DNA of 64,000 nucleotides. It comes from Nitrosopumilus sp. GTDB taxonomy: Archaea > Thermoproteota > Nitrososphaeria > Nitrososphaerales > Nitrosopumilaceae. The translations under genes and the position numbers were made by a program. Each line of letters opens with the position of its first letter. Position 1 is the first letter of the stretch. The stretch spans positions 166,884 through 230,883 of the forward strand of contig NZ_JAILWC010000001.1 of NCBI RefSeq assembly GCF_025699125.1, written 5' to 3'. Below the pieces are notes generated by a model that made no database searches, was not told where the DNA came from, and worked only from the letters and a program-made list of their open reading frames with translations. Positions 1 to 64,000 of the stretch are shown one piece after another.

Positions 1-40
1 TTTGATTTATATTTCCAGACTTTGGCAAGCTGGGTATAAC

Positions 41-2080
41 ATGGAAATATCGGGGATTCTGCCTTTTGCTGCCGGCATTGCATCATTTTTAGTCGCTGGA
101 GGTTTGGTTGCATGGATCTCCAAACAACCAACAGGAACAAAAGAAATGATGGATATCTCCAATGCTGTCAAAGAAGGCGCAGCAGCATTTCTAAAAAGAG
201 AGATGAAAATTATCATTCCTGTTGCTATAGGATTATCAGTAATTATTGGCGCTTTTCTTCAACCTTCAAACGGATTGGCATTTGCAGTAGGTGCTACCTT
301 GTCTGCAGTTGCCGGAGTTATTTCATTAAAAATCACAGTCAAAGCAGCAGTTAGAGCTGCCCATCTAAGTAGCAGTGGACTAGGAAAAACATTTGCCATG
401 GCATTTAGAGGCGGTGCTACAGTTGGTCTAGCAGTTCCAGCAATGGCCCTTTTAGCAATTACTGGTCTTTATGTGATGTTTCCAGATCCAATCACAATTG
501 CAGGTGTAGGTATTGGCGCAAGTCTCATAGCACTATTCATTAGAATTGGCGGTGGTATTTTCACAAAAGCTGCAGATATGGGCGCTGACTTGGTAGGAAA
601 AGTTGAAGCAAATATTCCTGAAGATGATCCACGAAATCCTGCAACAATTGCAGATAATGTAGGAGATAATGTGGGAGATGCCGCTGGAATGGGGTCTGAT
701 GTTTATGAATCTTATATTGTTACAATTCTTGCAGCGCTACTTATTGCAGCATTAATTGGCGCACCAAACTTTTTCCTTTATCCAATTTTAATTGGTTCTT
801 CAGGAATGATTGCATCTATCATCGGTGTTGTAATTGTTGGCTCTAAGAATATTACTGATGTAATGAAACCGCTTAGCCGTTCATTTTATGTATCTGCAGC
901 TATTGCAATTGCATTAAACTTTGTATTCATTACACAATTCATTGATGATTCCTCAACAGCTTATGCCCTGTTTGGCTCTACCGTGATTGGTGTAATTCTA
1001 GTTCCAATCATACAAAAAATTACTGATTTCTACACAAGTTACAAACAAAGCCCTGTAAAAGAAATTGCAGATTCTGCAAAATGGGGATATGCATCATTGA
1101 CATTAATGGGCATTATCAAAGGAATGCAATCTACCGGACCATTTATGATTGCACTGGTTGTAGCGATTATTCTATCTTATAGCATTGCTTCTGCAGCTGC
1201 TCCTGAAGGCGCAGACCCAGTACTGTATGGAATTTTTGGAACTTCTTTGACTGCAATGGCAATGCTGAGTCTTGCTGGAATTGTTCTAAGTATTGATGCA
1301 TTTGGACCAATTGCAGATAATGCTGGCGGAATTGTAGAGATGACTGGAATGGGCGAGGAAAATCGTAAAGTCACTGATGAAATTGATGCAGTTGGAAATA
1401 CCACAAAGGCAGTTACAAAGGGATTTGCCATTGCTAGTGCCGCATTAGCTGCTTTAGCTATGATTCAAGCGTTCCAATTTGAAGCATCTCATATCTTTGC
1501 AGGTATTTTGGTATTAGATTATAGTTTAACAAATCCGGCAATTATAGTTGGATTATTAATTGGTGGTCTGATTCCCTTTATCATTACAGGCCAACTCATT
1601 AACGGTGTATCAAGGGCTGCAGGAAAAATGGTTGATGAAGTAAGAAGGCAATTCAAAGCTGATTCTGGAATTCTTGCTGGAACATCAAAACCTGATTATG
1701 CTAAATGTGTAGACATAGCAACTGTTGCGTCAATTAAAGAACTATGGAAACCTGCAATTGTTGCAATTCTTGCACCAATAATTTTGGGAATTTTGTTAGG
1801 TCCAACTGCAGTCGCAGGGCTATTGATGGGTGCTGTTGTAACTGGAATCCTCTTGGCATATCACTTGGCAAACACTGGTGGTGCATGGGATAACGCAAAG
1901 AAACTGGTAGAAATGAGAGGAGAAAAAGGTTCTGAAATCCATAAAGTTGCAGTAGTTGGAGACATCATTGGTGATCCTTACAAAGACACTGCAGGACCTG
2001 CACTAAACACTGTGATCAAATTACTTAACACAATTGCTATAGTCTTTGTGTCTGCATTTGTTGCAATTCTTGCAATCTAA
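41..2080 (+). CDS. hppA: Membrane-bound proton-translocating pyrophosphatase, K+-insensitive type
   Basis: Integral membrane pyrophosphatase that couples hydrolysis of inorganic pyrophosphate to ion export across the cytoplasmic membrane. The 679-residue product has about 16 hydrophobic segments, the family's usual size. Visible signatures are DMGADLVGKVE, the acidic DNVGDNVGD loop that binds Mg-PPi, and GDIIGDPYKDTAGP near the C terminus. The GNTTKA motif carries Lys where K+-dependent members have Ala, so a K+-independent proton pump is expected. The frame is open from base 2, but ATG at 41 starts the conserved part and has a TATA-like element about 30 bp before it. It recovers energy from biosynthetic PPi and complements the soluble PPase at 44784. 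Confidence 0.96.
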   Translation: MEISGILPFAAGIASFLVAGGLVAWISKQPTGTKEMMDISNAVKEGAAAFLKREMKIIIPVAIGLSVIIGAFLQPSNGLAFAVGATLSAVAGVISLKITVKAAVRAAHLSSSGLGKTFAMAFRGGATVGLAVPAMALLAITGLYVMFPDPITIAGVGIGASLIALFIRIGGGIFTKAADMGADLVGKVEANIPEDDPRNPATIADNVGDNVGDAAGMGSDVYESYIVTILAALLIAALIGAPNFFLYPILIGSSGMIASIIGVVIVGSKNITDVMKPLSRSFYVSAAIAIALNFVFITQFIDDSSTAYALFGSTVIGVILVPIIQKITDFYTSYKQSPVKEIADSAKWGYASLTLMGIIKGMQSTGPFMIALVVAIILSYSIASAAAPEGADPVLYGIFGTSLTAMAMLSLAGIVLSIDAFGPIADNAGGIVEMTGMGEENRKVTDEIDAVGNTTKAVTKGFAIASAALAALAMIQAFQFEASHIFAGILVLDYSLTNPAIIVGLLIGGLIPFIITGQLINGVSRAAGKMVDEVRRQFKADSGILAGTSKPDYAKCVDIATVASIKELWKPAIVAILAPIILGILLGPTAVAGLLMGAVVTGILLAYHLANTGGAWDNAKKLVEMRGEKGSEIHKVAVVGDIIGDPYKDTAGPALNTVIKLLNTIAIVFVSAFVAILAI

Positions 2081-2259
2081 TCTTCAACAATCAACGTCAT
2101 ATCTAACTCGTCAATTTGAGCTTGAATTGCCTTTTGCAAAGTTATACCGTGTATATCGCAGAATTTGAAATAATTATCTGCTGTCTGAAAGCATCCGCAA
2201 ATCCATTTGGTTTTCTTGTCTCCTTCAACAGTCCACTTTGAATACTTGTGTTCTGACAT
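2077..2259 (-). CDS. Small conserved-looking hypothetical protein (60 aa)
   Basis: I do not recognise this 60-residue protein. It is hydrophilic, with two Cys in WICGCF and a third in KFCDIHG, which could form a small metal site, and ends in an acidic helix. Its stop overlaps the end of hppA by 4 nt in convergent orientation. It precedes a DUF2024-like gene on the same strand by about 55 nt on the upstream side. Compact coding spacing and sensible composition support it as real; no function is offered. Confidence 0.6.
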   Translation of the reverse strand: MSEHKYSKWTVEGDKKTKWICGCFQTADNYFKFCDIHGITLQKAIQAQIDELDMTLIVED

Positions 2260-2313
2260 GTTGTTTCTAAAATGATCAATCTAAAAAAGTCTTGTAGAAA
2301 AAGAAAAAAATGT

Positions 2314-2571
2314 TTAAGGACAGCCTTCCATCTTTTGGATAAAGTAGCCTTTCTCCTTAATTGCCTGCTCTACAGGCTCTGGTGCACCTTGTGAATGGCA
2401 GAATTGACATTCGTTTGTAGTCATCTCTGCTTGTCCTTCACCTATTGATTCTAACCACTCTTTACCATATGTTATGGCTTTATCGTGATCTTTTTCACCA
2501 GTAATTACATCAAAGTGCATGGTATGACCATCTGCTGCTTTGACATAAGTGTCGTATACGTGAATTTCCAT
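2314..2571 (-). CDS. DUF2024 family protein
   Basis: Small soluble protein of about 85 residues beginning MEIHVYDTYVKA followed by GHTMHFDVIT, which I recognise as the DUF2024 family; its biochemical role is unknown. A CQFCH motif lies near the middle (around residues 54-58) and could bind metal. The frame is open upstream to a TTG at 2586, but ATG at 2571 matches the usual family start and has a TTAAATA element about 27 bp upstream, which fits a leaderless transcript. It lies in tandem with the 60-residue gene downstream. Confidence 0.75.
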   Translation of the reverse strand: MEIHVYDTYVKAADGHTMHFDVITGEKDHDKAITYGKEWLESIGEGQAEMTTNECQFCHSQGAPEPVEQAIKEKGYFIQKMEGCP

Positions 2572-2775
2572 ATTGTCAATTAACAAAAGGGGTATTTAAT
2601 TCAAAACACCTTTCATGCTAGTCTACTATCGCTCATTCTATAATTGTATAACATGCAAAGAAGATTCTTTGTTTTTAAAAATTCCATTAAAAGTGAAGAA
2701 ACTCTGGAAAGATGCTCAGATATTATCTTGATACCTTTTATCTAACAACTTAAACTAGCGTGTATCACAAGTATC

Positions 2776-3594
2776 TTGTTGGAAAACAATGCAAAAGATA
2801 TTGCAAAAATAGGAATTAAGAATTTACTATCACCAAAAACCCCGAGTATAGTTGATATGTTACTAGGACGCGGTACAGAAAAAGTTGTAGATTCTGAAAC
2901 ACTAGTTGAAGAGATACAAGACAGAGTACACAAATCACTAAATCAGGAGTTTCTGTATTCTGCGGTAACCGAAGAATCAGAAATATTTCTTAGAGAAAGA
3001 GTATTGCAGAGTCTGAACATGGCAGTCTTGTTTGTAGACTTGGTTGGGTCCACCTCCATGATCTTAAATTTGCCAAAAGAAAAACTTGCTACTATTTTTA
3101 CCACCTTTGCTCAAGAGATGGCTTATGTGATAAAACGCCATGATGGATTTGTATTGAAATTTGTTGGTGATGCTGTGATTGGATATTTTGTTGCAGAAGA
3201 ACTGTCCACATCTGTTGCAAACAGGACAGTTTCTTGTGCAGAATCAATGTTGAAAATTATCAAAGTTGGAATAAACCCGATTTTAAAAAGTAACAACCTT
3301 CCGGAATTAAAGATAAAGATCGGTATAGATTATGGCGAAAACACAATTGTACGATATGGGGATGATTTGCAAGAGGCACATGTGGATATTTTAGGACCGT
3401 CTGTTAGCATGGCAGCTAAAATTCAAAATTTAGCTCAACCTGACCAAATAATGGTTGGCGGTGATGTGTATACAAAACTTCATGGCTCCATTCAAGAATA
3501 TTTTGTTCATTTAGATTTGGAAAAATCTAATTGGGATTATAAATCTGCAAAAACCAAAAAAGCTTATCCAGTATATGCATATGTTGGAAAATAA
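2776..3594 (+). CDS. Class III adenylate/guanylate cyclase domain protein
   Basis: Cytosolic protein of 272 residues with a C-terminal class III nucleotidyl cyclase catalytic domain (about residues 80-270). The two metal-binding Asp are in FVDLVGST and FVGDAVIGYF, and a Lys precedes the second motif where substrate-base contact is expected. The transition-state Asn and Arg of the usual VNxAAR helix appear as Ser and Lys in VSMAAK, so activity may be reduced or altered. The N-terminal 75 residues are helical and unassigned. TTG start at 2776 lies about 25 bp after a TTAAAC element. Its stop abuts the ATG of the next gene, so the two are probably co-transcribed. Confidence 0.85.
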   Translation: MLENNAKDIAKIGIKNLLSPKTPSIVDMLLGRGTEKVVDSETLVEEIQDRVHKSLNQEFLYSAVTEESEIFLRERVLQSLNMAVLFVDLVGSTSMILNLPKEKLATIFTTFAQEMAYVIKRHDGFVLKFVGDAVIGYFVAEELSTSVANRTVSCAESMLKIIKVGINPILKSNNLPELKIKIGIDYGENTIVRYGDDLQEAHVDILGPSVSMAAKIQNLAQPDQIMVGGDVYTKLHGSIQEYFVHLDLEKSNWDYKSAKTKKAYPVYAYVGK

Positions 3595-3987
3595 ATGATA
3601 TTCCCACCATTGTTTAAGAAGGGACTAAGTTTTGTCACGTTTACATTAATTCTGATTTTTTTCTTTGGTTTAGTGAACATTGAACATTCTGCTCTGGGAA
3701 TTTCTAAACCCCTGCTTGCAATTACAGAGCAAACAATAATGATATTCGATATTATTTTTTGGGCGATAGTGTGCCTACTGACTATCGAATTAGTAGTGGC
3801 ATATCTTGAGATACGAAATGCTAAACACTTCGTAAAAAAATATTGGCTTGAAATAATCATGCTTGTCCTGATGCCAATATTTGTAGGATTTAAAATACTA
3901 AAAATAACCATGAAAATCATAAAACAAATCAAAATAATGAAGACAGGGTTTAAACTCTTTAAAAAAATAAAAAAATCCTCGAAATAA
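3595..3987 (+). CDS. Small membrane protein next to the cyclase
   Basis: Unrecognised 130-residue membrane protein with about three hydrophobic segments (residues 12-32, 48-70, 84-105) and a strongly basic C-terminal tail rich in Lys. The pattern of a helix with acidic residues (FWAIVCLLTIELVVAYLE) followed by a basic cytosolic tail resembles the first helices of voltage-sensor proteins, but this is only a resemblance. It begins on the base after the cyclase stop codon, so it is very likely translated with it and may be its membrane partner. Confidence 0.7.
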   Translation: MIFPPLFKKGLSFVTFTLILIFFFGLVNIEHSALGISKPLLAITEQTIMIFDIIFWAIVCLLTIELVVAYLEIRNAKHFVKKYWLEIIMLVLMPIFVGFKILKITMKIIKQIKIMKTGFKLFKKIKKSSK

Positions 3988-4087
3988 TATCCAAAGTGAT
4001 TTTTGCATTTACAATACTTGTTTCAACAAAAATTCTAATCTTCCAACATCTTAATAGTTTATTTACCAAGTTGTTTACAAACAGATA

Positions 4088-4555
4088 ATGTACAAAACTA
4101 TTCTCTTACCTCATGCAGGAACTCCGGCAGGAGATGAGGCATTAAAGCATGCCATTTACGCAGCTAGAGAATCATCCCGGATTATTATTTTACATGTTGT
4201 AGAAGCTGTACAGTATCCCCCTTCATTTGCGTTATCCTCATCAGAACGAAACAGTCTGCTAAAATCCATTGACGAAGTAAACGAGGAAATGAGGCAAGAT
4301 ATGGAGAAAAAGATGGAAAAATACACTCAGCAATGTAAAGAGAATAACATCAAATCCAAAGTTCAAGTAGTTATTGGGGATGCATCTGAAATAATTTTGA
4401 ATACTGTTAAAAAAGAAAAAGTAGATCTAATTGTTATGTCAAAACGAAGAAAGCTCAAAGGGGTCAAAAAACTACTCTCATTAGGCAGTGTTTCAAGAAA
4501 GATTGTGGAAAGTACATCCTGTCCTATTTTATTAATCGATGTTGAGAATAAATGA
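4088..4555 (+). CDS. Universal stress protein (UspA family)
   Basis: 155-residue alpha/beta protein of the UspA family, starting MYKTILLPHAGTPAG (strand 1 and nucleotide loop) and containing VDLIVMSKRR and GSVSRKIVESTSCPILLI, the C-terminal part of the ATP-binding Usp fold. The usual GxxGxxxxxS loop is degenerate (LKGVKKLLSLGSVSRK), so ATP binding is uncertain. The last bases form an ATGA overlap with a second Usp gene, so the two are translationally coupled and may act as a heterodimer. Confidence 0.9.
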   Translation: MYKTILLPHAGTPAGDEALKHAIYAARESSRIIILHVVEAVQYPPSFALSSSERNSLLKSIDEVNEEMRQDMEKKMEKYTQQCKENNIKSKVQVVIGDASEIILNTVKKEKVDLIVMSKRRKLKGVKKLLSLGSVSRKIVESTSCPILLIDVENK

Positions 4556-4989
4556 ACCCTCTCTTTGAACATATCTTAGTTCCATATGATGGAAACTCAG
4601 GTAGCGAAAAAGCATTTGGAAAAGCAATGTCTCTAGCAATATCGATTGGTGCAAAGATTACGATCCTCACTTGTTTGGAAGAACGACATACGTTTGGATT
4701 TTTTAAGACAAAAACAAGCAAACAAGAGTTTGAAAAAGAAAGTAAACTAGTTGAAATACAACATCAAAAATTAAAAAAATTGGCCAAAGAACATGATGTT
4801 TCTTGTGATTCTAAAATTGTCAAAAACGGATTGGCATCCATCAAAATCCTTGAATTTGCAGATAAACACAATGTAGGTTTGATCGTAATGACAAAAACAA
4901 AACTTGTTTCTCATTATGAAAAACAACATTATCATAGTACGGTTGAAAATGTTTTCAGAAATGCAACTTGTCCAATTTTGATTCTCTAG
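4552..4989 (+). CDS. Universal stress protein (UspA family), second copy
   Basis: 145-residue UspA-fold protein coupled to the preceding Usp gene through an ATGA overlap. It has the N-terminal FEHILVPYDGNSGSEKAF motif and the C-terminal VENVFRNATCPILIL segment; the glycine-rich nucleotide loop is replaced by a His/Tyr-rich stretch (SHYEKQHYHS). The two copies are clearly diverged, which argues for distinct roles rather than recent duplication. No regulatory site is visible between them. Confidence 0.9.
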   Translation: MNPLFEHILVPYDGNSGSEKAFGKAMSLAISIGAKITILTCLEERHTFGFFKTKTSKQEFEKESKLVEIQHQKLKKLAKEHDVSCDSKIVKNGLASIKILEFADKHNVGLIVMTKTKLVSHYEKQHYHSTVENVFRNATCPILIL

Positions 4990-5207
4990 TTTTATCAAAA
5001 TATCCTGTCTGAATTAAAGCAACATCTGAATTTTTTCATCTTGTTATGTGTGGCGTAGGTTTGATTTTAAGTGCAGACATCTGTGTCTTGTAGACTCCTA
5101 CTGAATTTGCATGAATTATTGAAACGATTGGCAACTACGAATTAACATGAGTATTGTCTCTCAAAGATGAATGTGTGGAAAATTATTGATGATTAAAGAA
5201 TATGCCT

Positions 5208-6194
5208 TCAAACAAACAAATGAATCAAATAAGTAATTCCTATTCCCATCAATGCACTGCCTGGGATTGTAATTATCCATGAAAATACAATCTGCCTGCT
5301 TACTTTCCATCGTACTGCACGTTTTCTACGTGCTGCTCCTGATCCAATAATTGTTCCAGTAATTGCATGTGTGGTGCTAGCTGGAATTCCGAATACTGCA
5401 AAGATTGCCAGCATTAATCCTCCACTAGTTTCTGCTGCAAATCCTTGATATGGTTTGAGTTTTGTGATCTTTACTCCTAAAGTTTTGATTACTTTGTATC
5501 CTCCAAAGAAAGTTCCCAAACCCATCGCTGTTGCAGCAGCCAAGATTACCCATATCGGCATATCAAGTTCAGGAATCATTCCTGCAGAAAATAGAATTAA
5601 CACAATAATCCCCATTGTTTTTTGTCCATCGTTGGCTCCATGAGTTAAAGCAAACCATGCTGAAGAAATAATTTGTAATCTGCCAAATGTTTTGTTTACT
5701 GGTCCTGGTTTGTGACTTGCAAATATTGTGATGATCAACGTGGTGATTAAAAGACCGAAAATTATTCCACCAATCGGTGCAATGACAATTCCTGCAAAAA
5801 CTTTTGCCAAACCCCCGTAAACCAATTTTTCAAATCCTAATCCTGCAATGCCTGCGCCCATTATGCCTCCTATCAAGGAATGGCTATTTGAAATTGGCAA
5901 TCCAAAATAAGTACAAAGAGTACTCCAACCAATTGCTCCTGCCAACCCTCCTATGATCATGTAAACTGTAATGTCATCAGGACTAACAATTCCTTTTGCA
6001 ATGGTAGTTGCAACCGCCACTCCAAAAATAAAAGGTCCAATGAAATTCATTGTAGCAGATAACCCTACTGCATGAATTGGTTTTAGTACACGTGTTCCAA
6101 TTACAGTAGCAACGGAATTTGCAGAATCATTGAATCCGTTAACAAAATCAAAGATTAACGCAACTATGATTGCCCCAATTGCTATTTCTATCAT
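5208..6194 (-). CDS. PiT family inorganic phosphate permease
   Basis: 328-residue membrane transporter of the PiT family, low-affinity phosphate uptake driven by an ion gradient. The duplicated family signature is visible as VNGFNDSANSVATVIGTRVL-like residues near the N terminus and FALTHGANDGQKTMG in the second half, and about ten hydrophobic helices fill the rest. It lies 9 bp after a PhoU-like DUF47 gene on the same strand, the standard arrangement in archaea and bacteria, so the two form a phosphate-uptake operon. Confidence 0.95.
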   Translation of the reverse strand: MIEIAIGAIIVALIFDFVNGFNDSANSVATVIGTRVLKPIHAVGLSATMNFIGPFIFGVAVATTIAKGIVSPDDITVYMIIGGLAGAIGWSTLCTYFGLPISNSHSLIGGIMGAGIAGLGFEKLVYGGLAKVFAGIVIAPIGGIIFGLLITTLIITIFASHKPGPVNKTFGRLQIISSAWFALTHGANDGQKTMGIIVLILFSAGMIPELDMPIWVILAAATAMGLGTFFGGYKVIKTLGVKITKLKPYQGFAAETSGGLMLAIFAVFGIPASTTHAITGTIIGSGAARRKRAVRWKVSRQIVFSWIITIPGSALMGIGITYLIHLFV

Positions 6195-6203
6195 TTAATC
6201 ATC

Positions 6204-6833
6204 TCAGGTATATTTTAGGACGATATCCTCGATGACATCTGCAACATCTACACATCTGTCTGATGCAGTTTCCATTGTTTCGTAGATATCTTTTAGTTTG
6301 ATGATTTTGATTGCATCATTTGTTTCAAACAGTTCTTTTATGGCCTCTCTATACAAATCATCTACAGTATGTTCAATATCACTAGTGTTTCTACAATGCT
6401 CAATCATGTCTTTTGGATTTTTTATGCGCTGTAACTTTGAAACCATATACTCTACTTCTTTTGTGGCCTTTACAAGCTCCTGAGCCATCTCTACCGTGTA
6501 TGGTGGGGGACTAGTTATTTGATAGCTGTGAACCCTAGCTGCAATTCCATCCATGAAATCAATCACATCATCTATTTTAGATGCAATTCTTTGCATGTCT
6601 TCACGATCCAAAGGTGTGATGAATGTCTTGTTTAATTCCGAAAAAATGTCTCTTGTCAAAACATCTGCTTCTGTTTCTAATTGATGAATTTTTTTTGCTT
6701 GCTTTTCATTACTAAGATCGTTGAATAAAACAACCACTGCTTCCGCGGTTTCAACTGCTTTTTTTGCTAAATCATCAAGTATCTTTAGTAGTTCTTTTTC
6801 ATTGGATTTTATCCATGATAACCATTGTCCCAT
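6204..6833 (-). CDS. PhoU-like DUF47 phosphate transport regulator
   Basis: 209-residue all-helical cytosolic protein of the DUF47/PhoU-like family, with the conserved EADVLTRDIFSEL and PLDREDMQRIASKIDDVID segments that contain the metal-binding acidic helices. In this family the protein accompanies PiT permeases and is thought to tune phosphate uptake. The downstream PiT gene starts 9 bp after its stop. The start ATG at 6833 lies directly after a C-rich stretch on the plus strand (GGGGG in the transcript), which may act as a ribosome-binding site. Confidence 0.93.
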   Translation of the reverse strand: MGQWLSWIKSNEKELLKILDDLAKKAVETAEAVVVLFNDLSNEKQAKKIHQLETEADVLTRDIFSELNKTFITPLDREDMQRIASKIDDVIDFMDGIAARVHSYQITSPPPYTVEMAQELVKATKEVEYMVSKLQRIKNPKDMIEHCRNTSDIEHTVDDLYREAIKELFETNDAIKIIKLKDIYETMETASDRCVDVADVIEDIVLKYT

Positions 6834-6908
6834 AAATTACCCCCCGAACTACGTAATTAAAAACTAGCCTATGATAACTATATAGAATATCGATCATATT
6901 GGAAGTAT

Positions 6909-7004
6909 GTGGTTATTGTTTGCAAATGTGGTGAGTCATTCAAGACAGTTCAGCAGTTAGAAGAACATCAAAAGTGGCTATGCATCCGTTCAAAAAATTT
7001 CTAG
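6909..7004 (+). CDS. Tiny C2H2-type zinc-finger peptide (31 aa)
   Basis: A 31-residue frame beginning GTG, MVIVCKCGESF, with a Cys-x-Cys, twelve residues, His, four residues, Cys pattern (CKC ... EEHQKWLC) that matches a compact zinc finger. A TATA-like sequence (CTATATAG) lies about 30 bp upstream. It stands apart from the three other micro zinc-finger genes just downstream but has the same style. The small size makes it a candidate rather than a firm gene. Confidence 0.45.
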   Translation: MVIVCKCGESFKTVQQLEEHQKWLCIRSKNF

Positions 7005-7139
7005 TCCCGACATGTGGATTTACCTGAAAAATCTTCTAAATGACTCTCGTTTAATAGATCTTATTTAATCCAAAGTATCTTTTCATACTGAATCTAAATT
7101 CAATATCACAAATCTGTAATTGAGATTTTCACAAAAATA

Positions 7140-7217
7140 TTACAATAAAACAATACCAAATATTTGTACAAGAATTGCTATGATCGCAAATATGATGATT
7201 TTTACTCCTAATCCCAT
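7140..7217 (-). CDS. Single-helix membrane peptide (25 aa)
   Basis: A 25-residue frame, MGLGVKIIIFAIIAIL followed by VQIFGIVLL, that is almost entirely one transmembrane helix with one Lys near the N terminus. A Shine-Dalgarno-like GGGGTGAT ends about 6 nt before the ATG, stronger than is usual in this window. It lies upstream of nothing obvious on its strand and just after the double RAM gene. Similar tiny single-helix peptides occur at 51669 and 25972. Its role is unknown. Confidence 0.45.
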   Translation of the reverse strand: MGLGVKIIIFAIIAILVQIFGIVLL

Positions 7218-7279
7218 GAGCTATCACCCCTGATTTTATTATGTAAATTATTTTTAGTCAAATTCAAAATACCGCCACG

Positions 7280-7846
7280 TTAGTTTACCATCATGTGTCT
7301 ATCGAGTATTTCTTCAGTACGTTGTTCCTGTTCATTGATTATGTTTAATGTCATGCTGGATTCAATGTAATGTAATGCACGTATATCTTTGGTAATGACA
7401 TTTTCAAGTGTTTTGTTATCTGATGCTTGAATCTTACAAATTACATCATATAATCCAAAAACCACATCAGCTTCTTTTACCTCTGGAATGTGGCAGATAT
7501 TTTTCAGGATAGTGTACTCTTCTCCATTCTTACAGTGAACTACAACATATGCTTGAGCTAGATTTTGTCCCAATATTGCTCCAAGCAATTTTTCAGAAGT
7601 TTGAAACAATTCTTCAGATTCTGAACGTGTTAAAGTCAAAGTAGAATGAATTTTGGGCATTTTCCGAATAACGCCTGTAACAACCTCTCGAATTTTCTCT
7701 TCTGATCCTAGTTCAATTTTTGCAACAATATCATAAAGGCCAAGTGTGCCATGAGCTTCTTTTATGCCATCGATATTTTTCAGTGAGGAAATGACATCTA
7801 TTTCTGAACCCAAATCACAATTCATTAAGATATATGCTTTAGCCAT
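7280..7846 (-). CDS. Tandem Lrp/AsnC ligand-binding (RAM) domain protein, no HTH
   Basis: 188-residue protein made of two Lrp/AsnC C-terminal RAM domains, residues about 3-75 (AKAYILMNCDLGSE ... HSTLTLTRS) and 98-172 (AQAYVVVHCKNGEE ... IESSMTLNI). Neither copy has the N-terminal helix-turn-helix, so it probably senses a small ligand or pairs with full-length Lrp proteins rather than binding DNA itself. It starts 2 bp after the stop of a C2H2 zinc-finger gene and is almost certainly co-transcribed with it, so the zinc finger could supply the nucleic-acid contact. Confidence 0.88.
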   Translation of the reverse strand: MAKAYILMNCDLGSEIDVISSLKNIDGIKEAHGTLGLYDIVAKIELGSEEKIREVVTGVIRKMPKIHSTLTLTRSESEELFQTSEKLLGAILGQNLAQAYVVVHCKNGEEYTILKNICHIPEVKEADVVFGLYDVICKIQASDNKTLENVITKDIRALHYIESSMTLNIINEQEQRTEEILDRHMMVN

Positions 7847-7848
7847 AT

Positions 7849-8019
7849 TTAGTGATCTTTTACACGTTTGGGTTTTGAATGAGCCTTTATCATGTGTTTT
7901 TTAGTTCTTTCTGGATCAGTGAACTCCATATCACAGATATTGCATTTATTGGAAAATGTGGTTTCTCTTTTTAGTATGCTTTTTACCAAATTTTTGTTAA
8001 ATGATAACTTTGGTTTCAT
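7849..8019 (-). CDS. Small C2H2 zinc-finger protein (56 aa)
   Basis: 56-residue basic protein with one classical C2H2 finger: CNIC, twelve residues, HMIKAH, followed by a Lys/Arg-rich tail (SKPKRVKDH). The start ATG at 8019 lies about 25 bp after TTATAA and 42 bp after the centre of a TTAACATTGTTAA palindrome, which fits a leaderless, regulated promoter. The stop is 2 bp before the double RAM gene. It probably binds nucleic acid, perhaps as a transcription regulator; the target is unknown. Confidence 0.75.
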   Translation of the reverse strand: MKPKLSFNKNLVKSILKRETTFSNKCNICDMEFTDPERTKKHMIKAHSKPKRVKDH

Positions 8020-8054
8020 ACAAAAACTTGAAATTTGAGATTATAACGTGTTAC

Positions 8055-8067
8055 TTAACATTGTTAA
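8055..8067. promoter_or_regulatory. Palindromic operator candidate, copy 1
   Basis: TTAACA-T-TGTTAA, a perfect 6-bp inverted repeat with a one-base centre. Its centre (8061) is 42 bp before the ATG of the C2H2 gene at 8019 and 17 bp before that gene's TTATAA box. The same 13-mer (reverse complement form) occurs at 8265 and 8703. Confidence 0.7.
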
Positions 8068-8125
8068 TTCAATTTCTATGATAGATGTAGTGATATCTCA
8101 ATGTTGGGCTACCAATGAATCTATC

Positions 8126-8215
8126 TTAGTGTTCTAATTGATCAGAACACTCTGTGGAACAAACATCATCACACCAGTGTTCAAATTCTTTTCCACATAC
8201 AATACATGTTTTCAA
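8126..8215 (-). CDS. Tiny Cys-rich zinc-binding protein (29 aa)
   Basis: A 29-residue frame starting with TTG: CIVCGKEF, then HWCDDVC and STEC, ending in an acidic tail. The Cys spacing resembles a treble-clef or zinc-knuckle site. A TATTTAC element on this strand lies at about 8251-8257 and a TTAACA-palindrome 17 bp further out, predicting transcription from about 8228 and a leader of some 12 nt before the TTG. Size and unusual start keep confidence moderate. Confidence 0.45.
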   Translation of the reverse strand: MKTCIVCGKEFEHWCDDVCSTECSDQLEH

Positions 8216-8264
8216 TAGGGTAATCTCACATCATTGTTTCCAGATTCAAGTATTTACAGAATAA

Positions 8265-8277
8265 TTAACAATGTTAA
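8265..8277. promoter_or_regulatory. Palindromic operator candidate, copy 2
   Basis: TTAACAATGTTAA centred at 8271. On the minus side a TATTTAC box lies 17 bp away before the 29-residue Cys-rich frame; on the plus side an ATAAATA box (8285-8291) also lies 17 bp away, predicting a transcript start near 8313 at the beginning of the structured RNA candidate. It therefore looks like a bidirectional control site. Confidence 0.7.
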
Positions 8278-8312
8278 GTGAATGATAAATACGCAAATGC
8301 TGTTAATCTATT

Positions 8313-8414
8313 TGTGTAGAGGTCCCTATTGTAAAATGATGTGATTCTTAGTTAAAACCCGCGCTGTACTGCTACTCAACTTCTGCTTGAGACGTACTAA
8401 TTAAGCATCATTTT
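8313..8414 (+). ncRNA. Candidate structured non-coding RNA
   Basis: No protein frame covers this segment, but it folds into a long nested hairpin. AAAATGATG (8333-8341) pairs with CATCATTTT (8406-8414), CTTAGTTA (8347-8354) with TAATTAAG (8398-8405, one G-U), GTAC (8366-8369) with GTAC (8394-8397), and CTCAA (8375-8379) with TTGAG (8387-8391) closing a 7-nt loop. The right strand is nearly continuous while the left has 5-, 11- and 5-nt bulges. The core is richer in G+C than its surroundings. An ATAAATA box lies 25 bp before 8313. The fold is symmetric in strand, so a minus-strand element after the gene at 8518 is the alternative. The rest of the gap to 8517 shows nothing. Confidence 0.5.
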
Positions 8415-8517
8415 GGCTTCTACATTTTAACCATTCAGGTAAAATACACATTCAGTAATTTCTCTAATGTTTTATGTTGAAAACCCTGAATTATTTCATA
8501 GAATTTTTAAATAATAA

Positions 8518-8667
8518 CTAGTTTCTAAATGTCCATTTTAATTCGCCATGCTTTTTTACGAATTCGTCTGGTGATACTTTATTGTGACTAGTTTTGATGT
8601 GAAACATGTAATCTTCCAATGACACAAATTCATGTTTGCATAGAGGGCAAATTTTTCTAAACGACAT
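8518..8667 (-). CDS. Small C2H2 zinc-finger protein (49 aa)
   Basis: 49-residue basic protein with one C2H2 finger: CPLC at residues 7-10, twelve residues, then HIKTSH (His 23 and 28), and a C-terminal helix rich in Lys. The ATG at 8667 is exactly 42 bp from the centre of the palindrome at 8703-8715, as is the TTG of the divergent cupredoxin at 8751. It resembles the C2H2 gene at 7849 in size and layout but not closely in sequence. It probably contacts nucleic acid. Confidence 0.7.
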   Translation of the reverse strand: MSFRKICPLCKHEFVSLEDYMFHIKTSHNKVSPDEFVKKHGELKWTFRN

Positions 8668-8702
8668 AAAAAACTAATTCATTATTTCCTTTTAGCGGTT
8701 CC

Positions 8703-8715
8703 TTAACAATGTTAA
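8703..8715. promoter_or_regulatory. Palindromic operator candidate, copy 3
   Basis: TTAACAATGTTAA centred at 8709, midway between the divergent C2H2 gene (ATG 8667) and cupredoxin gene (TTG 8751), 42 bp from each. A TATTTAT box for the cupredoxin lies 16 bp from the centre at 8722-8728; the minus-side TATA element is weaker (CTAAAA). Confidence 0.72.
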
Positions 8716-8750
8716 TTATTGTATTTATGCAAGAAAATTATTTCTAAACA

Positions 8751-9239
8751 TTGAACAAGACAAAGAAAAAATTATCCAAACTATCTAGAACAAACATAAT
8801 TTCAGTTAGTGTTGTTGCAGGTGTTGTTATTTTGATAGGGGGAATTGCATTGAATTCGCTTAGTCCGGTTAATTATGATGGTTTTGTTTTCGCTCCTTCT
8901 ACAAACGTATTCCTAAAGGCAGTAAAATCCCCTCAAGGTATCTACCATTATCAATTCACCAAAGGCGGTAAGGCACTTCAATCATCATCTGGGACATCGC
9001 CTTCAATTGTTATGTCTAAAGGAAATCTTGTTCAGATTCATTTGATTAATGAGGAAAAGAACCAACTTGACAATCCTTCCAAACACAATCTCAATATTGA
9101 TGAGTTTAATGTACATATCAAAGATCTTAGTTATTTTCAAAGTGAATCAGTCACATTTTTGGCAGATAAAGCAGGCACTTTTGATTACTATTGCTCAATT
9201 CACCCTGGTATGAAAGGCACTATCACAATTACTGAATAA
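8751..9239 (+). CDS. Membrane-anchored cupredoxin (plastocyanin-like)
   Basis: 162-residue protein with a basic N terminus, a signal-anchor helix (about residues 17-35) and an extracytoplasmic cupredoxin domain. The type 1 copper ligands are visible: a His in FNVHIKDL and Cys-His-Met in YYCSIHPGMKG at the C-terminal loop. Such small blue copper proteins are thought to shuttle electrons in ammonia-oxidising archaea, which lack soluble cytochromes c. The TTG start follows a TATTTAT box by 26 bp and shares a palindromic operator with the divergent C2H2 gene. Confidence 0.88.
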   Translation: MNKTKKKLSKLSRTNIISVSVVAGVVILIGGIALNSLSPVNYDGFVFAPSTNVFLKAVKSPQGIYHYQFTKGGKALQSSSGTSPSIVMSKGNLVQIHLINEEKNQLDNPSKHNLNIDEFNVHIKDLSYFQSESVTFLADKAGTFDYYCSIHPGMKGTITITE

Positions 9240-9355
9240 ATTATTGAAAAATGAAAATTTCCTAGAAAATATCTTCTGTCTGTTTGTATTATTTGCAGTA
9301 TTGTGCTCAGGATTAATTTCACAGTTCTTATTTAATTCAAAGATTATCCAAGTTC

Positions 9356-9745
9356 ATGAAATATGAAGTTGAAATCAAAATGCCACACTCATCAAGTATA
9401 CTTTTAGAATTGGATGATGTTAATTCCCCAAAAACAGTTAAAGATTTTATTGGAAAGTTGCCATTCACAGTGGACCTGAATGTGTGGGGTGATGAAATCT
9501 ATACTTCAAAATCTCCAATCTCTCAACCTGAAGAAAATGCAAAATCTCCTGTTGATCTTAATGATGTTGCATATTGGCCTACTGGAAAAGCAATATGCCT
9601 ATTTTACGGCCCTACCCCAATTGGCAATCCTGGAGAAATCACTCCCGCTTCACCTGTGAATATTCTTGGAAAAATTATCTCACCTGATAAATCTATTCTA
9701 AATTCTGCAGATGGTGAACGCGCAACATTTCAATTGAAATCTTAA
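9356..9745 (+). CDS. Cyclophilin-like fold protein (TM1367/DUF369 type)
   Basis: 129-residue soluble protein with the conserved AYWPTGKAICLFYGPTP and EITPASPVNILGKI motifs of the small cyclophilin-like beta-barrel family typified by TM1367. Members have the cyclophilin fold, but prolyl isomerase activity has not been established for the family as a whole. The ATG follows a TATTTAA element by about 23 bp. It converges with the JAMM gene, with only 7 bp between the two stops. Confidence 0.8.
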   Translation: MKYEVEIKMPHSSSILLELDDVNSPKTVKDFIGKLPFTVDLNVWGDEIYTSKSPISQPEENAKSPVDLNDVAYWPTGKAICLFYGPTPIGNPGEITPASPVNILGKIISPDKSILNSADGERATFQLKS

Positions 9746-9752
9746 CTTAATT

Positions 9753-10139
9753 TTATTCAATTGGGATTTCTATAATGTCTGATTCAAGAATAAATGCTCT
9801 GAAATTCTTATTTATTCCAGAATAAATTATCCACACTACTGGATTGCTTTGCATAAATTTTTTGTCAGTGTTTGACGGAAAAGCATCTGAATCTGGATGT
9901 GAATGAAATATCCCTACCACATCAAGATTTTTCTCTTCAGCCATTTTGTATCCTTCAATTAACTGTTCGTTTGAGATTGTAAAATTTACAGGTGACTCTT
10001 CAATATTTTTTGTTAAAAATAAATCTGATACTGTGTCATTTTTTCCAAATAATATGGCACAAGACTCGTTAGGTTTTTGATTTTCTGAATACTCTGATAG
10101 AATTTTTTTATCTGATTCTGATATGGTGATTTTCTGCAA
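9753..10139 (-). CDS. JAMM/MPN-domain metalloprotease-like protein
   Basis: Predicted zinc isopeptidase-like protein of the JAMM (MPN+) family. The complete motif is present: Glu in NESCAILFG and HSHP, seven residues, Ser, two residues, Asp (HSHPDSDAFPSNTD). Archaeal members cleave ubiquitin-like modifiers or sulfur-carrier fusions. The frame is open upstream to an ATG at 10187, but those 16 codons lie inside the upstream cupredoxin gene; the TTG at 10139, 3 bp past that gene's stop, gives the usual domain start and is preferred. Same-strand spacing implies an operon with the copper protein. Confidence 0.85.
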   Translation of the reverse strand: MQKITISESDKKILSEYSENQKPNESCAILFGKNDTVSDLFLTKNIEESPVNFTISNEQLIEGYKMAEEKNLDVVGIFHSHPDSDAFPSNTDKKFMQSNPVVWIIYSGINKNFRAFILESDIIEIPIE

Positions 10140-10141
10140 AT

Positions 10142-11233
10142 CTATTCTACGTTGACTGTTCCTATCATCCATGGATGCAATATACAATAATAATCATAAT
10201 TTCCTGCATCTGTGAATGTAAATTCAAAGGTGTCTCCTGTAGATAGAATGTCTGAATCAAATACTCCGTCTGCACCTGTATCTGGACTGCCTGAAGTTGC
10301 TGTATGCATTGTGTTGTCTACATTGTCCCAAACTACTGTAGTTCCAACTGTGACATCAATTACTTTTGGATCATAATAGATTTTACCATCTTCTGGAATT
10401 GCTGCTCCTTCTGGAATTGTGACTTTTGTTGGTTCTTTTGCTCCTTCAATTACTAATGATGCAACCATCCATGGATGAACAATACACAGGTATTCGTATT
10501 CTCCAACTTCCAAATTATTAGTATCTAACGTAAAGACATCACCTGCACTCATCAAACTTGAGTCAAATGTTTCTCCAAAGTCTACTGCACTAGTAACAGT
10601 ATGCGCTACTGAATCTTCATTTGTCCATTCTATGATATGCCCTTGCGTAACTATCGCAACATCTGGATCATAGTCTGGATTGCCTTCTTGGGCTGAACCT
10701 TCTAGAATTGAAATCGAAAAGATTGGCCCGGTTGGTGAAATTTCTTCAGTTGGTTCTTCGACTCCTACTTCTTGTGGTATCATGTATGTGTCCGGACTTA
10801 CAAATCCAAAAGCTACCCATGCGATAATCCCTGTAGCGGCCGCCATTCCAACAATTGCACCAACAGGTTTTACAAAAGACGGATGTTTCATTGCAAGGTA
10901 TGCTATTATGATTGCCGGGAAGGCAATTGCCATTAAGATTCCTGCTATTGTAACTGTGTAGTTTGACGTGTTCATGGTAAATGCAAACATTCCAAATCCT
11001 AATGCTATTGACAAAATTACCAAAGTCGTTGCCTTGGCTCTGTTACTGGTAGAAATTCCTCCATCTAGGATACCTGCTGATAAGAAAATCAAACCGACAA
11101 ACATGGTGAGACCTGTTAATGCATGCATTCCATCTATGAATGTGTGTGCAATGCCTGCATAAGACAATGTAAGACCAGCCAAGCCTATAGCTGTAAGTCC
11201 CATTCCAGGCATCATGAGGTCCCAATTACTCAT
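10142..11233 (-). CDS. Membrane protein with two plastocyanin-like copper domains
   Basis: 363-residue protein with about four or five N-terminal transmembrane helices (residues 10-150) and two tandem extracytoplasmic cupredoxin domains (about 185-265 and 275-363). Each domain keeps the type 1 copper loop: HTVTS ... YLCIVHPWM and HTATS ... YYCILHPWM, with Cys, two His and Met. A periplasmic electron carrier or docking subunit of a respiratory complex is likely; the divergent neighbour is haem O synthase, which serves terminal oxidases. The JAMM gene follows directly. Confidence 0.9.
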   Translation of the reverse strand: MSNWDLMMPGMGLTAIGLAGLTLSYAGIAHTFIDGMHALTGLTMFVGLIFLSAGILDGGISTSNRAKATTLVILSIALGFGMFAFTMNTSNYTVTIAGILMAIAFPAIIIAYLAMKHPSFVKPVGAIVGMAAATGIIAWVAFGFVSPDTYMIPQEVGVEEPTEEISPTGPIFSISILEGSAQEGNPDYDPDVAIVTQGHIIEWTNEDSVAHTVTSAVDFGETFDSSLMSAGDVFTLDTNNLEVGEYEYLCIVHPWMVASLVIEGAKEPTKVTIPEGAAIPEDGKIYYDPKVIDVTVGTTVVWDNVDNTMHTATSGSPDTGADGVFDSDILSTGDTFEFTFTDAGNYDYYCILHPWMIGTVNVE

Positions 11234-11331
11234 TTAAGATAGCTGGTAGGGCTGAGATACTTATTCCTTTTGAAATACAATGGATCACGTAGACGAAGAA
11301 ATTAAATGGCTTTGAGAGCGGATAGAGTCAA

Positions 11332-12219
11332 TTGGGATTTAACGAAATACTGGAGATATCAAAACCCAGAATTGTTGTGCTTTTAGTAATTACTGCAGTT
11401 ACATCGATGTATGCTGCAAGTAAACTAGTTCCAGGAGCACCTGAACTTGATTATTGGTCTTATTTGCACATAATTATAGCAGGAGCATTGGCATCTGCAG
11501 GTTCTAGTGCTCTAAACCACTATTATGACAAAGACATTGATCCAAAAATGACGAGAACTAGTACTAGACCAATTCCGTCAGGACGAATGGCTGCATCAAA
11601 AGTCTTGTTGTATGGAATTACTGTAAGCTGTGTATCTGTAATTTATGGGTATTTTGCATTAAATGCAGTATCTGCGTTCTTTATTGCAGTTGGAATATTC
11701 TCATATGTAATCATCTATACTGTTTGGCTAAAACGAAGAAATACATCAAATATTGTGATTGGAGGAATTGCCGGCAGTGCAGCATCTTGGGCTGGATGGG
11801 CAGCAGCAACTGGTAGTATGGATTTGTTGGGGTTTTTGGTAGGATTTTTGGTATTTGTTTGGACTCCTTCCCACTTTTGGTGTCTTGCAATGAAAATTAA
11901 AGATGAATATGCTCAAGCTGGGGTTCCTATGTTGCCTGTCGTGATTGGCATGCAAAAAACATCAAAATTCATTTTAGGAAATACTCTAATTTTAGTTCCT
12001 TATTCGTTGACACTCTCACTAATTCCTGACGGTATGGGGATTGTTTACACAATCATTGCCATAGTTTCTGGCGGACTAATGCTTGTGTATCATTATAAAT
12101 TAACAAAGAATCCTACTTCTGACTTTGCATGGAAAGCATACAAAGTTACAGCCCCGTATCTTACAATTATTTTTGTAGCAGTTGCATTGGATGCTGCATT
12201 TCACATTCCGTTGTTTTAG
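11332..12219 (+). CDS. ctaB: Protohaem IX farnesyltransferase (haem O synthase)
   Basis: 295-residue membrane prenyltransferase of the UbiA superfamily that attaches a farnesyl group to haem B for haem-copper oxidases. The Asp-rich site is in NHYYDKDIDPKMTRT followed by RPIPSG (about residues 62-85), and TPSHFWCLAMK matches the second conserved loop region. About eight hydrophobic helices fill the rest. The TTG start gives the family-typical N terminus (GFNEILEISKPRIV). It is divergent from the double cupredoxin gene, which points to an oxidase-assembly locus. Confidence 0.93.
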   Translation: MGFNEILEISKPRIVVLLVITAVTSMYAASKLVPGAPELDYWSYLHIIIAGALASAGSSALNHYYDKDIDPKMTRTSTRPIPSGRMAASKVLLYGITVSCVSVIYGYFALNAVSAFFIAVGIFSYVIIYTVWLKRRNTSNIVIGGIAGSAASWAGWAAATGSMDLLGFLVGFLVFVWTPSHFWCLAMKIKDEYAQAGVPMLPVVIGMQKTSKFILGNTLILVPYSLTLSLIPDGMGIVYTIIAIVSGGLMLVYHYKLTKNPTSDFAWKAYKVTAPYLTIIFVAVALDAAFHIPLF

Positions 12220-12222
12220 GAA

Positions 12223-12519
12223 TTATTTTTCAAAACCTGGAAAACTTGCTTCATAGTCTTTTTCCATCATTTCTTTATTTTGTTCTTCTATGCTATCTGC
12301 TTCTTCCTCAACAACTTTTGCCTCTATTCTGCGCTCTTCTTTAGTGATCCACGCAACTGTGATGAGGCCAAGAATCTCTAAATCTAAAAGTAGTTTGTTG
12401 AATTTGTCTTCTGGTATAATATGTCCGTCCTTAGTCAAGCTTTTGTAAAGCTCAATATCTGTTAAGGAATTTGCTTCCTTTATCTTGTCATATATTGTGT
12501 TTCGTAGTGGTATTGCCAT
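12223..12519 (-). CDS. Small winged-helix-like protein downstream of CDC48
   Basis: 98-residue acidic protein; the first 60 residues (IYDKIKEANSLTDIELYKSL ... FNKLLLDLEILGLITVAW in pattern) read as a winged helix with a beta wing, and the remainder is a charged helix rich in Glu. It begins 2 bp after the CDC48 stop and is surely in the same operon, so it may be an adaptor of the ATPase or a regulator. No family name is offered with certainty. Confidence 0.75.
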   Translation of the reverse strand: MAIPLRNTIYDKIKEANSLTDIELYKSLTKDGHIIPEDKFNKLLLDLEILGLITVAWITKEERRIEAKVVEEEADSIEEQNKEMMEKDYEASFPGFEK

Positions 12520-12521
12520 TT

Positions 12522-14690
12522 TTATCCGTAGAATGATTTATCTCCTGTCTTTGGTACTACGTTAGATATACTTTCCTTAACTGTGTTATACCATTGATCA
12601 ACTTCTTTTGTAATTGATGGCCTGATTTGCTTCAAACTATTTGCAAAGTGCTGACTGGAAATTTTTGCTGAATCCTCCCGCATTGCTAGAACTGCTGCTT
12701 CTCTACAAAGTGCTGCTAAATCTGCACCTGTATAGTTTTGAGTGGCGACTGCAATCTCTTGCAATTTTACATCATTTGCCAAAGGCATCTTTTTTGTTAG
12801 AATCTTGATTATCTCTAATCTGCCTTTTTCATCTGGGGGTGCAACATAAAGAACTAGATCTAGCCTTCCAGTTCTCAATAACGAATTATCTATGACATCT
12901 GGTCTATTTGTAATTCCAATAACTACAACTCGTGATGAAATACCTTCTTCAATCTCTGTTAGTAATTGACTCAGAATAGTTTCACCAGGTCCACTTTCAC
13001 CTGATTTAGAGCGGGCTAGGGAATCTAACTCGTCAAATATTACTACACAAGGCGATGATGCTTTTGCTTTTCTAAAAATCTCTCTTACTGCTTTTTCGGA
13101 TTCCCCCATCCATTTTGAAAGAATCTCCGGACCTCTAACTAGAATCATGTTTGCACCCGTTTCTGTTGCAAGTGCTCTTCCTAGCAATGTTTTTCCACAT
13201 CCTGGAGGCCCATAAATTAAAGCACCCTTTGGTGGTCTAATTCCCATCTTGGTAAACTTGCTTGGTTCTTTCATTGCAACTATTAGATTGTCAGTCAATG
13301 TTTTTTTGATATCTTCCAATCCTCCTACATCTTGCCACCAAACTTTTGGTCTTTCAACATAAAATTCTCTCATAGCTGTAGGAACTACTTCATGCATTGC
13401 ATCGTAAAAGTCAATTAATTTAATCTGCATTGACTGTAACACTTCCGAAGGAATCTTTTCAGTTTCAAGATCTATCTCTGGTAGATATCTTCTAATTGAT
13501 TTTAGTGCAGCTTCTCTACAGAGTGATTTGATATCTGCACCTGTATAACCATGTAATTCTGATGATAGGTCTTTCAAATCAATGTCATCACTAATTGGCA
13601 TGCCTCGTGTGTGAATCTCTAGAATCTCTAATCTTCCATCTTCATTGGGTACTGATATTTCAAATTCTCTGTCGAATCTGCCTGGTCTTCTTAATGCTGG
13701 GTCTACACTGTCTGGTCTATTTGTAGCACCAAGTACAATGACATTCCCTCTATCAGTCAGTCCGTCCATTAATGCTAGCAATTGAGCGACAACTCTTTTT
13801 TCAACATCTCCGTATGCTTCTTCTCTCTTTGGGGCAATCGCATCAATTTCATCAATGAAAATTATACTTGGGGAATTATCTTTGGCCTCTTTGAAAATCT
13901 CTCTTAGTTTAGCTTCTGTCTCCCCATAATACTTGTTCATTATTTCAGGCCCATTAATTGAAAACATGTTTGCTTCTGATTCACTTGCCATGACTTTAGC
14001 TAACAATGTTTTTCCACATCCTGGAGGTCCGTAAAGTAAAATCCCACTATGTGGCTCGATTCCCAGCCTTGTAAATAATTCTGGATGTTTTAATGGTAAT
14101 TCCACAATCTCTCTCATCGCTTTAACTTCGTGTCTTAATCCACCCACTTCTTCGTATGTCACTCTAACTTTTCTATCCACTGTAGATTCAGTTGAAATGT
14201 TAAGATTTGTAGAACGATCAATCTTTACTACTCCCTTTGGAGTAGTCTTTGTAATTTTAAAGTCCATTGAGTTTCCTAAAATCATTACGGATATTTCGTC
14301 TCCATGTGTGATTGGCAATCCTTTCAATCTGTTTTTGACAAAATCTGTAAACTCTTTGTCTACAGTTACTGAATCATTTACTGGAGTAAGTGAAACTGCT
14401 TTTGCAAATTTTGATGTAACTTTTCTAATCTTGACAAAATCATTCAGTGAACCTCCTACATTTTTTCTTGTCTGCCCATCAATTCTTATGATGTCTGGAA
14501 ATTTTTCATCCTCGTCAACTGGCCAAACAACTGCACAACTAGTTCTTGAACCCATAACTTCAATAATGTCTCCTGGTGTGACTTTAAGAAAGTCCATGGC
14601 TTCCGGACCAATTCTTGCACGTTTTTTACCTACGTCCCTTTGTTTTGCTTCCCCAATTCTCATTTGCAAAGGTTCTTCTTTGCGTGCCAA
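12522..14690 (-). CDS. CDC48/VAT-type AAA+ ATPase
   Basis: 722-residue double-AAA protein of the CDC48/p97/VAT family, a hexameric unfoldase that feeds proteins to the archaeal proteasome. The N-domain (double-psi barrel plus 4-stranded barrel) spans about 1-180, D1 has GPPGCGKT near residue 220 with DEIDAIAP, and D2 has GPPGCGKT near 493 with DELDSLA. Both arginine-finger regions (RRPGRFDRE and RTGRLDLV) are present. ATG at 14690 is 8 bp after the aEF1B stop; an internal Met at residue 10 is a possible alternative start. The whole set (14984-12223) reads as one operon. Confidence 0.96.
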
Positions 14691-14698
14691 AATATCTC

Positions 14699-14980
14699 CT
14701 ATTTCATGTCAACTGACATTCGACTCATGTTGAGCACTTCAAATTCACTTACGCCTTTTACGGACCTGATGGCATCTTCCAATGAATCCATTTGTCCTTC
14801 TTCGTCTTCTAGAATGAATTCTGCTTTAAGAAATTCTAAACCAAAAGCCAATGGCTCTTTTGCGTGCCTTTTCATTGAAATTCCTTCTTTTAATGCTCCT
14901 TTGATAGATTCTGCTAATTTGTCTAAATCTATTTCTGTTCCGTCAGGAAGAATTTTTGTGATTAATAATAACTGAGTCAT
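14699..14980 (-). CDS. Translation elongation factor 1-beta (aEF1B)
   Basis: 93-residue archaeal guanine-nucleotide exchange factor for EF1A. It has the ferredoxin-like fold pattern with [16 protein letters not shown] in the middle and [15 protein letters not shown] at the C terminus, the family hallmarks that contact EF1A. The preceding Zn-ribbon gene ends 3 bp before its ATG, a pairing conserved across archaea, and CDC48 follows after 8 bp, linking translation with protein quality control. Confidence 0.9.
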
Positions 14981-14983
14981 TTT

Positions 14984-15163
14984 CTAAGGTCCCGATACAT
15001 TACATGAAGTACAAGTATAGTTTCTTGCTGCTTCCCTGCAACTCTGACATCTCCAAATTAAATCTCCGCCACAATCCGGACAATTGAATTTTACACATTT
15101 ATCATTAGGCATTATAGGTCTGTGACAACAACTACATGTTGGCAAGGAAATTGTAGACGACAT
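14984..15163 (-). CDS. Zn-ribbon translation-associated protein (HVO_2753-like)
   Basis: 59-residue protein with eight conserved Cys arranged as four CxxC-type knuckles: CSCCH, NCPDCGG, RCQSC and TCTSC, ending in SGP. This is the small archaeal zinc-ribbon family usually encoded just before aEF1B and implicated in RNA binding and translation. The LIWRCQSCREAARNYTC core matches family members well. Its stop lies 3 bp before the aEF1B start. Confidence 0.9.
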   Translation of the reverse strand: MSSTISLPTCSCCHRPIMPNDKCVKFNCPDCGGDLIWRCQSCREAARNYTCTSCNVSGP

Positions 15164-15217
15164 ATCCCCAATTTTCTGAAAACATCATTTATACCTTGCT
15201 TAGAATTTGAGCACGTT

Positions 15218-16354
15218 TTAATTCAATAATTTTTTGATTTCTCCGCCCACTAGAGCTTGGACAGTTTTCAAAGAGCCTTTGATTCCTAATAGTTTGATAA
15301 TTGAGCCGGTGTGAAAATCAAAATCATCTTTTTCTGAAATCTCTTTTGTGATCTCTGGTGTGATTGACTCAAATAATTTGTTGATTGTGTTGTTATCAAT
15401 TCTCTCTAAAATTTTTCTAGCAAGTAATTGTTTTTCAAATTCTTTGCCAAATCTATCCGTCCATTTTTTTTGATATTCTTCGAGATCTGATTTGTTATTA
15501 GTTTCTAAAAATTTTGAAATTGCTTGTCCTGCATAAACTCCGCCCATTCCGCTTGTAAAAATACCTCCTGCAGTTGTTGGTTTTGCTTGTCCTGCAGCAT
15601 CTCCTATGATTATTGTTTTTCCTTCAACAAAATTTTCAATTGGGCCTTTAATCCAAATTGGTGCAAATATTTTTCTAATAATTGAATAATTTTTCTTCTC
15701 TTCCAGAATTCTATCTAGTGTTTCAGCAACATTAATTCCTCTTCCTGCTACTCCCACTTTCCCTTTGGCTTCTCCAGATGGAATAATCCATGCAAAAAAT
15801 CCTGGATATTTTTCCTGATCAAAAATCACTTCGACTTTCCCTTTCTGTATCCAATCTGCATAGATTTCATACTGAGCTGATGATAAAATTCCTGTCCTGT
15901 CTTTATGAATAAGTGATGATACTCCCCTTGCATCCACAAATATTTTACAATCTATCTTTTCTTCATTTGTTCTAATTCCTGTATCTGTAATCTCTTGAAA
16001 ACTAGTTCTGACTTTAATAACTGCCCCGTTCTTCTGAGCTTGAAAAGCTATTTGTTTGTCTAGTTCTCTTCTACTGACCTCTACAACTTTTTGTTTCTTT
16101 GAATTAATCGTAAAACTATTTCCATTTGGCGATGTAATTTCTGCTGACTCTATCATATGATCAAAAGTTTTTCTAAATGGGGTGATTCCAAGTTCTTCCA
16201 ATCCTCCAATGCTGACCAGACCTCCACAGTGTTCGGGTGTGCCTATCTCGTAATCTTCTTCAATGACAAGTACTGAAAACCCCTTTGATGCAATTTCCCG
16301 TGCACACAACAATCCTGCAACACTTCCGCCTGCAATTACTACATCAAAGTACAT
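15218..16354 (-). CDS. Geranylgeranyl-reductase-family FAD protein
   Basis: 378-residue flavoprotein of the geranylgeranyl reductase/GlcD-like p-hydroxybenzoate hydroxylase fold. The FAD-binding dinucleotide fold opens the protein (VVIAGGSVAGLLCAREIA and an acidic end IEED at strand 2), EHCGG follows near residue 41, and IIIGDAAGQAKPTTAGGI is the second FAD motif. In archaea such enzymes saturate the isoprenoid chains of membrane lipids; other substrates such as quinone side chains cannot be excluded. It diverges from pth2 across a 66-bp promoter region. Confidence 0.87.
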   Translation of the reverse strand: MYFDVVIAGGSVAGLLCAREIASKGFSVLVIEEDYEIGTPEHCGGLVSIGGLEELGITPFRKTFDHMIESAEITSPNGNSFTINSKKQKVVEVSRRELDKQIAFQAQKNGAVIKVRTSFQEITDTGIRTNEEKIDCKIFVDARGVSSLIHKDRTGILSSAQYEIYADWIQKGKVEVIFDQEKYPGFFAWIIPSGEAKGKVGVAGRGINVAETLDRILEEKKNYSIIRKIFAPIWIKGPIENFVEGKTIIIGDAAGQAKPTTAGGIFTSGMGGVYAGQAISKFLETNNKSDLEEYQKKWTDRFGKEFEKQLLARKILERIDNNTINKLFESITPEITKEISEKDDFDFHTGSIIKLLGIKGSLKTVQALVGGEIKKLLN

Positions 16355-16420
16355 AGATTTCGTTTCTTTGTCAATTATTTAATTCAAAAGTTTTTCATTA
16401 AGCCTGTATTTGATTAGCAT

Positions 16421-16774
16421 ATGGGAGACATAAAACAAGTAATTGTGGTTAGAACTGATCTAAAAATGGGAAAAGGAAAGATAGCTGCACAAGTAGGACA
16501 TGCTTGTGTTCTTGGTGCAGAACATGTAAGAAAATCTCATCCTGAATGGTATGAAGAATGGTGGGGTGGGCAAGAAAAAGTTGTACTCAAAGTGTCTGGA
16601 ATTAAAGAATTACAAGAAGTGAAACGACATGCTATAGATTTGAATCTTCCATGGTCTGAAGTTACTGATGCTGGTCATACGCAAATTGCCCCTGGAACCA
16701 CAACTTGCATATCTATTGGACCAGCTCCTGAAAATTTGATTGACAAAATAACTGCCGATCTAAAACTTCTCTAG
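16421..16774 (+). CDS. pth2: Peptidyl-tRNA hydrolase, archaeal type 2
   Basis: 117-residue Pth2 enzyme that releases peptides from prematurely dropped peptidyl-tRNA. The family signature is complete: VVRTDLKMGKGKIAAQVGHA, then WGGQEKVVLKV and the C-terminal TDAGHTQIAPGTTT loop. Length is normal. It has its own promoter region with an AT-rich element before the ATG and lies 39 bp before the Vgb-like gene, so partial co-transcription is possible. Confidence 0.96.
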   Translation: MGDIKQVIVVRTDLKMGKGKIAAQVGHACVLGAEHVRKSHPEWYEEWWGGQEKVVLKVSGIKELQEVKRHAIDLNLPWSEVTDAGHTQIAPGTTTCISIGPAPENLIDKITADLKLL

Positions 16775-16813
16775 TTGGAATAAGATATAACGAGGCTAGA
16801 TATTTTTTAAGAC

Positions 16814-18415
16814 ATGAAGAAAAAAGCCATCTTTGTAACAATATTTTTTGGTTTTATCTTGCTATCTTCAACTATTATGATTACACTTCCAGGTATAATT
16901 CCAGAAGGAGACACACCTAAAATGACAATCACTGGCACACCTGCTGATAATTTCCCAGATGATCAACGTGCTCAATTTTGCGGTTCTGGTGATGCAAAAT
17001 CTACTGATTACGTTCAAGAATTTTCTATTCCAACTCTGTGTACCAATCCTTTAGCAATTGTATCTGATTATGACGGAAACATTTGGTTCACTCAAACAAA
17101 TACTGGTAACCTAGCAAAGTTTGATCCTGACACTGAAACATTCACTGAATATGATAACCCTTCTTGGCCACAAGGAGGGCGTTCTATGATGTGGGGAATT
17201 GATTATGCTCCAGATGGGACTGTGTGGTACACTGATGAGACATATGATTCTGTGTGGAAGTTTTCAACTATTGATGAAAAATATGAGCGATTGTCCTATC
17301 CATCCGAAGGTAATTCATTACCTCAAAAACTCCAAGTTCATGGTTCCCAAATTATCGTTAATGACTTTACTGGAAACAAAATCACGTTCTTAGATCCAAA
17401 CCAATCTGATGAAACTGTAAATTATCTTAGCATTCCTTCACCAATTGATGATTCTGTAACTGCTGATTTTGCAGTTGATGCAAATAACAATGTCTGGTTT
17501 ACAAATTGGTTATTCCAACAAGGAGGGGTTTTAGTTAAATTTGATCAAAATGGTTATTTTGACTCTGTTGCGAATTCTGATGAAGAATATCTTCCATTAC
17601 TTGACTTTATTGAAATCTATCAATTGCCTCCGGAGTTGCTTACTCCAAACGGTTCTGTAGTTGCTGATGATGGGACAATTTGGCTAGCAGATACGACAAC
17701 ATCGTACTTTTTTAATTTTGATCCTTTGACTGAAGTATTCACGCAATACGTCACATCTGATCCTTTACCTAACACATATGGAAATCAAACAGGAGTTGTA
17801 AAGACTCCTATTTCCAGACCATACTGGATTGAAACAGACGACCATGGCAGACTTGTTTTTAATGCCCAAACTGCAAACAATATCTCTGTAATGGATCCAA
17901 AATCTCAAAGCCTTGTAGAATATCACATTCCTTCAAAGAACCCCTATTGGGGAGATTGTGATCCTGGAACTGGGTTGATGCTGGCTGATTGTGGTGTGGC
18001 ACAAATTTTTGATTTTGCAATAGATGGTGAAAAAATTTGGTTTACAGAATGGGTTGAAAATAACATTGGTGTTGTTGACACTTCTGTTCCATTACCTCTT
18101 GAAATTCAATTTGAATCTAATTCAATAACACTTGCACCTGGAGAAACTAAGCACTTCAACTTTATTGTATCACCAAAATCACAAAAAGATCTGTTAGGCG
18201 TTTCATTAATTTTATCTCCAACTCATGATTTCCTAAATGTAGATCTTGTAAACAATTCCCCCAAATCTTTCCAATTGGATTTTGATGCTCCACGTCCAAT
18301 CCATACTTCCATCCATGCTTCAGAAGATGCAATTTCTGGAACCTACAAAATTCTGCTTGGAGCACAATCTTCTGATGTTGCAATCAGTAAATTCGTTACA
18401 GTGACAATAGAGTGA
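16814..18415 (+). CDS. Secreted Vgb-like beta-propeller protein
   Basis: 533-residue protein with an N-terminal signal or anchor helix (residues 5-28) and a six- to seven-bladed propeller of the streptogramin lyase (Vgb) type; recurrent blade motifs GNIWFTQ, GTVWYTDE, NNVWFTN, GTIWLAD and EKIWFTEW are visible. The C-terminal 120 residues form an Ig-like beta domain. Vgb lyase activity is not implied; archaeal members are usually of unknown role on the cell surface. The last base pairs overlap the TruD start by GTGA, so the two are translationally coupled despite unrelated functions. Confidence 0.82.
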   Translation: MKKKAIFVTIFFGFILLSSTIMITLPGIIPEGDTPKMTITGTPADNFPDDQRAQFCGSGDAKSTDYVQEFSIPTLCTNPLAIVSDYDGNIWFTQTNTGNLAKFDPDTETFTEYDNPSWPQGGRSMMWGIDYAPDGTVWYTDETYDSVWKFSTIDEKYERLSYPSEGNSLPQKLQVHGSQIIVNDFTGNKITFLDPNQSDETVNYLSIPSPIDDSVTADFAVDANNNVWFTNWLFQQGGVLVKFDQNGYFDSVANSDEEYLPLLDFIEIYQLPPELLTPNGSVVADDGTIWLADTTTSYFFNFDPLTEVFTQYVTSDPLPNTYGNQTGVVKTPISRPYWIETDDHGRLVFNAQTANNISVMDPKSQSLVEYHIPSKNPYWGDCDPGTGLMLADCGVAQIFDFAIDGEKIWFTEWVENNIGVVDTSVPLPLEIQFESNSITLAPGETKHFNFIVSPKSQKDLLGVSLILSPTHDFLNVDLVNNSPKSFQLDFDAPRPIHTSIHASEDAISGTYKILLGAQSSDVAISKFVTVTIE

Positions 18416-19608
18416 TACCAAATTTAGATTCCCAAATTGGAATCACCGTTTACAGCACTAATTTTTCTGGAATTGGAGGAAAAATTCGAGTCAAACCTGA
18501 AGATTTCCATGTATCTGAAATTATTTCTGATAAAGTAAACAAATCCATAACTGATCAAGAAGGTTATGCCGTATACAAATTAAAAAAGAAAAAAATTGAT
18601 ACAAATCACGCCTTATCTGGTATTTTTAGAAAAAAAGGAATTCGTTTAAAGTCACTTGGGCTAAAAGATGCATCAGCTATAACCGAACAGTTTGTTTGCT
18701 CTGGAAATAAAGGTAGGGCCATTGAGGATTTCTCTACTGACAAATATTCTTTGGAAAAAATCGGCTATGTAAAAAAACCCCTATCTAAAAAAGACATGAT
18801 AGCAAATCATTTTAAAATTAAAATCTCTGACTGCTCAAACGATTTGTCTTCTTTCACTGAACATGATAAAGTCTTGAATTTTTATGGTTACCAACGCTTT
18901 GGTTCCAAAAGACCTGTGACTCATCTAATAGGTAAGGCCATTTTACAGCGAGATTTCAAAAAAGCTGTTGATTTGATTTTGTCTTTTACCTCTTCATATG
19001 ATTCGAAGGAAAATACTGAGATTCGTGAGAAACTATCCGACAAGGCAAACTTTGAAAAATATTTTGATCAAGTTCCAAATCAAATGGATATTGAAAAAAT
19101 TGTTCTAAAAGAAATGATTGAACATGATGATTATTTTGCCGCAATTAGAGCAATCCCGTTATCTTTAAGACGATTCTACATCCAAACGTATCAATCTTTT
19201 ATTTTTAATCAGTCTCTAAGTCTGGCGTTTTTAGATGGTGAAAATCTTTTTGAAGCTCAATCAAGTGATGTGTGCTTTGATTTTAATGGAATAATTGGTA
19301 AATATGTGAAAGGCCTGGATCAACGATTGGCATTACCTTTTGTAGGTTATTCATATTACAAAAAAACAAGATTTGATCATCAAATATCTAAAATACTGAG
19401 CCAAGAGGAAATTACACCAAAGGATTTTTTCCTCAAAGAGATGCAAGAAGTAAGTAGTGAAGGTGGTTTTAGACAGGCTGCCTTGCATTGCTTTGATTAT
19501 TCGTCTCAAGAAAACACTGTGGAATTCTCTCTCTCACGTGGTATGTTTGCAACAATCTTGTTAAGGGAAATTATGAAACCTGAGGATCCAATGACTGCAG
19601 GTTTTTGA
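18412..19608 (+). CDS. truD: tRNA pseudouridine(13) synthase TruD
   Basis: 398-residue pseudouridine synthase acting on U13 of tRNA. The catalytic Asp (residue 86) is in GLKDASAITEQ, and NFYGYQRFGSKRPVTHLIG matches the conserved TruD segment. An inserted TRUD domain occupies the middle third. Start codon GTG overlaps the stop of the propeller gene. The product is the expected archaeal length. Confidence 0.95.
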   Translation: MIPNLDSQIGITVYSTNFSGIGGKIRVKPEDFHVSEIISDKVNKSITDQEGYAVYKLKKKKIDTNHALSGIFRKKGIRLKSLGLKDASAITEQFVCSGNKGRAIEDFSTDKYSLEKIGYVKKPLSKKDMIANHFKIKISDCSNDLSSFTEHDKVLNFYGYQRFGSKRPVTHLIGKAILQRDFKKAVDLILSFTSSYDSKENTEIREKLSDKANFEKYFDQVPNQMDIEKIVLKEMIEHDDYFAAIRAIPLSLRRFYIQTYQSFIFNQSLSLAFLDGENLFEAQSSDVCFDFNGIIGKYVKGLDQRLALPFVGYSYYKKTRFDHQISKILSQEEITPKDFFLKEMQEVSSEGGFRQAALHCFDYSSQENTVEFSLSRGMFATILLREIMKPEDPMTAGF

Positions 19609-19671
19609 GATCATTTTCACATTTTCTTAGATGTCTTTAAGTTGGTGTTTTTTTAAGACAATTTGATTTAC

Positions 19672-19902
19672 ATGGAAAAAGCATACATGCTAATCAGTTG
19701 TGAGATTGGTGAGGAACAATCACTCTATTCTCAATTAAAAGAAATTCCTGAGGTAAAAGATTGCTTGATTACTTATGGCAGCTACGATATTGTTGCAGAA
19801 TTTATCACAGATACTCCAGCACAAATGAACGAAATTATTACAACCAAAATAAGAAAACTTCAAAAAATTAGAAGTACCATTACACTACGTGTAACAAACT
19901 AG
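19672..19902 (+). CDS. Stand-alone Lrp/AsnC RAM-domain protein
   Basis: 76-residue protein consisting only of the Lrp/AsnC ligand-binding domain (MEKAYMLISCEIGEEQ ... IRSTITLRVT), without helix-turn-helix. Stand-alone RAM domains form oligomers that bind amino acids or other effectors and may modulate full-length Lrp regulators. The frame is open to a TTG three codons earlier, but the ATG at 19672 matches family starts. Two more RAM-only genes are in this window (7280, 32790). Confidence 0.88.
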   Translation: MEKAYMLISCEIGEEQSLYSQLKEIPEVKDCLITYGSYDIVAEFITDTPAQMNEIITTKIRKLQKIRSTITLRVTN

Positions 19903-20108
19903 GCTTTTTTTAAAACTGTGATTGCAACCCCTATTCCAATTATGATCAACCCTGTAATTGCAATTTGGATTCCATAAGTAATCCAATCTGGATTGGAATA
20001 CATGAATGAAGATTCTGGTCCAACCACTGATTGTCCCTGAAGGTGAAAAATAATCCCAAACACCACAATAATTCCACCTATGACTGCAATGGAAATTCCC
20101 TTTCTCAC
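19899..20108 (-). CDS. Small two-helix membrane protein (69 aa)
   Basis: 69-residue protein with two transmembrane helices (residues 5-23 and 44-65) connected by a polar loop containing GPESSFMYSNPDW. No family is recognised. It overlaps the end of the RAM gene by 4 bp in convergent orientation. The regular two-helix topology and positive C terminus (KKA) support expression. Confidence 0.6.
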   Translation of the reverse strand: MRKGISIAVIGGIIVVFGIIFHLQGQSVVGPESSFMYSNPDWITYGIQIAITGLIIIGIGVAITVLKKA

Positions 20109-20211
20109 AAAATCTCTACATTCATGACACTAAAAAGGGTAAACAGAATTGATAATTTGACCAAATGATTTTTCGATTCTATCTTTAATCATATTCCTTA
20201 GAGTCCATAAA

Positions 20212-20898
20212 ATGTACGATTGGGATGCCACCTATGAGTCAAGCCGCCACAAATATCTGGGGTTTATACTATTTTCATCTTCTGCATTACTTGCAGTAAT
20301 CCTCTTTCTAATCTTTCATCCACAAATAGAATCTATCAATAAAGAATCTCCAATTTTGATCAATATCATGTTCCTGCCTGCAATGGCAATTGGATTTCTT
20401 TATGGCGTTAGAATTACTGAAAGAGCAGTCAATCCTGGAGAAATCCGCAGCCCAATTAAAAGATCTATTGTAAAAATATTCTTGTTCTTTTTTGTAATGG
20501 GTGGAATGTTCAGCTCTGTGAATTTTGCAATTAATGGCGGTAGTGTGATGCCTGAAGTTTCAATTTTAGATGATGGACTTTTGCCTTGGCTAAATGAATT
20601 TGTTAGCGCAAACGGTGGCGCTACTTTCTTAATCATTACTAGTATCACATTGATGGCATCTGCTACTAAACGAATTGTTGGAATGAACTCTGGATTTTTA
20701 AATAGGATGGTGACATTTGTTGGAACCTTTGTATTTATGACCATCCTTGTTTTGAGTTTCACAAAATCTGATCCTACATCTTCAGGAGTTTTCTTGTATA
20801 CTTTTTATCATGCAGGAATTGTTGGCGGGGCATTTTACGCAATGAACAAGCTTACAAAGAATCAAAACATGATTGAAGATTTTACTAACGGTTACTGA
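20212..20898 (+). CDS. Polytopic membrane protein of unknown function
   Basis: 228-residue protein with about six transmembrane helices and a basic loop between helices 2 and 3 (RITERAVNPGEIRSPIKRS). I recognise no transporter motif. The ATG follows an AT-rich element, and the gene stands alone between two convergent small membrane proteins. Residues NGGSVMPEVSILDDGLLP in the central loop are probably extracytoplasmic. Confidence 0.75.
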   Translation: MYDWDATYESSRHKYLGFILFSSSALLAVILFLIFHPQIESINKESPILINIMFLPAMAIGFLYGVRITERAVNPGEIRSPIKRSIVKIFLFFFVMGGMFSSVNFAINGGSVMPEVSILDDGLLPWLNEFVSANGGATFLIITSITLMASATKRIVGMNSGFLNRMVTFVGTFVFMTILVLSFTKSDPTSSGVFLYTFYHAGIVGGAFYAMNKLTKNQNMIEDFTNGY

Positions 20899-20899
20899 A

Positions 20900-21148
20900 C
20901 TATTTATCCAAATCTACATAAATTCCAGAAATTTCATTGTTAATTCTGTCCCAATATTTTTCACACCCTTCTGTTTTGAAATCATTTAATTTGCATTCAT
21001 TGAAATGATGTGTGTTTTCTCTTTGTATGTTATCTGCAAAAAGTACATCTGAGCCAATTGCTAATGCTATTAGGCCTACTGCAGCAAGACTAGCTGATAC
21101 TACAATCATACTATATCCAACTTTGGCATAATTATGAGGCTCTTTCAT
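20900..21148 (-). CDS. Single-helix membrane protein with Cys-containing exterior
   Basis: 82-residue protein with one transmembrane helix (about 13-37) and a 45-residue hydrophilic tail that carries two Cys (NECKLN and EGCEKYW), which could form a disulfide outside the cell. Convergent with the preceding membrane gene with a 1-bp gap. No family recognised. Confidence 0.6.
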   Translation of the reverse strand: MKEPHNYAKVGYSMIVVSASLAAVGLIALAIGSDVLFADNIQRENTHHFNECKLNDFKTEGCEKYWDRINNEISGIYVDLDK

Positions 21149-21253
21149 TTACAGAAAATCAAAAACCCTTGAATTTAATCTTTTCAAGTTTAGATTTTGC
21201 GATCAATTTGTGGACACTAGTATATTTTTTGGGAAAAAAAGAAAAGATAGTAG

Positions 21254-21766
21254 TTGAAAAGTTCTACATTGAGTATTCAAATTCTCCAGTATGAATTTCT
21301 TGGTCCTATCCCTCTTGATGAGTGGGGCCCTCCAATGGAAAAACTGGTGTATATTATCTTGTCAAAAGACCAAGATAAATTTAATATTCTTTATGTTGGT
21401 GATTGTGAAAAAACTGATGACAAATCGTTTTTTATCCAAAACCCTGATTTCAAATGCTGGGTTCAAAAATCAGGCTCAGAAAAATCATTATATCTTGCAA
21501 TACTGCCACTGTTTGAATCAAGTAAAGAACGCAGACAAAATGTGCTCAATAAGATATTTTCACGTTACAAGCCTCCTTGCAATTCCACTGATCCTCTAAA
21601 GGAAGAACCTGATTATGTTGTAAGAAAATCTGAAACAAATTCAGAAGAACAAAAAATTTCTTGTTTGTGCTGTGGCTCTGAAATGAAAGCAGAACAAATA
21701 CTTGAAAAATCCACTGTTTATCGTTGTACTAGCTGTGGATTAAGCGATACACGACTCAACTCTTAA
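21254..21766 (+). CDS. Conserved-looking protein with C-terminal zinc ribbon
   Basis: 170-residue soluble protein. Residues 1-115 form an alpha/beta domain I do not recognise (MEKLVYIILSKDQDKFNILY near residue 29); the last 45 residues contain two CxxC knuckles (CLCCGSEM and RCTSCGLSD) of a zinc ribbon. The TTG start at 21254 lies about 28 bp after TATATTT, fitting a leaderless transcript; a second TTG five codons on is possible. The stop overlaps the next gene by 11 bp in convergent orientation. Confidence 0.7.
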   Translation: MKSSTLSIQILQYEFLGPIPLDEWGPPMEKLVYIILSKDQDKFNILYVGDCEKTDDKSFFIQNPDFKCWVQKSGSEKSLYLAILPLFESSKERRQNVLNKIFSRYKPPCNSTDPLKEEPDYVVRKSETNSEEQKISCLCCGSEMKAEQILEKSTVYRCTSCGLSDTRLNS

Positions 21767-21995
21767 CTTTATTCTGAACATCAAACAATTGTAATGTCAA
21801 CAAGTCTATTGCTTTTTTTAAATGCTGAAATTCATTAATTGAATGCATTTGACCCTCCACTAATGCCCTCATAATTTTGATTGAATTTTTTTGATAATCG
21901 TCAGATGCTACAATCTCCATTGCATTTATTTTTGATAGCAAGTTGTCTAATTCTTTAATCATTTCATCTGATGGCTTGTGTTTGTCCATAAACAT
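21756..21995 (-). CDS. Small helical protein (79 aa)
   Basis: 79-residue protein that is predicted to be nearly all alpha-helical with heptad-like spacing (LDNLLSKINAMEI and LKKAIDLLTLQLFDVQNKV), suggesting a coiled-coil dimer. The frame starts at Met1, with Met3 an equally plausible start. No family recognised. It sits between a Zn-ribbon gene and a tiny Cys-rich gene. Confidence 0.6.
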   Translation of the reverse strand: MFMDKHKPSDEMIKELDNLLSKINAMEIVASDDYQKNSIKIMRALVEGQMHSINEFQHLKKAIDLLTLQLFDVQNKVKS

Positions 21996-22021
21996 CGTAG
22001 ATTGATTTTGTATATGAATCG

Positions 22022-22174
22022 TTACAATAAATCTTCGTCAATCTCTTGAATTGGATCCAAGTATTGCTGACATGTGCAAGTGGGAATTTGACATTTTCCT
22101 ACTTTGATGATTGAATTGCTATTTTCATTTGGTGAATGTGCTTCATTTGTATGGTGGCATCTTTTACAGTTCAT
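22022..22174 (-). CDS. Small Cys/His zinc-binding protein (50 aa)
   Basis: 50-residue frame with CKRCHH near the N terminus and CQIPTCTC near residue 28-35, followed by an acidic helix ending DEDLL. The spacing of Cys pairs fits a single zinc site of the zinc-ribbon type. Start ATG at 22174 and stop at 22022 leave short gaps to the neighbours on both sides. Too short for most gene callers but composition is protein-like. Confidence 0.6.
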   Translation of the reverse strand: MNCKRCHHTNEAHSPNENSNSIIKVGKCQIPTCTCQQYLDPIQEIDEDLL

Positions 22175-22211
22175 GATCAAAAACCATCTTCTTTAATATT
22201 GAATTTGCAAG

Positions 22212-23246
22212 TCAAGGTATCAAGACTGCCCTGGCTTCAATTTCGGAATCTTTTAGCTTTTTGAGTACTTTGTTTGCACTTTCAAGTGGAAAGACTTGAG
22301 ATATTACCTCGATATTATTTTCATCACATATCTTAATTACTTGTTCCATGTCTTTTGTCGATCCTATCAAAGTTCCCCTGATTGTTTTTTCTTCAAATGC
22401 CATAAATGAAGGATTTTTCCCTACTGTTGCAATAACAATGAGTCCTCCTTTCTTTACTGATTTAATTGCAGTATCTGTAGCAATATCGGATGGCGCAAAA
22501 ACTATGGCCGCATCTAGCATTCCGTGTTTATTTTTTAGTTTATTCAAAAATTCTTCTTGATTCTCAGAAAATGTCATTGCATCAATTGCCCCTAGTCTCT
22601 TTGCCACATCAAGATGTTTTTGAGTTCTTGAAAATGCAATTACGTCGCAATTTTCGACTTTGGCAAATTGTACTGCCATATGACCAACCCCTCCAATTCC
22701 AAAAATTCCAATTTTTTTATGTGATTTTGGTTCTGCAGCTTTTACTGCTTTGTATGCTGTGATGCCGGCACAAAACAACGGTGCCGCATACTCTGGTTTC
22801 ATATGTTGGGGAACTTTGGTTGCAAAATCTTCTGTAACTGTGATGTATTCTGTATATCCTCCTTTGAAAGATTCACCTGTAATTATTGATGATTCGCAAA
22901 GATACTCTTTTCCTTCTTTACAATATTGACATTCTTTACATGCTTCTAAAAGTGGGGTTATGCCTGCTCTATCCCCAACTTTGAATTTGGTTACGGCATC
23001 TCCAATTTGAATTACTTTTCCCACAAGTTCATGACCTGGAACTGTAGGAAGAGTTGGCGGAATTCCAATATCTTTCCAGTCTCCCTCTATGCCATGAAGC
23101 TGTGAATGGCAAACTCCACAAGCTTCGATTTTTAATAATATTTCATTTGATCTTTGAATTTCATGTCTATCAATTTCTGTTAATTTCAATGGATTCGTCT
23201 CAATTTTGGCACATTCAGAAAGCACCATCGCACGCATTTTTTCCAT
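22212..23246 (-). CDS. Zinc-dependent alcohol dehydrogenase
   Basis: Medium-chain dehydrogenase/reductase of about 344 residues. Catalytic zinc ligands are in ACGVCHSQLHG and GHELVGKV; the structural zinc site is CKECQYCKEGKEYLC; NAD(P) binding is marked by GIFGIGGVGHMAVQ. It oxidises alcohols or reduces aldehydes; the physiological substrate cannot be read from sequence. The frame opens at a TTG at 23261, but ATG 23246 is 25 bp after an AATTTTAA element and is preferred as a leaderless start. Confidence 0.9.
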   Translation of the reverse strand: MEKMRAMVLSECAKIETNPLKLTEIDRHEIQRSNEILLKIEACGVCHSQLHGIEGDWKDIGIPPTLPTVPGHELVGKVIQIGDAVTKFKVGDRAGITPLLEACKECQYCKEGKEYLCESSIITGESFKGGYTEYITVTEDFATKVPQHMKPEYAAPLFCAGITAYKAVKAAEPKSHKKIGIFGIGGVGHMAVQFAKVENCDVIAFSRTQKHLDVAKRLGAIDAMTFSENQEEFLNKLKNKHGMLDAAIVFAPSDIATDTAIKSVKKGGLIVIATVGKNPSFMAFEEKTIRGTLIGSTKDMEQVIKICDENNIEVISQVFPLESANKVLKKLKDSEIEARAVLIP

Positions 23247-23319
23247 GTTCTGCTCACTCAAGCACGAAATTTTAACATTCGCTCATTAGAAAAATAAAGG
23301 ACTAGTACCAAATTTTCTC

Positions 23320-23553
23320 ATGAATGAAATTACCGATGAAGATCGTGAAAGAGTAAAATTATTGCAACAAATCACTTCCTCTAAAAATGAGTTCAAGAAA
23401 TTATCTCTGGAACAATTACAGCGATTGCAAGAGCTAATTGAAAAAAAAGATTACAGTCATGACAAAAAGGCACATAAATCAAAAGTGAAATTACTGGGAA
23501 AAATCAATGTTAGAATTTATGAATTAACTGAAGGTCGTGGAACTTGGGGTTGA
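23320..23553 (+). CDS. Small charged helical protein (77 aa)
   Basis: 77-residue hydrophilic protein with long amphipathic helices (SLEQLQRLQELIEKKD) and a basic middle, ending in TEGRGTWG. The GRGT ending echoes the GRGT motifs of the protein at 27992, though the rest is unrelated. No family recognised. It lies between the alcohol dehydrogenase promoter and the YyaL gene, 42 bp before the latter. Confidence 0.6.
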   Translation: MNEITDEDRERVKLLQQITSSKNEFKKLSLEQLQRLQELIEKKDYSHDKKAHKSKVKLLGKINVRIYELTEGRGTWG

Positions 23554-23595
23554 TCGCCCAATTAAGTACTAATATTCTAGCAACTATGATTATTT

Positions 23596-25623
23596 GTGGT
23601 AGAAAACAATCTCATTCATGAAACCAGTCCCTATCTTCTTCAGCATGCGCATAACCCTGTAGACTGGTATGGGTGGAATGAAACTGCATTAAAAAAAGCA
23701 AAAGATGAAAACAAACCCATCTTTCTTAGTATAGGATATAGCTCGTGTCATTGGTGTCATGTAATGGCTCATGAATCATTTGAAAATGAGGATGTCGCAA
23801 AATTCATGAATGAAAATTTTGTTAACATAAAGGTTGATCGTGAAGAACGACCTGACATTGATGATATTTATCAAAAAGTCTGTCAGATAGCAACAGGACA
23901 AGGCGGTTGGCCATTGAGTATTTTTCTTACACCTGATCAAAAACCATTCTATGTGGGTACTTATTTTCCTGTTTTGGATTCTTATGGACGTCCAGGTTTT
24001 GGAAGTATCTGCAGACAACTCTCACAAGCATGGAAAGAAAACCCAAAGGACATTGAAAAATCTGCTGAGAGATTTCTTGATGCTTTACAAAAAACAGAGA
24101 CTGTTGCAGTTTCGACGAAATTAGAACGTGTAATTCTTGATGAGGCTGCCATGAATTTATTCCAAATTGGCGATCCAACTTTTGGCGGATTTGGTTCCGC
24201 ACCTAAATTTCCCAACGCTGCTAACATTTCCTTTATGTTTCGTTATGCAAAACTGTCTGGCCTCTCAAAATTCAACGAATTTGCACTCAAGACTCTCAGG
24301 AAAATGGCAAAGGGTGGGATTTTTGATCAGATAGGTGGCGGATTTTCCAGGTATTCTACTGATGCAAAATGGTTGGTTCCTCATTTTGAAAAGATGCTGT
24401 ATGATAATGCGTTGATTCCTGTTAATTATGCTGAGGCATATCAAATCACAAAAGATCCTTTTTATCTTGATGTGATGCAAAAGACACTGGATTTTGTTTT
24501 ACGTGATATGACTTCTCCTGAAGGCGGATTTTATTCTGCATATGATGCCGATTCTGAAGGTATCGAAGGAAAATTTTACGTCTGGAAAAAAAGTGAGATT
24601 AAAGAAATTCTAGGTGATGATGCTGATCTGTTTTGTCTTTACTTTGATGTTACTGATGGTGGAAATTGGGAAGGAAACAATATTTTATGTAACAATCTTA
24701 ATCTCTCAACTGTAGCATTTAATTTCGGAATTACGGAACAAAAGGCTCAAGAAATTATTAATTCTTGTTCTGAAAAATTACTCAAAGTTCGTTCTACAAG
24801 AGTCTCTCCTGGTTTGGATGATAAAATCCTAGTCTCATGGAATTCTTTGATGATCACTGCATTTGCAAAAGGCTACCGTATTACAAATGATACAAGATAT
24901 TTGAATGCTGCAAAAAACTGTATCTCTTTTATTGAAAACAATCTTTTTGAGGGTGATAAATTACTGCGAACTTACAAAAACGGCTCTGCCAAAATTGACG
25001 GATATCTTGAAGACTATTCTTATTTTGTCAATGCATTACTAGATGTATTTGAGATTGAACCTGAAAAGAAATATCTCGAACTGGCACTAAAATTAGGCAA
25101 TCATTTGGTGGATCATTTTTGGGATTCAAATACTAACAGCTTCTTTATGACCTCTGATAATCATGAAAAACTAATCATTCGACCAAAGAGTAATTATGAT
25201 TTATCTTTGCCTTCTGGAAATTCTGTTTCTGCCTTTGCGATGCTAAGATTATATCATTTCTCCCAAACGCAAAACTTCCTTGATGTTTCTACAAAAATTA
25301 TGGAATCTCAGGCCCAGATGGCTGCAGAAAACCCTTTTGGATTTGGATATTTACTCAATACCATTTTTTGTTATCTGCAAAAACCACTTGAAATTACTAT
25401 TATCAATACGGAAAATTCGAATATATGCAATACCATTTTTACCACTTATTTGCCTAATTCCTTTATTGTGACGATTCACAATTCTCCTCAATTAGATGAC
25501 CTTTCCAAATATCCTTTCTTTGCTGGAAAAACTTTCCAAGATAAAACCAGAGTTTTTGTATGCAAGGATTTTACTTGTTCTTTACCATTACAGTCCATTG
25601 ATGAAATAAATTCACATCTTTAG
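23596..25623 (+). CDS. YyaL/SSP411-type thioredoxin-domain protein (DUF255)
   Basis: 675-residue soluble protein. Residues 1-170 are a thioredoxin-fold DUF255 domain with [16 protein letters not shown] (CxxC) and the rest is an (alpha/alpha)6 barrel of the glycosidase-like type, with [11 protein letters not shown] and GGGFSRYS conserved loops. The family is widespread, probably a redox- or sugar-related enzyme, with no settled function. GTG start at 23596. The stop is shared with the convergent gene at 25620 by 4 bp. Confidence 0.93.
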
Positions 25624-25997
25624 ATTTTTTTCAAGTTCACATCAATCATATTTCCAACTTGAGGCCTTCCCATGTTGTCATATCTTGACTTTGGCATTGC
25701 TATTGTGATCTGTGTCTGCTGATATGATTTGATATTTACAGTTGGCTGTGCTTGTAAAATAGCTTCAAGTAATGGCATTACTTGTTCTTTTGTTTCCTCA
25801 TCCAGTCTTTTTGAAACATTTTCTATGATCATCTGTTTTTGTGAGATTGGTTCAGTTGACACATTTTCAATTAATGTTAATTGCACCATTTGGCCATTAT
25901 CTACTATTTGTGTAATTTTGAATTCGTTTGTTGCTGACAATATTTTGTTTGATTTTTTTGATGATTTATCTTTAACGAATTGAAAAATATAATGCAA
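25620..25997 (-). CDS. Soluble domain of a probably membrane-anchored protein; possible frameshift at its N terminus
   Basis: 125-residue frame of unknown family: a basic linker ([10 protein letters not shown]) followed by a beta-rich domain. Its N terminus overlaps, in another frame, the 30-residue transmembrane peptide encoded at 25972-26064. Removing one T from the five-T run (A-run 25983-25987 on the plus strand) would join the two into a single anchored protein reading ALYFQFVKDK at the junction. Either the gene is frameshifted, the sequence has an error, or the anchor is a separate peptide. Confidence 0.6.
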
Positions 25998-26064
25998 TTA
26001 CTGCAGTAGCTACAGCTGCACTTACTCCCAATCCAAAGATGATCTTACTGCCATCAATTTTCAT
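25972..26064 (-). CDS. Single-helix peptide, probably the anchor of the gene at 25620
   Basis: 30-residue frame MKIDGSKIIFGLGVSAA followed by hydrophobic [10 protein letters not shown], ending after Arg. It has the form of a signal anchor with a charged start. It overlaps the next frame by 26 bp, and a one-base change in a homopolymer would fuse them. On its own it would be another of the window's tiny membrane peptides. Confidence 0.45.
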   Translation of the reverse strand: MKIDGSKIIFGLGVSAAVATAVIALYFSIR

Positions 26065-26229
26065 AACTCTGCTTCCTTTTGTCAGAATTAAACTGTAATG
26101 GTTTCTTATTCTTTAAATCCGTTCACTGATGATTTCTACGTAAGTGTTTTAATAGAAAAATCCTATTTTTTGTTATCACAAGTCAAAAAACTGTGTCCAT
26201 ACCATACGCGGAACAACCCTTTCTACAAA

Positions 26230-26249
26230 GAGTGCCCCATTGGGCACTC
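26230..26249 (-). terminator. GC-rich hairpin after the gene at 26259
   Basis: GAGTGCCC, loop of four, GGGCACTC: a perfect 8-bp stem that stands out in AT-rich DNA. It lies 10 bp beyond the stop of the minus-strand gene at 26259 and is followed on that strand by TTTGT, so transcription termination or 3'-end protection is likely. Confidence 0.5.
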
Positions 26250-26258
26250 CAATTAAAA

Positions 26259-26600
26259 TCATGAATTATCATTTGTAATATTTTGATTATCGTTTGTTTC
26301 TTTTTTACTATCTTCAAATTTACGTGGCTCCAAAATGGATTTTTTAATCAGGGGGGCACGTTCTTTTATTATTTTATTAAATTCCCTCATATCTTCTAAA
26401 CTTGGGGTTTGTTGTTGATTTTGATATGCTTGCAAAAACCCTGAATACACACATCCTGTAATTATTCCAAATGCTGTGTCTGGAACTGATTCTATCTCTG
26501 GAACAAAATTATCTGCAATTTGTCTGTATGATTCTGATTCATTAATGTAATAATCGATCAAACTATCTAGAAAATCTTTGGTTTCTTTAGAGATTGCCAT
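26259..26600 (-). CDS. Hypothetical protein (113 aa)
   Basis: 113-residue acidic soluble protein, mostly helical in the first 80 residues (DFLDSLIDYYINESESYRQI) with a hydrophobic helix-turn around AFGIITGCVYSGFLQAY, and a low-complexity Asn/Asp/Lys tail. No family recognised. A GC-rich hairpin follows the stop. The gene diverges from the 151-residue gene at 26679. Confidence 0.7.
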   Translation of the reverse strand: MAISKETKDFLDSLIDYYINESESYRQIADNFVPEIESVPDTAFGIITGCVYSGFLQAYQNQQQTPSLEDMREFNKIIKERAPLIKKSILEPRKFEDSKKETNDNQNITNDNS

Positions 26601-26678
26601 GACTTTTTCTCTATTTTCCTAGTTTATTTAATTGTCTTTGATTAATCGTTTATTTATTCATAAATTATTTTTTAGATA

Positions 26679-27134
26679 TTGTGGAAATTAGAAACTGACG
26701 ACGGTTTTTTTCGAATATATGATTCAAAAAAAATGGTTGCAGGATATTTTGATCCAGACTATGGAGATATTTTTCCAAAAGAAAATTCTGAAGAAATTGT
26801 TGCATCCATGCTAAAAAACCATGATAAAATTTTAGGCGGCGTGATGATGGTACCTCTTGTCAAATTTGGTTTATTTGACACTGATTTGGATACTGATATC
26901 ACTACAATAGAACAAAATGTAACTAGAGTAAATGAACATTTACAAAAATGGAAAGATTTCTTGTCTGCTACTGATCGTCAAAAACATTCCATAAGAATAT
27001 CTCACACAGATCAAGACATGCTGACAATCACATTTGAAGTGAAATTTTCAAAACCAACACCTCTTGAAAAAAAACACTTACAGGAAGAACTTTTCCCTAC
27101 TTTGGATTTGTTACAGAAATCAGGTTTGTTATAA
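26679..27134 (+). CDS. Hypothetical soluble protein (151 aa)
   Basis: 151-residue protein beginning MWKLETDDGFFRIYDSKK from a TTG codon. Alternating hydrophobic strands and an amphipathic helix (NVTRVNEHLQKWKDFL) suggest an alpha/beta fold; no motif is recognised. Its 3' end overlaps the end of the convergent secreted gene by 38 bp, a long overlap for this window. Confidence 0.7.
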   Translation: MWKLETDDGFFRIYDSKKMVAGYFDPDYGDIFPKENSEEIVASMLKNHDKILGGVMMVPLVKFGLFDTDLDTDITTIEQNVTRVNEHLQKWKDFLSATDRQKHSIRISHTDQDMLTITFEVKFSKPTPLEKKHLQEELFPTLDLLQKSGLL

Positions 27135-27855
27135 TTCTGCCCGAATATCTTGTAATTCCAATATATGTGGATAATGTTAACACGAGTACTACCAGTGTTC
27201 CAATAGGGAATTCTGGAACTGCAGCATATTCTTCTGATTCTGCAACCAACGTGTATTCTTTGATCTGATTGTTTTGTATTTTATCTGGAATTGTAACTAA
27301 AAAGAAGGCATTATCATTTACTCCTAAATAATCTGGCTCTGGATGGACTTTTGATACTGCCGCAACTTTTCCTTCAATATCATATAATGTTGCAATAATT
27401 GCTACTGTATTTGCTGTAATGTCTCCTTTGTTCATGACCATTCCTGTTATCATCAAATTATTGTGATTATCCGTTGACAATTTTGATTCAGTAATGTCTA
27501 TCACTTGATTTTTTGGTGGGCTTAGCTCATAATCCAATTCTATTGAATACGATTCTGTGTTTTTTGCATCATTACTTGTCAATATCAATTCAAATGGGCC
27601 TTTCATTCCTGGCATAATTGTATTTACCAATGAATCTGCCTCCCTAACGGCGATTGGATTTTTGTCTTCATCAAGCAGTGTAATTAGAACACTGATTTGG
27701 TTTAATGGGACTTTTAGATTATTTGTAATTTCACCTACCACGTGCAGTGATTTATCATCTCCGATGAATTGTTGATCGTTTTCAATAAACGCCTCACCAA
27801 ATACAGCTGGAATTAATCCTACAAAAAGAAACACAACTATGAAAAATTTCTCCAC
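27097..27855 (-). CDS. Secreted FxLYD-type protein with PEFG-like C-terminal anchor
   Basis: 252-residue secreted protein: signal peptide (residues 1-20), two beta-sandwich repeats of the FxLYD type (about 23-120 and 125-210; LHVVGEITNNLKVPLN and LMITGMVMNKGDITAN mark the same position of each), and a C-terminal AAVPEFPIGTLVVLVL helix followed by Arg. The PEFPIG motif plus helix plus basic end is the thaumarchaeal PEFG-CTERM sorting signal, handled by an archaeosortase. It is expected on the cell surface. Confidence 0.82.
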   Translation of the reverse strand: MEKFFIVVFLFVGLIPAVFGEAFIENDQQFIGDDKSLHVVGEITNNLKVPLNQISVLITLLDEDKNPIAVREADSLVNTIMPGMKGPFELILTSNDAKNTESYSIELDYELSPPKNQVIDITESKLSTDNHNNLMITGMVMNKGDITANTVAIIATLYDIEGKVAAVSKVHPEPDYLGVNDNAFFLVTIPDKIQNNQIKEYTLVAESEEYAAVPEFPIGTLVVLVLTLSTYIGITRYSGRIITNLISVTNPK

Positions 27856-27991
27856 ATCTAATTTTGTTTGAATTCTTTAAAGAAGTTTATGCCCAATCCT
27901 ATGCTTTTACAATGACAACATTTGAAATTTTTCCAAAAATCTGTATTTTAAAAATCTTATTAATGAGAATCCACTATACTAAACAGCAATT

Positions 27992-28243
27992 ATGGCTAAG
28001 ATAAAAATTAGATCTGGGAGAGGTACAAGAATTGTTGAAGTTGATGACAGTGCCAACAAATGGGCAGGTTCAGATTTCAAAAAATCCCAAGAAGCAAGAA
28101 AAGAAGCATCTAAAGACAAGTATGTTTCTGTAGGTCGTGGAACTGGTAAGATCAAATTCGGAGATATACCAACTACTACGACACAATCAACAAAGGGTAT
28201 GTGGGTAAGTTCAGGACGAGGAACGGGTAAGAGGAAACTCTGA
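27992..28243 (+). CDS. Small basic protein with three GRGT motifs
   Basis: 83-residue basic protein with three spaced copies of a short motif: SGRGTRIVEV, VGRGTGKIKF and SGRGTGKRKL. Regular spacing of Gly-Arg-Gly-Thr with flanking Lys suggests contact with nucleic acid or phosphate groups. I know no named family. It has its own promoter region after the divergent secreted gene. ATG start at 27992 is preceded by an AT-rich TTAATGAG stretch. Confidence 0.7.
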   Translation: MAKIKIRSGRGTRIVEVDDSANKWAGSDFKKSQEARKEASKDKYVSVGRGTGKIKFGDIPTTTTQSTKGMWVSSGRGTGKRKL

Positions 28244-28336
28244 TTATCCAAAAAGATCACACATACAATTCATTATTTTCGAACATGTCTCTGAAAAGAA
28301 CCAACTAAAAAATAGAAAAAATTAAAGTTGTTATGA

Positions 28337-28684
28337 TTATTTGAAAGAGCGAACCTTTCTAACAACTTTGTTATGATCAAAGGCAGCAGTAGTAGTCACA
28401 TACAAAATGTGATTCTTTCCGGCAGGAATTACTATTCTTTTGACTTTGTCATACTCTGCAACTACATATTTGCATGCACCTAAAGATTTCAATAGTTTTT
28501 TTCTTTGATTCCAGTCATATGCTGCCGCTTTTAATGATGCCAAACTTTGTTTTTTTGACACCAAAATGCTTACTTTCTTTGAACGTGCTGAATAAACTAG
28601 TTTACCTTTTAGATCGCATAGTGTTACGACTCTAACCGATGGACTTAGCTTCAATAGTTTTTCAACAGCTGCTTCAATTTCCAT
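28337..28684 (-). CDS. Small protein resembling roadblock/profilin-like domains
   Basis: 115-residue protein starting MEIEAAVEKLLKLSPSVR, then VVTLCDLKGKLVYSAR, a basic helical middle and a C-terminal HILYVTTTAAFDHNKVV strand region. The helix-strand-strand-helix-strand order resembles small roadblock-like signalling domains common in thaumarchaea (DUF6659-like); this is a weak fold impression. It stands alone with gaps on both sides. Confidence 0.65.
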   Translation of the reverse strand: MEIEAAVEKLLKLSPSVRVVTLCDLKGKLVYSARSKKVSILVSKKQSLASLKAAAYDWNQRKKLLKSLGACKYVVAEYDKVKRIVIPAGKNHILYVTTTAAFDHNKVVRKVRSFK

Positions 28685-28795
28685 AATTGTACCAATACTT
28701 TCTAGATGATAAAATTTACTAAAATGTTCGGAACAAAAATTTTTTGATGTGATTTGAATCTTGGAATGTAGAATTTTAATTGGAATCTTTTCTCC

Positions 28796-29485
28796 TTATG
28801 GGAGATGCTCAATTTTCCATTTTTTGGCCTCGTTAATACAATTGAACCATTCTATCTCGATATCATCTGAATTAAATTTCCCAAATTCATTCTTGTATTT
28901 ATCATCACAATCCCTCTTCATATTTTCCGAAACCTGAATAACCTTTTGTGTCAATCCTGTCTGAGGTGCTTCAAATTTTTCTGGCTCGTCATAATTTTTT
29001 ACCCCTGTTTTTGCTGAATAAAATTCAACCAGTCCCAACATCTCATATTCTAAGGATTCTTGAATTTGTGTATCTGAACGAATTTTTGCTGATTCGTCCC
29101 CAGTTTTTATCCATTCGATGAACTGTGAATCGCTTTCAAGTTGGGATTCTGACGATAATTTTAACAGCTCCACTGAACTTCTGAACATTTCTGGTGGTGA
29201 TAATTTGTCATATTTGGAAATTATTTCATCAAAATCTCTCAAATGTTTTTCATAGAATTCTAATAATTCTTCTTTGGAAATGTCTCCTTCTTCCCATTTT
29301 ATTTTTTCAGAATAGAATTTAATTTGTAATTCTTTAACCTCTTCTTGAATTTGTTCTAATTCTATTCCGAACTGCAGACCTTTCTGTTTGGTTTGCTCCA
29401 CTGAAAAATTGTATGTGACTATTGCACCAATAATGATGACTGCTATTACTGCAATTATGATATTTTGAATTTTCTTTTTCTTCAA
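28796..29485 (-). CDS. Membrane-anchored helical protein
   Basis: 229-residue protein with a Lys-rich start, one transmembrane anchor (residues 8-26) and a long helical extracytoplasmic part with coiled-coil character (ELEQIQEEVKELQIKFYSEK). Near the C terminus Cys pairs with another in MKRDCDDKY and WFNCINEAKK, a likely disulfide. Function unknown. The ATG overlaps the preceding gene's stop by ATGA, so they are translationally coupled. Confidence 0.7.
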   Translation of the reverse strand: MKKKKIQNIIIAVIAVIIIGAIVTYNFSVEQTKQKGLQFGIELEQIQEEVKELQIKFYSEKIKWEEGDISKEELLEFYEKHLRDFDEIISKYDKLSPPEMFRSSVELLKLSSESQLESDSQFIEWIKTGDESAKIRSDTQIQESLEYEMLGLVEFYSAKTGVKNYDEPEKFEAPQTGLTQKVIQVSENMKRDCDDKYKNEFGKFNSDDIEIEWFNCINEAKKWKIEHLP

Positions 29486-29772
29486 AGATAATCTATATAA
29501 TTTCCATCTTCATCTAACTTTAATTCTATCGTAAACTCTGTTCCGCTGATAAACGAATCATTTCGTGTAGTTCTAACTCTGCCTATGACTAGCTCATACG
29601 GCCAAATTTCCACAACAATGGCTCCCACTTTTGCAGTAGGAGTCTCTGTAATTACCATGTCTTCTCGTTTAACTCCGTGTCTTTCTAACATGTGAATAGC
29701 GTGATCTAATAGTGGTTGCGGATTATTGTAATTTAGTACCCAAACTGTTCCTTCGTAATCAATTTTTTGCAA
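29482..29772 (-). CDS. Hypothetical protein coupled to the anchored protein
   Basis: 96-residue soluble protein: MQKIDYEGTVWVLNYNNPQP, an amphipathic helix (DHAIHMLERHGVKRED) and beta strands ending ELKLDEDGNYIDYL. No family recognised. It shares an ATGA overlap with the gene at 28796, which implies joint translation. The 257-bp gap upstream to the next gene (29773-30029) shows only AT-rich promoter-like sequence. Confidence 0.7.
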   Translation of the reverse strand: MQKIDYEGTVWVLNYNNPQPLLDHAIHMLERHGVKREDMVITETPTAKVGAIVVEIWPYELVIGRVRTTRNDSFISGTEFTIELKLDEDGNYIDYL

Positions 29773-30029
29773 TTTGAAACATCCTGATTTAACTCATATA
29801 ACAATTATGCGCCCATGGATTTTGAATGAACCTGTGAGCCGCAAAATTCTTTTGCCATGACATGTGACCTGGCATGAATATTTATTTTTGTAGCGCATTT
29901 TTTCTTTGATCTGTTATTGATAATCGCTCTGTTTTTTACAAGCGAAAAATTTTGTTGTTACTCATGACCGTTTATTGGTAAAAATCTATTTTCATCAAAC
30001 TCTTTAAGGAATATTTTCTTAGGATAAAC

Positions 30030-31913
30030 ATGAAACTAATTTGGTTTGTAATTCCTTTGGTATTATTTGGAATTGTAGGAATGCAGAGTTCCTTTGCTGA
30101 AGAGGTTGGTATGGGGTCAGATTCTACAATATCTCAGCAGAAGCTAAAAACAATGGTTGAGGATTGGATGTCCAATCCAGATGAGGATGACACAAACCAA
30201 CGTCTAGAAATCATGAAGGCATATTATACATTTGAGGAAGAAGGGCAGAAATTATCCAATGATCAAGACGGACTGGTCTTGATGAACCAGATTAGAAAAA
30301 TGGTTAGTCTAGACATACCAAAAGCAGATCTTGATCAATTAAGGGAGCAAGTAAGAATAGAACTGGGATTGACGGCACCATATACAACTAAAATTTTCTA
30401 CATTGGTCCAAACCTGGTTGATTGTGTTGGAGTTGGTCCTCAAAAATGTATGCAAGTTCGTGAAGATGAAAATTCTAGTTGGGAGTACTTTTATGATTCC
30501 ATTAAAGGATTTGATTTTGTTGAAGGAAAATCTTACAAAATTTCAGTTAAAGTAACTGATGTTGAAAATCCTCCTGCTGATGCATCAGATAAAAAATATG
30601 ATCTAATAGAGATTCTTGAAACAAAATCTTATTCTAGACATATTCCATATAACGATACTTGTGCACCTGGATTCGTTTCTCTTGGAGAAATCTGTGTTCT
30701 AAATGATAGATGCGGTCCTGGAGCTTATCCAGGAAAAGTATGTGTCATGGATGGAGTCAAGCAACCATATCTTAGACCTGCTCAGCAAGGAAATGCTGGA
30801 ATTGCAGCTTATGATGTAATATGTGCAGAAGGATTGAATCTAGTTTTCAAATCACATGACGGTTCACCTGCATGTGTGAGTCCTGATTCTGCCAAGAATC
30901 TTGAAGAACGTGGATGGCAAACAAAATATCCTAATTTTGCATGCACTTTGGAATATGCTCCAGTATGTGGAGTTGATGGACAAACTTATGGCAACAAATG
31001 CATGATTAACTCAAATCATGTTGCTATAAAACATGTAGGCGAATGTACTGATATGGTTGAAGAAACAAAAGGAATATTTGAAAAGACCTTAGACTACACC
31101 ACTCATCCTCCTGTCATTGACGAGCAAAAAGGATATTTTGTCACAGAAATTGCAGATGATGTCTATTGGTTGGTTGGAAGTGGTTACCAGACGATGTTTG
31201 TAATTACTGATGAAGGTGTTGTTGTAATTGATGCACCACAACCTATTGGAGAAAGATACCTTGATGCAGTAAAAGATGTAACATCCAAACCAATCACTCA
31301 TATGATTTACTCGCACCATCATTCTGATCATACAGGTGCTGCAGGGCAGATATTTCCTACTGATATTACATACATTGCACATAAAGACGCAGCAGATGCT
31401 TTAGTGTCTGACAATGATCCTAACAAACCACTTCCAACTAAAATCCTTGAAGGAAAAACCAATACTCTGGAAATAGGCGGTAAGACTTTTGAGTTTCACA
31501 ACATTGGCGATTTTCATTCTAAAGGTAACTTGCTGATACTTCTTCCAGAATACAAGATTGCAATGCTAGTTGATTTGTTTCGTCCCGCCGAATCACCATA
31601 TCGTGCATTTGGAATGACACCTGACATTGAATTATATCTGGAGGCTCATGATGTTTTGCAAACCTTTGATTTTGATGTACTTGTTTCAGGCCACACAAAT
31701 CTTCTTGCCACAAAAGATCATGTCATAACAAACAAGCAGTTCACACAAAGTGTTATGGACAATGCACAAGCTGCATTAGATTCTGGAGAACCAGAACCAT
31801 TGAAGATTTGCACCACAACTACTACACAACAGTGGGAGGGAAAGCTAGGGAATCTTGATACGTTTATGACTGATCACTGCAATGCTATGATAGAGTATCT
31901 TGAATCTCAATGA
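30030..31913 (+). CDS. Secreted DUF4377-Kazal-metallo-beta-lactamase fusion protein
   Basis: 627-residue exported protein. A signal peptide (1-23) is followed by a helical region, a DUF4377-like domain (about 118-200, with VDCVGVGPQKCMQVRED and NPPADASDKKYDL), a Cys-rich stretch, a Kazal-type protease-inhibitor domain (about 303-342: ACTLEYAPVCGVDGQTYGNK and HVGEC) and a metallo-beta-lactamase hydrolase domain (about 360-600) with the zinc motif HHHSDH at 429-434 and a distal VSGHTN. The hydrolase is probably active on an extracellular ester or amide. The combination of a protease inhibitor with an MBL enzyme is unusual. Confidence 0.87.
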   Translation: MKLIWFVIPLVLFGIVGMQSSFAEEVGMGSDSTISQQKLKTMVEDWMSNPDEDDTNQRLEIMKAYYTFEEEGQKLSNDQDGLVLMNQIRKMVSLDIPKADLDQLREQVRIELGLTAPYTTKIFYIGPNLVDCVGVGPQKCMQVREDENSSWEYFYDSIKGFDFVEGKSYKISVKVTDVENPPADASDKKYDLIEILETKSYSRHIPYNDTCAPGFVSLGEICVLNDRCGPGAYPGKVCVMDGVKQPYLRPAQQGNAGIAAYDVICAEGLNLVFKSHDGSPACVSPDSAKNLEERGWQTKYPNFACTLEYAPVCGVDGQTYGNKCMINSNHVAIKHVGECTDMVEETKGIFEKTLDYTTHPPVIDEQKGYFVTEIADDVYWLVGSGYQTMFVITDEGVVVIDAPQPIGERYLDAVKDVTSKPITHMIYSHHHSDHTGAAGQIFPTDITYIAHKDAADALVSDNDPNKPLPTKILEGKTNTLEIGGKTFEFHNIGDFHSKGNLLILLPEYKIAMLVDLFRPAESPYRAFGMTPDIELYLEAHDVLQTFDFDVLVSGHTNLLATKDHVITNKQFTQSVMDNAQAALDSGEPEPLKICTTTTTQQWEGKLGNLDTFMTDHCNAMIEYLESQ

Positions 31914-31957
31914 GTGCTTAGATCATAATTAAAGTAAGAATATTCAGTTCTGTAAAC

Positions 31958-32287
31958 TTAACGTGGCCAGTAAAACATGATTGCAACTCCAATCAGGACA
32001 ACTGCTGAACCTATGATCTCAAATCTGTCTGGTTTTTTCTTGTCAATCCAATAGCCCCAAATTATCGATGATACGACAAAGATTCCTCCATACGTAGCAT
32101 ACACTTTTCCAAAGTCTGCAGGCTGCAGCGTCATTACAATTCCGTAAGAAAATAAAATCAATCCTCCAATCAAACCCAAAACTTTTCCTTTATGATCATG
32201 CAACCACTTCCATACAAGATATCCTCCACCAATCTCTAACAGTGCAGCAAAAAAGAAAATACCTGCAGTTAACGCTACTTCGACCAA
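31958..32287 (-). CDS. YnfA family (UPF0060) membrane protein, second of a tandem pair
   Basis: 109-residue four-helix membrane protein of the UPF0060/YnfA family, related in topology to small multidrug resistance proteins. Family features are FFFAALLEIGGGYLVWKWL at the start and YATYGGIFVVSSIIWGYWID in the third helix. It overlaps the preceding paralogue by 13 bp. YnfA proteins are thought to act as dimeric exporters of toxic cations, not firmly proved for archaea. Confidence 0.88.
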   Translation of the reverse strand: MVEVALTAGIFFFAALLEIGGGYLVWKWLHDHKGKVLGLIGGLILFSYGIVMTLQPADFGKVYATYGGIFVVSSIIWGYWIDKKKPDRFEIIGSAVVLIGVAIMFYWPR

Positions 32288-32640
32288 ATTCTCTCTCCTT
32301 TTCTTGGATAGTAAAAGATTATCAAGACTCCAATAACTGCAATTATTGTTCCAATGATGTCATAGTTGTCTGGAGTCACTCCATCAATTAACCATCCCCA
32401 AAACAATGACATTACGATGAAGACACCGCCATAAGCTGCATACACTCTATGAAAATGGGTCTTCTGAAATGTTGGAACTATTGCGTACAAAAATAACACA
32501 AAGCCGCCAACTGCACCTAACACAAAACCAAAATCTTCACGTAGCCAAAGCCAAACTAGGTATCCTCCACCAATCTCACATAAACCAGCTAAGAAAAATA
32601 AGAGAATCGAAATGAAAAAATTCTTTGACTGTTCTCCCAT
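32275..32640 (-). CDS. YnfA family (UPF0060) membrane protein, first of a tandem pair
   Basis: 121-residue paralogue of the next gene, with FLAGLCEIGGGYLVWLWL and YAAYGGVFIVMSLFWGWLID at equivalent places and a short N-terminal extension (MGEQSKNFF). The two genes overlap by 13 bp and differ enough to suggest a hetero-oligomer, like paired SMR transporters. A basic C terminus (PRKGERIWSK) points to the cytosol. Confidence 0.88.
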   Translation of the reverse strand: MGEQSKNFFISILLFFLAGLCEIGGGYLVWLWLREDFGFVLGAVGGFVLFLYAIVPTFQKTHFHRVYAAYGGVFIVMSLFWGWLIDGVTPDNYDIIGTIIAVIGVLIIFYYPRKGERIWSK

Positions 32641-32694
32641 TTGATACCAAAACGGAATAAATATTCTATACTATAACTAGTTTGGATAGATGTC

Positions 32695-32784
32695 TTGGAA
32701 TCCAAGAAAAAGCAGTTTTGTGGTTACTGTCTTGAAGACAAGCGTATGTTGTATTGTGAAATTTGTAATCCACAGTCTGCTTAG
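32695..32784 (+). CDS. Tiny zinc-ribbon peptide (29 aa)
   Basis: 29-residue frame from a TTG codon: MESKKKQFCGYCLEDKRM followed by LYCEIC and a short tail. Two CxxC knuckles nine residues apart form a minimal zinc ribbon. It lies between the YnfA-like pair and a RAM gene in convergent orientation with the latter. Start and expression are uncertain; the motif is the main evidence. Confidence 0.4.
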   Translation: MESKKKQFCGYCLEDKRMLYCEICNPQSA

Positions 32785-32789
32785 ACCAA

Positions 32790-33023
32790 CTATTCGGGTT
32801 TTATTACATTTAGCGTCATGGTGCTGACAACTCTGGATAACTTTCTAATCGCTGCAATAACTCTTTCAAATTCATCCTGATTCTCTGTTTGCACTTCTGC
32901 AACCACGTCATATGCACCAAAAGTAAGATATGCATTATTGACGTCTTGCATTTGTTTTAATTCGTCTACGATGTACTCTTCGGCGCCAAGATCACAATTT
33001 AGTAAAATGAATCCTTTGTGCAT
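32790..33023 (-). CDS. Stand-alone Lrp/AsnC RAM-domain protein
   Basis: 77-residue ligand-binding domain of the Lrp/AsnC family (MHKGFILLNCDLGAEE ... VVSTMTLNVI) with no DNA-binding domain. It lies 51 bp downstream of the DEAD-box helicase gene on the same strand and could be read from the same transcript. Compare the RAM-only genes at 19672 and 7280. Confidence 0.88.
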   Translation of the reverse strand: MHKGFILLNCDLGAEEYIVDELKQMQDVNNAYLTFGAYDVVAEVQTENQDEFERVIAAIRKLSRVVSTMTLNVIKPE

Positions 33024-33074
33024 TACTATACCTAGTAATAATTCATGAAGTTCAAGTCTTTAAGTTTTGCAGTA

Positions 33075-34391
33075 TTACCATCTACTACGTCCGCCGTAGC
33101 TATTTTTGTTATCATTATCGCCGTATCGTTTTCTCCCGCCTCTGTCATCTCTGGGGTTTCTACTTCTATCCGATCTTCCGTATCCTCCAGAACGCCCTCC
33201 TCTAGAATAATTAGATCTTGATTGACCGCCATATCTTCTTGAAGGAGTTTGTCTTTTTAGAGGATCTGGAATGGATATTTGGATTCCCATTTCTTGGTTT
33301 AAATCTCTAATAGGAACTTTGATTTGACGTTTGATTAGATTCCAATCTCCTACTGATGAATATGAAACAAATGTGATTGCTTTACCTAATGCACCTGCTC
33401 TTGCTGTTCTTCCAATTCTGTGGAAATAAGCCATCTCTTGATTTGGCACATCATAATTTACAACCAATTCTACTCTTGGAACATCAATTCCTCTTGATGC
33501 TACATCTGTTGCAACCAGAATGTCTGCTTTTCCACTTCTGAATTTGCCCATGGATTGCTCTCTTCTATGTTGTGACATGTCTCCTTCAATTGCTACGGCA
33601 TTGTATTTTTCTTGATGGAGAAACTTTGCCACGTCCCTTGTTCTATATTTTGTTGAACAAAATACAATAGATTGGCCTTTTGTTTGTTTGATAAAATCAA
33701 TTAGATACTTGAATTTATCTCGGTCTTTAATTACTAAAAATGACTGATCAATTCCTTCTCCACTAAGATCATCTGCATCCAATAAGAATTGTTTTGGGTT
33801 CTTTAGATATTCTTCAGACAGTCTTAAAATCTCGGTAGGCATTGTTGCTGAAAACAATGACATCACTCTATCTTCTGGAGCTAAATCTAAAATAAATGAA
33901 ATATCGTCAACGAAACCCATATCGAGCATTGTGTCAGCCTCATCTAGGACAATATGGGTGATATCTCGGAGTTCAATTGATCCTCTCTTGAGATGATCAA
34001 TTAGTCTACCTGGAGTGGCTACGACAATTTCCACCCCTCTGTGAAGAGCATCTAGCTGTATTCCCATTCCTTGACCTCCATAGACTGTTGCTACTTTAAT
34101 TCCCGTGAATTTCCCAAATTTTTTAATTTCATCACTAATTTGCATTGCAAGTTCTCTTGTAGGCGCCATAATCAATCCCTGAATGCCGTTTTTTGGCTGA
34201 ATCTCTTGTAACATTGATAATGCAAACGCTGCAGTTTTTCCTGATCCTGTATGTGCTTGTCCTACAACATCTCTTCCTGAAAGAAGTACTGGAATAACTG
34301 CTTCTTGAATTGGAAATGCTTCCTCGAACCCAAGCTCCTTAATCCCTTTCAGTATCTCATCTTTTAATCCTAATTCTGTAAATTTTGTCAT
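33075..34391 (-). CDS. DEAD-box ATP-dependent RNA helicase with RGG/Arg-rich tail
   Basis: 438-residue RNA helicase. The Q motif, AHTGSGKT (Walker A), PTRELAMQ, DEAD, SAT and HRIGRTARAG motifs are all present across two RecA-like domains (1-365). Residues 385-438 form a low-complexity Arg/Gly/Ser/Tyr tail (GGQSRSNYSRGGRSGGYGR) typical of cold-shock RNA chaperone helicases. It unwinds structured RNA, for example during ribosome assembly or mRNA turnover. A strong hairpin lies 16 nt before the start codon in its presumed leader. Confidence 0.95.
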   Translation of the reverse strand: MTKFTELGLKDEILKGIKELGFEEAFPIQEAVIPVLLSGRDVVGQAHTGSGKTAAFALSMLQEIQPKNGIQGLIMAPTRELAMQISDEIKKFGKFTGIKVATVYGGQGMGIQLDALHRGVEIVVATPGRLIDHLKRGSIELRDITHIVLDEADTMLDMGFVDDISFILDLAPEDRVMSLFSATMPTEILRLSEEYLKNPKQFLLDADDLSGEGIDQSFLVIKDRDKFKYLIDFIKQTKGQSIVFCSTKYRTRDVAKFLHQEKYNAVAIEGDMSQHRREQSMGKFRSGKADILVATDVASRGIDVPRVELVVNYDVPNQEMAYFHRIGRTARAGALGKAITFVSYSSVGDWNLIKRQIKVPIRDLNQEMGIQISIPDPLKRQTPSRRYGGQSRSNYSRGGRSGGYGRSDRSRNPRDDRGGRKRYGDNDNKNSYGGRSRW

Positions 34392-34406
34392 TTTATTTTC
34401 TTCTCT

Positions 34407-34434
34407 TAAGCAATGACGAAAAGCTCATTGCTTA
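34407..34434 (-). promoter_or_regulatory. Hairpin in the leader of the DEAD-box helicase mRNA
   Basis: TAAGCAATGA and TCATTGCTTA form a perfect 10-bp stem with an 8-nt loop. It lies between the DsbA-like gene stop (34494) and the helicase ATG (34391). It may be an RNA element controlling helicase expression, a terminator of the upstream gene, or an operator; the sequence alone does not decide. Confidence 0.5.
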
Positions 34435-34493
34435 GACGTCATTATTCCGATAGTTACAATGTCGCTAAAGGTCTAATAAACGCTTGTTATTTT

Positions 34494-35291
34494 CTATGCA
34501 TCTAATTGAGCATCAATAATTTTTTTAAAACTATCAAATGGTTGTGCTCCTTTTAGTTCCACAAATCCAATTTTTTCATTTCCAACAAAAAATCCAGGCG
34601 TACCTGAAACTCCATAATCTCTTCCGTCATCAAGATCTTTTCTGATCTCTTCGATATACTTGCCACTAGTGAGACATGAATCAAATATTTCTTGATTTAA
34701 TTGAATTTCCATTGCATAATTACTGAACAAAGCAAGTGCATCTACAGTTTCTTGTTTGTTCCATTGATTTTGATTATCAAATAACATGTCGTGCATTTCT
34801 CTGAATTTTCCTTGCTCATTTGCACATTCTGCAGCAACAGATGCAGGTAACGCATTTGGGTGAATGCTCTGTATGGGGAAATCTCTGAAAACCAGTTTGA
34901 CTTTACCTTGTTCAATATATTGCTCAAGAATTAATGGGAGTGTCTGAGTGTGGAATCTTGCACAAAATGGACATTGAAAATCTGAAAATTCAATTATAGT
35001 AATTGGCGCATCTGGATTTCCAATAATTGGATCATTATCTGCTGAAATTTTTACCTGTTGGGAAGGTTGTTTTGTTGGTAATTGATTTTGCAATACTTTT
35101 AATTCTAATTTTGCAATTGCCTCTTCAAGTTCTTCATCTGTAATTTGATTAAAGTTGGAAACATAAGACCCAGCAAAAAATGCTGCTATCCCTACTGTGG
35201 CAATTAACCCAATAATTAACAGATTAAATGTTGATTTTTTTACTGCAATGTTTTTGCTATTTTCGTTAAGTTCTGAATCATTAGAGCTCAT
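34494..35291 (-). CDS. Membrane-anchored DsbA-like thioredoxin-fold protein
   Basis: About 265 residues: a cytosolic start, one transmembrane anchor (around residues 22-42) and an extracytoplasmic DsbA/thioredoxin domain with the active site FQCPFCARFH (CPFC) and the cis-Pro loop GTPGFF. It probably catalyses disulfide exchange in exported proteins, of which several in this window have paired Cys. The frame opens at a TTG (35306); ATG at 35291 is preferred. The gene precedes tRNA-Thr in the same direction. Confidence 0.9.
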   Translation of the reverse strand: MSSNDSELNENSKNIAVKKSTFNLLIIGLIATVGIAAFFAGSYVSNFNQITDEELEEAIAKLELKVLQNQLPTKQPSQQVKISADNDPIIGNPDAPITIIEFSDFQCPFCARFHTQTLPLILEQYIEQGKVKLVFRDFPIQSIHPNALPASVAAECANEQGKFREMHDMLFDNQNQWNKQETVDALALFSNYAMEIQLNQEIFDSCLTSGKYIEEIRKDLDDGRDYGVSGTPGFFVGNEKIGFVELKGAQPFDSFKKIIDAQLDA

Positions 35292-35364
35292 TTTGATTAA
35301 TTCCAAAATCCATCATACTTATTCGTATTGTCTCTGAAAATTATCTGATTCAAGGAAGTTTAAG

Positions 35365-35439
35365 AGCCAATGACGGGATCCGAACCCACGACCTGCTGAT
35401 TACAAATCAGCTGCTCTAACCAGGCTGAGCTACATTGGC
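35365..35439 (-). tRNA. tRNA-Thr (anticodon TGT)
   Basis: 75-nt cloverleaf on the minus strand: acceptor GCCAATG pairs with CATTGGC, followed by discriminator T; anticodon arm CTGAT-TTTGTAA-ATCAG gives anticodon TGT; the T arm has GTGGG-TTCGGAT-CCCGT-type pairing. No intron and no encoded CCA. Confidence 0.96.
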
Positions 35440-35562
35440 ACAATGGAAAATGAAATTTTTCAGGTTTAAAATGTTACCGAGATTAACCAATGGACTATCC
35501 AAAGTCGTAATCTGGTTGCTTTGACCGTCAGTTTATAATAATGTCGTATTTTGATACACGTT

Positions 35563-35790
35563 ATGAGATACATTGAACCGACAAGAGTTAAGGTTCTGAT
35601 GATGATGTTTTATGCAACAGGAATTGTGGGAATTGTTATTGGATTAGCTGTTGCGCCTCCTTCCATGACTGTGATGATTACTTTTATGGCTCTCATCAAT
35701 GTAGGGTTAGGGGCTTTCTTTACGTTCATCTTTTTGACTCAAGTCCAAAAAGCTCCTGATAAAAGAAAAAAGAAAAGAAAAAGCGATTAG
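35563..35790 (+). CDS. Small two-helix membrane protein (75 aa)
   Basis: 75-residue membrane protein with two helices (about 12-32 and 39-60) and a very basic tail (APDKRKKKRKSD). ATG at 35563 is 27 bp after a TTTATAAT box, better than the TTG four codons earlier, and implies a leaderless message. No family recognised; the tail may bind nucleic acid or lipid head groups. Confidence 0.65.
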   Translation: MRYIEPTRVKVLMMMFYATGIVGIVIGLAVAPPSMTVMITFMALINVGLGAFFTFIFLTQVQKAPDKRKKKRKSD

Positions 35791-35879
35791 GTCCTGGGCT
35801 TAAACATCTCAGATATTATTTTAAAAATTTACCATTCCAATTAAAGTATAAATAATAACTATCTTTCATGAATTCATAA

Positions 35880-36431
35880 ATGCTTGATTTAGTTGCAAAG
35901 AAATTATTTCTCACAAAAGGAAAAGGAGTTCATGAAGACCGACTAACAAGTTTTGAATATGCCCTTAGAGATGCAGGGATTGCAGGAACCAATCTGGTAT
36001 TGATTTCTAGTATTTTTCCACCCAAAGCAAAACTAATCTCACGAAAAGAAGGCCTTAAACAAATTAGTCCTGGACAGATACTGTTTACAATTTATTCAAA
36101 GAATCAGACTCGTGAGCCACATAGAATGTGCGCCGCTTCTGTAGGTATTGCATTGCCTAAGGATAACAGCAGATATGGTTATCTGTCTGAATACGAATCA
36201 TTTGGTCAAAATGAGACACAGGCAGGTGATTATGCAGAAGATATTGCAGCGCAAATGTTGGCCTCTTCTTTAGGTATTCCTTTTGACGTTGACAAAAACT
36301 GGGATGAAAAAAGACAACAGTGGTCAATTTCAGGCAAAATCTACAACACAAAAAATATCACACAATCCACAAAAGGCGATAAAGATGGAAAATGGACTAC
36401 TGTTTTTGCCGCAGCTGTTCTCTTGCTGTAA
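35880..36431 (+). CDS. Pyruvoyl-dependent arginine decarboxylase
   Basis: 183-residue proenzyme that self-cleaves to create a pyruvoyl group and then converts arginine to agmatine for polyamine synthesis. The cleavage site is the Ser-Ser pair in LVLISSIFPPKAKL (about residues 40-41). GQILFTIYSKNQTREPHR and GYLSEYESFGQNE match the family's substrate region. ATG at 35880 is about 28 bp after TATAAATAA. The stop adjoins the convergent secreted gene. Confidence 0.93.
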   Translation: MLDLVAKKLFLTKGKGVHEDRLTSFEYALRDAGIAGTNLVLISSIFPPKAKLISRKEGLKQISPGQILFTIYSKNQTREPHRMCAASVGIALPKDNSRYGYLSEYESFGQNETQAGDYAEDIAAQMLASSLGIPFDVDKNWDEKRQQWSISGKIYNTKNITQSTKGDKDGKWTTVFAAAVLLL

Positions 36432-37589
36432 TTATTTTCTGTAGCCTTTGAGATAAAATATTGCAGCTGCAATTGCAACTATTGTGATTATGATTACCAC
36501 GATTACTGATTCATCAACATCTAGTTTTTCTTGATGTTTGGATTTGAATTCTTCTCCGCCAAGCGAAAATTCTAATTCTTTTTTAGTGATGGTTGTGTCC
36601 TTGCCGAAAATGTATTTTCCTTGGATTCTTTCCCCTTCTTGCGGATCAAAAACCCATCCTTTCTTTGTGATGTCTGTTGGAATTCTTTCATCCCCGATAA
36701 TCTGTGTTGGTGCAATGTCTCCTTTGACATCTGAAACTTTGGTTTCTTCATTGGATAATATGACTACTTGAAATATTGAATTAAGAGGATAAAATCCTAA
36801 TGAGAAATAATCTGATCTTTTCAATTCATCCGTCTTTAAAAATTCCAATGGGCTGATTTCATTAATTTCTGGTGCTGCATTTGGGTAATTCATTGATAAT
36901 CTTAACTGAAGCAATGACTTGTTCTCAGCTGGTATGATTGAGAATGTCATTTTTGAATTTTCTTGAGTTGAAAGATTTCTTGCAACATCGTAAAATCCTC
37001 CCGAGTCTCTAATTATTTTAGGAATTAAAATTGCAGATATTTTTTCATACATCGAATCTGTGTCTTCCATTGGCATCGTATACACTGCAGAAATAGTTCC
37101 TCTGCCTGAAATCACTCCTGACGTTTCAAGTGCCACACTTGCATCATCACTACTGTGGATAAATGTGGAATGAAGTTTTGCATTTGTATCAAAGACCTCG
37201 TTAATTTCATCTATAAACTGTCCTGCAATTCGAAGAGTTGAATTCTGAATTTGTACGAAATTTTTATCATCGGGATTTCTCTTTACATTAATCAAAATAC
37301 ATGATTCATTATTTACTCCTAACACACACTGATTCTGATTAGTCACTGTAACTGCTGAAATCATTCCGTTTTCTCGTATTCTCTGTTCTAATTCAGCTGG
37401 TATCTTTATTTCTTGAATGCTTGTACTTTGTAATGTTATTGATGCAGTTACATTTTGAGATATGCTTTTGTCTATGATGACTTGTGCCGTTTCTTGAAAT
37501 GTTGCAAGACTCATTTCTTGAGAATAGGCATAGTTTGTTGCAACTCCAAAAGAGGTGAATATGACAAATAAATAAAACCATTTTTGCAT
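36432..37589 (-). CDS. Secreted protein with C-terminal membrane anchor
   Basis: About 385 residues: signal peptide (MQKWFYLFVIFTSFGVATNYA), a large beta-rich extracellular region with Ig-like strands, and a C-terminal helix (VIVVIIITIVAIAAAIFYL) followed by basic residues. No PEFG motif is seen. The frame opens at 37628, but ATG 37589 lies 26 bp after TTTATAAT on this strand and gives a textbook signal peptide. Two Cys in NQCVLGVNNESCIL may pair. Family unknown. Confidence 0.75.
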   Translation of the reverse strand: MQKWFYLFVIFTSFGVATNYAYSQEMSLATFQETAQVIIDKSISQNVTASITLQSTSIQEIKIPAELEQRIRENGMISAVTVTNQNQCVLGVNNESCILINVKRNPDDKNFVQIQNSTLRIAGQFIDEINEVFDTNAKLHSTFIHSSDDASVALETSGVISGRGTISAVYTMPMEDTDSMYEKISAILIPKIIRDSGGFYDVARNLSTQENSKMTFSIIPAENKSLLQLRLSMNYPNAAPEINEISPLEFLKTDELKRSDYFSLGFYPLNSIFQVVILSNEETKVSDVKGDIAPTQIIGDERIPTDITKKGWVFDPQEGERIQGKYIFGKDTTITKKELEFSLGGEEFKSKHQEKLDVDESVIVVIIITIVAIAAAIFYLKGYRK

Positions 37590-37725
37590 GGTGTTCCAAA
37601 TAATAAGGAAATTATAAAATTTACTCATTAGTGGATTTTCTACTCTTAAAATTGGAATACTTTTTTGTTGAAAATATTGTATATCTATTAGATAATATTC
37701 TCATTATTGCGATATCTAACTGGTA

Positions 37726-38292
37726 ATGGCACTAATCCCTTTTCTTGTTGATATTTTCAAAGATCCTATAATACAATTAATTGCCGTTTTGGGAGTTTTT
37801 GTAGTTGGCATAATTCAGGGAATTATCATTGGACGTTCTATTCTTGTGCGATTTCCGCGTCTTCAAAATCATGTCAAGACAGTATCTATTACACTGTTTA
37901 TCTTATTTTTAGTAAATGCCATTTTGAGCGTTCCGCGTTTTGCATCTCCTGAAAAAATTGATCTGTTCAATTTGCCTGCTGCCAATACTGGCGATATTGC
38001 ATCCTCTCTCTTTTTGATTTTTGGAATGAATACCGGATTTCTTACCATCCTGGCAATTTCTGTAACTGTGATGACTTTTGTTCTTTTAAAATTTACAAAT
38101 CTTAATGGGATGCTCAAAATATTTGTTTTATTTTCCAGTATTCTTTTACTGATACTTACTGGCTTGAGCAGACTCACAGATCTTACTCCTAGTACATTTG
38201 AGGTTCTCTTGTATTTTCTTTACCAATTAGGATTTACAATTGGCATTCTTGCTGGTACAATTAGAAAGATCAAACCAAAAAAATGGGTTTAA
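37726..38292 (+). CDS. Polytopic membrane protein (188 aa)
   Basis: 188-residue protein with about five transmembrane helices (around 12-33, 45-65, 85-120, 125-145, 155-180) and a basic end (IRKIKPKKWV). No motif ties it to a known transporter. It diverges from the secreted gene at 36432 and is followed by a long hairpin at 38367. Confidence 0.7.
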   Translation: MALIPFLVDIFKDPIIQLIAVLGVFVVGIIQGIIIGRSILVRFPRLQNHVKTVSITLFILFLVNAILSVPRFASPEKIDLFNLPAANTGDIASSLFLIFGMNTGFLTILAISVTVMTFVLLKFTNLNGMLKIFVLFSSILLLILTGLSRLTDLTPSTFEVLLYFLYQLGFTIGILAGTIRKIKPKKWV

Positions 38293-38366
38293 AATAACTT
38301 CAAACGTTTAAATCAGATTATTTATTTTTGGATGGTGACATCGAATTCAAACCGTTCGGGGAACAA

Positions 38367-38395
38367 GCTGGCAGTCCATGCGTTGGACTGTCAGC
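38367..38395. terminator. 12-bp hairpin between convergent genes
   Basis: GCTGGCAGTCCA and TGGACTGTCAGC form a 12-bp stem (one G-U) with a TGCGT loop, preceded by GGGG and followed by CCC that could add pairs. It lies between the ends of the convergent genes at 38292 and 38413, so it may stop transcription from both sides; a small RNA is the alternative. Confidence 0.5.
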
Positions 38396-38412
38396 CCCAT
38401 TTATTCTAAAAT

Positions 38413-40185
38413 TCAGTTTAATGATGAAAGTGTTTTAACCTGGTCTCTGACATAATCAAATCCCTCTTGCCAAAACTTTGGTGATCTGATATCAAAGCCA
38501 TGCTCCAAGAGAAGTTTTTCTGGTTTTTTAGAACCACCGGCAGCAAGAATTTCAATGTATGCTGGAACAAAATCCCTTCCTTCCTTTTTGTATCTTTGAA
38601 ATAGAGACAATGCCAACAAATTGCCAAAAGAGTATGCATAGCAGTAAAATGGTGTGTGATAAAAGTGTGGAATGCAACTCCATTCTATTGCAAAGTCTTC
38701 TGAAAGATTTACCGAATTCCCAAATTGCTCTTTAAGGTTTTTCATGTATGTCTTTGAAATCTCATCGACTGTAGTGCCTTTGCCAATTTGCTCATGAGCA
38801 TCTACTTCAAAAATTGTAAAAAATGACTGTCTGAGAATTGTTGCGTACAGATCATCTATTTTTTCTGATAGCATGATCTTTTTCTCATCATTAGAAATTT
38901 TGTCTGATAAATTATCATATAGCAGTAATTCCGAAAATGTGGACGCTGTCTCAGCTAAGGGCAACGGTGCGTCTTGAACAAGGATGGACCTATCCTGTGC
39001 TGCTTGACTGTGAACTGCATGACCTAATTCATGAGCTAAAGTAAACACATCTCTTGATTTTCCTGTAAAGTTCACTAGAACATATGGTGTGATTTTTGGA
39101 GTAAGAGTACTACAAAATGCACCGTCTCTTTTTCCTTGTCTTACTGAGGAATCGATGTGATTCTCATTGAACACTTTTCTTGCAAACTCTTCTAGCGTCT
39201 CACTGAATCTTCCTAGAGATTCAAAAACAAGTTTTACAGAACTATTGTACGAATAATTTTTTTCTTTAATGTTGGAAGCTGCGGGTGCATACAAGTCATA
39301 CCTTCTCAGTTTTTTCATCCTCAGCATCTTTGCTTTTTGAAGAAAGAATTTTTGAAATACTGGGGAGTTTTTTCTGCATACTGCAAGAAGCGATTCTATA
39401 GTTTTATCATCTACATCATTTCCAATATTTCGCATTGAGATTGGGGATTTGTATCCTCTAATCTCTATCCCTTCGTCTCTCCAATTCAGAACAATATTTT
39501 GATAGATTTCGCCGATCACTCCCTTGTTCTCAGTATATTTTGTCAGAATTGTTTTGTAAGCTGTTTCACGAATTTTTGAATTTGTGCTTCGAACATAATT
39601 GGTAAGTTCTTCCCTTGTCATTTTTCTTGTTTTATTTCCTATCTTCATTTTGTATTCATAGGCATTTGTGATCTTGTCGTAGAGTTTTACTAGTGCTGAT
39701 ATTCCAGTGACGTCTAACGTGTTGATTATTCGCTCTTCAGGCTCACTCAATGCATATTTTGCAACTAGTCTCTTGTGTGATAGGTATTCTGTTATCTCAC
39801 CTGCATTTTTCATAAGTCGCTTTGCATTTTTTTCATCAACTTGAGTTTTCCACCATAAATCAAAAAATAAAATCTTGTTTGAAATCTCAGAACCTAACTT
39901 TGACATTCTTGTCATAAGTGATGTTGCCTCATCTGACTGTGTGTCTGATGAATAGGACAATGATGCATATCCACCGATTTTACTCATTTTCTCAGAAATT
40001 TCTTCAACTTGATGTAAGATATTCATAAATTTTTCCGATGACATTTTGGGATCTAATTTTGTTTTAATTTTTTCAAATTTTTCTGATTGTTTTTCCAATT
40101 CTTGAATCTGTTTTTGAAATTCCCGGCTTTTTGGGTTTTTTGCCAATTCTGACAGATCCCATTTTTCAAGCTTATACTCTGCCAT
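38413..40185 (-). CDS. pepF: M3 family oligoendopeptidase F
   Basis: About 590-residue zinc peptidase of the M3 family that degrades cytosolic oligopeptides. The zinc motif is in FTLAHELGHAVHSQAA with the distal ligand Glu in ETASTFSELLLYD. The helical N-terminal lobe (1-200) and PepF-type C-terminal region (FYHTPFYCYAYSFGNLLAL) are intact. Start choices are ATG 40185, ATG 40188 and TTG 40191; a TTTAATA element about 26 bp before 40185 favours the ATGs. Confidence 0.94.
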   Translation of the reverse strand: MAEYKLEKWDLSELAKNPKSREFQKQIQELEKQSEKFEKIKTKLDPKMSSEKFMNILHQVEEISEKMSKIGGYASLSYSSDTQSDEATSLMTRMSKLGSEISNKILFFDLWWKTQVDEKNAKRLMKNAGEITEYLSHKRLVAKYALSEPEERIINTLDVTGISALVKLYDKITNAYEYKMKIGNKTRKMTREELTNYVRSTNSKIRETAYKTILTKYTENKGVIGEIYQNIVLNWRDEGIEIRGYKSPISMRNIGNDVDDKTIESLLAVCRKNSPVFQKFFLQKAKMLRMKKLRRYDLYAPAASNIKEKNYSYNSSVKLVFESLGRFSETLEEFARKVFNENHIDSSVRQGKRDGAFCSTLTPKITPYVLVNFTGKSRDVFTLAHELGHAVHSQAAQDRSILVQDAPLPLAETASTFSELLLYDNLSDKISNDEKKIMLSEKIDDLYATILRQSFFTIFEVDAHEQIGKGTTVDEISKTYMKNLKEQFGNSVNLSEDFAIEWSCIPHFYHTPFYCYAYSFGNLLALSLFQRYKKEGRDFVPAYIEILAAGGSKKPEKLLLEHGFDIRSPKFWQEGFDYVRDQVKTLSSLN

Positions 40186-40261
40186 CATCAATGTACTTTT
40201 GTAACTATTAAAAAATCAATATGTGTGAAATTCTTAAATCCCAAATTTACGTATGTTATGT

Positions 40262-40459
40262 GTGGCAACAAGAGAAGATCTCAGAAATGACATTCTAAAG
40301 GCAACAGAAGAACAACAACGATTAATGGAACTGAGAAAACCTCTCTTAGGCTCAAAAGTAAACGAGGATCAAATGAATGCTTTTCGTATGACTACCCAGA
40401 TAATGAAATATGAGGACTTTATACGGGATACTGAGAGGCAGCTCAGAACAATGAACTGA
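40262..40459 (+). CDS. Small helical protein (65 aa)
   Basis: 65-residue, nearly all-helical charged protein (REDLRNDILKATEEQQRLMELRK). No family recognised. GTG at 40262 lies 26 bp after TTAAAT and is preferred over ATG 40253, which would leave only 17 bp. It diverges from the peptidase gene and stands alone before a convergent gene. Confidence 0.6.
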   Translation: MATREDLRNDILKATEEQQRLMELRKPLLGSKVNEDQMNAFRMTTQIMKYEDFIRDTERQLRTMN

Positions 40460-40559
40460 CAGTTCAATTATGCATATCTTAGCAGATATTTGCCCAAATC
40501 ATAATCGAATCAACCAATCTCTGTCGTATGTTCTGTAGAATCATAAAAAATAGATGAAA

Positions 40560-40582
40560 TAATCTAGACCGAATCTAGATTA
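40560..40582 (-). terminator. Hairpin overlapping the stop codon of the gene at 40564
   Basis: TAATCTAGA, five-base loop CCGAA, TCTAGATTA: a perfect 9-bp stem that includes the TAG stop of the secreted protein gene. On the minus strand it is followed by a T-rich tract, as in a terminator. Confidence 0.5.
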
Positions 40583-41037
40583 TCTCTTGGGGTGTTTATC
40601 ACCTTGAAGATTTTGACATTATAGTCGCCTTCAAAAAAACGGGTGATGTTGCCTTCGTCTATTGACAGCAGTCGGAACTTGTATTCAAAGGAATGATCTC
40701 CTTTCAAATTTATCTGTGCAACATGAATAGGGACGTCTTCATCTGGTTTGAAGATTTGAATTATTACCGGATATCCTTGCGAAGGATCATTCACTTTGCC
40801 TTTGATTGTTCCCCACGGAAGTGTATTTGTTTCAGGAATATTCATGGAGAGTGTGGTCTTTTCAAGACTTGTTTCATCATCAATCCTTGTCACCGTAGTT
40901 TGAGTTGACTCTGCAAACACAGTAGCATCAAACAAAGGGACAGACATGCTCAGCATCATTACAAAAATACATGATGCTGACAAGCTCTTTCTTGTTTTAC
41001 CATTTCTCTGAATGCTATATTTTGAAACTACATTCAT
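40564..41037 (-). CDS. Secreted beta-domain protein, paralogue of the gene at 45481
   Basis: 157-residue exported protein: a long basic signal region (MNVVSKYSIQRNGKTRKS then a hydrophobic helix to about residue 43) and one Ig-like domain. TLPWGTIKG, YPVIIQIF and GDHSFEYKFRL match LPWGFVKG, YPVIIQFY and GDGSFEYKFRV in the product of 45481. ATG 41037 overlaps the stop of the upstream small ORF as ATGA, so it is preferred over ATG 41052. Expected at the cell surface; role unknown. Confidence 0.78.
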   Translation of the reverse strand: MNVVSKYSIQRNGKTRKSLSASCIFVMMLSMSVPLFDATVFAESTQTTVTRIDDETSLEKTTLSMNIPETNTLPWGTIKGKVNDPSQGYPVIIQIFKPDEDVPIHVAQINLKGDHSFEYKFRLLSIDEGNITRFFEGDYNVKIFKVINTPRDNLDSV

Positions 41038-41225
41038 GCTGCTGCCCCACATCTATTTAGTTGGCCTCTTCTTGATTTTTTCTGATTCACAAACAAATCC
41101 AAATCATTTAGCATTATCTCATTTTCATAATGAGTATCAATGCCATCTGATTTTTGGATTTGTTCGATGTGATTCCACAGCGAAGATGAAAATCTACCTT
41201 TGGGGAATTTCTTGGCAGGTTTCAT
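41034..41225 (-). CDS. Small basic protein (63 aa) in an overlapping gene chain
   Basis: 63-residue basic protein (MKPAKKFPKGRFSSSLWNHI ...) with no recognised family. A strong Shine-Dalgarno-like GAGGAGATGA ends a few bases before its ATG, and ATGA overlaps join it to the frames on both sides (41222 and 41037). This pattern of coupling argues that it is translated. Confidence 0.55.
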   Translation of the reverse strand: MKPAKKFPKGRFSSSLWNHIEQIQKSDGIDTHYENEIMLNDLDLFVNQKKSRRGQLNRCGAAA

Positions 41226-41329
41226 TTAATCATCTCCTCAACACAATCTTGGCGATGCAACATAACAAAATGGGTCGGCATTTTGTTACACACAATCCAG
41301 ACATTTGGAAAAAAACATTGTGTCTGCAT
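41222..41329 (-). CDS. Small ORF (35 aa) in an overlapping gene chain
   Basis: 35-residue frame with three Cys and no clear motif, starting 3 bp after the stop of the 55-residue frame, just past a GAGGAGAGAT sequence that could bind the ribosome, and ending in an ATGA overlap with the 63-residue frame. The composition is unusual, so it may be a leader peptide or chance; the junctions are the main support. Confidence 0.35.
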   Translation of the reverse strand: MQTQCFFPNVWIVCNKMPTHFVMLHRQDCVEEMIK

Positions 41330-41331
41330 TC

Positions 41332-41499
41332 TTAGTATCTCTCCTCAAACAGAGTCCATGTTAGCCCCATCAAATCCTCAGTGGAGAAAGTAGGCGTCTT
41401 GGCATGATGCAAGGATTTTGACACTGCTTTTACAGGACTGCTTGCTACCTGAATTTCAGTAGGCGAGTGTTGCCAATTGTGTGTGATTTGCTGTTTCAT
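41332..41499 (-). CDS. Small protein (55 aa) from a shared symmetric promoter
   Basis: 55-residue frame starting MKQQITHNWQHSPTEIQV and ending LTWTLFEERY, without a known family. The ATG lies about 24 bp from the centre of the palindromic TATA box at 41517-41528, predicting a leaderless message that continues through the three following frames to 40564. Confidence 0.5.
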   Translation of the reverse strand: MKQQITHNWQHSPTEIQVASSPVKAVSKSLHHAKTPTFSTEDLMGLTWTLFEERY

Positions 41500-41516
41500 G
41501 AAATAATTGAGGTTGA

Positions 41517-41528
41517 GTTATATATAAC
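41517..41528. promoter_or_regulatory. Symmetric TATA box shared by divergent leaderless genes
   Basis: GTTATATATAAC is a perfect 12-bp palindrome. Its centre is about 24 bp from the minus-strand ATG at 41499 and 26.5 bp from the plus-strand ATG at 41549, the archaeal TATA-to-start distance on both sides. Confidence 0.65.
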
Positions 41529-41548
41529 AAGAGATACCGTATATCGGT

Positions 41549-42397
41549 ATGCCTTTAGATGATCCTACATTTGGAAATTTACAAAATTACAAACTGTATC
41601 TTCGTCCAAATGCTCATGCTCATTACGGCCATCCTAATCAAAAGAAATCATCCTTGAGTAAGCACCAACAAAATGTTCAGAAGTTATTAAAAGTAATGAG
41701 CGTAAATGAATCTTCTACTACTTGGGATTTAGCTAAAATCTCTATTCCTGATGACATTACAAAATTACGTGAAAGAGAAAAAATTTACAGACGATTACTT
41801 GTAGGTAGAAAAGACAAAGGAAAACATTCCGATGGAATATTAAATTTAGGTCTTGCGATAAAAGATGGGAAAAGTCTCAAAACTGGAATCGCTGACAAAT
41901 ACAGATTGTCATTATATGGAATTTTGTATTGCATTGATGTTTTAGATCTTAGTAACAACGAGATAGACAAAATCGCTAAAAAATATTCTAAAGTGTTGCC
42001 CAAAGTTTTTGGAAAATGGGATTATCTAAAAACAAAAATCGGTGACAGAGTATATGGAATCAAATTGTTGGCAAACGGATTGCTTGCAGATAATCCTCAA
42101 ATTCAAGTAAGACGTGAAATTCCATTTTATGAATTGATGTCATATGTACACTTGAAGTATCAAAGAAATTTTGAAAATATTACTGAAGAAAATCTAGCAG
42201 AGCAAATTTCATACTGGTTTTATGTAAATTTGTTATATCGCCCAATGGGAAATAACAATGATACAGGTATAGAAAGTTTGAATCCTATTTTCCAAGATGA
42301 TCCTAAATTAAAAAAATGGTTTCTAATTTTTTTCAGAGATTCCATTAAATATTACCATGAAAGATACGCTGTTTTAAAAAAATCCAAAATAAGATAG
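41549..42397 (+). CDS. Hypothetical protein with N-terminal winged-helix-like region
   Basis: 282-residue soluble basic protein. Residues 38-90 (HQQNVQKLLKVMSVNESSTT, then WDLAKISIP) read like a winged helix with a recognition helix around REREKIYRRLLVGRKDKG. The remainder is helical (YGIKLLANGLL, FYELMSYVHLKYQR). A regulatory role is plausible. The family is not recognised. It is transcribed from the symmetric TATA box and probably leaderless. Confidence 0.72.
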   Translation: MPLDDPTFGNLQNYKLYLRPNAHAHYGHPNQKKSSLSKHQQNVQKLLKVMSVNESSTTWDLAKISIPDDITKLREREKIYRRLLVGRKDKGKHSDGILNLGLAIKDGKSLKTGIADKYRLSLYGILYCIDVLDLSNNEIDKIAKKYSKVLPKVFGKWDYLKTKIGDRVYGIKLLANGLLADNPQIQVRREIPFYELMSYVHLKYQRNFENITEENLAEQISYWFYVNLLYRPMGNNNDTGIESLNPIFQDDPKLKKWFLIFFRDSIKYYHERYAVLKKSKIR

Positions 42398-42400
42398 CAT

Positions 42401-42763
42401 TTAGTTTTTTGATGAAATCAAATTTTTCAATTCATTCAAATCAAATGGTTTTGTTAGTAGACCAAACAGTCCTGATTTTTGTGCATTTTCAAATTCTTCA
42501 TTATTTATTGCATATGCAGATGTAAATACAATCTTTGCATCCGGATGCTCTTTTTTTATTTTAAAAAACGCGTCATATCCATTCATTATTGGCATTTTGA
42601 GATCCATCAGTACTATGTATGGGTGAGATTCGTTGTATTTTCTGATGGCCTCCTCGCCGTTTTTTGCAGTTACTACATCATAATTTTCATATTTTAGCAT
42701 ATACTCCGTAGCCTCCAAAAATTGAGCATCGTCATCAACGAGAAGAATTTGCGTGTTTGTCAT
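42401..42763 (-). CDS. Single-domain response regulator
   Basis: 120-residue receiver domain only. The acidic pocket (DDD at 10-12), phospho-acceptor Asp54 in VLMDLKMP, switch Thr/Ser in FTSAYA and Lys105 in LLTKPF are all present. Without an output domain it probably works by protein contact. It lies 43 bp after the histidine kinase gene on the same strand, its likely partner. Confidence 0.94.
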   Translation of the reverse strand: MTNTQILLVDDDAQFLEATEYMLKYENYDVVTAKNGEEAIRKYNESHPYIVLMDLKMPIMNGYDAFFKIKKEHPDAKIVFTSAYAINNEEFENAQKSGLFGLLTKPFDLNELKNLISSKN

Positions 42764-42806
42764 TGTCCTATCCCCAATTGTTTGTTACAAGTCATTTTTC
42801 GGCGAG

Positions 42807-44450
42807 TCATTTGGGCAACCTGATTGAAAATACTACTGGATTGTTGGTGGCTTTTATGTCTCCTTTGTGCTGTTCTACTATGTTTTTACAACTAGATAAC
42901 CCCAATCCTGTACCCTCTAGTTTTGTTGTAAATAAGGTGTCAAAAATATGTTTTAGATCCTTTAATGGTATGTTGGGGCCAGAATTCTCGAATTTGATTA
43001 TGATGTCTGATTCGGTTTCCTGCGTGCTGATATTGATATGTCCTTTTTCATCTCCAATTGACTGAATTGCATTAAGAATGATATTTACAAACACTATGAG
43101 TATTTTTTCATGATCAAAATTTACGGTCATGTCGTTTTTTGGAGTATTGATGTCGATGTTTTTTGGAACAGTTAATGTGTTGATTGCTTCGTATAGTGTT
43201 TGATTGATTGAATGTGGTTTAAGAATTAGCGGTGTTGTTCTTACATAGTTTAACACTTCTTCAATCTGGTGTGAAATGCGTCGTACTGATAGATTTATTC
43301 TGTTTATCTCCCTTGAAATAATTTCATTTTTGTCGTTATTTTCTTTGCTTATGATCACCCCTGCATTTTTTATTGTTCCTAATGGGTTTCGTATGTCATG
43401 AGCAATGTTTGATGAAAGCTGTCCTATTACTGTCAGCTTTTCTTTTTTAAAACTCTGTGATCGTTTTAGCAAAAATGCTAACAGTACAACTATTATTGCT
43501 AACAACAAAAAAACAGTTTGAATTTTTGTGTAAAAAATAATCTCGTCAATCTCTTTGTTAATTGATTGGGTGGGAGTTACTACCGCAAACATGAATTCAA
43601 TTTTATCATTGATTACGACTGGAATTCCAGTGATTATTCTCTCCCCAATATCGTCATTTAAAGTAAAAATCGCCGTAGCTAGATTGCCCTGAAGCACATT
43701 TTTGATATGGTTGTTGGAAAAAGAATTGTTGCCTATTTGTTGCTGAATTTCTTCATCAAAGAAATTTTTTCCAATATTTTCAGTACTGGGATCAATTAAC
43801 AAAATATGATTCTCATCCATGACCATCAAAAACTGTGATTCAACATCATAGATGTTTCCATGTCTCTTGAAAAATTCACTTGATGCGAATGTTACTAAAA
43901 GGAGCCCTTTGGGCATTTTTGTCTCTTCGTCTATTATTGGATATGTGATTGCTATTTCTGGCTCGTCAAAAAGAAGGGTGTCGATTGAAAGTATTGCGGG
44001 CTCTGACTGTGAGCTATTTTTCTCAGAATTTATTAATCCTGATAATCCTTTGACTGTTGCACCCACAAATGAGTTGTGAGTTTTACTCACTTGGGACTGA
44101 ACTGTAAAATTTCCATCTAATGCCAGAATTTGCGCCGTAGGAGAAATAGAGTTCAGTCTACTAAATGTATGCGCAATTAATTGACTTGACTCCACTGTTC
44201 CAATATCTTTTTGTAATTCCTCTGATTCAGCCAACTCTCCTAGCTCAAATACGATTAACTCAATCTCTGATGAAATATTTTTGGATATTGATTTTGCAAT
44301 GATTTCTTGAATTTTGACTTGATTTTCTGTTATTGATGTTTTGATGTTTTCTTCTTCTATACTGTATATCTCAATTGTGATGATTAGTATTGAAAGAATT
44401 ATTGAAAAAATGAGTGCATACCATGCCCATTTTTTTTTATTCACGATCAA
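42807..44450 (-). CDS. Membrane-bound sensor histidine kinase
   Basis: 547-residue kinase: transmembrane helix (8-28), extracellular Cache-like sensor domain (about 30-285), second transmembrane helix (about 290-315), HisKA dimerisation domain with the phospho-acceptor His in HDIRNPLGTIKN (near residue 352), and HATPase domain ending with GTGLGLSSCKNIV. The sensor senses an unknown external ligand. TTG 44450 is used; a GTG two codons later is an alternative. Confidence 0.93.
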   Translation of the reverse strand: MIVNKKKWAWYALIFSIILSILIITIEIYSIEEENIKTSITENQVKIQEIIAKSISKNISSEIELIVFELGELAESEELQKDIGTVESSQLIAHTFSRLNSISPTAQILALDGNFTVQSQVSKTHNSFVGATVKGLSGLINSEKNSSQSEPAILSIDTLLFDEPEIAITYPIIDEETKMPKGLLLVTFASSEFFKRHGNIYDVESQFLMVMDENHILLIDPSTENIGKNFFDEEIQQQIGNNSFSNNHIKNVLQGNLATAIFTLNDDIGERIITGIPVVINDKIEFMFAVVTPTQSINKEIDEIIFYTKIQTVFLLLAIIVVLLAFLLKRSQSFKKEKLTVIGQLSSNIAHDIRNPLGTIKNAGVIISKENNDKNEIISREINRINLSVRRISHQIEEVLNYVRTTPLILKPHSINQTLYEAINTLTVPKNIDINTPKNDMTVNFDHEKILIVFVNIILNAIQSIGDEKGHINISTQETESDIIIKFENSGPNIPLKDLKHIFDTLFTTKLEGTGLGLSSCKNIVEQHKGDIKATNNPVVFSIRLPK

Positions 44451-44527
44451 TTAAAAATCACCATCTCTTAATTAACCCCCATGATTTTTGGTTATAATAC
44501 ATTTTGAGTAAATATTGATTTGATGAA

Positions 44528-44782
44528 TTAGTAGTATTCTTTATGAACATAACACCACTTCCAAATATCATTTGGGATTGCCTTCATAACTGGGTGTCCT
44601 GTTTCCTCAAAGTGTTTAGTTGCATGCTTTCCCATTGATGAATCACAGCATCCAACATGCCCACATGTCAAACACATCCTAATCGCAACCACTGGCAAGT
44701 GCTCTTTTTCGCATTCTTCACAACTAACAGTATTTGGAGAAACATCTTTTTCTTGTAAGAAATGTTCGCATTTTTTTGGCAT
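44528..44782 (-). CDS. UBP-type zinc-finger protein
   Basis: 84-residue protein with the ZnF-UBP fold: CEHFLQ, CEECEK, MCLTCGHVGCCDSS, HATKHFEETGHPV, the set of Cys/His that binds up to three zincs. In eukaryotes this finger recognises the C-terminal GG of ubiquitin; archaeal versions occur alone and their ligand is unknown. It starts 1 bp after the soluble pyrophosphatase stop, implying an operon. Confidence 0.9.
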   Translation of the reverse strand: MPKKCEHFLQEKDVSPNTVSCEECEKEHLPVVAIRMCLTCGHVGCCDSSMGKHATKHFEETGHPVMKAIPNDIWKWCYVHKEYY

Positions 44783-44783
44783 G

Positions 44784-45323
44784 TTAGTATTTTTTCAAAG
44801 TATCTTTGTATCTTTTAATCGATTCAACAATGACAATCTTTGCTTCTTTTGCAGACTTCCACCCTAGTATCTCTACTTTTTTTCCCTCCAAGTCTTTGTA
44901 TACCTGGAAAAAGTGGGCAATTTCTGAACGGTAGTGATCTTCGATATCTGAAATGTCTGTGGTGTGTAAATATCTAGGATCATTTGTGGCAACACAAATT
45001 ATTTTATCATCTAGTTTTCCGTCGTCTTTCATTTGCAGTAATCCAATAGGTCTTGCCTCGATTAGGATTCCTGGATATGTGGAATTTGTTACTAGTACCA
45101 ATGCATCAAGCGGATCTCCGTCATCAGATAAGCTTTGAGGTATTAACCCATAATCTCCTGGATAATGAAAAGGTGAGAAAAGAACTCTGTCTAATTTTAT
45201 CATGTTGTGTTTTTTGTCATATTCGTATTTGTTCATAGAACCTTTTGGAATCTCAACTATCACATTAATTATTTCGGGAATATCGTTTCCTGATTCAATA
45301 TCGTGCCAAAAATTCTTGCTCAT
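44784..45323 (-). CDS. ppa: Soluble inorganic pyrophosphatase, family I
   Basis: 179-residue cytosolic enzyme that hydrolyses PPi. Active-site features are FHYPGDYGLIPQSLSDDGDP with its three Asp and YKDLEGKKVEILGW near the C terminus. Length is typical. Its function parallels the membrane pump at 41, which conserves the energy that this enzyme releases. The UBP finger gene follows. Confidence 0.96.
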   Translation of the reverse strand: MSKNFWHDIESGNDIPEIINVIVEIPKGSMNKYEYDKKHNMIKLDRVLFSPFHYPGDYGLIPQSLSDDGDPLDALVLVTNSTYPGILIEARPIGLLQMKDDGKLDDKIICVATNDPRYLHTTDISDIEDHYRSEIAHFFQVYKDLEGKKVEILGWKSAKEAKIVIVESIKRYKDTLKKY

Positions 45324-45480
45324 TTTCTAGCTCTTCAACTATTCATTCAATATATGAATTCTGTGAATTCACAAGTTGGAATTTAACAAAAAATCTCTCA
45401 TTCAATTTTTGTACACATGAGATGTGATTTTTAGATTCTTACAAAATCAAAATAATTTTTGATATGAGGAACTCTTGATT

Positions 45481-45909
45481 TTATACCAAATCATTGGAGT
45501 TTGGAATTACTCTGAAGATTTTCACTGTATATTCTCCTTCAAAGATGTTTACAAATTCGCCTGTGCTTGAATCCATATTTCTGACTCGAAATTTGTATTC
45601 AAATGAACCGTCTCCTTTTACGTCGACTTGCGCAAAGTGCACTGGATCCTCACCACTGTAAAACTGAATGATTACTGGATATCTTTCAACATATTCTGAT
45701 GGTGCGCCTTTTACAAAACCCCATGGAAGCTTGTTATCTTCTGGTATGTTCATCGTAGCTACCGTTTTTTGCAAACTAATCTCTTCGTTAATCGGAGTTA
45801 CTGTCACCCTATTTTGGTTGGTTTCCGCAGAAATATCTCCTGGAATTATTCCTATAGATAAGACTGCTATGATGGATGCCATCAAAAATACTTTGAATTT
45901 CAAATTCAT
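45481..45909 (-). CDS. Secreted beta-domain protein, paralogue of the gene at 40564
   Basis: 142-residue exported protein: signal peptide (1-28) and a single Ig-like domain sharing LPWGFVKG, YPVIIQFY and GSFEYKFRV with its paralogue. It is stand-alone here, with an AT-rich gap on both sides. It could be a surface or extracellular-matrix component; no anchor is present after the domain. Confidence 0.78.
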   Translation of the reverse strand: MNLKFKVFLMASIIAVLSIGIIPGDISAETNQNRVTVTPINEEISLQKTVATMNIPEDNKLPWGFVKGAPSEYVERYPVIIQFYSGEDPVHFAQVDVKGDGSFEYKFRVRNMDSSTGEFVNIFEGEYTVKIFRVIPNSNDLV

Positions 45910-45961
45910 TTAATTGTGATTTTTCAAAGTTATTTAAAAAATTTGTTACTGATTTGTTTAC

Positions 45962-46117
45962 TTATGGCAGTTCTTCTTCTAGATCTGAGCATGCTTTGTG
46001 AACCCATTTGTCTTGGGAGTTTTTTGATATCTCTTTGCCAACTTTGATCGATTCCCCACACTCTACACATTTGCCGTTAAACTTGGCTTTCATGGAATAT
46101 GTATGATCTTGGCTCAT
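45962..46117 (-). CDS. Small zinc-binding protein (51 aa)
   Basis: 51-residue basic protein with CVECGESI near residue 17-24 and WVHKACSD near 38-45; the Cys-Cys-His-Cys set could hold one zinc, in a pattern resembling PARP-type or LIM-like half fingers. It lies in tandem 52 bp upstream of the secreted gene at 45481. Too short for the usual length cut-off but well formed. Confidence 0.6.
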   Translation of the reverse strand: MSQDHTYSMKAKFNGKCVECGESIKVGKEISKNSQDKWVHKACSDLEEELP

Positions 46118-46219
46118 TTTAACTAGTCTTTTAATTTAAAATGGCGTTTTTGTGCATCTTTTGAATTTTAGATATTTTATCTTTTAAGATTGTTCAAAAT
46201 CATTCATCTTTTGATATTG

Positions 46220-46855
46220 CTATTTTTGTGATCCTAATGTCCACAACGCAGTATTGATTGCAGATATTTCAACTACAAATTTGTCATTAGATGATGTAAT
46301 GATGACGATGTCATTGTTCCTTGGATGCAATGCCTCAATCAAATTCTCTTTTATTTCTGATTCGTCTGCAAAACATACCACCTCATCTCCTACAAAAACA
46401 AATTCCCCGTTCTTGAATCTCAAAGTCAAAGCGTCATCTGCCCCGTACAAAATTGCATAGTCTCTTTGCTGCATTCCATTTCCTATGTTTGAGACGTGTT
46501 CTTTTCTAAGAATTATTGCACAATTGTGATCTCCATTTGTAAGGCAGCATTTTTTCAAAAAACTCTGATATGGCATTGCCTCTTGAAACTTTTTTGCAAA
46601 GTTTTTACCCTTTGTTGTAAGAAACGTTCCTGCTTTTATCGAATCTACAAATTCATATTCTTTGAGATATGAAATCAATGTTCTTACTGCCCCTTCTCCC
46701 ATGTGCAGTTCATCGCACAAAGTCGCTCTGCTTACATACTTTTGTTTTGACAACAGCAAAATTGACTTTAGAACGTGTGGTATACTAAATGTCAAAGATT
46801 TACTTGTTCTTTTTCTGGATGTTATTTTTTGCAATGTTTTGATCTGTTGCTGCAT
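46220..46855 (-). CDS. Winged-helix regulator, DUF4443-like
   Basis: 211-residue protein with an N-terminal winged helix (about 25-85: VLKSILLLSKQKYVSRAT, then EGAVRTLISYLKEYEFV) and a C-terminal ligand-like domain (HNCAIILRKE ... YAILYGADDALTLRFK). The combination matches the archaeal DUF4443 family. It is divergent from cbtB across a 100-bp AT-rich promoter, so it may regulate cobalt uptake. Confidence 0.82.
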   Translation of the reverse strand: MQQQIKTLQKITSRKRTSKSLTFSIPHVLKSILLLSKQKYVSRATLCDELHMGEGAVRTLISYLKEYEFVDSIKAGTFLTTKGKNFAKKFQEAMPYQSFLKKCCLTNGDHNCAIILRKEHVSNIGNGMQQRDYAILYGADDALTLRFKNGEFVFVGDEVVCFADESEIKENLIEALHPRNNDIVIITSSNDKFVVEISAINTALWTLGSQK

Positions 46856-46956
46856 AGACTCTATTTCACGCCTAGAATATATAAATTGGATGAACCATCC
46901 TATAGTTTAAGTATATCACATTCCATGTCATTTTGTTGTCACTTCCTACTGGGATT

Positions 46957-47151
46957 ATGGTTTCAAAATCCAAGGTTCCAGTATTTGCAATTGCACTTTT
47001 AGCTATGATCTTTGTAGTAGGATTGTTTGTTGTAGGTTATGATCAGGGACATATCTTCAGTGTTGTGTTAGGGGAGCAGGCATACGAAGACCTGTACATA
47101 CATGAACTTACACATGACATGCGCCATGCAGCAGGATTTCCTTGTCACTAG
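46957..47151 (+). CDS. cbtB: Cobalt transporter subunit CbtB
   Basis: About 64 residues: one transmembrane helix (10-32) and the family's C-terminal metal motif HELTHDMRHAAGFPCH, rich in His with a final Cys. CbtB pairs with CbtA for cobalt uptake, used for cobalamin synthesis, which thaumarchaea carry out. The frame opens at TTG 46933; ATG 46957 is preferred because it starts the family-like sequence. cbtA begins 7 bp after the stop. Confidence 0.9.
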   Translation: MVSKSKVPVFAIALLAMIFVVGLFVVGYDQGHIFSVVLGEQAYEDLYIHELTHDMRHAAGFPCH

Positions 47152-47158
47152 ATGAATT

Positions 47159-47893
47159 ATGAGAACTGTACTCTTTTTGGCAATTGTCTTGGTATCTGGC
47201 GCAATTGCAGGAACCTTTCATGGAATGGCAAACCTTGCAATAGTAGAACCCTATCTTGATCAAGCAATTGGGATTGAAAACCAGAATCTGTTTGCATCCG
47301 GTGAAGAAGAAGACACACCGCAATTCTGGGTTGAATACAATAGTTACCGTGACTGGCAGAAAGGTGGACAAGTTTTGGCTGGTGCCATACTAGGAACATC
47401 AATTGGCGCATTATTTGGAATTGTTTATGCTTTGTCTAGAAATTCTTTACCGGGAAAGACTGACTTGCAAAAATCATTTGTTCTTGCAGGAATCATGTGG
47501 CTTTCAATATACTTGATTCCATTTTTGAAATATCCTGCAAATCCTCCCACTGTTGGAGATGCTGAAACTGTAGTGTTGCGAGCAATACTCTATCTATCAT
47601 TTATTGCAATTTCTGGATTTGGAGTAATTGGGTTTTATCAAGTGTACAAACGTCTAAAGAAAAATGCCAAGGTTTTGGCATTTGTTGGATATGTTGCATT
47701 CATTGGGATTGTTTTTGCATTAATGCCTGCAAATCCCGATGAAGTAACTGCTCCGATGGATTTGGTAAATGGATTCAGAGCAATGTCAGTTGTTGCAGTT
47801 AGTGTGTTTTGGGTGTCGGTTGCAACTATTCTGGGCATGCTCTGGCACAAATTCAGACCCGATTCAGAGATTTCTGTGGAAAAAACCCCATAG
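47159..47893 (+). CDS. cbtA: Cobalt transporter subunit CbtA
   Basis: 244-residue membrane protein of the CbtA family with about six helices; the first (TVLFLAIVLVSGAIAGTFHG) and the AGAILGTSIGALFGIVYAL helix carry conserved Gly-rich packing motifs. With CbtB it forms a putative cobalt permease. No cobalamin riboswitch is evident upstream, and the divergent DUF4443 regulator is the obvious candidate controller. Confidence 0.9.
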   Translation: MRTVLFLAIVLVSGAIAGTFHGMANLAIVEPYLDQAIGIENQNLFASGEEEDTPQFWVEYNSYRDWQKGGQVLAGAILGTSIGALFGIVYALSRNSLPGKTDLQKSFVLAGIMWLSIYLIPFLKYPANPPTVGDAETVVLRAILYLSFIAISGFGVIGFYQVYKRLKKNAKVLAFVGYVAFIGIVFALMPANPDEVTAPMDLVNGFRAMSVVAVSVFWVSVATILGMLWHKFRPDSEISVEKTP

Positions 47894-47988
47894 TTTGTTA
47901 TTCAAACTTCGAATTTTTTGGATTGATCACAATGGCTGAAGTTTTATGAAATAATAATGCTATTTTCTTTTTACAATTTTGTTTTTCT

Positions 47989-48243
47989 TTATTTTTTGTA
48001 AACTCTTCCTCTATGATCGACTTCGATTACAAAGATTATCATTTTACTTTGCTGCAGATCCAAAATAACTCTGTAGTTTCCTACTCTCAGTCTGTAAAAT
48101 GGTGAATTTGTCAGTCTTAGTACAATATTGAATGGATCTTGTGTACAATCCAACACTGCATCATAAACTCTTTGTGCCTTTTTCTTGTCTATTTTTTCTA
48201 GCTGTTTTACAGACTTTTCCGACCATATGACCTGCCATGCCAT
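47989..48243 (-). CDS. RelE/ParE-type toxin
   Basis: 84-residue basic protein of the RelE/ParE toxin superfamily: WSEKSVKQLEKIDKKKAQRVYD forms the N-terminal helices and YRLRVGNYRVILDLQ plus VDHRGRVYKK the beta-sheet with conserved Arg residues. RelE members cut mRNA on the ribosome. It follows the antitoxin gene with a 1-bp gap. Confidence 0.92.
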   Translation of the reverse strand: MAWQVIWSEKSVKQLEKIDKKKAQRVYDAVLDCTQDPFNIVLRLTNSPFYRLRVGNYRVILDLQQSKMIIFVIEVDHRGRVYKK

Positions 48244-48244
48244 A

Positions 48245-48478
48245 TCATTTTAGGCCCAGTCTTTTTTTTACTTGCTCAGATGTATACACACGTCCTGCTT
48301 TGATGTCTGCTACCCCTTCCTCAATATTTTTGATGATTGCGGGGCTTAGCACGTCGTCTTCTTGTGAGTTTTTTAGCAGTCTTGCAATTACTGTTTCGTA
48401 GGTTTCGCCTGGATGATTCATCTGTTTTTTTAGATCATTTTTTATCTTTTTAGAAAGTTTGATTGTGCTTTGCTCCAT
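48245..48478 (-). CDS. Antitoxin of the RelE-like pair
   Basis: About 77 residues: an N-terminal strand and two helices (QSTIKLSKKIKNDLKKQM) that fit a ribbon-helix-helix DNA-binding region, and an acidic C-terminal part (EEGVADIKAGRVYTSEQ) that would wrap the toxin. The frame is open to 48541, but ATG 48478 is placed just after three direct repeats and a TATA box, so it is preferred. It should repress its own promoter. Confidence 0.85.
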   Translation of the reverse strand: MEQSTIKLSKKIKNDLKKQMNHPGETYETVIARLLKNSQEDDVLSPAIIKNIEEGVADIKAGRVYTSEQVKKRLGLK

Positions 48479-48506
48479 GGTATACTCTGGTATACTATGG
48501 TATGTT
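48479..48506. promoter_or_regulatory. Direct-repeat operator of the toxin-antitoxin pair
   Basis: Three 8-bp units GGTATACT, GGTATACT, GGTATGTT start at 48479, 48489 and 48499, a 10-bp period that places all on one DNA face. They occupy the gap between a TTTTATATTAAA box (48505-48516) and the antitoxin ATG, the position for autorepression. Confidence 0.65.
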
Positions 48507-48601
48507 TTAATATAAAAACAAAGCGACTGGGACGCTTTCAATATTCTTATTCTTTTTATTTTTTCAAAAATGAATTGATATTACTCATCTATTTTTTTCC
48601 T

Positions 48602-48653
48602 TTACCCCTACACTTTCATCAAAAATAAAAATTATATAAATATGTAGGGGTAA
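48602..48653. promoter_or_regulatory. Inverted repeat flanking the fic promoter TATA box
   Basis: TTACCCCTACA (48602-48612) and TGTAGGGGTAA (48643-48653) are a perfect 11-bp inverted repeat 30 bp apart, with TTATATAAA (48632-48640) between them, next to the right arm. A protein binding both arms would block the TATA box and loop DNA. A repressor of the Fic gene is the obvious reading. Confidence 0.65.
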
Positions 48654-48662
48654 CTAAATACC

Positions 48663-49550
48663 ATGGTAAGAATAAAGAAGAAGATGCTGAAAGGCAAGGC
48701 TTACTACTATCTAGAACACAGCATACGGGAAGGCAAGAAGGTCCAGAAGAAGGAAAAGTATCTTGGAAGAAAGATCCCGTCCGGCATCGATAAAATCAAA
48801 AAAAAATTTGTTGACGAGATACGCGAAGAGGTTTGGTATGCAGACATAGACAAAATCAGGAATATCGTTTCCAAAGAAGAAAAAAGTCTGCCCAAATCCA
48901 TCAAAGAAAAGAACCTGCAAAACTTTGCAACGCAGTTTACATACGATACACAGCGAATAGAAGGCTCTACTCTTACAAGAAGAGAGACTGCGGACCTTCT
49001 GGAAAAAGGAATCACTCCAAAAAGCAAGCCTATGAGGGACGTGCAAGAGGCAGAAGCACATAGGAATCTATTCTATGAGATTCTAAAATTCAAAAAAGAC
49101 TTTACGCTACAAATAATGCTTGATTGGCACTGGGCTCTTTTCAACAAGACAAAACCCGACATTGCAGGAAACATAAGAAAATATCAAGTGGGAATAGGCG
49201 GAAGCAAGTTCATTCCACCTTCATCTATTGAGGTGTATCCAATGCTTACGGAGTTTTTCAAGTGGTACAAAAAGAACAAGGACTGCCTGCATCCTGTAGA
49301 ACTTGCAGCGCTTGTACATCTGAAACTTGTAACAATACATCCTTTCGGAGACGGAAACGGTCGCATCACAAGACTTGTAATGAACTTTGTATTAAACAGG
49401 AAAAAATATCCTCTGTTTGACATTCCATACGAGAACAGAAACAGCTACTACAATGCGTTGGAAAGGTCACAAGTCAAAAAGGATGACAAGGTATTTCTCC
49501 AGTGGTTTGTAAAGCGCTACACAAAGGAATACCAGAGATATCTCAAATGA
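48663..49550 (+). CDS. Fic-domain AMP-transferase-like protein, class II
   Basis: 295-residue Fido protein. The active-site motif HPFGDGNGRITR is complete, with catalytic His, so AMP or another nucleotide could be transferred to a target protein. The N-terminal self-inhibitory motif TQRIEGS (Ser/Thr-xxx-Glu-Gly form) marks class II, in which the inhibitory helix sits on the same chain. The first 60 residues are very basic. Codon choice (AAG, GTC, CTG and CGC more often) differs from neighbours, suggesting transfer. ATG lies 27 bp from the TATA box. Confidence 0.92.
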   Translation: MVRIKKKMLKGKAYYYLEHSIREGKKVQKKEKYLGRKIPSGIDKIKKKFVDEIREEVWYADIDKIRNIVSKEEKSLPKSIKEKNLQNFATQFTYDTQRIEGSTLTRRETADLLEKGITPKSKPMRDVQEAEAHRNLFYEILKFKKDFTLQIMLDWHWALFNKTKPDIAGNIRKYQVGIGGSKFIPPSSIEVYPMLTEFFKWYKKNKDCLHPVELAALVHLKLVTIHPFGDGNGRITRLVMNFVLNRKKYPLFDIPYENRNSYYNALERSQVKKDDKVFLQWFVKRYTKEYQRYLK

Positions 49551-49634
49551 TATATTAGAATTTAAAGAAGAAATATCAAAAAATGAAATAGCATCATACC
49601 ACTAATTTATCTAACATCGTTAGACAATCCTAAT

Positions 49635-49847
49635 TTGTTAATTGATGTATATTATGAATATTTTATCCACAAATCTTTATTGAAATCATACATATGTACT
49701 ACAAATTTAATAGGAAAAAACACCATTGAAAAAATTGACAGAACAGTAATAGATGAATTTTTAAAAGAATTAGTATCTGAGAAAAAAATTAGGACTCTGG
49801 TTGAACTAATTCAACTTTTTGCTGTTGTTTATCATAGAACTCGTTGA
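49635..49847 (+). CDS. Orphan small ORF, possible gene remnant
   Basis: 70-residue frame starting TTG with a protein-like acidic/basic helical end (EKIDRTVIDEFLKELVSEKK). It overlaps the convergent gene at 49789 by 59 bp, which is more than usual, and no start signal is clear. It may be a remnant of a truncated gene next to fic. A palindrome TCTAAC-ATC-GTTAGA lies just upstream near 49610. Confidence 0.3.
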   Translation: MLIDVYYEYFIHKSLLKSYICTTNLIGKNTIEKIDRTVIDEFLKELVSEKKIRTLVELIQLFAVVYHRTR

Positions 49848-50097
49848 TCTCACTTGAAGGAATGTAGAACGTGGCAGATACTATGTCTCCTACTTTTGCA
49901 TTACATTCAGATACAACTACACTAGTTCCGTATTGAGATTCTGCGACACACCCATCTTCGGTAACTGCAATAACTGTAACATCCTCAGTTACTTGAATTG
50001 GGATCCAATTCCATGGAGTAATTGTAAAAATTACAGCAACAGATAACCCTACTATCAACATAGCCATTAAAACACGGCGAGAAAGTTTTGTTCCCAT
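49789..50097 (-). CDS. Membrane-anchored protein with paired Cys
   Basis: 102-residue protein with a signal anchor (residues 9-28), then a beta-rich extracellular domain containing two Cys (EDGCVAESQ and SECNAKVGD) that may bridge. No family recognised. Its 3' end is overlapped by the orphan frame at 49635. Divergent from the repeat-containing secreted gene at 50211. Confidence 0.65.
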   Translation of the reverse strand: MGTKLSRRVLMAMLIVGLSVAVIFTITPWNWIPIQVTEDVTVIAVTEDGCVAESQYGTSVVVSECNAKVGDIVSATFYIPSSEINEFYDKQQQKVELVQPES

Positions 50098-50210
50098 TAT
50101 ACCGATTACTGGGAATATCTTATGTAACTAGATTAGACAATTGTCATCATTGAAAACCAGATCATAAAAATATCTGTTTCTTTATATGTGAAAAACCCAA
50201 TCAAAATTTA

Positions 50211-51230
50211 ATGAATACGCAACTTACAGTAGCATTCAGTATCGTACTATTTCTGACAGTTGCTGTTGTAACATCCGTTGATCTTTTAGAGACAGCTGAT
50301 GCTGCAAAATCACAAGGAAATCCTTTGCCTGAAACTAGTTCGAAGAAAGTTTGTGGCGATAAATTATGTTCTGAAGTAAAATCTTCTGAAGACAAAGCAA
50401 AACACGGTGAATCCTCACATGAAGACAAAGCAAAACACGGTGAATCCTCACATGAAGACAAAGCAAAACACGGTGAATCCTCACATGAAGACAAAGCAAA
50501 ACACGGTGAAGACAAAGCAAAACACGGTGAATCCTCACATGAAGGAGAAAACAAGATGAAGGAAAGACATCTTCAATTGTTAGAACAAATGAAATCTATG
50601 AGTAAAATGGAGATGATTGATTCTATGAAGTCTATGATGTCTGAACACCATGATAAGAAAATTGAAAAGATGAGTCAAATGGATGTACCAGAACTTCTAA
50701 AACACATAGAGAAAATGCTCGATAAAATGAGCAAAGATGATCATTCTGATATGGATGATGCACACCATGAAGATGAACTAACAAAATTCCAAACTGCAGA
50801 ACTCCTTTCTAAACAACATCTAAAAACATTTGATGAATTGGATTTTGATGTGTTTACAAACCAGAAATGGGATAGATTGCATGAAAGCCACTCAAGTGAT
50901 ATTATTGTACACTGGCCTGATGGTCGTACAACTACTGGAATAGAACCACACATTGAAGATTTGAAAGCAATGTTTGTTTGGGCCCCTGATACTAGAATAG
51001 AACAACATCCTATCAAGATTGCATCTGGACCTTGGACAAGTGTGATTGGGGTAATTGAGGGAACCTTTACTGAACCTATGCAATTGCCTGATGGAACTGT
51101 TGTTCAGCCTACTGGAAAATCTTACAAACTTAACATGGCTACAGTTGGTTACTGGGAAAATGGCGTCATGACTGAGGAATACTTGTTCTGGGATAATCTG
51201 GAATTCATGAAGCAAATAGGATTGGCATAG
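50211..51230 (+). CDS. Secreted protein with His-rich repeats and SnoaL-like domain
   Basis: 339-residue exported protein. A signal peptide (1-28) is followed by two Cys, about four and a half copies of the 11-residue repeat EDKAKHGESSH (residues 60-110), a Met/Asp/His-rich linker (residues 115-190) and a C-terminal SnoaL-like/NTF2-type domain (about 195-339, with HWPDGRTTTG and TVGYWENGVMTEEYLFWDN). The repeats are charged and His-rich, suited to binding metal such as copper or zinc. ATG at 50211 is 26 bp after TTTATATG. Confidence 0.82.
   Translation: MNTQLTVAFSIVLFLTVAVVTSVDLLETADAAKSQGNPLPETSSKKVCGDKLCSEVKSSEDKAKHGESSHEDKAKHGESSHEDKAKHGESSHEDKAKHGEDKAKHGESSHEGENKMKERHLQLLEQMKSMSKMEMIDSMKSMMSEHHDKKIEKMSQMDVPELLKHIEKMLDKMSKDDHSDMDDAHHEDELTKFQTAELLSKQHLKTFDELDFDVFTNQKWDRLHESHSSDIIVHWPDGRTTTGIEPHIEDLKAMFVWAPDTRIEQHPIKIASGPWTSVIGVIEGTFTEPMQLPDGTVVQPTGKSYKLNMATVGYWENGVMTEEYLFWDNLEFMKQIGLA
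50388..50540 (+). repeat. 33-bp in-frame tandem repeats
   Basis: Units start at 50388, 50421, 50454, 50487 (shortened to 21 bp) and 50508 and begin GAAGACAAAGCAAAACACGG. Copies are almost identical at the DNA level, including third codon positions, so they expanded recently. Confidence 0.93.
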
Positions 51231-51369
51231 TGTCTTTTCCTTTTTATTTAATTCACAAAATATTATGTGCATCAAAGGAATATTTGAAATTAAGAGCGTC
51301 AAACTTAACGTACAATTCATTTCCTCCCTTGGTTTAACACCATACCCATTTTTCAAAAAAATGTTCTAG

Positions 51370-51382
51370 CCCCACAGTGGGG
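51370..51382. promoter_or_regulatory. GC-rich palindrome abutting a start codon
   Basis: CCCCAC-A-GTGGGG, a perfect 6-bp inverted repeat ending on the base before ATG 51383. It is conspicuous in AT-rich DNA and could be a repressor site or a translation-blocking hairpin; GTGGGG could also serve as a ribosome-binding sequence. Confidence 0.5.
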
Positions 51383-51679
51383 ATGGAGTTTACAGTAGTT
51401 AATTCAAAACCTGTTGTCTATTCACATCCCTTTTCTGAAAATACCCAAGCTTACAAAATAGATCCGATATACATAGAGAATCCAAATACTGGTGAAATGG
51501 TTTTGGATATTGATTCGATGCAACAAGTATTGGCAGTTTTAGAGAGTTGCGCAAATGATTCTCCACAAGAAAGAATGGCAAACCCTCTAAGATATACAAA
51601 TGACACTCATGTACTTCTAAATCTTGGTTGTGAATGGAAATCTGTTGGAAAGTATCTGGGAGTAGAAAATGAAAACTAG
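51383..51679 (+). CDS. Hypothetical protein (98 aa)
   Basis: 98-residue soluble protein with one Cys pair candidate (ESCAND and NLGCEWK), beta-rich at the N terminus (EFTVVNSKPVVYSHPF) and helical later. No family recognised. GTG 51377 is an alternative start, but ATG follows the GTGGGG palindrome. Its 3' end overlaps the tiny membrane peptide gene at 51669 by 11 bp. Confidence 0.6.
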   Translation: MEFTVVNSKPVVYSHPFSENTQAYKIDPIYIENPNTGEMVLDIDSMQQVLAVLESCANDSPQERMANPLRYTNDTHVLLNLGCEWKSVGKYLGVENEN

Positions 51680-51746
51680 ACTTTTGATATTTGTTGTTGG
51701 AATTATCATTGCATCATCAATTGTTTTTATGATTATTCTGGTCTGA
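51669..51746 (+). CDS. Single-helix membrane peptide (25 aa)
   Basis: 25-residue frame MKTRLLIFVVGIIIASS then IVFMIILV, a positively charged start and one transmembrane helix. It overlaps the preceding gene by 11 bp. Comparable tiny membrane peptides lie at 7140 and 25972. Expression and role are unproved. Confidence 0.45.
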   Translation: MKTRLLIFVVGIIIASSIVFMIILV

Positions 51747-51753
51747 TTTAGGT

Positions 51754-52326
51754 TTATTTCTCACATATCACCTGACTATTCTGACTGCCATCATACAATG
51801 AAACTATTGCATCAAGGTCACACTCAGAGATATACGGATAATCAGTACCTATTACAGGATGCATCAGATCTTCTGGTGCAGTAGAATGAGCAAGTCCCAA
51901 AGCATGTCCCATCTCGTGCCTGACTATTGTGGAAAGATCCACATCCGATAGCCTGTCAATATCATACACTGTAATCTTTGCCTTTAGCATTTGGTGGTTT
52001 GATTCGTCTGCTATTGCTGTAGTGTATGCTGTGTATCCGTCTGCACTTGCGTCATTTGTCAGTTGGATTACAACATCTCCAGTTTCACGATCTGTAGAAT
52101 CAAACTTTTGTATTCTATGATTGCTGGTGTCTGCCACGTAGATGTTATTTGCATGAAACACAACATCTTCGGGAGTTTTAAAATCCCCATTACCAGTTCC
52201 GGACTGACCAAACTCAAAATCAAAAACAGGAAAAACTACAGCATATGACAGATCAAATACAACAACATATAACACCACAGAAATTACTACAATAACTGCA
52301 AAATAATTTTGAATGCAAAATGCCAT
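51754..52326 (-). CDS. Exported NHL-repeat and matrixin-like metalloprotease fusion
   Basis: 190-residue exported protein: signal anchor (5-28), a single NHL repeat (about 36-78: FEFGQSGTGNGDFKTPEDV and NIYVADTSNHRIQKFDS) and a matrixin/metzincin zinc motif HEMGHALGLAHS (His137, 141, 147), then a short C terminus with two Cys. A single NHL blade and a shortened protease part suggest fusion of pieces of two larger genes. If folded, it may still bind zinc. Confidence 0.75.
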   Translation of the reverse strand: MAFCIQNYFAVIVVISVVLYVVVFDLSYAVVFPVFDFEFGQSGTGNGDFKTPEDVVFHANNIYVADTSNHRIQKFDSTDRETGDVVIQLTNDASADGYTAYTTAIADESNHQMLKAKITVYDIDRLSDVDLSTIVRHEMGHALGLAHSTAPEDLMHPVIGTDYPYISECDLDAIVSLYDGSQNSQVICEK

Positions 52327-52481
52327 TGTTTTTGAATATTAACGGATAATAGATAAAACTAGTGTTAAAAATCAAACATCTCACTTTCCATTTTGGAGTA
52401 AATTCATATCTTTAGTCTGTAAAAGTAATGATGTTTGGGGGATAACAAATTATTACAAACAGAAGCAGGAACTTCATTCAT

Positions 52482-52500
52482 GAATTCATTTAATGAATTC
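52482..52500. promoter_or_regulatory. Inverted repeat upstream of the RHH gene
   Basis: GAATTCAT-TTA-ATGAATTC, 8-bp arms with a 3-bp centre, in the 294-bp gap before the ribbon-helix-helix gene. Possible operator; distance from the gene (121 bp) weakens the link. Confidence 0.35.
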
Positions 52501-52620
52501 TATTATTCTTAGTCCAATTATTGCACTTAGCTGCGGATAGAGATGCTATTCCAAATCTTCACAGTTCCGCAACTCTGACAGTCCTTAAAACCTAAAACAA
52601 CTGTATACTGCTGTAAACAA

Positions 52621-52836
52621 ATGTCTAGAACTGTTTCTGCACGTATACCAAATGACTTGCATGAAGAATTACGAGAAAGATGCAATCTTGTTGGAGAATC
52701 AATCAATGATTTTGTAACTGCGTGTATTGAGGTAGATCTGCACAATTCATGTGACTTTGATTTTGGTGATGAAGTTGCAGATGAATTGGAAAGACAAAAG
52801 GAAGAATTCAAGAAAAATTCAAAGATTGTGAACTAA
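52621..52836 (+). CDS. Ribbon-helix-helix (CopG-like) protein
   Basis: 71-residue protein with an N-terminal strand (SRTVSARIPNDLHEELRERC) and two helices (GESINDFVTACIEVDL) typical of the ribbon-helix-helix fold, followed by an acidic helix. It looks like an antitoxin without its toxin, or a stand-alone repressor. GAATTCAT-TTA-ATGAATTC, an inverted repeat at 52482-52500, lies 120 bp upstream; the intervening gap shows no gene. Confidence 0.8.
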   Translation: MSRTVSARIPNDLHEELRERCNLVGESINDFVTACIEVDLHNSCDFDFGDEVADELERQKEEFKKNSKIVN

Positions 52837-52870
52837 TCTATTAAGATTCTATTTTCAAACTGATGTGTAA

Positions 52871-53254
52871 TCAGTTGATTGCTTCATTAATTTTCTCAGT
52901 ATCTGTAAACTGCCTGAATTGAATTATTTTGTTATCTTTGATATGATATACATGTGAAAAAGAAGTCTCAAATGATTTGCCCTTTTTTGAGATTCCATGA
53001 TATTTGCCAGTTACCATAACATGATCTTTCATATCTGAAATATGTTCTGGTGTTGCATGAAATTCTTTAAAGTTTGATAGCATTTTTGGAAAGTATTCTT
53101 TGAAAATCGCATCTTTGCCTACAAACCTTCCCCCGTTTGGCATACCTTCTGATAACTGCCATTCAATGTTTTCGTCACACAAAGCAAGATAGGTCTCTTT
53201 GTCTTTGTTTTTGAAAGCATGATAGAATTTTTTTATTAACTCTTCATTTGACAC
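52871..53254 (-). CDS. SnoaL-like (NTF2-fold) protein
   Basis: 127-residue soluble protein of the SnoaL/ketosteroid-isomerase-like superfamily: FYHAFKNKDKETYLALCDEN, WQLSEGMPNGGRFVGKDAI and HVYHIKDNKIIQFRQFTD are the typical strands and helices. Such proteins bind small hydrophobic molecules; a catalytic role cannot be assigned. It lies 97 bp before tRNA-Val. The secreted protein at 50211 carries a related fold. Confidence 0.88.
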   Translation of the reverse strand: MSNEELIKKFYHAFKNKDKETYLALCDENIEWQLSEGMPNGGRFVGKDAIFKEYFPKMLSNFKEFHATPEHISDMKDHVMVTGKYHGISKKGKSFETSFSHVYHIKDNKIIQFRQFTDTEKINEAIN

Positions 53255-53350
53255 GACATTCGATTTTTTAATTTATTAATATCCTGATCTATTTAGATTC
53301 AATTTCTCACTCTTTAACGTCGTGGAACTTAAAAAAGGACACTAGAGGGA

Positions 53351-53444
53351 TGGACCGGATGGGATTTGAACCCACGACCTTTGCGGGAAAAAATTCCTTA
53401 CGCAGTGTGAGTGCGTCATCCAAACCAAACTAGACGACCGGTCC
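53351..53444 (-). tRNA. tRNA-Val (anticodon CAC) with a 19-nt intron
   Basis: 94-nt gene on the minus strand. Acceptor GGACCGG pairs with CCGGTCC, discriminator A; anticodon arm ACGCA-CTCACAC-TGCGT gives anticodon CAC with no intron in the loop. The region between anticodon and T arms is 24 nt instead of 5. A bulge-helix-bulge explains it: TGCG pairs with CGCA, 3-nt bulges TAA and AAG flank it, and GGAA-TTTT-TTCC forms the inner stem. Cleavage leaves variable loop AGGTC and a 75-nt tRNA. Confidence 0.92.
53380..53398 (-). other. Non-canonical tRNA intron
   Basis: 19-nt intron AGGAATTTTTTCCCGCAAA in the tRNA-Val gene, between positions 44 and 45 of the variable loop rather than at 37/38. It completes a bulge-helix-bulge with the anticodon stem, the substrate of archaeal splicing endonuclease. 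Confidence 0.75.
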
Positions 53445-53540
53445 AACGAATCTACTAAAAGACGAGTTTTTTTGTCTTTAGGTTTTGTCATTATACTGTT
53501 ATTACCTTGACCTTTTCTACTGATTTTGAGAATAACACTC

Positions 53541-53789
53541 ATGTCCCTTCAAGAATTTGATGCGTTAATTAACAGAATGAAATTGGCATACGACTATGCC
53601 GATAATTTAGGACAGTATGTAGAGGCAGCTAAAGTTCTTTATCAAATGAATGATCAATTGCCCGATGATCTTCAATTATACTTGGAGGAACTTGACAATC
53701 CCGAATCTGCTAAATCATTTATCATGAAATACAATAACGAATTAAAATCTGCCATTGTAAGTTATCGACAAAGATTGATGAATTTTTAG
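53541..53789 (+). CDS. Small helical protein (82 aa)
   Basis: 82-residue helical protein (MSLQEFDALINRMKLAYDYA ... LYLEELDNPESAKSFIMKY). No family recognised. ATG 53541 is used; the frame opens at TTG 53526. Its stop lies 2 bp before the end of the convergent eL40 gene. Confidence 0.6.
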   Translation: MSLQEFDALINRMKLAYDYADNLGQYVEAAKVLYQMNDQLPDDLQLYLEELDNPESAKSFIMKYNNELKSAIVSYRQRLMNF

Positions 53790-53791
53790 TC

Positions 53792-53959
53792 CTATTTCTT
53801 TACGCCCAGATTTCTATTCTTTAATCTCAAGTATGGATTTCTGCACTTTCTACATCGTGATGCGCCAATATCGTTTCTGCATCCGCATTTGAAGCAAATT
53901 CTCATGACGAGACGGGCTTGCTGTGCAATTCGTTTCTTTTCTGGGTCTGTAATGGGCAT
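53792..53959 (-). CDS. rpl40e: Large-subunit ribosomal protein eL40
   Basis: 55-residue basic ribosomal protein with a C4 zinc finger: CFKCGCRNDIGASRCRKC, followed by RNPYLRLKNRNLG. It is fused to ubiquitin in eukaryotes but stands alone in archaea. The ATG follows a short gap after sucD on the other side; the gene is below most length cut-offs. Confidence 0.95.
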   Translation of the reverse strand: MPITDPEKKRIAQQARLVMRICFKCGCRNDIGASRCRKCRNPYLRLKNRNLGVKK

Positions 53960-53990
53960 TTAATTGACTCCTGAATCTCTCTCTTTTATT

Positions 53991-54908
53991 TTAATCGGAT
54001 TTTTCCATTTTTCCTGCTAATAATACTGGTACTTCGGCAGGTCTTTTTGCTACAGGGATGTTTGCCTTGTTAAACATTGAAATCTTGGACTCTGCTGACC
54101 CATACGTTCCCATTACTATTGCACCTGCATGTCCCATTCTCTTTTCTTTGGGGGCCGCTCTTCCTGCAATGTATGCTACGGTGGGCTTGTTAAATCCACT
54201 ATCCATAATTCTTTGAGCTAAAATTTCCTCCGAGTCTCCGCCTATTTCCCCAACCACTACCATTCCTTCCAAGTCCGGAATGTCTTTCACCATTTCAAAG
54301 GCGTCAATCAATCTTGTTCCATTAATCGGATCTCCTCCAATTCCGATGGTGATTGATTGACCAAACCCTGCATTGGTTAACGCATCTGAAATTTCATAAA
54401 GTAAGGTTCCACTTTTTGATAATACTGCAATCTTTCCTGCTTTGAATGGCATTGGTGGCATAATTCCAATTTTGATTAATTCTGGAATCATTATTCCTGG
54501 AGTGTTTGGCCCTATCACCACTGCTCCTTTTTTATTTGCTAATTCTAGCGTCTCCATTGTGTCTCTGATTGGAACATGTTCTGGAATTGCAACTAGTAAT
54601 TTGATTCCTGCTTCCAGAGCTTCTTTGGCGGCTCCCAGGAAGAATTTAGCTGGAACAAAAATAATTGAAATTTTTGCATTTGTTTTATCAACTGCCTCTT
54701 GCATTGTGTTGTAAATTGGTACGCTATCATTCCATGTTTGGCCTCCTTTGCCCGGAGTAACTCCTGCTACTACATTTGTTCCATATGCCATCATATTTGC
54801 TGCATGTAGCGAACCATACGATCCTGTAATCCCTTGAACTATCACGCCTTTTTTCTCATAGTCTGGTTCTCCAGGTTTTCCTTTTAGTAATCCAAAAATG
54901 TCTGTCAT
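53991..54908 (-). CDS. sucD: Succinate-CoA ligase, alpha subunit
   Basis: 305-residue alpha subunit that carries the phospho-His: [17 protein letters not shown] contains the catalytic His. The CoA-binding domain opens with [18 protein letters not shown]. It converts succinyl-CoA to succinate with NTP formation in the TCA cycle, or the reverse in carbon fixation pathways. Its ATG overlaps the sucC stop (ATGA). Confidence 0.96.
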
Positions 54909-56011
54909 TTCTTTATTCCCATTACTGCAGCATTGATTGCCCCTTCAACTGAATCAAATATGTTGGTTCTGGAACCTTGCAACATCTCTTTTGCTTTATC
55001 TGATTCAGTTCCCTTTAGTCTTGCAAATACTGGCAAGTCGATTAAATTATCTTCATAAGCTTTGAGAAACGCCTCTGCCACTACTGTTGTTTTTACAATT
55101 CCTCCATAGAGGTTTACTAGGATTCCTTTGACTCTGCTTAATTTACTAATCAAAGTCAATGCTTCATAAACTGATTCTGTAGTTGCACCGCCGCCAACAT
55201 CTAAGAAACATGCTGGCTTTCCCCCATTGTCTGATAGCATATCCAGTGTAGACATTACTAGTCCTGCACCGTTTCCCACAACTGCAATATCTCCATCTAA
55301 TTCTACTAGAGAAAATCCGCTTTTTTCCGCCTGTTCTTCAATTTTTGTCTTCTCTTGATATTTTTGTAATTCTGGGTGCCTAAAGTTGCTGTTGTCATCT
55401 GTTACAAATTTGCCATCAAGGGCCATGATTGAATCATCTTGCATGATTGCAAGAGGATTAATTTCTACCAACTCTGCTTCTTTTTCAATGGTGAGTTTTG
55501 ATAATTTCTTTAGTGTATCTACAAACTGCTCTGCTGTATTTCCTTGCAATCCTATCTCTTTTGCAACTTCTCTGGCAAGATCGTCTGAAACATCACCCAA
55601 CCCCACTTCCTTAATGATTTGGTTTTTTACTGATTCAATCTCTACACCTCCCTCAGATGATGCAATAATTGTGTAGCATCTCTTTGAGCGATTCAAAAAT
55701 AGTGATAAATACAACTCTTTTTTGATGTCAGCCATTTTTTCAAGCAAAATCGCTCTTGCTTTTTCTCCCTTTATTGTCAAATCCATTACTTGAGGATATT
55801 TTAATTCAAATTCATCATCGTTTTGACATTTTTGAATGCCTCCTGCCTTTCCTCTTCCGCCTACTGGCACTTGGATTTTAATTACAAATGGATATCCTAA
55901 TTCTTTTGCATGTTTTCTCCCTTCTTCTATATTTGTAGATGAAATACTGGGAAGTAAATTGATTCCATATTCTCGAAATAGTTCTTTGGCTTGAAATTCT
56001 AATAACTGCAT
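54905..56011 (-). CDS. sucC: Succinate-CoA ligase, beta subunit
   Basis: 368-residue ATP-grasp beta subunit, MQLLEFQAKELFREYGI and VPVGGRGKAGGIQKC opening the nucleotide domain, and the phosphate-loop region NGAGLVMSTLDMLSDNGGKPA and LVNLYGGIVKTTVVA near the C terminus. It forms the complex with SucD, whose gene overlaps its stop by 4 bp. Confidence 0.96.
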   Translation of the reverse strand: MQLLEFQAKELFREYGINLLPSISSTNIEEGRKHAKELGYPFVIKIQVPVGGRGKAGGIQKCQNDDEFELKYPQVMDLTIKGEKARAILLEKMADIKKELYLSLFLNRSKRCYTIIASSEGGVEIESVKNQIIKEVGLGDVSDDLAREVAKEIGLQGNTAEQFVDTLKKLSKLTIEKEAELVEINPLAIMQDDSIMALDGKFVTDDNSNFRHPELQKYQEKTKIEEQAEKSGFSLVELDGDIAVVGNGAGLVMSTLDMLSDNGGKPACFLDVGGGATTESVYEALTLISKLSRVKGILVNLYGGIVKTTVVAEAFLKAYEDNLIDLPVFARLKGTESDKAKEMLQGSRTNIFDSVEGAINAAVMGIKK

Positions 56012-56051
56012 GCAAGAATCATGAAATTTACGGTCTTTATTAACTATGATG

Positions 56052-56381
56052 CTATTTTAATTGCTCTTCAAGAAAATCAATCATTTCTAAAAAGCGATCT
56101 TTACTTTTTCTCAATAATTCTTCAGGATATTCTTCAATTGTAAATACAAACTGTTGATGAAAGCTTGGAACTAAAACTCCGCCGGACGTTACCATTTGTT
56201 CTATGACATATCCGTTGGTAAGAGTACACACAATTTCTTCATAGGATTCTTCTTCTTCTTCAAGAGTTTGTCTGTAGAGGACAATTGGTCTGTTTGTCTT
56301 TGCAACAATGCTGGAACCCTTTTCAAGCAGATCTGATAATTGTTGGATTTGCCAGGCATCCAAACTAATCTGTTTTACCAT
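56052..56381 (-). CDS. Hypothetical protein (109 aa)
   Basis: 109-residue acidic protein: an amphipathic helical N terminus (DAWQIQQLSDLLEKGSSI), a beta-rich core with an acidic loop (TLEEEEESYEEIVC) and a terminal helix (KSKDRFLEMIDFLEEQL). No family recognised. It precedes sucC on the same strand by 40 bp and could be co-expressed. Confidence 0.7.
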   Translation of the reverse strand: MVKQISLDAWQIQQLSDLLEKGSSIVAKTNRPIVLYRQTLEEEEESYEEIVCTLTNGYVIEQMVTSGGVLVPSFHQQFVFTIEEYPEELLRKSKDRFLEMIDFLEEQLK

Positions 56382-56492
56382 ATTCTAAATGAGTGATTTT
56401 TCTATTTAACCGTGATAAAACAACGCATCTTCACAACTTGTCGTCAATAAAATCACAAATTTGTAATTTCAAAGAAAGAAAATGATTTGGCC

Positions 56493-57080
56493 TTAAGCCA
56501 TATCGAGTGCTCTAGAGTGTTTTCTAGTGTGTGGTCTTTCACCAGAATATTTTCTTCTCATGTGTCCTGATGGTCGTCCATAGATTAACTCTAAGAACCA
56601 AGACTCGTGTTCAATCTCTTCAGCTAAGATATCTTTTGCAATATCATATGTTGCAGGATCTTTTCCTATTGTCATCAGGCAAATTTTATTCCAGTTGACA
56701 ATTGCACCCTGTTCGGCTTTGAGACATTTCTCTAGAATTGCCTTGTGATCAGTTGGGTTTGCTGGAAGCTGCAGGAATTCACAACCTGACATTTTGATGA
56801 ATTCTGTTGCGTCATTTGGAAGGGCTCCGCCTAATTGGTAGATTCTTTCCAGGCATGATTCGAAGTGGCTGAGATCCTCTAATCTTGCATCCTCGATAAT
56901 TCCTTTGAGTCCTTCTCCTTCTAGGCCTGTACAATGCGCTCTTAGATTGGTAAAGTAATAGTATGCAGTAAACTCTACTGCTGCATTCTTGATTAGCTCC
57001 TTTAACAATTCATCGACATCAAGGCCATTTTGTTTTAGAACATTGATTCCAACAACATTTGGTGTGTTTGATTCAGACAT
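56493..57080 (-). CDS. Ferritin-like DpsL protein
   Basis: 195-residue ferritin-fold protein of the archaeal DpsL type, with metal-binding Glu/His in NAAVEFTAYYYFTNLRAHC, EDLSHFESCLERIY and EEIEHESWFLELIYG, plus Cys in the CEFLQL region characteristic of thioferritins. It stores iron and detoxifies peroxide, and its basic tail (RRKYSGERPHTRKHS) may bind DNA. ATG at 57080 precedes with no neighbour on the same strand. Confidence 0.9.
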   Translation of the reverse strand: MSESNTPNVVGINVLKQNGLDVDELLKELIKNAAVEFTAYYYFTNLRAHCTGLEGEGLKGIIEDARLEDLSHFESCLERIYQLGGALPNDATEFIKMSGCEFLQLPANPTDHKAILEKCLKAEQGAIVNWNKICLMTIGKDPATYDIAKDILAEEIEHESWFLELIYGRPSGHMRRKYSGERPHTRKHSRALDMA

Positions 57081-57132
57081 TTGATTCTACAAATTCTAAT
57101 TGTAATAAAAATATTGCATTGAATTTCAATAT

Positions 57133-60100
57133 CTATTCAACTGAAATTCTTATTTTCTGGCCATCAATATCGTCGTCTTTGTATTCTTTGCAAGAATCTG
57201 TGAAATTCACCTGTTTCACTCTGACTAGAAATGCCAAATCTTCTGCCTTGTCTTGAATCATTTCAAGTGATTCTTCATCCAAATCGAGAATTGATGCAAC
57301 ATCTAAAATATCTGTGGGGTTGTATCCTCTTTCTTTTCTTAGAGTTTGAAGTCTTCTTGCAACGTCTTTTATCAATCCTTTTGCCATCATTTCCTTGTTT
57401 CGCAATGTTGAAATGAACACTATGTAATCGTCTCTTTTTGATGCAGCAAAATTTTCACTTGCATCAAAATCTACAACATAATCTTCCGTGTCTAATGAAA
57501 TTATCTCACCATCTATGTTAAAGTCATGTTTTGAATTCTTCTGCAATGATGAAATGATTTCTTCAGGATCTGTTTCTGTAAATGTTGTAACTAGTTTTCC
57601 CATGTGTTGTTTTGCTTTGGGTCCTATTCTTTTTCTTTCAAGTTCAATAACTGGTTTTACCGGCAGTCCTAACTCTTTTAATTCTAAAATTTGTTCTAAT
57701 CCTGATTCTTTTTCAGTTTCTACAACGGAGAATTTTTCTACGTTTAGTTGGGACTGCAACAAGTCTGACAATGATTCTAGTTTTTTCTTTTGCCCTTTTT
57801 TGACGCAAATTCGAGCTTCATTTAACGGCCATCGTCTTTTCAATTTTCCTTTCATCCTTGCTGCAGATGACACTGATACGACATCTTTCATAATGTCAAA
57901 TGATTCTTCAATCTCTTCATTTACAAGTGATTCTTCATACTGGGGCCACTTGTCAAGTAGGATGCTTTGTTTTTCGTGAAAAACTGTTTGATAAAGATAC
58001 TCGCTAGTAAATGGACAAAATGGATGAATCAAAATATCTAGTGTTTTGAGTACTTCATTGAGTACTGAATATATCGACAATCTTCTATTTTTCTTGTTTT
58101 CATCTTCATCCCATAACTCTCCTCTTGTAATTGGAATGTAGATCTGACTTAGATTGTTTATGATGAAATCATCTATTGCTTTTGCACTTTCATGGAATTT
58201 ACATGTCTGATTTTTCTCTGTAATTTTCTGTATTAGTTTTTGAAGTTTAGATAATATCCAAATGTCAGGTGATGTCAGTAAATTCTTTTTCTTTGCCCAC
58301 TCAATCGTGTTTGATTGATCAAAATTGTCGTACTTGCTATTTTGTTCAAAATATAGATGAAGGTTGAATAGCGTGTTTATTACCTGATATGGCCTTGACA
58401 TTAACTCATCAGTGCTGAAACTCAGAGGTTCAATTGGGCTTGCCTTCCACATAAAATAAAATCTGACTAGGTCTACAGGATATTTCTGTAATAATTCTGC
58501 ACCTTCCAAAACATTTCCTTTACTCTTGCTCATCTTGCCTCCTTTTTCGTCAAGCACGTGTCCTTGGAACAAAAATGATTTGAAAGGAGGTACGGGACCG
58601 TTGTTTAAGATTACATTTTCGATAAGAAGAGTATATGCCCATCCTCTGGTTTGATCAATCCCTTCCGTGAAAAATGGCGCAGGGATTTCATTTGTGTATT
58701 CTTCGTCAGTCAAAGATGAGTATGGTGCAGAACCGCTGTTGTGCCATGTGTCTAAAACATATTCTTCTCTTTTTGTTTTGACACTGTTGCATTTTTTACA
58801 TTTTATTGTAATGTTGTCAATCCACGGTCTATGTAATTCAAAGTCTGGCCCATCTGGTAAGTTTTCTGCTGCATCTACAATATCTTTTCTTGTAAAGAAC
58901 CAGTTTTTCTCACCACAGTCATCGCAACTCCAGACAGGTAATGGACAACCCCATATCCTTTCTCGAGAAATACACCATGGGTGTCTCTCCTTGATGATTC
59001 CTAAAAATCTGTTTTTTGGCTGCTCAAAAAAATACTCCACACTTTCTGCCGCATCAACTGCTTTGTTTCCTAGCCTGTCTAATTTGTAAAACCACCCTCT
59101 TCGTGCAAGCCAAACTATTGGATGATGTGACCTCCAACAAAGAGGATACTTGTGTTTTATTTTTCCAATTTTTACTAGCGCATTACAATCTTTTAGATCT
59201 TCTACAATTATTCTGTCTGCGTCTCTAACAAACATTCCTTGATATTTTCCTGCTTGAGTGGTGAATTTTACTTCATCATCAATGGGACTGAAAATTTTCA
59301 CATTTCGCTTGTTTGCTATTTTGATATCTTCTTCTCCGTTTGCAGGAGATAGATGAACAAGACCACTTCCTGTACTTGCATCAACAAATGACTCTGAAAC
59401 TGCAACATGATAATTATTTAATTTGGAACATTCACTTAATTCTGGAATTAAATCAAGCAACGGATGAATGTATTTCCTGCCTTCGAATTCTGAACCTTTA
59501 GCAGTTTTTTCAATACCATAATTATCTATTTTCATTTCTGTCATGAACTCTTCTAGTCTTGTTTTTCCAATGATCCATGTTTCATTTTCTACTTTGACAT
59601 ATGCATAATCTTCGTCTGGTTGAAAACCTACCATTGCATCAGTCACTAGAGTGAATGGCATAGTAGTCCAAACAATCAAAAATGCGTCTTCATCAACTAG
59701 TTTTACTTTATAGTATAATGATGGATCTTTAACTTCTTCATATCCCTGATTTACTTCTGCATGACTAAGTGATGTTTGGCAACTAGGGCAATATGCAATT
59801 ACTGTAAAGTCTTCTTCTAAAATTCCATTCTCGTGCGCTTTTTTTAGCACTTGCCATTCTCTTTCAATGAATTCATCTCTAAAAGTCCAATACGCTTTAT
59901 CATGATTAAATGACATGCCGAGAAGTTCGTCAACTTCTACCCATGATTTGTTGTATTTTTTTACAACTTTTTTGCACTCAGTTACAATTCTTTCAATTCC
60001 AAACTGTTTGATTGCTTCTGTTTTCCCGCCTGAAACTCCTAATTCTTTCTCTACTTGCAATTCTACTGGGAGCCCCTGTGTATCCCATCCACCATTGAAT

Positions 60101-60330
60101 TCAATTTTCCCCCCTTGCAGGGTATTGAATCTGTACCACAAATCTTTGATGACTCTTCCCCTTAGATGTCCTGCATGCGGAATTCCGTTCATTGTTGGAG
60201 GTCCTTCGATGAATCTAATTTTTTCACGTTTGTCTGATGCAAAAATCTGTTTTTCTAAATCAATTGATTTGATGTACTCTTTAACTTGTGATTCAATTGA
60301 TTTTGCATCAAACTTTGTAGAAAGTTCCAT
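57133..60330 (-). CDS. ileS: Isoleucyl-tRNA synthetase
   Basis: About 1065-residue class I synthetase. HAGH (near residue 52) is the HIGH motif and KMSKS (near 600) the second signature; an editing CP1 domain lies between (about 190-400, TTMPFTLVTDAMVG), and zinc-type Cys pairs (CPSCQTSL, CDDCGEKNW, KCKKCNSV) occur. ATG 60330 lies 26 bp after a TTTATAAT box; the longer ATG 60354 is inside that box and less likely to be the start. Single gene unit. Confidence 0.95.
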   Translation of the reverse strand: MELSTKFDAKSIESQVKEYIKSIDLEKQIFASDKREKIRFIEGPPTMNGIPHAGHLRGRVIKDLWYRFNTLQGGKIEFNGGWDTQGLPVELQVEKELGVSGGKTEAIKQFGIERIVTECKKVVKKYNKSWVEVDELLGMSFNHDKAYWTFRDEFIEREWQVLKKAHENGILEEDFTVIAYCPSCQTSLSHAEVNQGYEEVKDPSLYYKVKLVDEDAFLIVWTTMPFTLVTDAMVGFQPDEDYAYVKVENETWIIGKTRLEEFMTEMKIDNYGIEKTAKGSEFEGRKYIHPLLDLIPELSECSKLNNYHVAVSESFVDASTGSGLVHLSPANGEEDIKIANKRNVKIFSPIDDEVKFTTQAGKYQGMFVRDADRIIVEDLKDCNALVKIGKIKHKYPLCWRSHHPIVWLARRGWFYKLDRLGNKAVDAAESVEYFFEQPKNRFLGIIKERHPWCISRERIWGCPLPVWSCDDCGEKNWFFTRKDIVDAAENLPDGPDFELHRPWIDNITIKCKKCNSVKTKREEYVLDTWHNSGSAPYSSLTDEEYTNEIPAPFFTEGIDQTRGWAYTLLIENVILNNGPVPPFKSFLFQGHVLDEKGGKMSKSKGNVLEGAELLQKYPVDLVRFYFMWKASPIEPLSFSTDELMSRPYQVINTLFNLHLYFEQNSKYDNFDQSNTIEWAKKKNLLTSPDIWILSKLQKLIQKITEKNQTCKFHESAKAIDDFIINNLSQIYIPITRGELWDEDENKKNRRLSIYSVLNEVLKTLDILIHPFCPFTSEYLYQTVFHEKQSILLDKWPQYEESLVNEEIEESFDIMKDVVSVSSAARMKGKLKRRWPLNEARICVKKGQKKKLESLSDLLQSQLNVEKFSVVETEKESGLEQILELKELGLPVKPVIELERKRIGPKAKQHMGKLVTTFTETDPEEIISSLQKNSKHDFNIDGEIISLDTEDYVVDFDASENFAASKRDDYIVFISTLRNKEMMAKGLIKDVARRLQTLRKERGYNPTDILDVASILDLDEESLEMIQDKAEDLAFLVRVKQVNFTDSCKEYKDDDIDGQKIRISVE

Positions 60331-60412
60331 TGGATTTTCATATGTATGTGGCATTATAAAGCTAAATTGATTTTTTGAGACTTGGATTATATAATTGAGT
60401 TAAAGATGATTT

Positions 60413-61678
60413 TTGTTGGTAAATATCCTAGTAATAGGTTCTGGAGGCAGGGAGCATGCATTATCTTGGAAGTTATCTCAAAGCAATAAGGTTGAAACTG
60501 TTTTTACATCTCCTGGAAACGGTGGTACTGAGAACAATGTGCCAATTGATGTTACTAATTTAGATGAATTGGCTGATTTTGCTCAAAAAAATAATTGCTT
60601 TACTGTAGTTGGTCCTGAAGATCCATTGGCTGCAGGAATTGTTGATAAATTTAACAAACTAAATCTCAAAATTTTTGGTCCATCCCAAATGGCTGCTCAG
60701 CTTGAATCCAGCAAGATTTGGGCCAAAAATTTCATGAAACGCAATAATATCCCAACAGCTAGATTCGAAATTTTTGATGATGCACAAAAAGCTGAAGATT
60801 ATGTGAACTCCCTTGAGTATAATGTGGTTGTAAAGGCTGATGGTCTTGCTGCTGGAAAGGGTGTAATTGTTTGCAATAGCAATAAGGAGGCAATATCTGC
60901 AATTCAAACAATTCTGGTCAAAAAAACATTCGGTGAGGCTGGAAATCGAATAATTGTTGAGGAAAGACTAGATGGAATTGAGGCCTCCTACATTGCACTC
61001 TCTGATGGCGAGATTGCTATTCCTATGGCTTCAAGTCAAGATCATAAGAGAATTTTTGATAATGATGAGGGTCCTAATACTGGTGGGATGGGGGCATATT
61101 CTCCTACACCTGTAATTGATGATGTGTTGGCAGAAAAAATACAAAAAAAAATTATTGACAAAACTATACACTCGATGAAAAATGAAGGAATTGTCTTTAA
61201 GGGATTTTTGTATGCTGGAATTATGATTAGAGATAATGAACCTTATGTTTTAGAATATAATGTTAGAATGGGTGATCCTGAATGCCAACCTATTATGATG
61301 CGGATGGATTTTGATTTGTATGATTATTTTGTAGCAAGCGTTGAAGGCAAATTATCTTCTATGCCTTTACCATCGTGGAAAAATCAATATGCTGTATGTG
61401 TTGTTTTAGCATCAGATGGATATCCAGAATCATATGTTAAGGGCGAAGAAATTTCAGGATTTGATTCTGTATCAAATCAAGCACATGTTTTTCACGCTGG
61501 TACCAAAAAAATAGATGGTAAAATTGTCTCAGACGGTGGGCGCGTTTTAGGAGTCACAGCTTTGGGCGAAAGTTTGGAGATTGCAATTAACAATGCATAT
61601 GACGCAACTGAAAAAATAACCTGGGCACACAAATACTGCAGAAAAGATATTGGTAAAAAAGGGCTAGCCTATTTCTGA
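60413..61678 (+). CDS. purD: Phosphoribosylamine-glycine ligase
   Basis: 421-residue GAR synthetase of purine biosynthesis. VLVIGSGGREHALSW opens the N domain; the ATP-grasp domain includes VVKADGLAAGKGVIV and EYNVRMGDPECQP with the metal-binding acidic residues. TTG start 26 bp after TTATATAA, leaderless. It converges with the cyclo-ligase gene (10-bp overlap) and neighbours other purine and folate genes. Confidence 0.96.
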   Translation: MLVNILVIGSGGREHALSWKLSQSNKVETVFTSPGNGGTENNVPIDVTNLDELADFAQKNNCFTVVGPEDPLAAGIVDKFNKLNLKIFGPSQMAAQLESSKIWAKNFMKRNNIPTARFEIFDDAQKAEDYVNSLEYNVVVKADGLAAGKGVIVCNSNKEAISAIQTILVKKTFGEAGNRIIVEERLDGIEASYIALSDGEIAIPMASSQDHKRIFDNDEGPNTGGMGAYSPTPVIDDVLAEKIQKKIIDKTIHSMKNEGIVFKGFLYAGIMIRDNEPYVLEYNVRMGDPECQPIMMRMDFDLYDYFVASVEGKLSSMPLPSWKNQYAVCVVLASDGYPESYVKGEEISGFDSVSNQAHVFHAGTKKIDGKIVSDGGRVLGVTALGESLEIAINNAYDATEKITWAHKYCRKDIGKKGLAYF

Positions 61679-62229
61679 GTCTGAAAAACTCTGTCTTCTG
61701 TTACAATCCAATCAATAATTACATCGTGTTCTGATTTTGGGATGTTCTTTACAATTTGCTTTTCCAAAGTCAACACAATAGTTGTGGTTTTATTTTCTGC
61801 TAGAAATTTATCGTAAAACCCATGACCGTATCCCAATCTTACTCCCCTTGGTGACATTCCAACAGCTGGGATGATTATCACATCCAGTGAATTGTCCGTC
61901 TTGCAGTCATCTTTTGGCTCCATGATGTCAAATCTTCCTTTTTCTAGGCTCGAAAAATCCTTTATTTTTCTAAATTCCATTTCATTTCCAATTACTTTTG
62001 GCAAAAAAACTTCTTTTCCATCACTGATTAATTCTTGAATAATATCCTGTGTGAAAATCTCGCTTTGAATTGGATAATACATTCCAATTTTCTGAGCATT
62101 TTTAAATGCAGAAATTTTTTTTATTTTCTTTTGCATCTTCTCACTTGCAATCTTTAATAGATCAAAAGAAGTGTTGTCTCTTTTTTCTAAAAGGAGATTC
62201 CTGAGTGCCTTTTTTTTACTATCGTCCAA
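61669..62229 (-). CDS. 5-Formyltetrahydrofolate cyclo-ligase
   Basis: 186-residue enzyme converting 5-formyl-THF to 5,10-methenyl-THF with ATP. The signature GVRLGYGHGFYDKFLAE and the N-terminal basic ATP-binding loop (KKKALRNLLLEKRDN) are present. It overlaps the end of folD by 11 bp on the same strand, forming a one-carbon operon, and overlaps purD convergently. Confidence 0.92.
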   Translation of the reverse strand: MDDSKKKALRNLLLEKRDNTSFDLLKIASEKMQKKIKKISAFKNAQKIGMYYPIQSEIFTQDIIQELISDGKEVFLPKVIGNEMEFRKIKDFSSLEKGRFDIMEPKDDCKTDNSLDVIIIPAVGMSPRGVRLGYGHGFYDKFLAENKTTTIVLTLEKQIVKNIPKSEHDVIIDWIVTEDRVFQTQK

Positions 62230-63082
62230 TTTGACTGCTCAGTGATGCTGCGGTGATTGTATTTTTTAATAACATGGCAACTGTCATGGGTCCAACTCCA
62301 CCTGGTACTGGAGTTGCAAAAGATGCCTTTTGAATTATTTTATCATAATCTGAATCTCCTACTAATTTTTCTTGAAATCGCGATATTGCAACATCAATTA
62401 CGATTGCACCGTCTTTAATCATCTCTGGTGTCAACGTGAATTTGTTTCTATCACCCACTGCTGTGATGATGATGTCTGCAGATTTACAGAATTCTGCAAT
62501 GTTCTTTGTTTTAGAATGACATGTAATCACAGTTGCATTTTTTTCTAATAATAAGTGATAAAGTGGCTTTCCTACTAAATTGCTCCTGTTTATTAGAACT
62601 ATGTTTTTACCTTCCAAATCAATTTTATAAAAATCAAACATCTCCATAACTCCTGAAGGAGTGCATGCAACTAATGCTGCTTTTTTCATTGCTAACAATC
62701 CTGCATTATGGGGGGTCAAACCATCTACATCTTTTAGTGGTGAAATTCTTGATGTTGTGGCAAATTCATCTAACTGTTCGGGTAATGGAAGCTGAACTAG
62801 GATTCCATGAACAGAATTATCCGTGTTTAGATTATCTATGATTTTATTTAATTCCATTTGAGTAACATTTGAAGCAAGTTTATGATCTTTTGTTATGATT
62901 CCAACTTCTTCACATGCAATGTGTTTGTTTTTGACATATGTTGCAGATGCTGGATTTTCTCCAATCAAAATCGTGGCTAAACACGGATTGATATCTTGTG
63001 TTTTAAGCTCAAGAACTGCCTTTTTGACCCTGTCTTTGACTGATTGAGCAATAACTTTGCCATCAATTTTGATGCCTACCAT
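62219..63082 (-). CDS. folD: Methylene-THF dehydrogenase/cyclohydrolase
   Basis: 287-residue bifunctional enzyme interconverting methylene-, methenyl- and formyl-THF. The catalytic Tyr-Lys pair is in ATYVKNKH; the cofactor loop shows INRSNLVGKPL and VGDRNKF; the C terminus has TPVGGVGPMTVAMLLKN-like TPVPGGVGPMTVAML. The formyl-THF it supplies feeds PurN, whose gene lies at the window end. Confidence 0.96.
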   Translation of the reverse strand: MVGIKIDGKVIAQSVKDRVKKAVLELKTQDINPCLATILIGENPASATYVKNKHIACEEVGIITKDHKLASNVTQMELNKIIDNLNTDNSVHGILVQLPLPEQLDEFATTSRISPLKDVDGLTPHNAGLLAMKKAALVACTPSGVMEMFDFYKIDLEGKNIVLINRSNLVGKPLYHLLLEKNATVITCHSKTKNIAEFCKSADIIITAVGDRNKFTLTPEMIKDGAIVIDVAISRFQEKLVGDSDYDKIIQKASFATPVPGGVGPMTVAMLLKNTITAASLSSQIGR

Positions 63083-63124
63083 ACACTGTTTTTAGTTCGT
63101 AGATATTTAATTCTTGGAATTTGG

Positions 63125-63457
63125 ATGGAAATCTTAGAAAAGAAATTTAATGCCTATATTTCTAGCCAGAACATGTTTGTAATGATGGCAGATGTAAATC
63201 TGAAAGATGGTGCTGAAGAAGGTTTCAAAAAATGGTTTTCAGAATCAAACAAAGTACTGGCAAACTTTCCAGGGTTTATCTCAAGACGATTTTTAAAAGC
63301 AAATGACGGAAGCTATAGAATAATTGTAGAACATGAAAGCAAAGACACCTTCATCAAAATGCACAATAGCCCAGAACACGATAAACTACATCCTGAAGGA
63401 CATTCTTACATGAGTGCTCCTCCAGAAAGAAAAACATTCTCAATTGTTGCTGAATAA
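63125..63457 (+). CDS. Antibiotic biosynthesis monooxygenase (ABM) domain protein
   Basis: About 110-residue protein with the ferredoxin-like ABM fold: FVMMADVNLKDGAEEGFKKW, NFPGFISRRFLKANDGSYR and HESKDTFIKMHNSPEHDKLH. Members are small haem or quinol monooxygenases. The frame extends upstream to 63044 but that part overlaps folD; ATG 63125 is preferred. The cupin gene follows by 1 bp. Confidence 0.85.
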   Translation: MEILEKKFNAYISSQNMFVMMADVNLKDGAEEGFKKWFSESNKVLANFPGFISRRFLKANDGSYRIIVEHESKDTFIKMHNSPEHDKLHPEGHSYMSAPPERKTFSIVAE

Positions 63458-63458
63458 G

Positions 63459-63779
63459 TTGAAACTCGATTATGACTTAAATTCATATCTTGAAAAAATC
63501 AAAAAAAGTGATTCTTATTTTCATACTTTTATTAATCGTGAAAGTTTAGCAGCGGGAATTTTGGTTTTACAGCCAAATGAAGAAGATACTCAGGAACCAC
63601 ATAACAGTGATGAGGTATACTATGTAATTTCAGGAAATGGTTTTTTGAAAATTAAAAACAAAGATTACAAAATATCCAAAGACAAACTGTTTTTTGTTGC
63701 AAAAGGTGTCGAGCATTATTTTCATGGGAATACAAAGGAGCTAAAGGTTTTGTATTTTTTTGGCGGCCCTGACTCTTAG
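63459..63779 (+). CDS. Cupin-domain protein
   Basis: 106-residue single-domain cupin with motif 1 EPHNSDEVYYVISGNGFLKI (metal-binding His and Glu) and motif 2 HYFHGNTKELKVLYFFG (His). TTG at 63459, 1 bp after the preceding stop, gives a good N terminus and is preferred over GTG 63414, which overlaps the ABM gene. The pair could act together on an aromatic or quinone substrate. Confidence 0.85.
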   Translation: MKLDYDLNSYLEKIKKSDSYFHTFINRESLAAGILVLQPNEEDTQEPHNSDEVYYVISGNGFLKIKNKDYKISKDKLFFVAKGVEHYFHGNTKELKVLYFFGGPDS

Positions 63780-64000
63780 CCAATCATTGTTCTTCTTCCA
63801 GAAACTTTGATCTTTTTTCTAGCAAATAGATTAACTGCTTCGGGGTATGTCTTGTGTTCCTCTTTTAGAATTCTTTTTGATAGTGATTCTTCTGTGTCGT
63901 TTTCTTTGATTTTGACTACTGATTGAAGAATCACTGGACCTGTATCCATTTCTGAATCTACAAAATGAACTGTGCATCCTGAATATTTTGCACCGTACTC
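63776..64000 (-). CDS. purN: Phosphoribosylglycinamide formyltransferase, partial (C-terminal)
   Basis: The last 74 residues of PurN run off the window end: GAKYSGCTVHFVDSEMDTG with the catalytic Asp region, then EESLSKRILKEEHKTYPEAV. It transfers a formyl group from formyl-THF to GAR, the step after PurD. The stop overlaps the cupin stop by 4 bp in convergent orientation. The start lies beyond base 64000. Confidence 0.9.
   Translation of the reverse strand, partial: EYGAKYSGCTVHFVDSEMDTGPVILQSVVKIKENDTEESLSKRILKEEHKTYPEAVNLFARKKIKVSGRRTMIG

Follow-up and report, generated by a model that had tools for sequence, protein, structure and literature searches.

A candidate small RNA family under a shared palindrome promoter in Nitrosopumilus and related ammonia-oxidising archaea

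A stretch of Nitrosopumilus DNA of 64,000 nucleotides (hereafter the window) very probably contains a real small RNA gene at positions 8314-8428 of the + strand. The RNA is predicted to start at about 8314 and to be closed by a long helix ending at 8425, followed by TTT, and by genome comparison it appears to be a member of an RNA family, not listed before, in ammonia-oxidising archaea. The existence of this RNA family is, in our judgement, very likely, and transcription of the window copy is predicted with the same high confidence. Comparative sequence analysis establishes the family, its helices P1 and P2, the anatomy of its promoter and its co-occurrence with a gene for a winged-helix protein. 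The complete explanation, in which a regulated stand-alone small RNA would act in trans by base pairing, has in our view a better than even chance of being right.

The original prediction, made from sequence alone for positions 8313-8414, placed a transcript start near 8313 downstream of an A/T-rich box and a palindrome. Both elements lie at the proper distance: the candidate regulator palindrome TTAACAATGTTAA, which is strandless, occupies positions 8265-8277, 36 nt upstream of the RNA 5' end, and a TATA-like box, TAAATA, is found at 8286-8291 of the + strand, about 25 nt 5' of the RNA, so that the start site is predicted at ~8314. The position of the box after the palindrome is kept in most copies. 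This promoter indicates a + orientation for the window RNA, and the segment contains no plausible open reading frame, as had been stated. The neighbouring genes bear the same palindrome. A second copy (8055-8067) lies 35 nt upstream of a gene encoding a 56-aa C2H2-like zinc-finger protein (7849-8019, minus strand; Pfam zf-C2H2 E=4e-4, under the curated cut-off), and a third (8703-8715) lies 35 nt before both a gene for a 49-aa C2H2-like zinc-finger protein (8518-8667, minus strand; Pfam zf-C2H2_4 E=4e-3, under the curated cut-off) and a gene for a cupredoxin-like membrane protein (8751-9239, + strand; Pfam Cupredoxin_1 E=2e-6, over the cut-off). The divergent side of the RNA promoter holds a treble-clef-like mini-ORF of 29 aa (8126-8215, minus strand; DUF2116 E=0.05).

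The genome carries seven perfect copies of the palindrome, in two clusters 110 kb apart. The genes that recurrently bear it encode C2H2 mini-proteins, a small membrane protein, a zinc-ribbon-like protein, a DUF1059 protein, a cupredoxin and a winged-helix protein, and an EMC3/TMCO1-like gene is found in their neighbourhood. At the RNA loci the promoter is independent and the site intergenic, with palindrome and TATA box at constant spacing in all examined copies, other genera included. The distance from palindrome to RNA is 32-37 nt within Nitrosopumilus and 33-34 nt in 8/8 copies of other genera, which were found with a promoter-free model (R1, below); for the leaderless genes of the regulon, the distance from palindrome to gene is 35-38 nt. 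The promoter block of the window copy is identical in the related genome G060. A possible third RNA of the regulon was noted on the divergent side of the subfamily B palindrome in G007 and G064: a shorter, 61-nt hairpin (TGGCGAGAACA ... TGTTCTCGCTA) that begins at the same spacing of 34-35 nt, after a TATA box (L007, minus strand from the palindrome at 1523; L006, plus strand from 1515).

When positions 8220-8500 (281 bases) were compared by BLAST with 120 related genomes, full-length similarity was found only in G060 (93% identical), and in several others the promoter block alone was matched. Downstream of this block, the relatives have divergent segments of 105-130 nt, each with a long closing helix. 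These segments fall into two paralogues, A (closing helix GCAGAAGC/GCTTCTGC) and B (GTAGAAGTC/GGCTTCTAC). In all, 36 copies were collected, 28 of A and 8 of B, the latter including the window copy; they are spread over three genera of one family, Nitrosopumilus and Nitrosarchaeum among them. R1, a covariance model built from nine A copies with neither B sequences nor the promoter, identified A in 15 of 95 Nitrosopumilus genomes, one of them with three copies. This genome, G042, has them at three places (L080, L081 and L082), two being alike in their first half and divergent after it. R1 also recovered, on the expected strand, the B copies of G121 (E=3e-4), G122 (E=0.0035) and G007 (E=0.007), and A and B therefore appear to be homologous. 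The window copy scores poorly with R1 (E=2.4); it is matched by the joint A+B model R2 (E=2e-7, G000:C1:175195-175310), of which it is itself a training row. R2 recovered most B copies, though these too are training rows, and found that of G058 in its own locus. An R2 match in G123 (E=0.0016) lies far from the sole palindrome of that genome and was not counted. Altogether, 17 Nitrosopumilus genomes carry A or B, and the genome of the window has one A (G000:C1:64604-64724) beside the window's B. A scan of 300 genomes of the order with R1 gave matches in three genera, all of one family.

The family has no counterpart in Rfam: the search suggested by the original prediction returned zero matches for the window region even at E<=5, five further loci had no match over the RNA in Rfam 15 at E<=1, and a scan of the whole window gave tRNAs only. 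No report of the family was found in a search of open-licence papers. Two other identities were considered and rejected. A mobile element or MITE is at odds with copies that occupy a conserved gene neighbourhood with a common promoter, and with a full-length BLAST match confined to G060. A C/D-box guide RNA is at odds with the absence of the D-box sequence CUGA from 8312-8427, where the sole resemblance to a C box (RUGAUGA) is an AUGAUGU, with one mismatch, within P2, and with the lack of an Rfam match.

The segment had been described as strongly folded into four nested helices, of 9 bp (8333-8341/8406-8414), 8 bp (8347-8354/8398-8405), 4 bp (GTAC) and 5 bp (CTCAA/TTGAG). The complementarities are located as described. 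The folding energy of the 102-nt slice 8313-8414, however, is -16.1 kcal/mol, virtually that of its shuffles (mean -16.2; z 0.02), and on the minus strand z is -0.07, so that the slice is not strongly folded on either strand. These coordinates cut away an outer 11-bp helix, P1 (5' strand GTGTAGAGGTC, 8314-8324; 3' strand GGCTTCTACAT, 8415-8425), which stacks on the 9-bp helix, P2 (5' strand AAAATGATG, 8333-8341; 3' strand CATCATTTT, 8406-8414, contiguous with P1). With P1 included, the window RNA (8314-8425) folds at -28.0 kcal/mol against -19.5 for shuffled sequences (z -2.73; 1/200 shuffles), and the RNAs of relatives have z values of -2.7 to -5.7. As the minus strand of the same segment has a z of -1.37, the strand symmetry that had been ascribed to the fold is only partly true. 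In G060 the 9- and 5-bp helices are unchanged, whereas the 8- and 4-bp helices are broken without compensation, the very observation that the prediction had named as speaking against it; the complete four-helix model was thus set aside and its 9-bp helix kept. The original prediction is right on the place, the orientation and the regulon of the small RNA gene, and incomplete on its fold.

The closing helix is retained through sequence change, reading TGTAGAGGTC/GGCTTCTACA in the window copy, AATGTAGAAGTCAA/TTGGCTTCTACATT in G007, TGTAGAATTT/AAATTCTACA in G002, TGTGGAAGT/ACTTCCACA in G058 and AATGCAGAAGCAAA/TTTGCTTCTGCATT in G003. Over 24 distinct rows, new genera included, 91.3% of P1 cells are paired and 7 of 13 pairs show two-sided changes; the covariation score of 0.268 is reached by 0/500 shuffles (mean 0.145), and slid controls do not go beyond 0.074 (without the new genera, the set has 18 rows). 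Part of this signal reflects the single old split between A and B (C-G to U-A at pair 6) rather than many events; separate changes are found in G128 and G321 (pair 2), G058 (pair 7) and G002 (pair 11). Inside A alone the P1 covariation is uninformative because the helix hardly varies there, and P1 is the sole helix that RNAalifold returned on A alone. P1 of the window copy differs from that of G060 only by changes that preserve pairing (G.U to A-U, twice). For P2 of subfamily A (GGAAAU/AUUUCC type), 7 of 10 pairs are changed on both sides in an alignment made by hand, with a score of 0.234 against at most 0.121 for slid controls. P2 of B, the 9-bp helix of the original prediction, is identical in G060, and in G121 (AATAATG/CATTATT) a single G-C pair is replaced on both sides by A-U. 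The conserved structure supported by covariation thus comprises P1, and P2 of subfamily A.

A candidate regulator is encoded in the other palindrome cluster. The winged-helix gene (L045 3388-3723, that is G000:C1:63387-63722) has TTAAC-N3-GTTAA in its own promoter, and its HTH_45/Sso10a-like product scores 23.7 bits against HTH_45; as the cut-off is 25.5, we label it HTH_45-like only. The 15 of 95 genomes with the gene (at least 74% identity) are precisely those with RNA A. In G064 and G058, B is present and no winged-helix gene was found; their palindromes lie near contig ends, so that the winged-helix cluster may have been cut off. Among 42 distant loci (<70% identity), 13 have the palindrome within the 150 nt upstream of the winged-helix gene and 10 have it in exact form, the background frequencies being 1.8% and 0.44% of windows (p=4e-13 and p=3e-15, respectively); the presence of the palindrome in the gene's own promoter extends to distant Nitrososphaeria. 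At the sequence level, winged-helix gene and palindrome are arranged as expected for a transcription factor that regulates itself and the site that it binds. The co-occurrence of this gene with RNA A, together with the palindrome in its promoter, places the RNA in the winged-helix regulon, and it seems that the RNA family has one dedicated regulator. Control of the RNA by the winged-helix protein through binding of the palindrome is accordingly what we would expect, with good though lesser confidence than in the RNA itself. The earlier proposal of a regulatory RNA of the palindrome regulon, on the + strand with a start near 8313, is upheld by the RNA family, the fixed promoter spacing, the covariation of P1 and the candidate regulator, from which we infer that the RNA is transcribed and regulatory.

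We propose that a stand-alone RNA of ~115 nt is transcribed from 8314 of the + strand. The winged-helix protein, whose gene lies ~110 kb away in a palindrome-bearing cluster of its own, would bind TTAAC-N3-GTTAA, presumably as a dimer, just upstream of the TATA box and so switch B together with A, the zinc-finger mini-proteins, the small membrane protein, the zinc-ribbon-like protein, the DUF1059 protein and the cupredoxin. The RNA would form a long self-closing hairpin with its 5' end buried in P1, and would act in trans, most likely pairing through its open interior. Trans action by base pairing is the less secure part of this proposal, a plausible reading to which we give somewhat less than an even chance.

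For paralogue A, and not for the window's B copy, a target can be suggested. The conserved interior segment of A, typically CTAGTTTTCATTT, carries a UAGUUUUCAUUU-like motif that the window copy of B lacks. The exact complement of the A segment, AAATGAAAACTAG, is a start region, (G)AAA-ATG-AAA-ACT-AG, that recurs among exported proteins which otherwise differ, the match being of 13 nt, and sampled occurrences often head ORFs starting MKTRLLIIIG. One such start region, AAATGAAAACTAGACTTTTGATAATAATTGGA, lies at positions 51667-51679 of the window and recurs at 17 further places in the same genome; the genes that begin with it are numerous and clustered and encode exported proteins that are otherwise different, which gives the impression that a single signal-sequence cassette has been spread. 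Across 95 genomes there are 266 copies of AAATGAAAACTAG and 35 of its reversed control; the window's own genome has 18 and 1, respectively. At least five occurrences were counted in 13 of 15 genomes with RNA A and in 8 of 80 without it (Fisher p 5e-9), or in 11 of 13 and 7 of 45 among genomes at least 90% complete (p 8e-6), both comparisons being confounded by ancestry and genome size. Two carriers of RNA A, G007 and G128, have no AAATGAAAACTAG, and their RNA is without the full motif. Three observations count against this target: the exported-protein family is present in genomes without the RNA (G071, G138 and G130), the Nitrosarchaeum RNAs mismatch AAATGAAAACTAG by one base, and predicted folds leave just part of the A motif unpaired, so that its accessibility is mixed. 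A first target search with the Nitrosopumilus-type loop AACGAAAACTAGGACA (at most two mismatches) had led, in 6/7 genomes, to internal codons of a conserved 509-aa gene and was set aside because coding conservation explains the recurrence. Our guess is that A would pair with the start-codon region AAAUGAAAACUAG of this multigene exported-protein family and block translation; such antisense blocking of start codons is a tentative idea and rather unlikely as it stands. Slightly more doubtful again is the full scheme, in which the winged-helix regulon would include two paralogous RNAs, the UAGUUUUCAUUU of A shutting off at translation a set of exported proteins (MKTRLLIIIG...) that are otherwise unrelated and number between five and two dozen, and B having diverged to another target set.

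Other readings of the same data were weighed. A could be a leaderless mRNA that encodes a tiny protein (MQ[KR][QH]..., 14-34 codons), the B copies being decayed or noncoding paralogues. In A an ATG coincides with the predicted start, 36 nt downstream of the palindrome, where the leaderless genes of the regulon also start, and its open frame averages 26 codons, whereas shuffled interiors average 17.5 (0/2000, the copies being related and not independent). An ATG at the start with at least 14 open codons is seen in every A of the genus and in most of those in other genera (e.g., L045 4605-4725), and is left unexplained by a noncoding reading. However, the peptides diverge completely past the four residues MQ[KR][QH], the conserved nucleotide motifs of A stand in different frames with length differences that are not multiples of three, and in B the start site reads ATG-TAG or GTG-TAG, all of which led us to conclude that the constraint is at the RNA level; the 3' strand of P1, moreover, is conserved despite its position outside the ORF. 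This lack of conservation of frame and peptide and the GTG-TAG of the window copy speak against a leaderless small-protein gene, and we consider the coding reading of the family improbable. About as improbable is that the window copy is a functionless, degenerating relic of RNA A, transcribed or not: it is without the motifs conserved in A, its score with the A model is weak and G060 departs from it in two inner helices, but its promoter block is the same in G060, the P1 changes there preserve pairing, and B copies in eight genomes keep P1 with compensatory changes of their own.

That the repeat acts as DNA, as an inverted repeat, a cruciform or a spread-out protein site, is very improbable. 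P1 and P2 are indeed complementary on both strands; against a role as DNA stand the fixed distance to TATA box and palindrome, the far higher model scores of the strand that the promoter defines (for example, 119 bits against 26, the model having been trained on that strand) and the 19 G.U pairs in P1 against 10 A.C cells. A stronger competitor, although still unlikely, is a protein-binding RNA that pairs with no mRNA, serving as a scaffold or as a sponge, whether for an Sm-like protein, for the HTH regulator or for some other factor, with the U-rich UAGUUUUCAUUU as the binding site. Conservation of P1, P2 and the short motifs CTCCAAA, TAGTTTTCATTT and AAGACAC across three genera is as much a pattern of protein recognition as of a pairing seed; yet the 13-nt match to the repeated start-codon sequence would then be a coincidence, and the B copies are without most of these motifs. 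We retain the regulated, trans-acting small RNA as the preferred reading.

Nitrosopumilus-like archaea are among the most abundant marine nitrifiers, and our literature search returned almost nothing on their use of regulatory small RNAs. What is now available is a defined RNA family and a covariance model for it, together with a promoter code, a candidate regulator and an initial target hypothesis that can be checked. If the proposal is true, post-transcriptional control in these archaea becomes directly testable, and signal-sequence start regions common to many genes would offer a shared handle for one RNA. RyhB and Spot 42 are regulator-controlled bacterial small RNAs. Like them, the RNAs described here would lie inside the regulon of a transcription factor and, as proposed, pair near start codons; they differ in having no homology to them, an archaeal promoter, genes located beside the regulator's other targets and a 5' end that is hidden in a flush helix. 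Both profiles of the Sso10a/HTH_45 winged-helix proteins (PF14947 and NF053610) match the candidate regulator weakly, below the curated cut-offs; NF053610 is named for a chromatin protein, whereas the candidate regulator seems to have a specific palindrome and a regulon. Short common promoter motifs have been described for the copper response of another ammonia-oxidising archaeon, Nitrososphaera viennensis (PMC7785015), and the present regulon includes a copper-type protein; a metal-response link through these published motifs was nevertheless discarded, their sequences being different. A further parallel is with the trans-acting intergenic small RNAs of Haloferax, Methanosarcina and Sulfolobus (PMC3432209), which are likewise intergenic, small, structured, provided with their own promoter and probably regulatory; according to that 2012 review, no thaumarchaeon had been examined. 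No relative in sequence or structure was found, and what would distinguish the present family from them is the placement of two paralogues under one dedicated winged-helix regulon.
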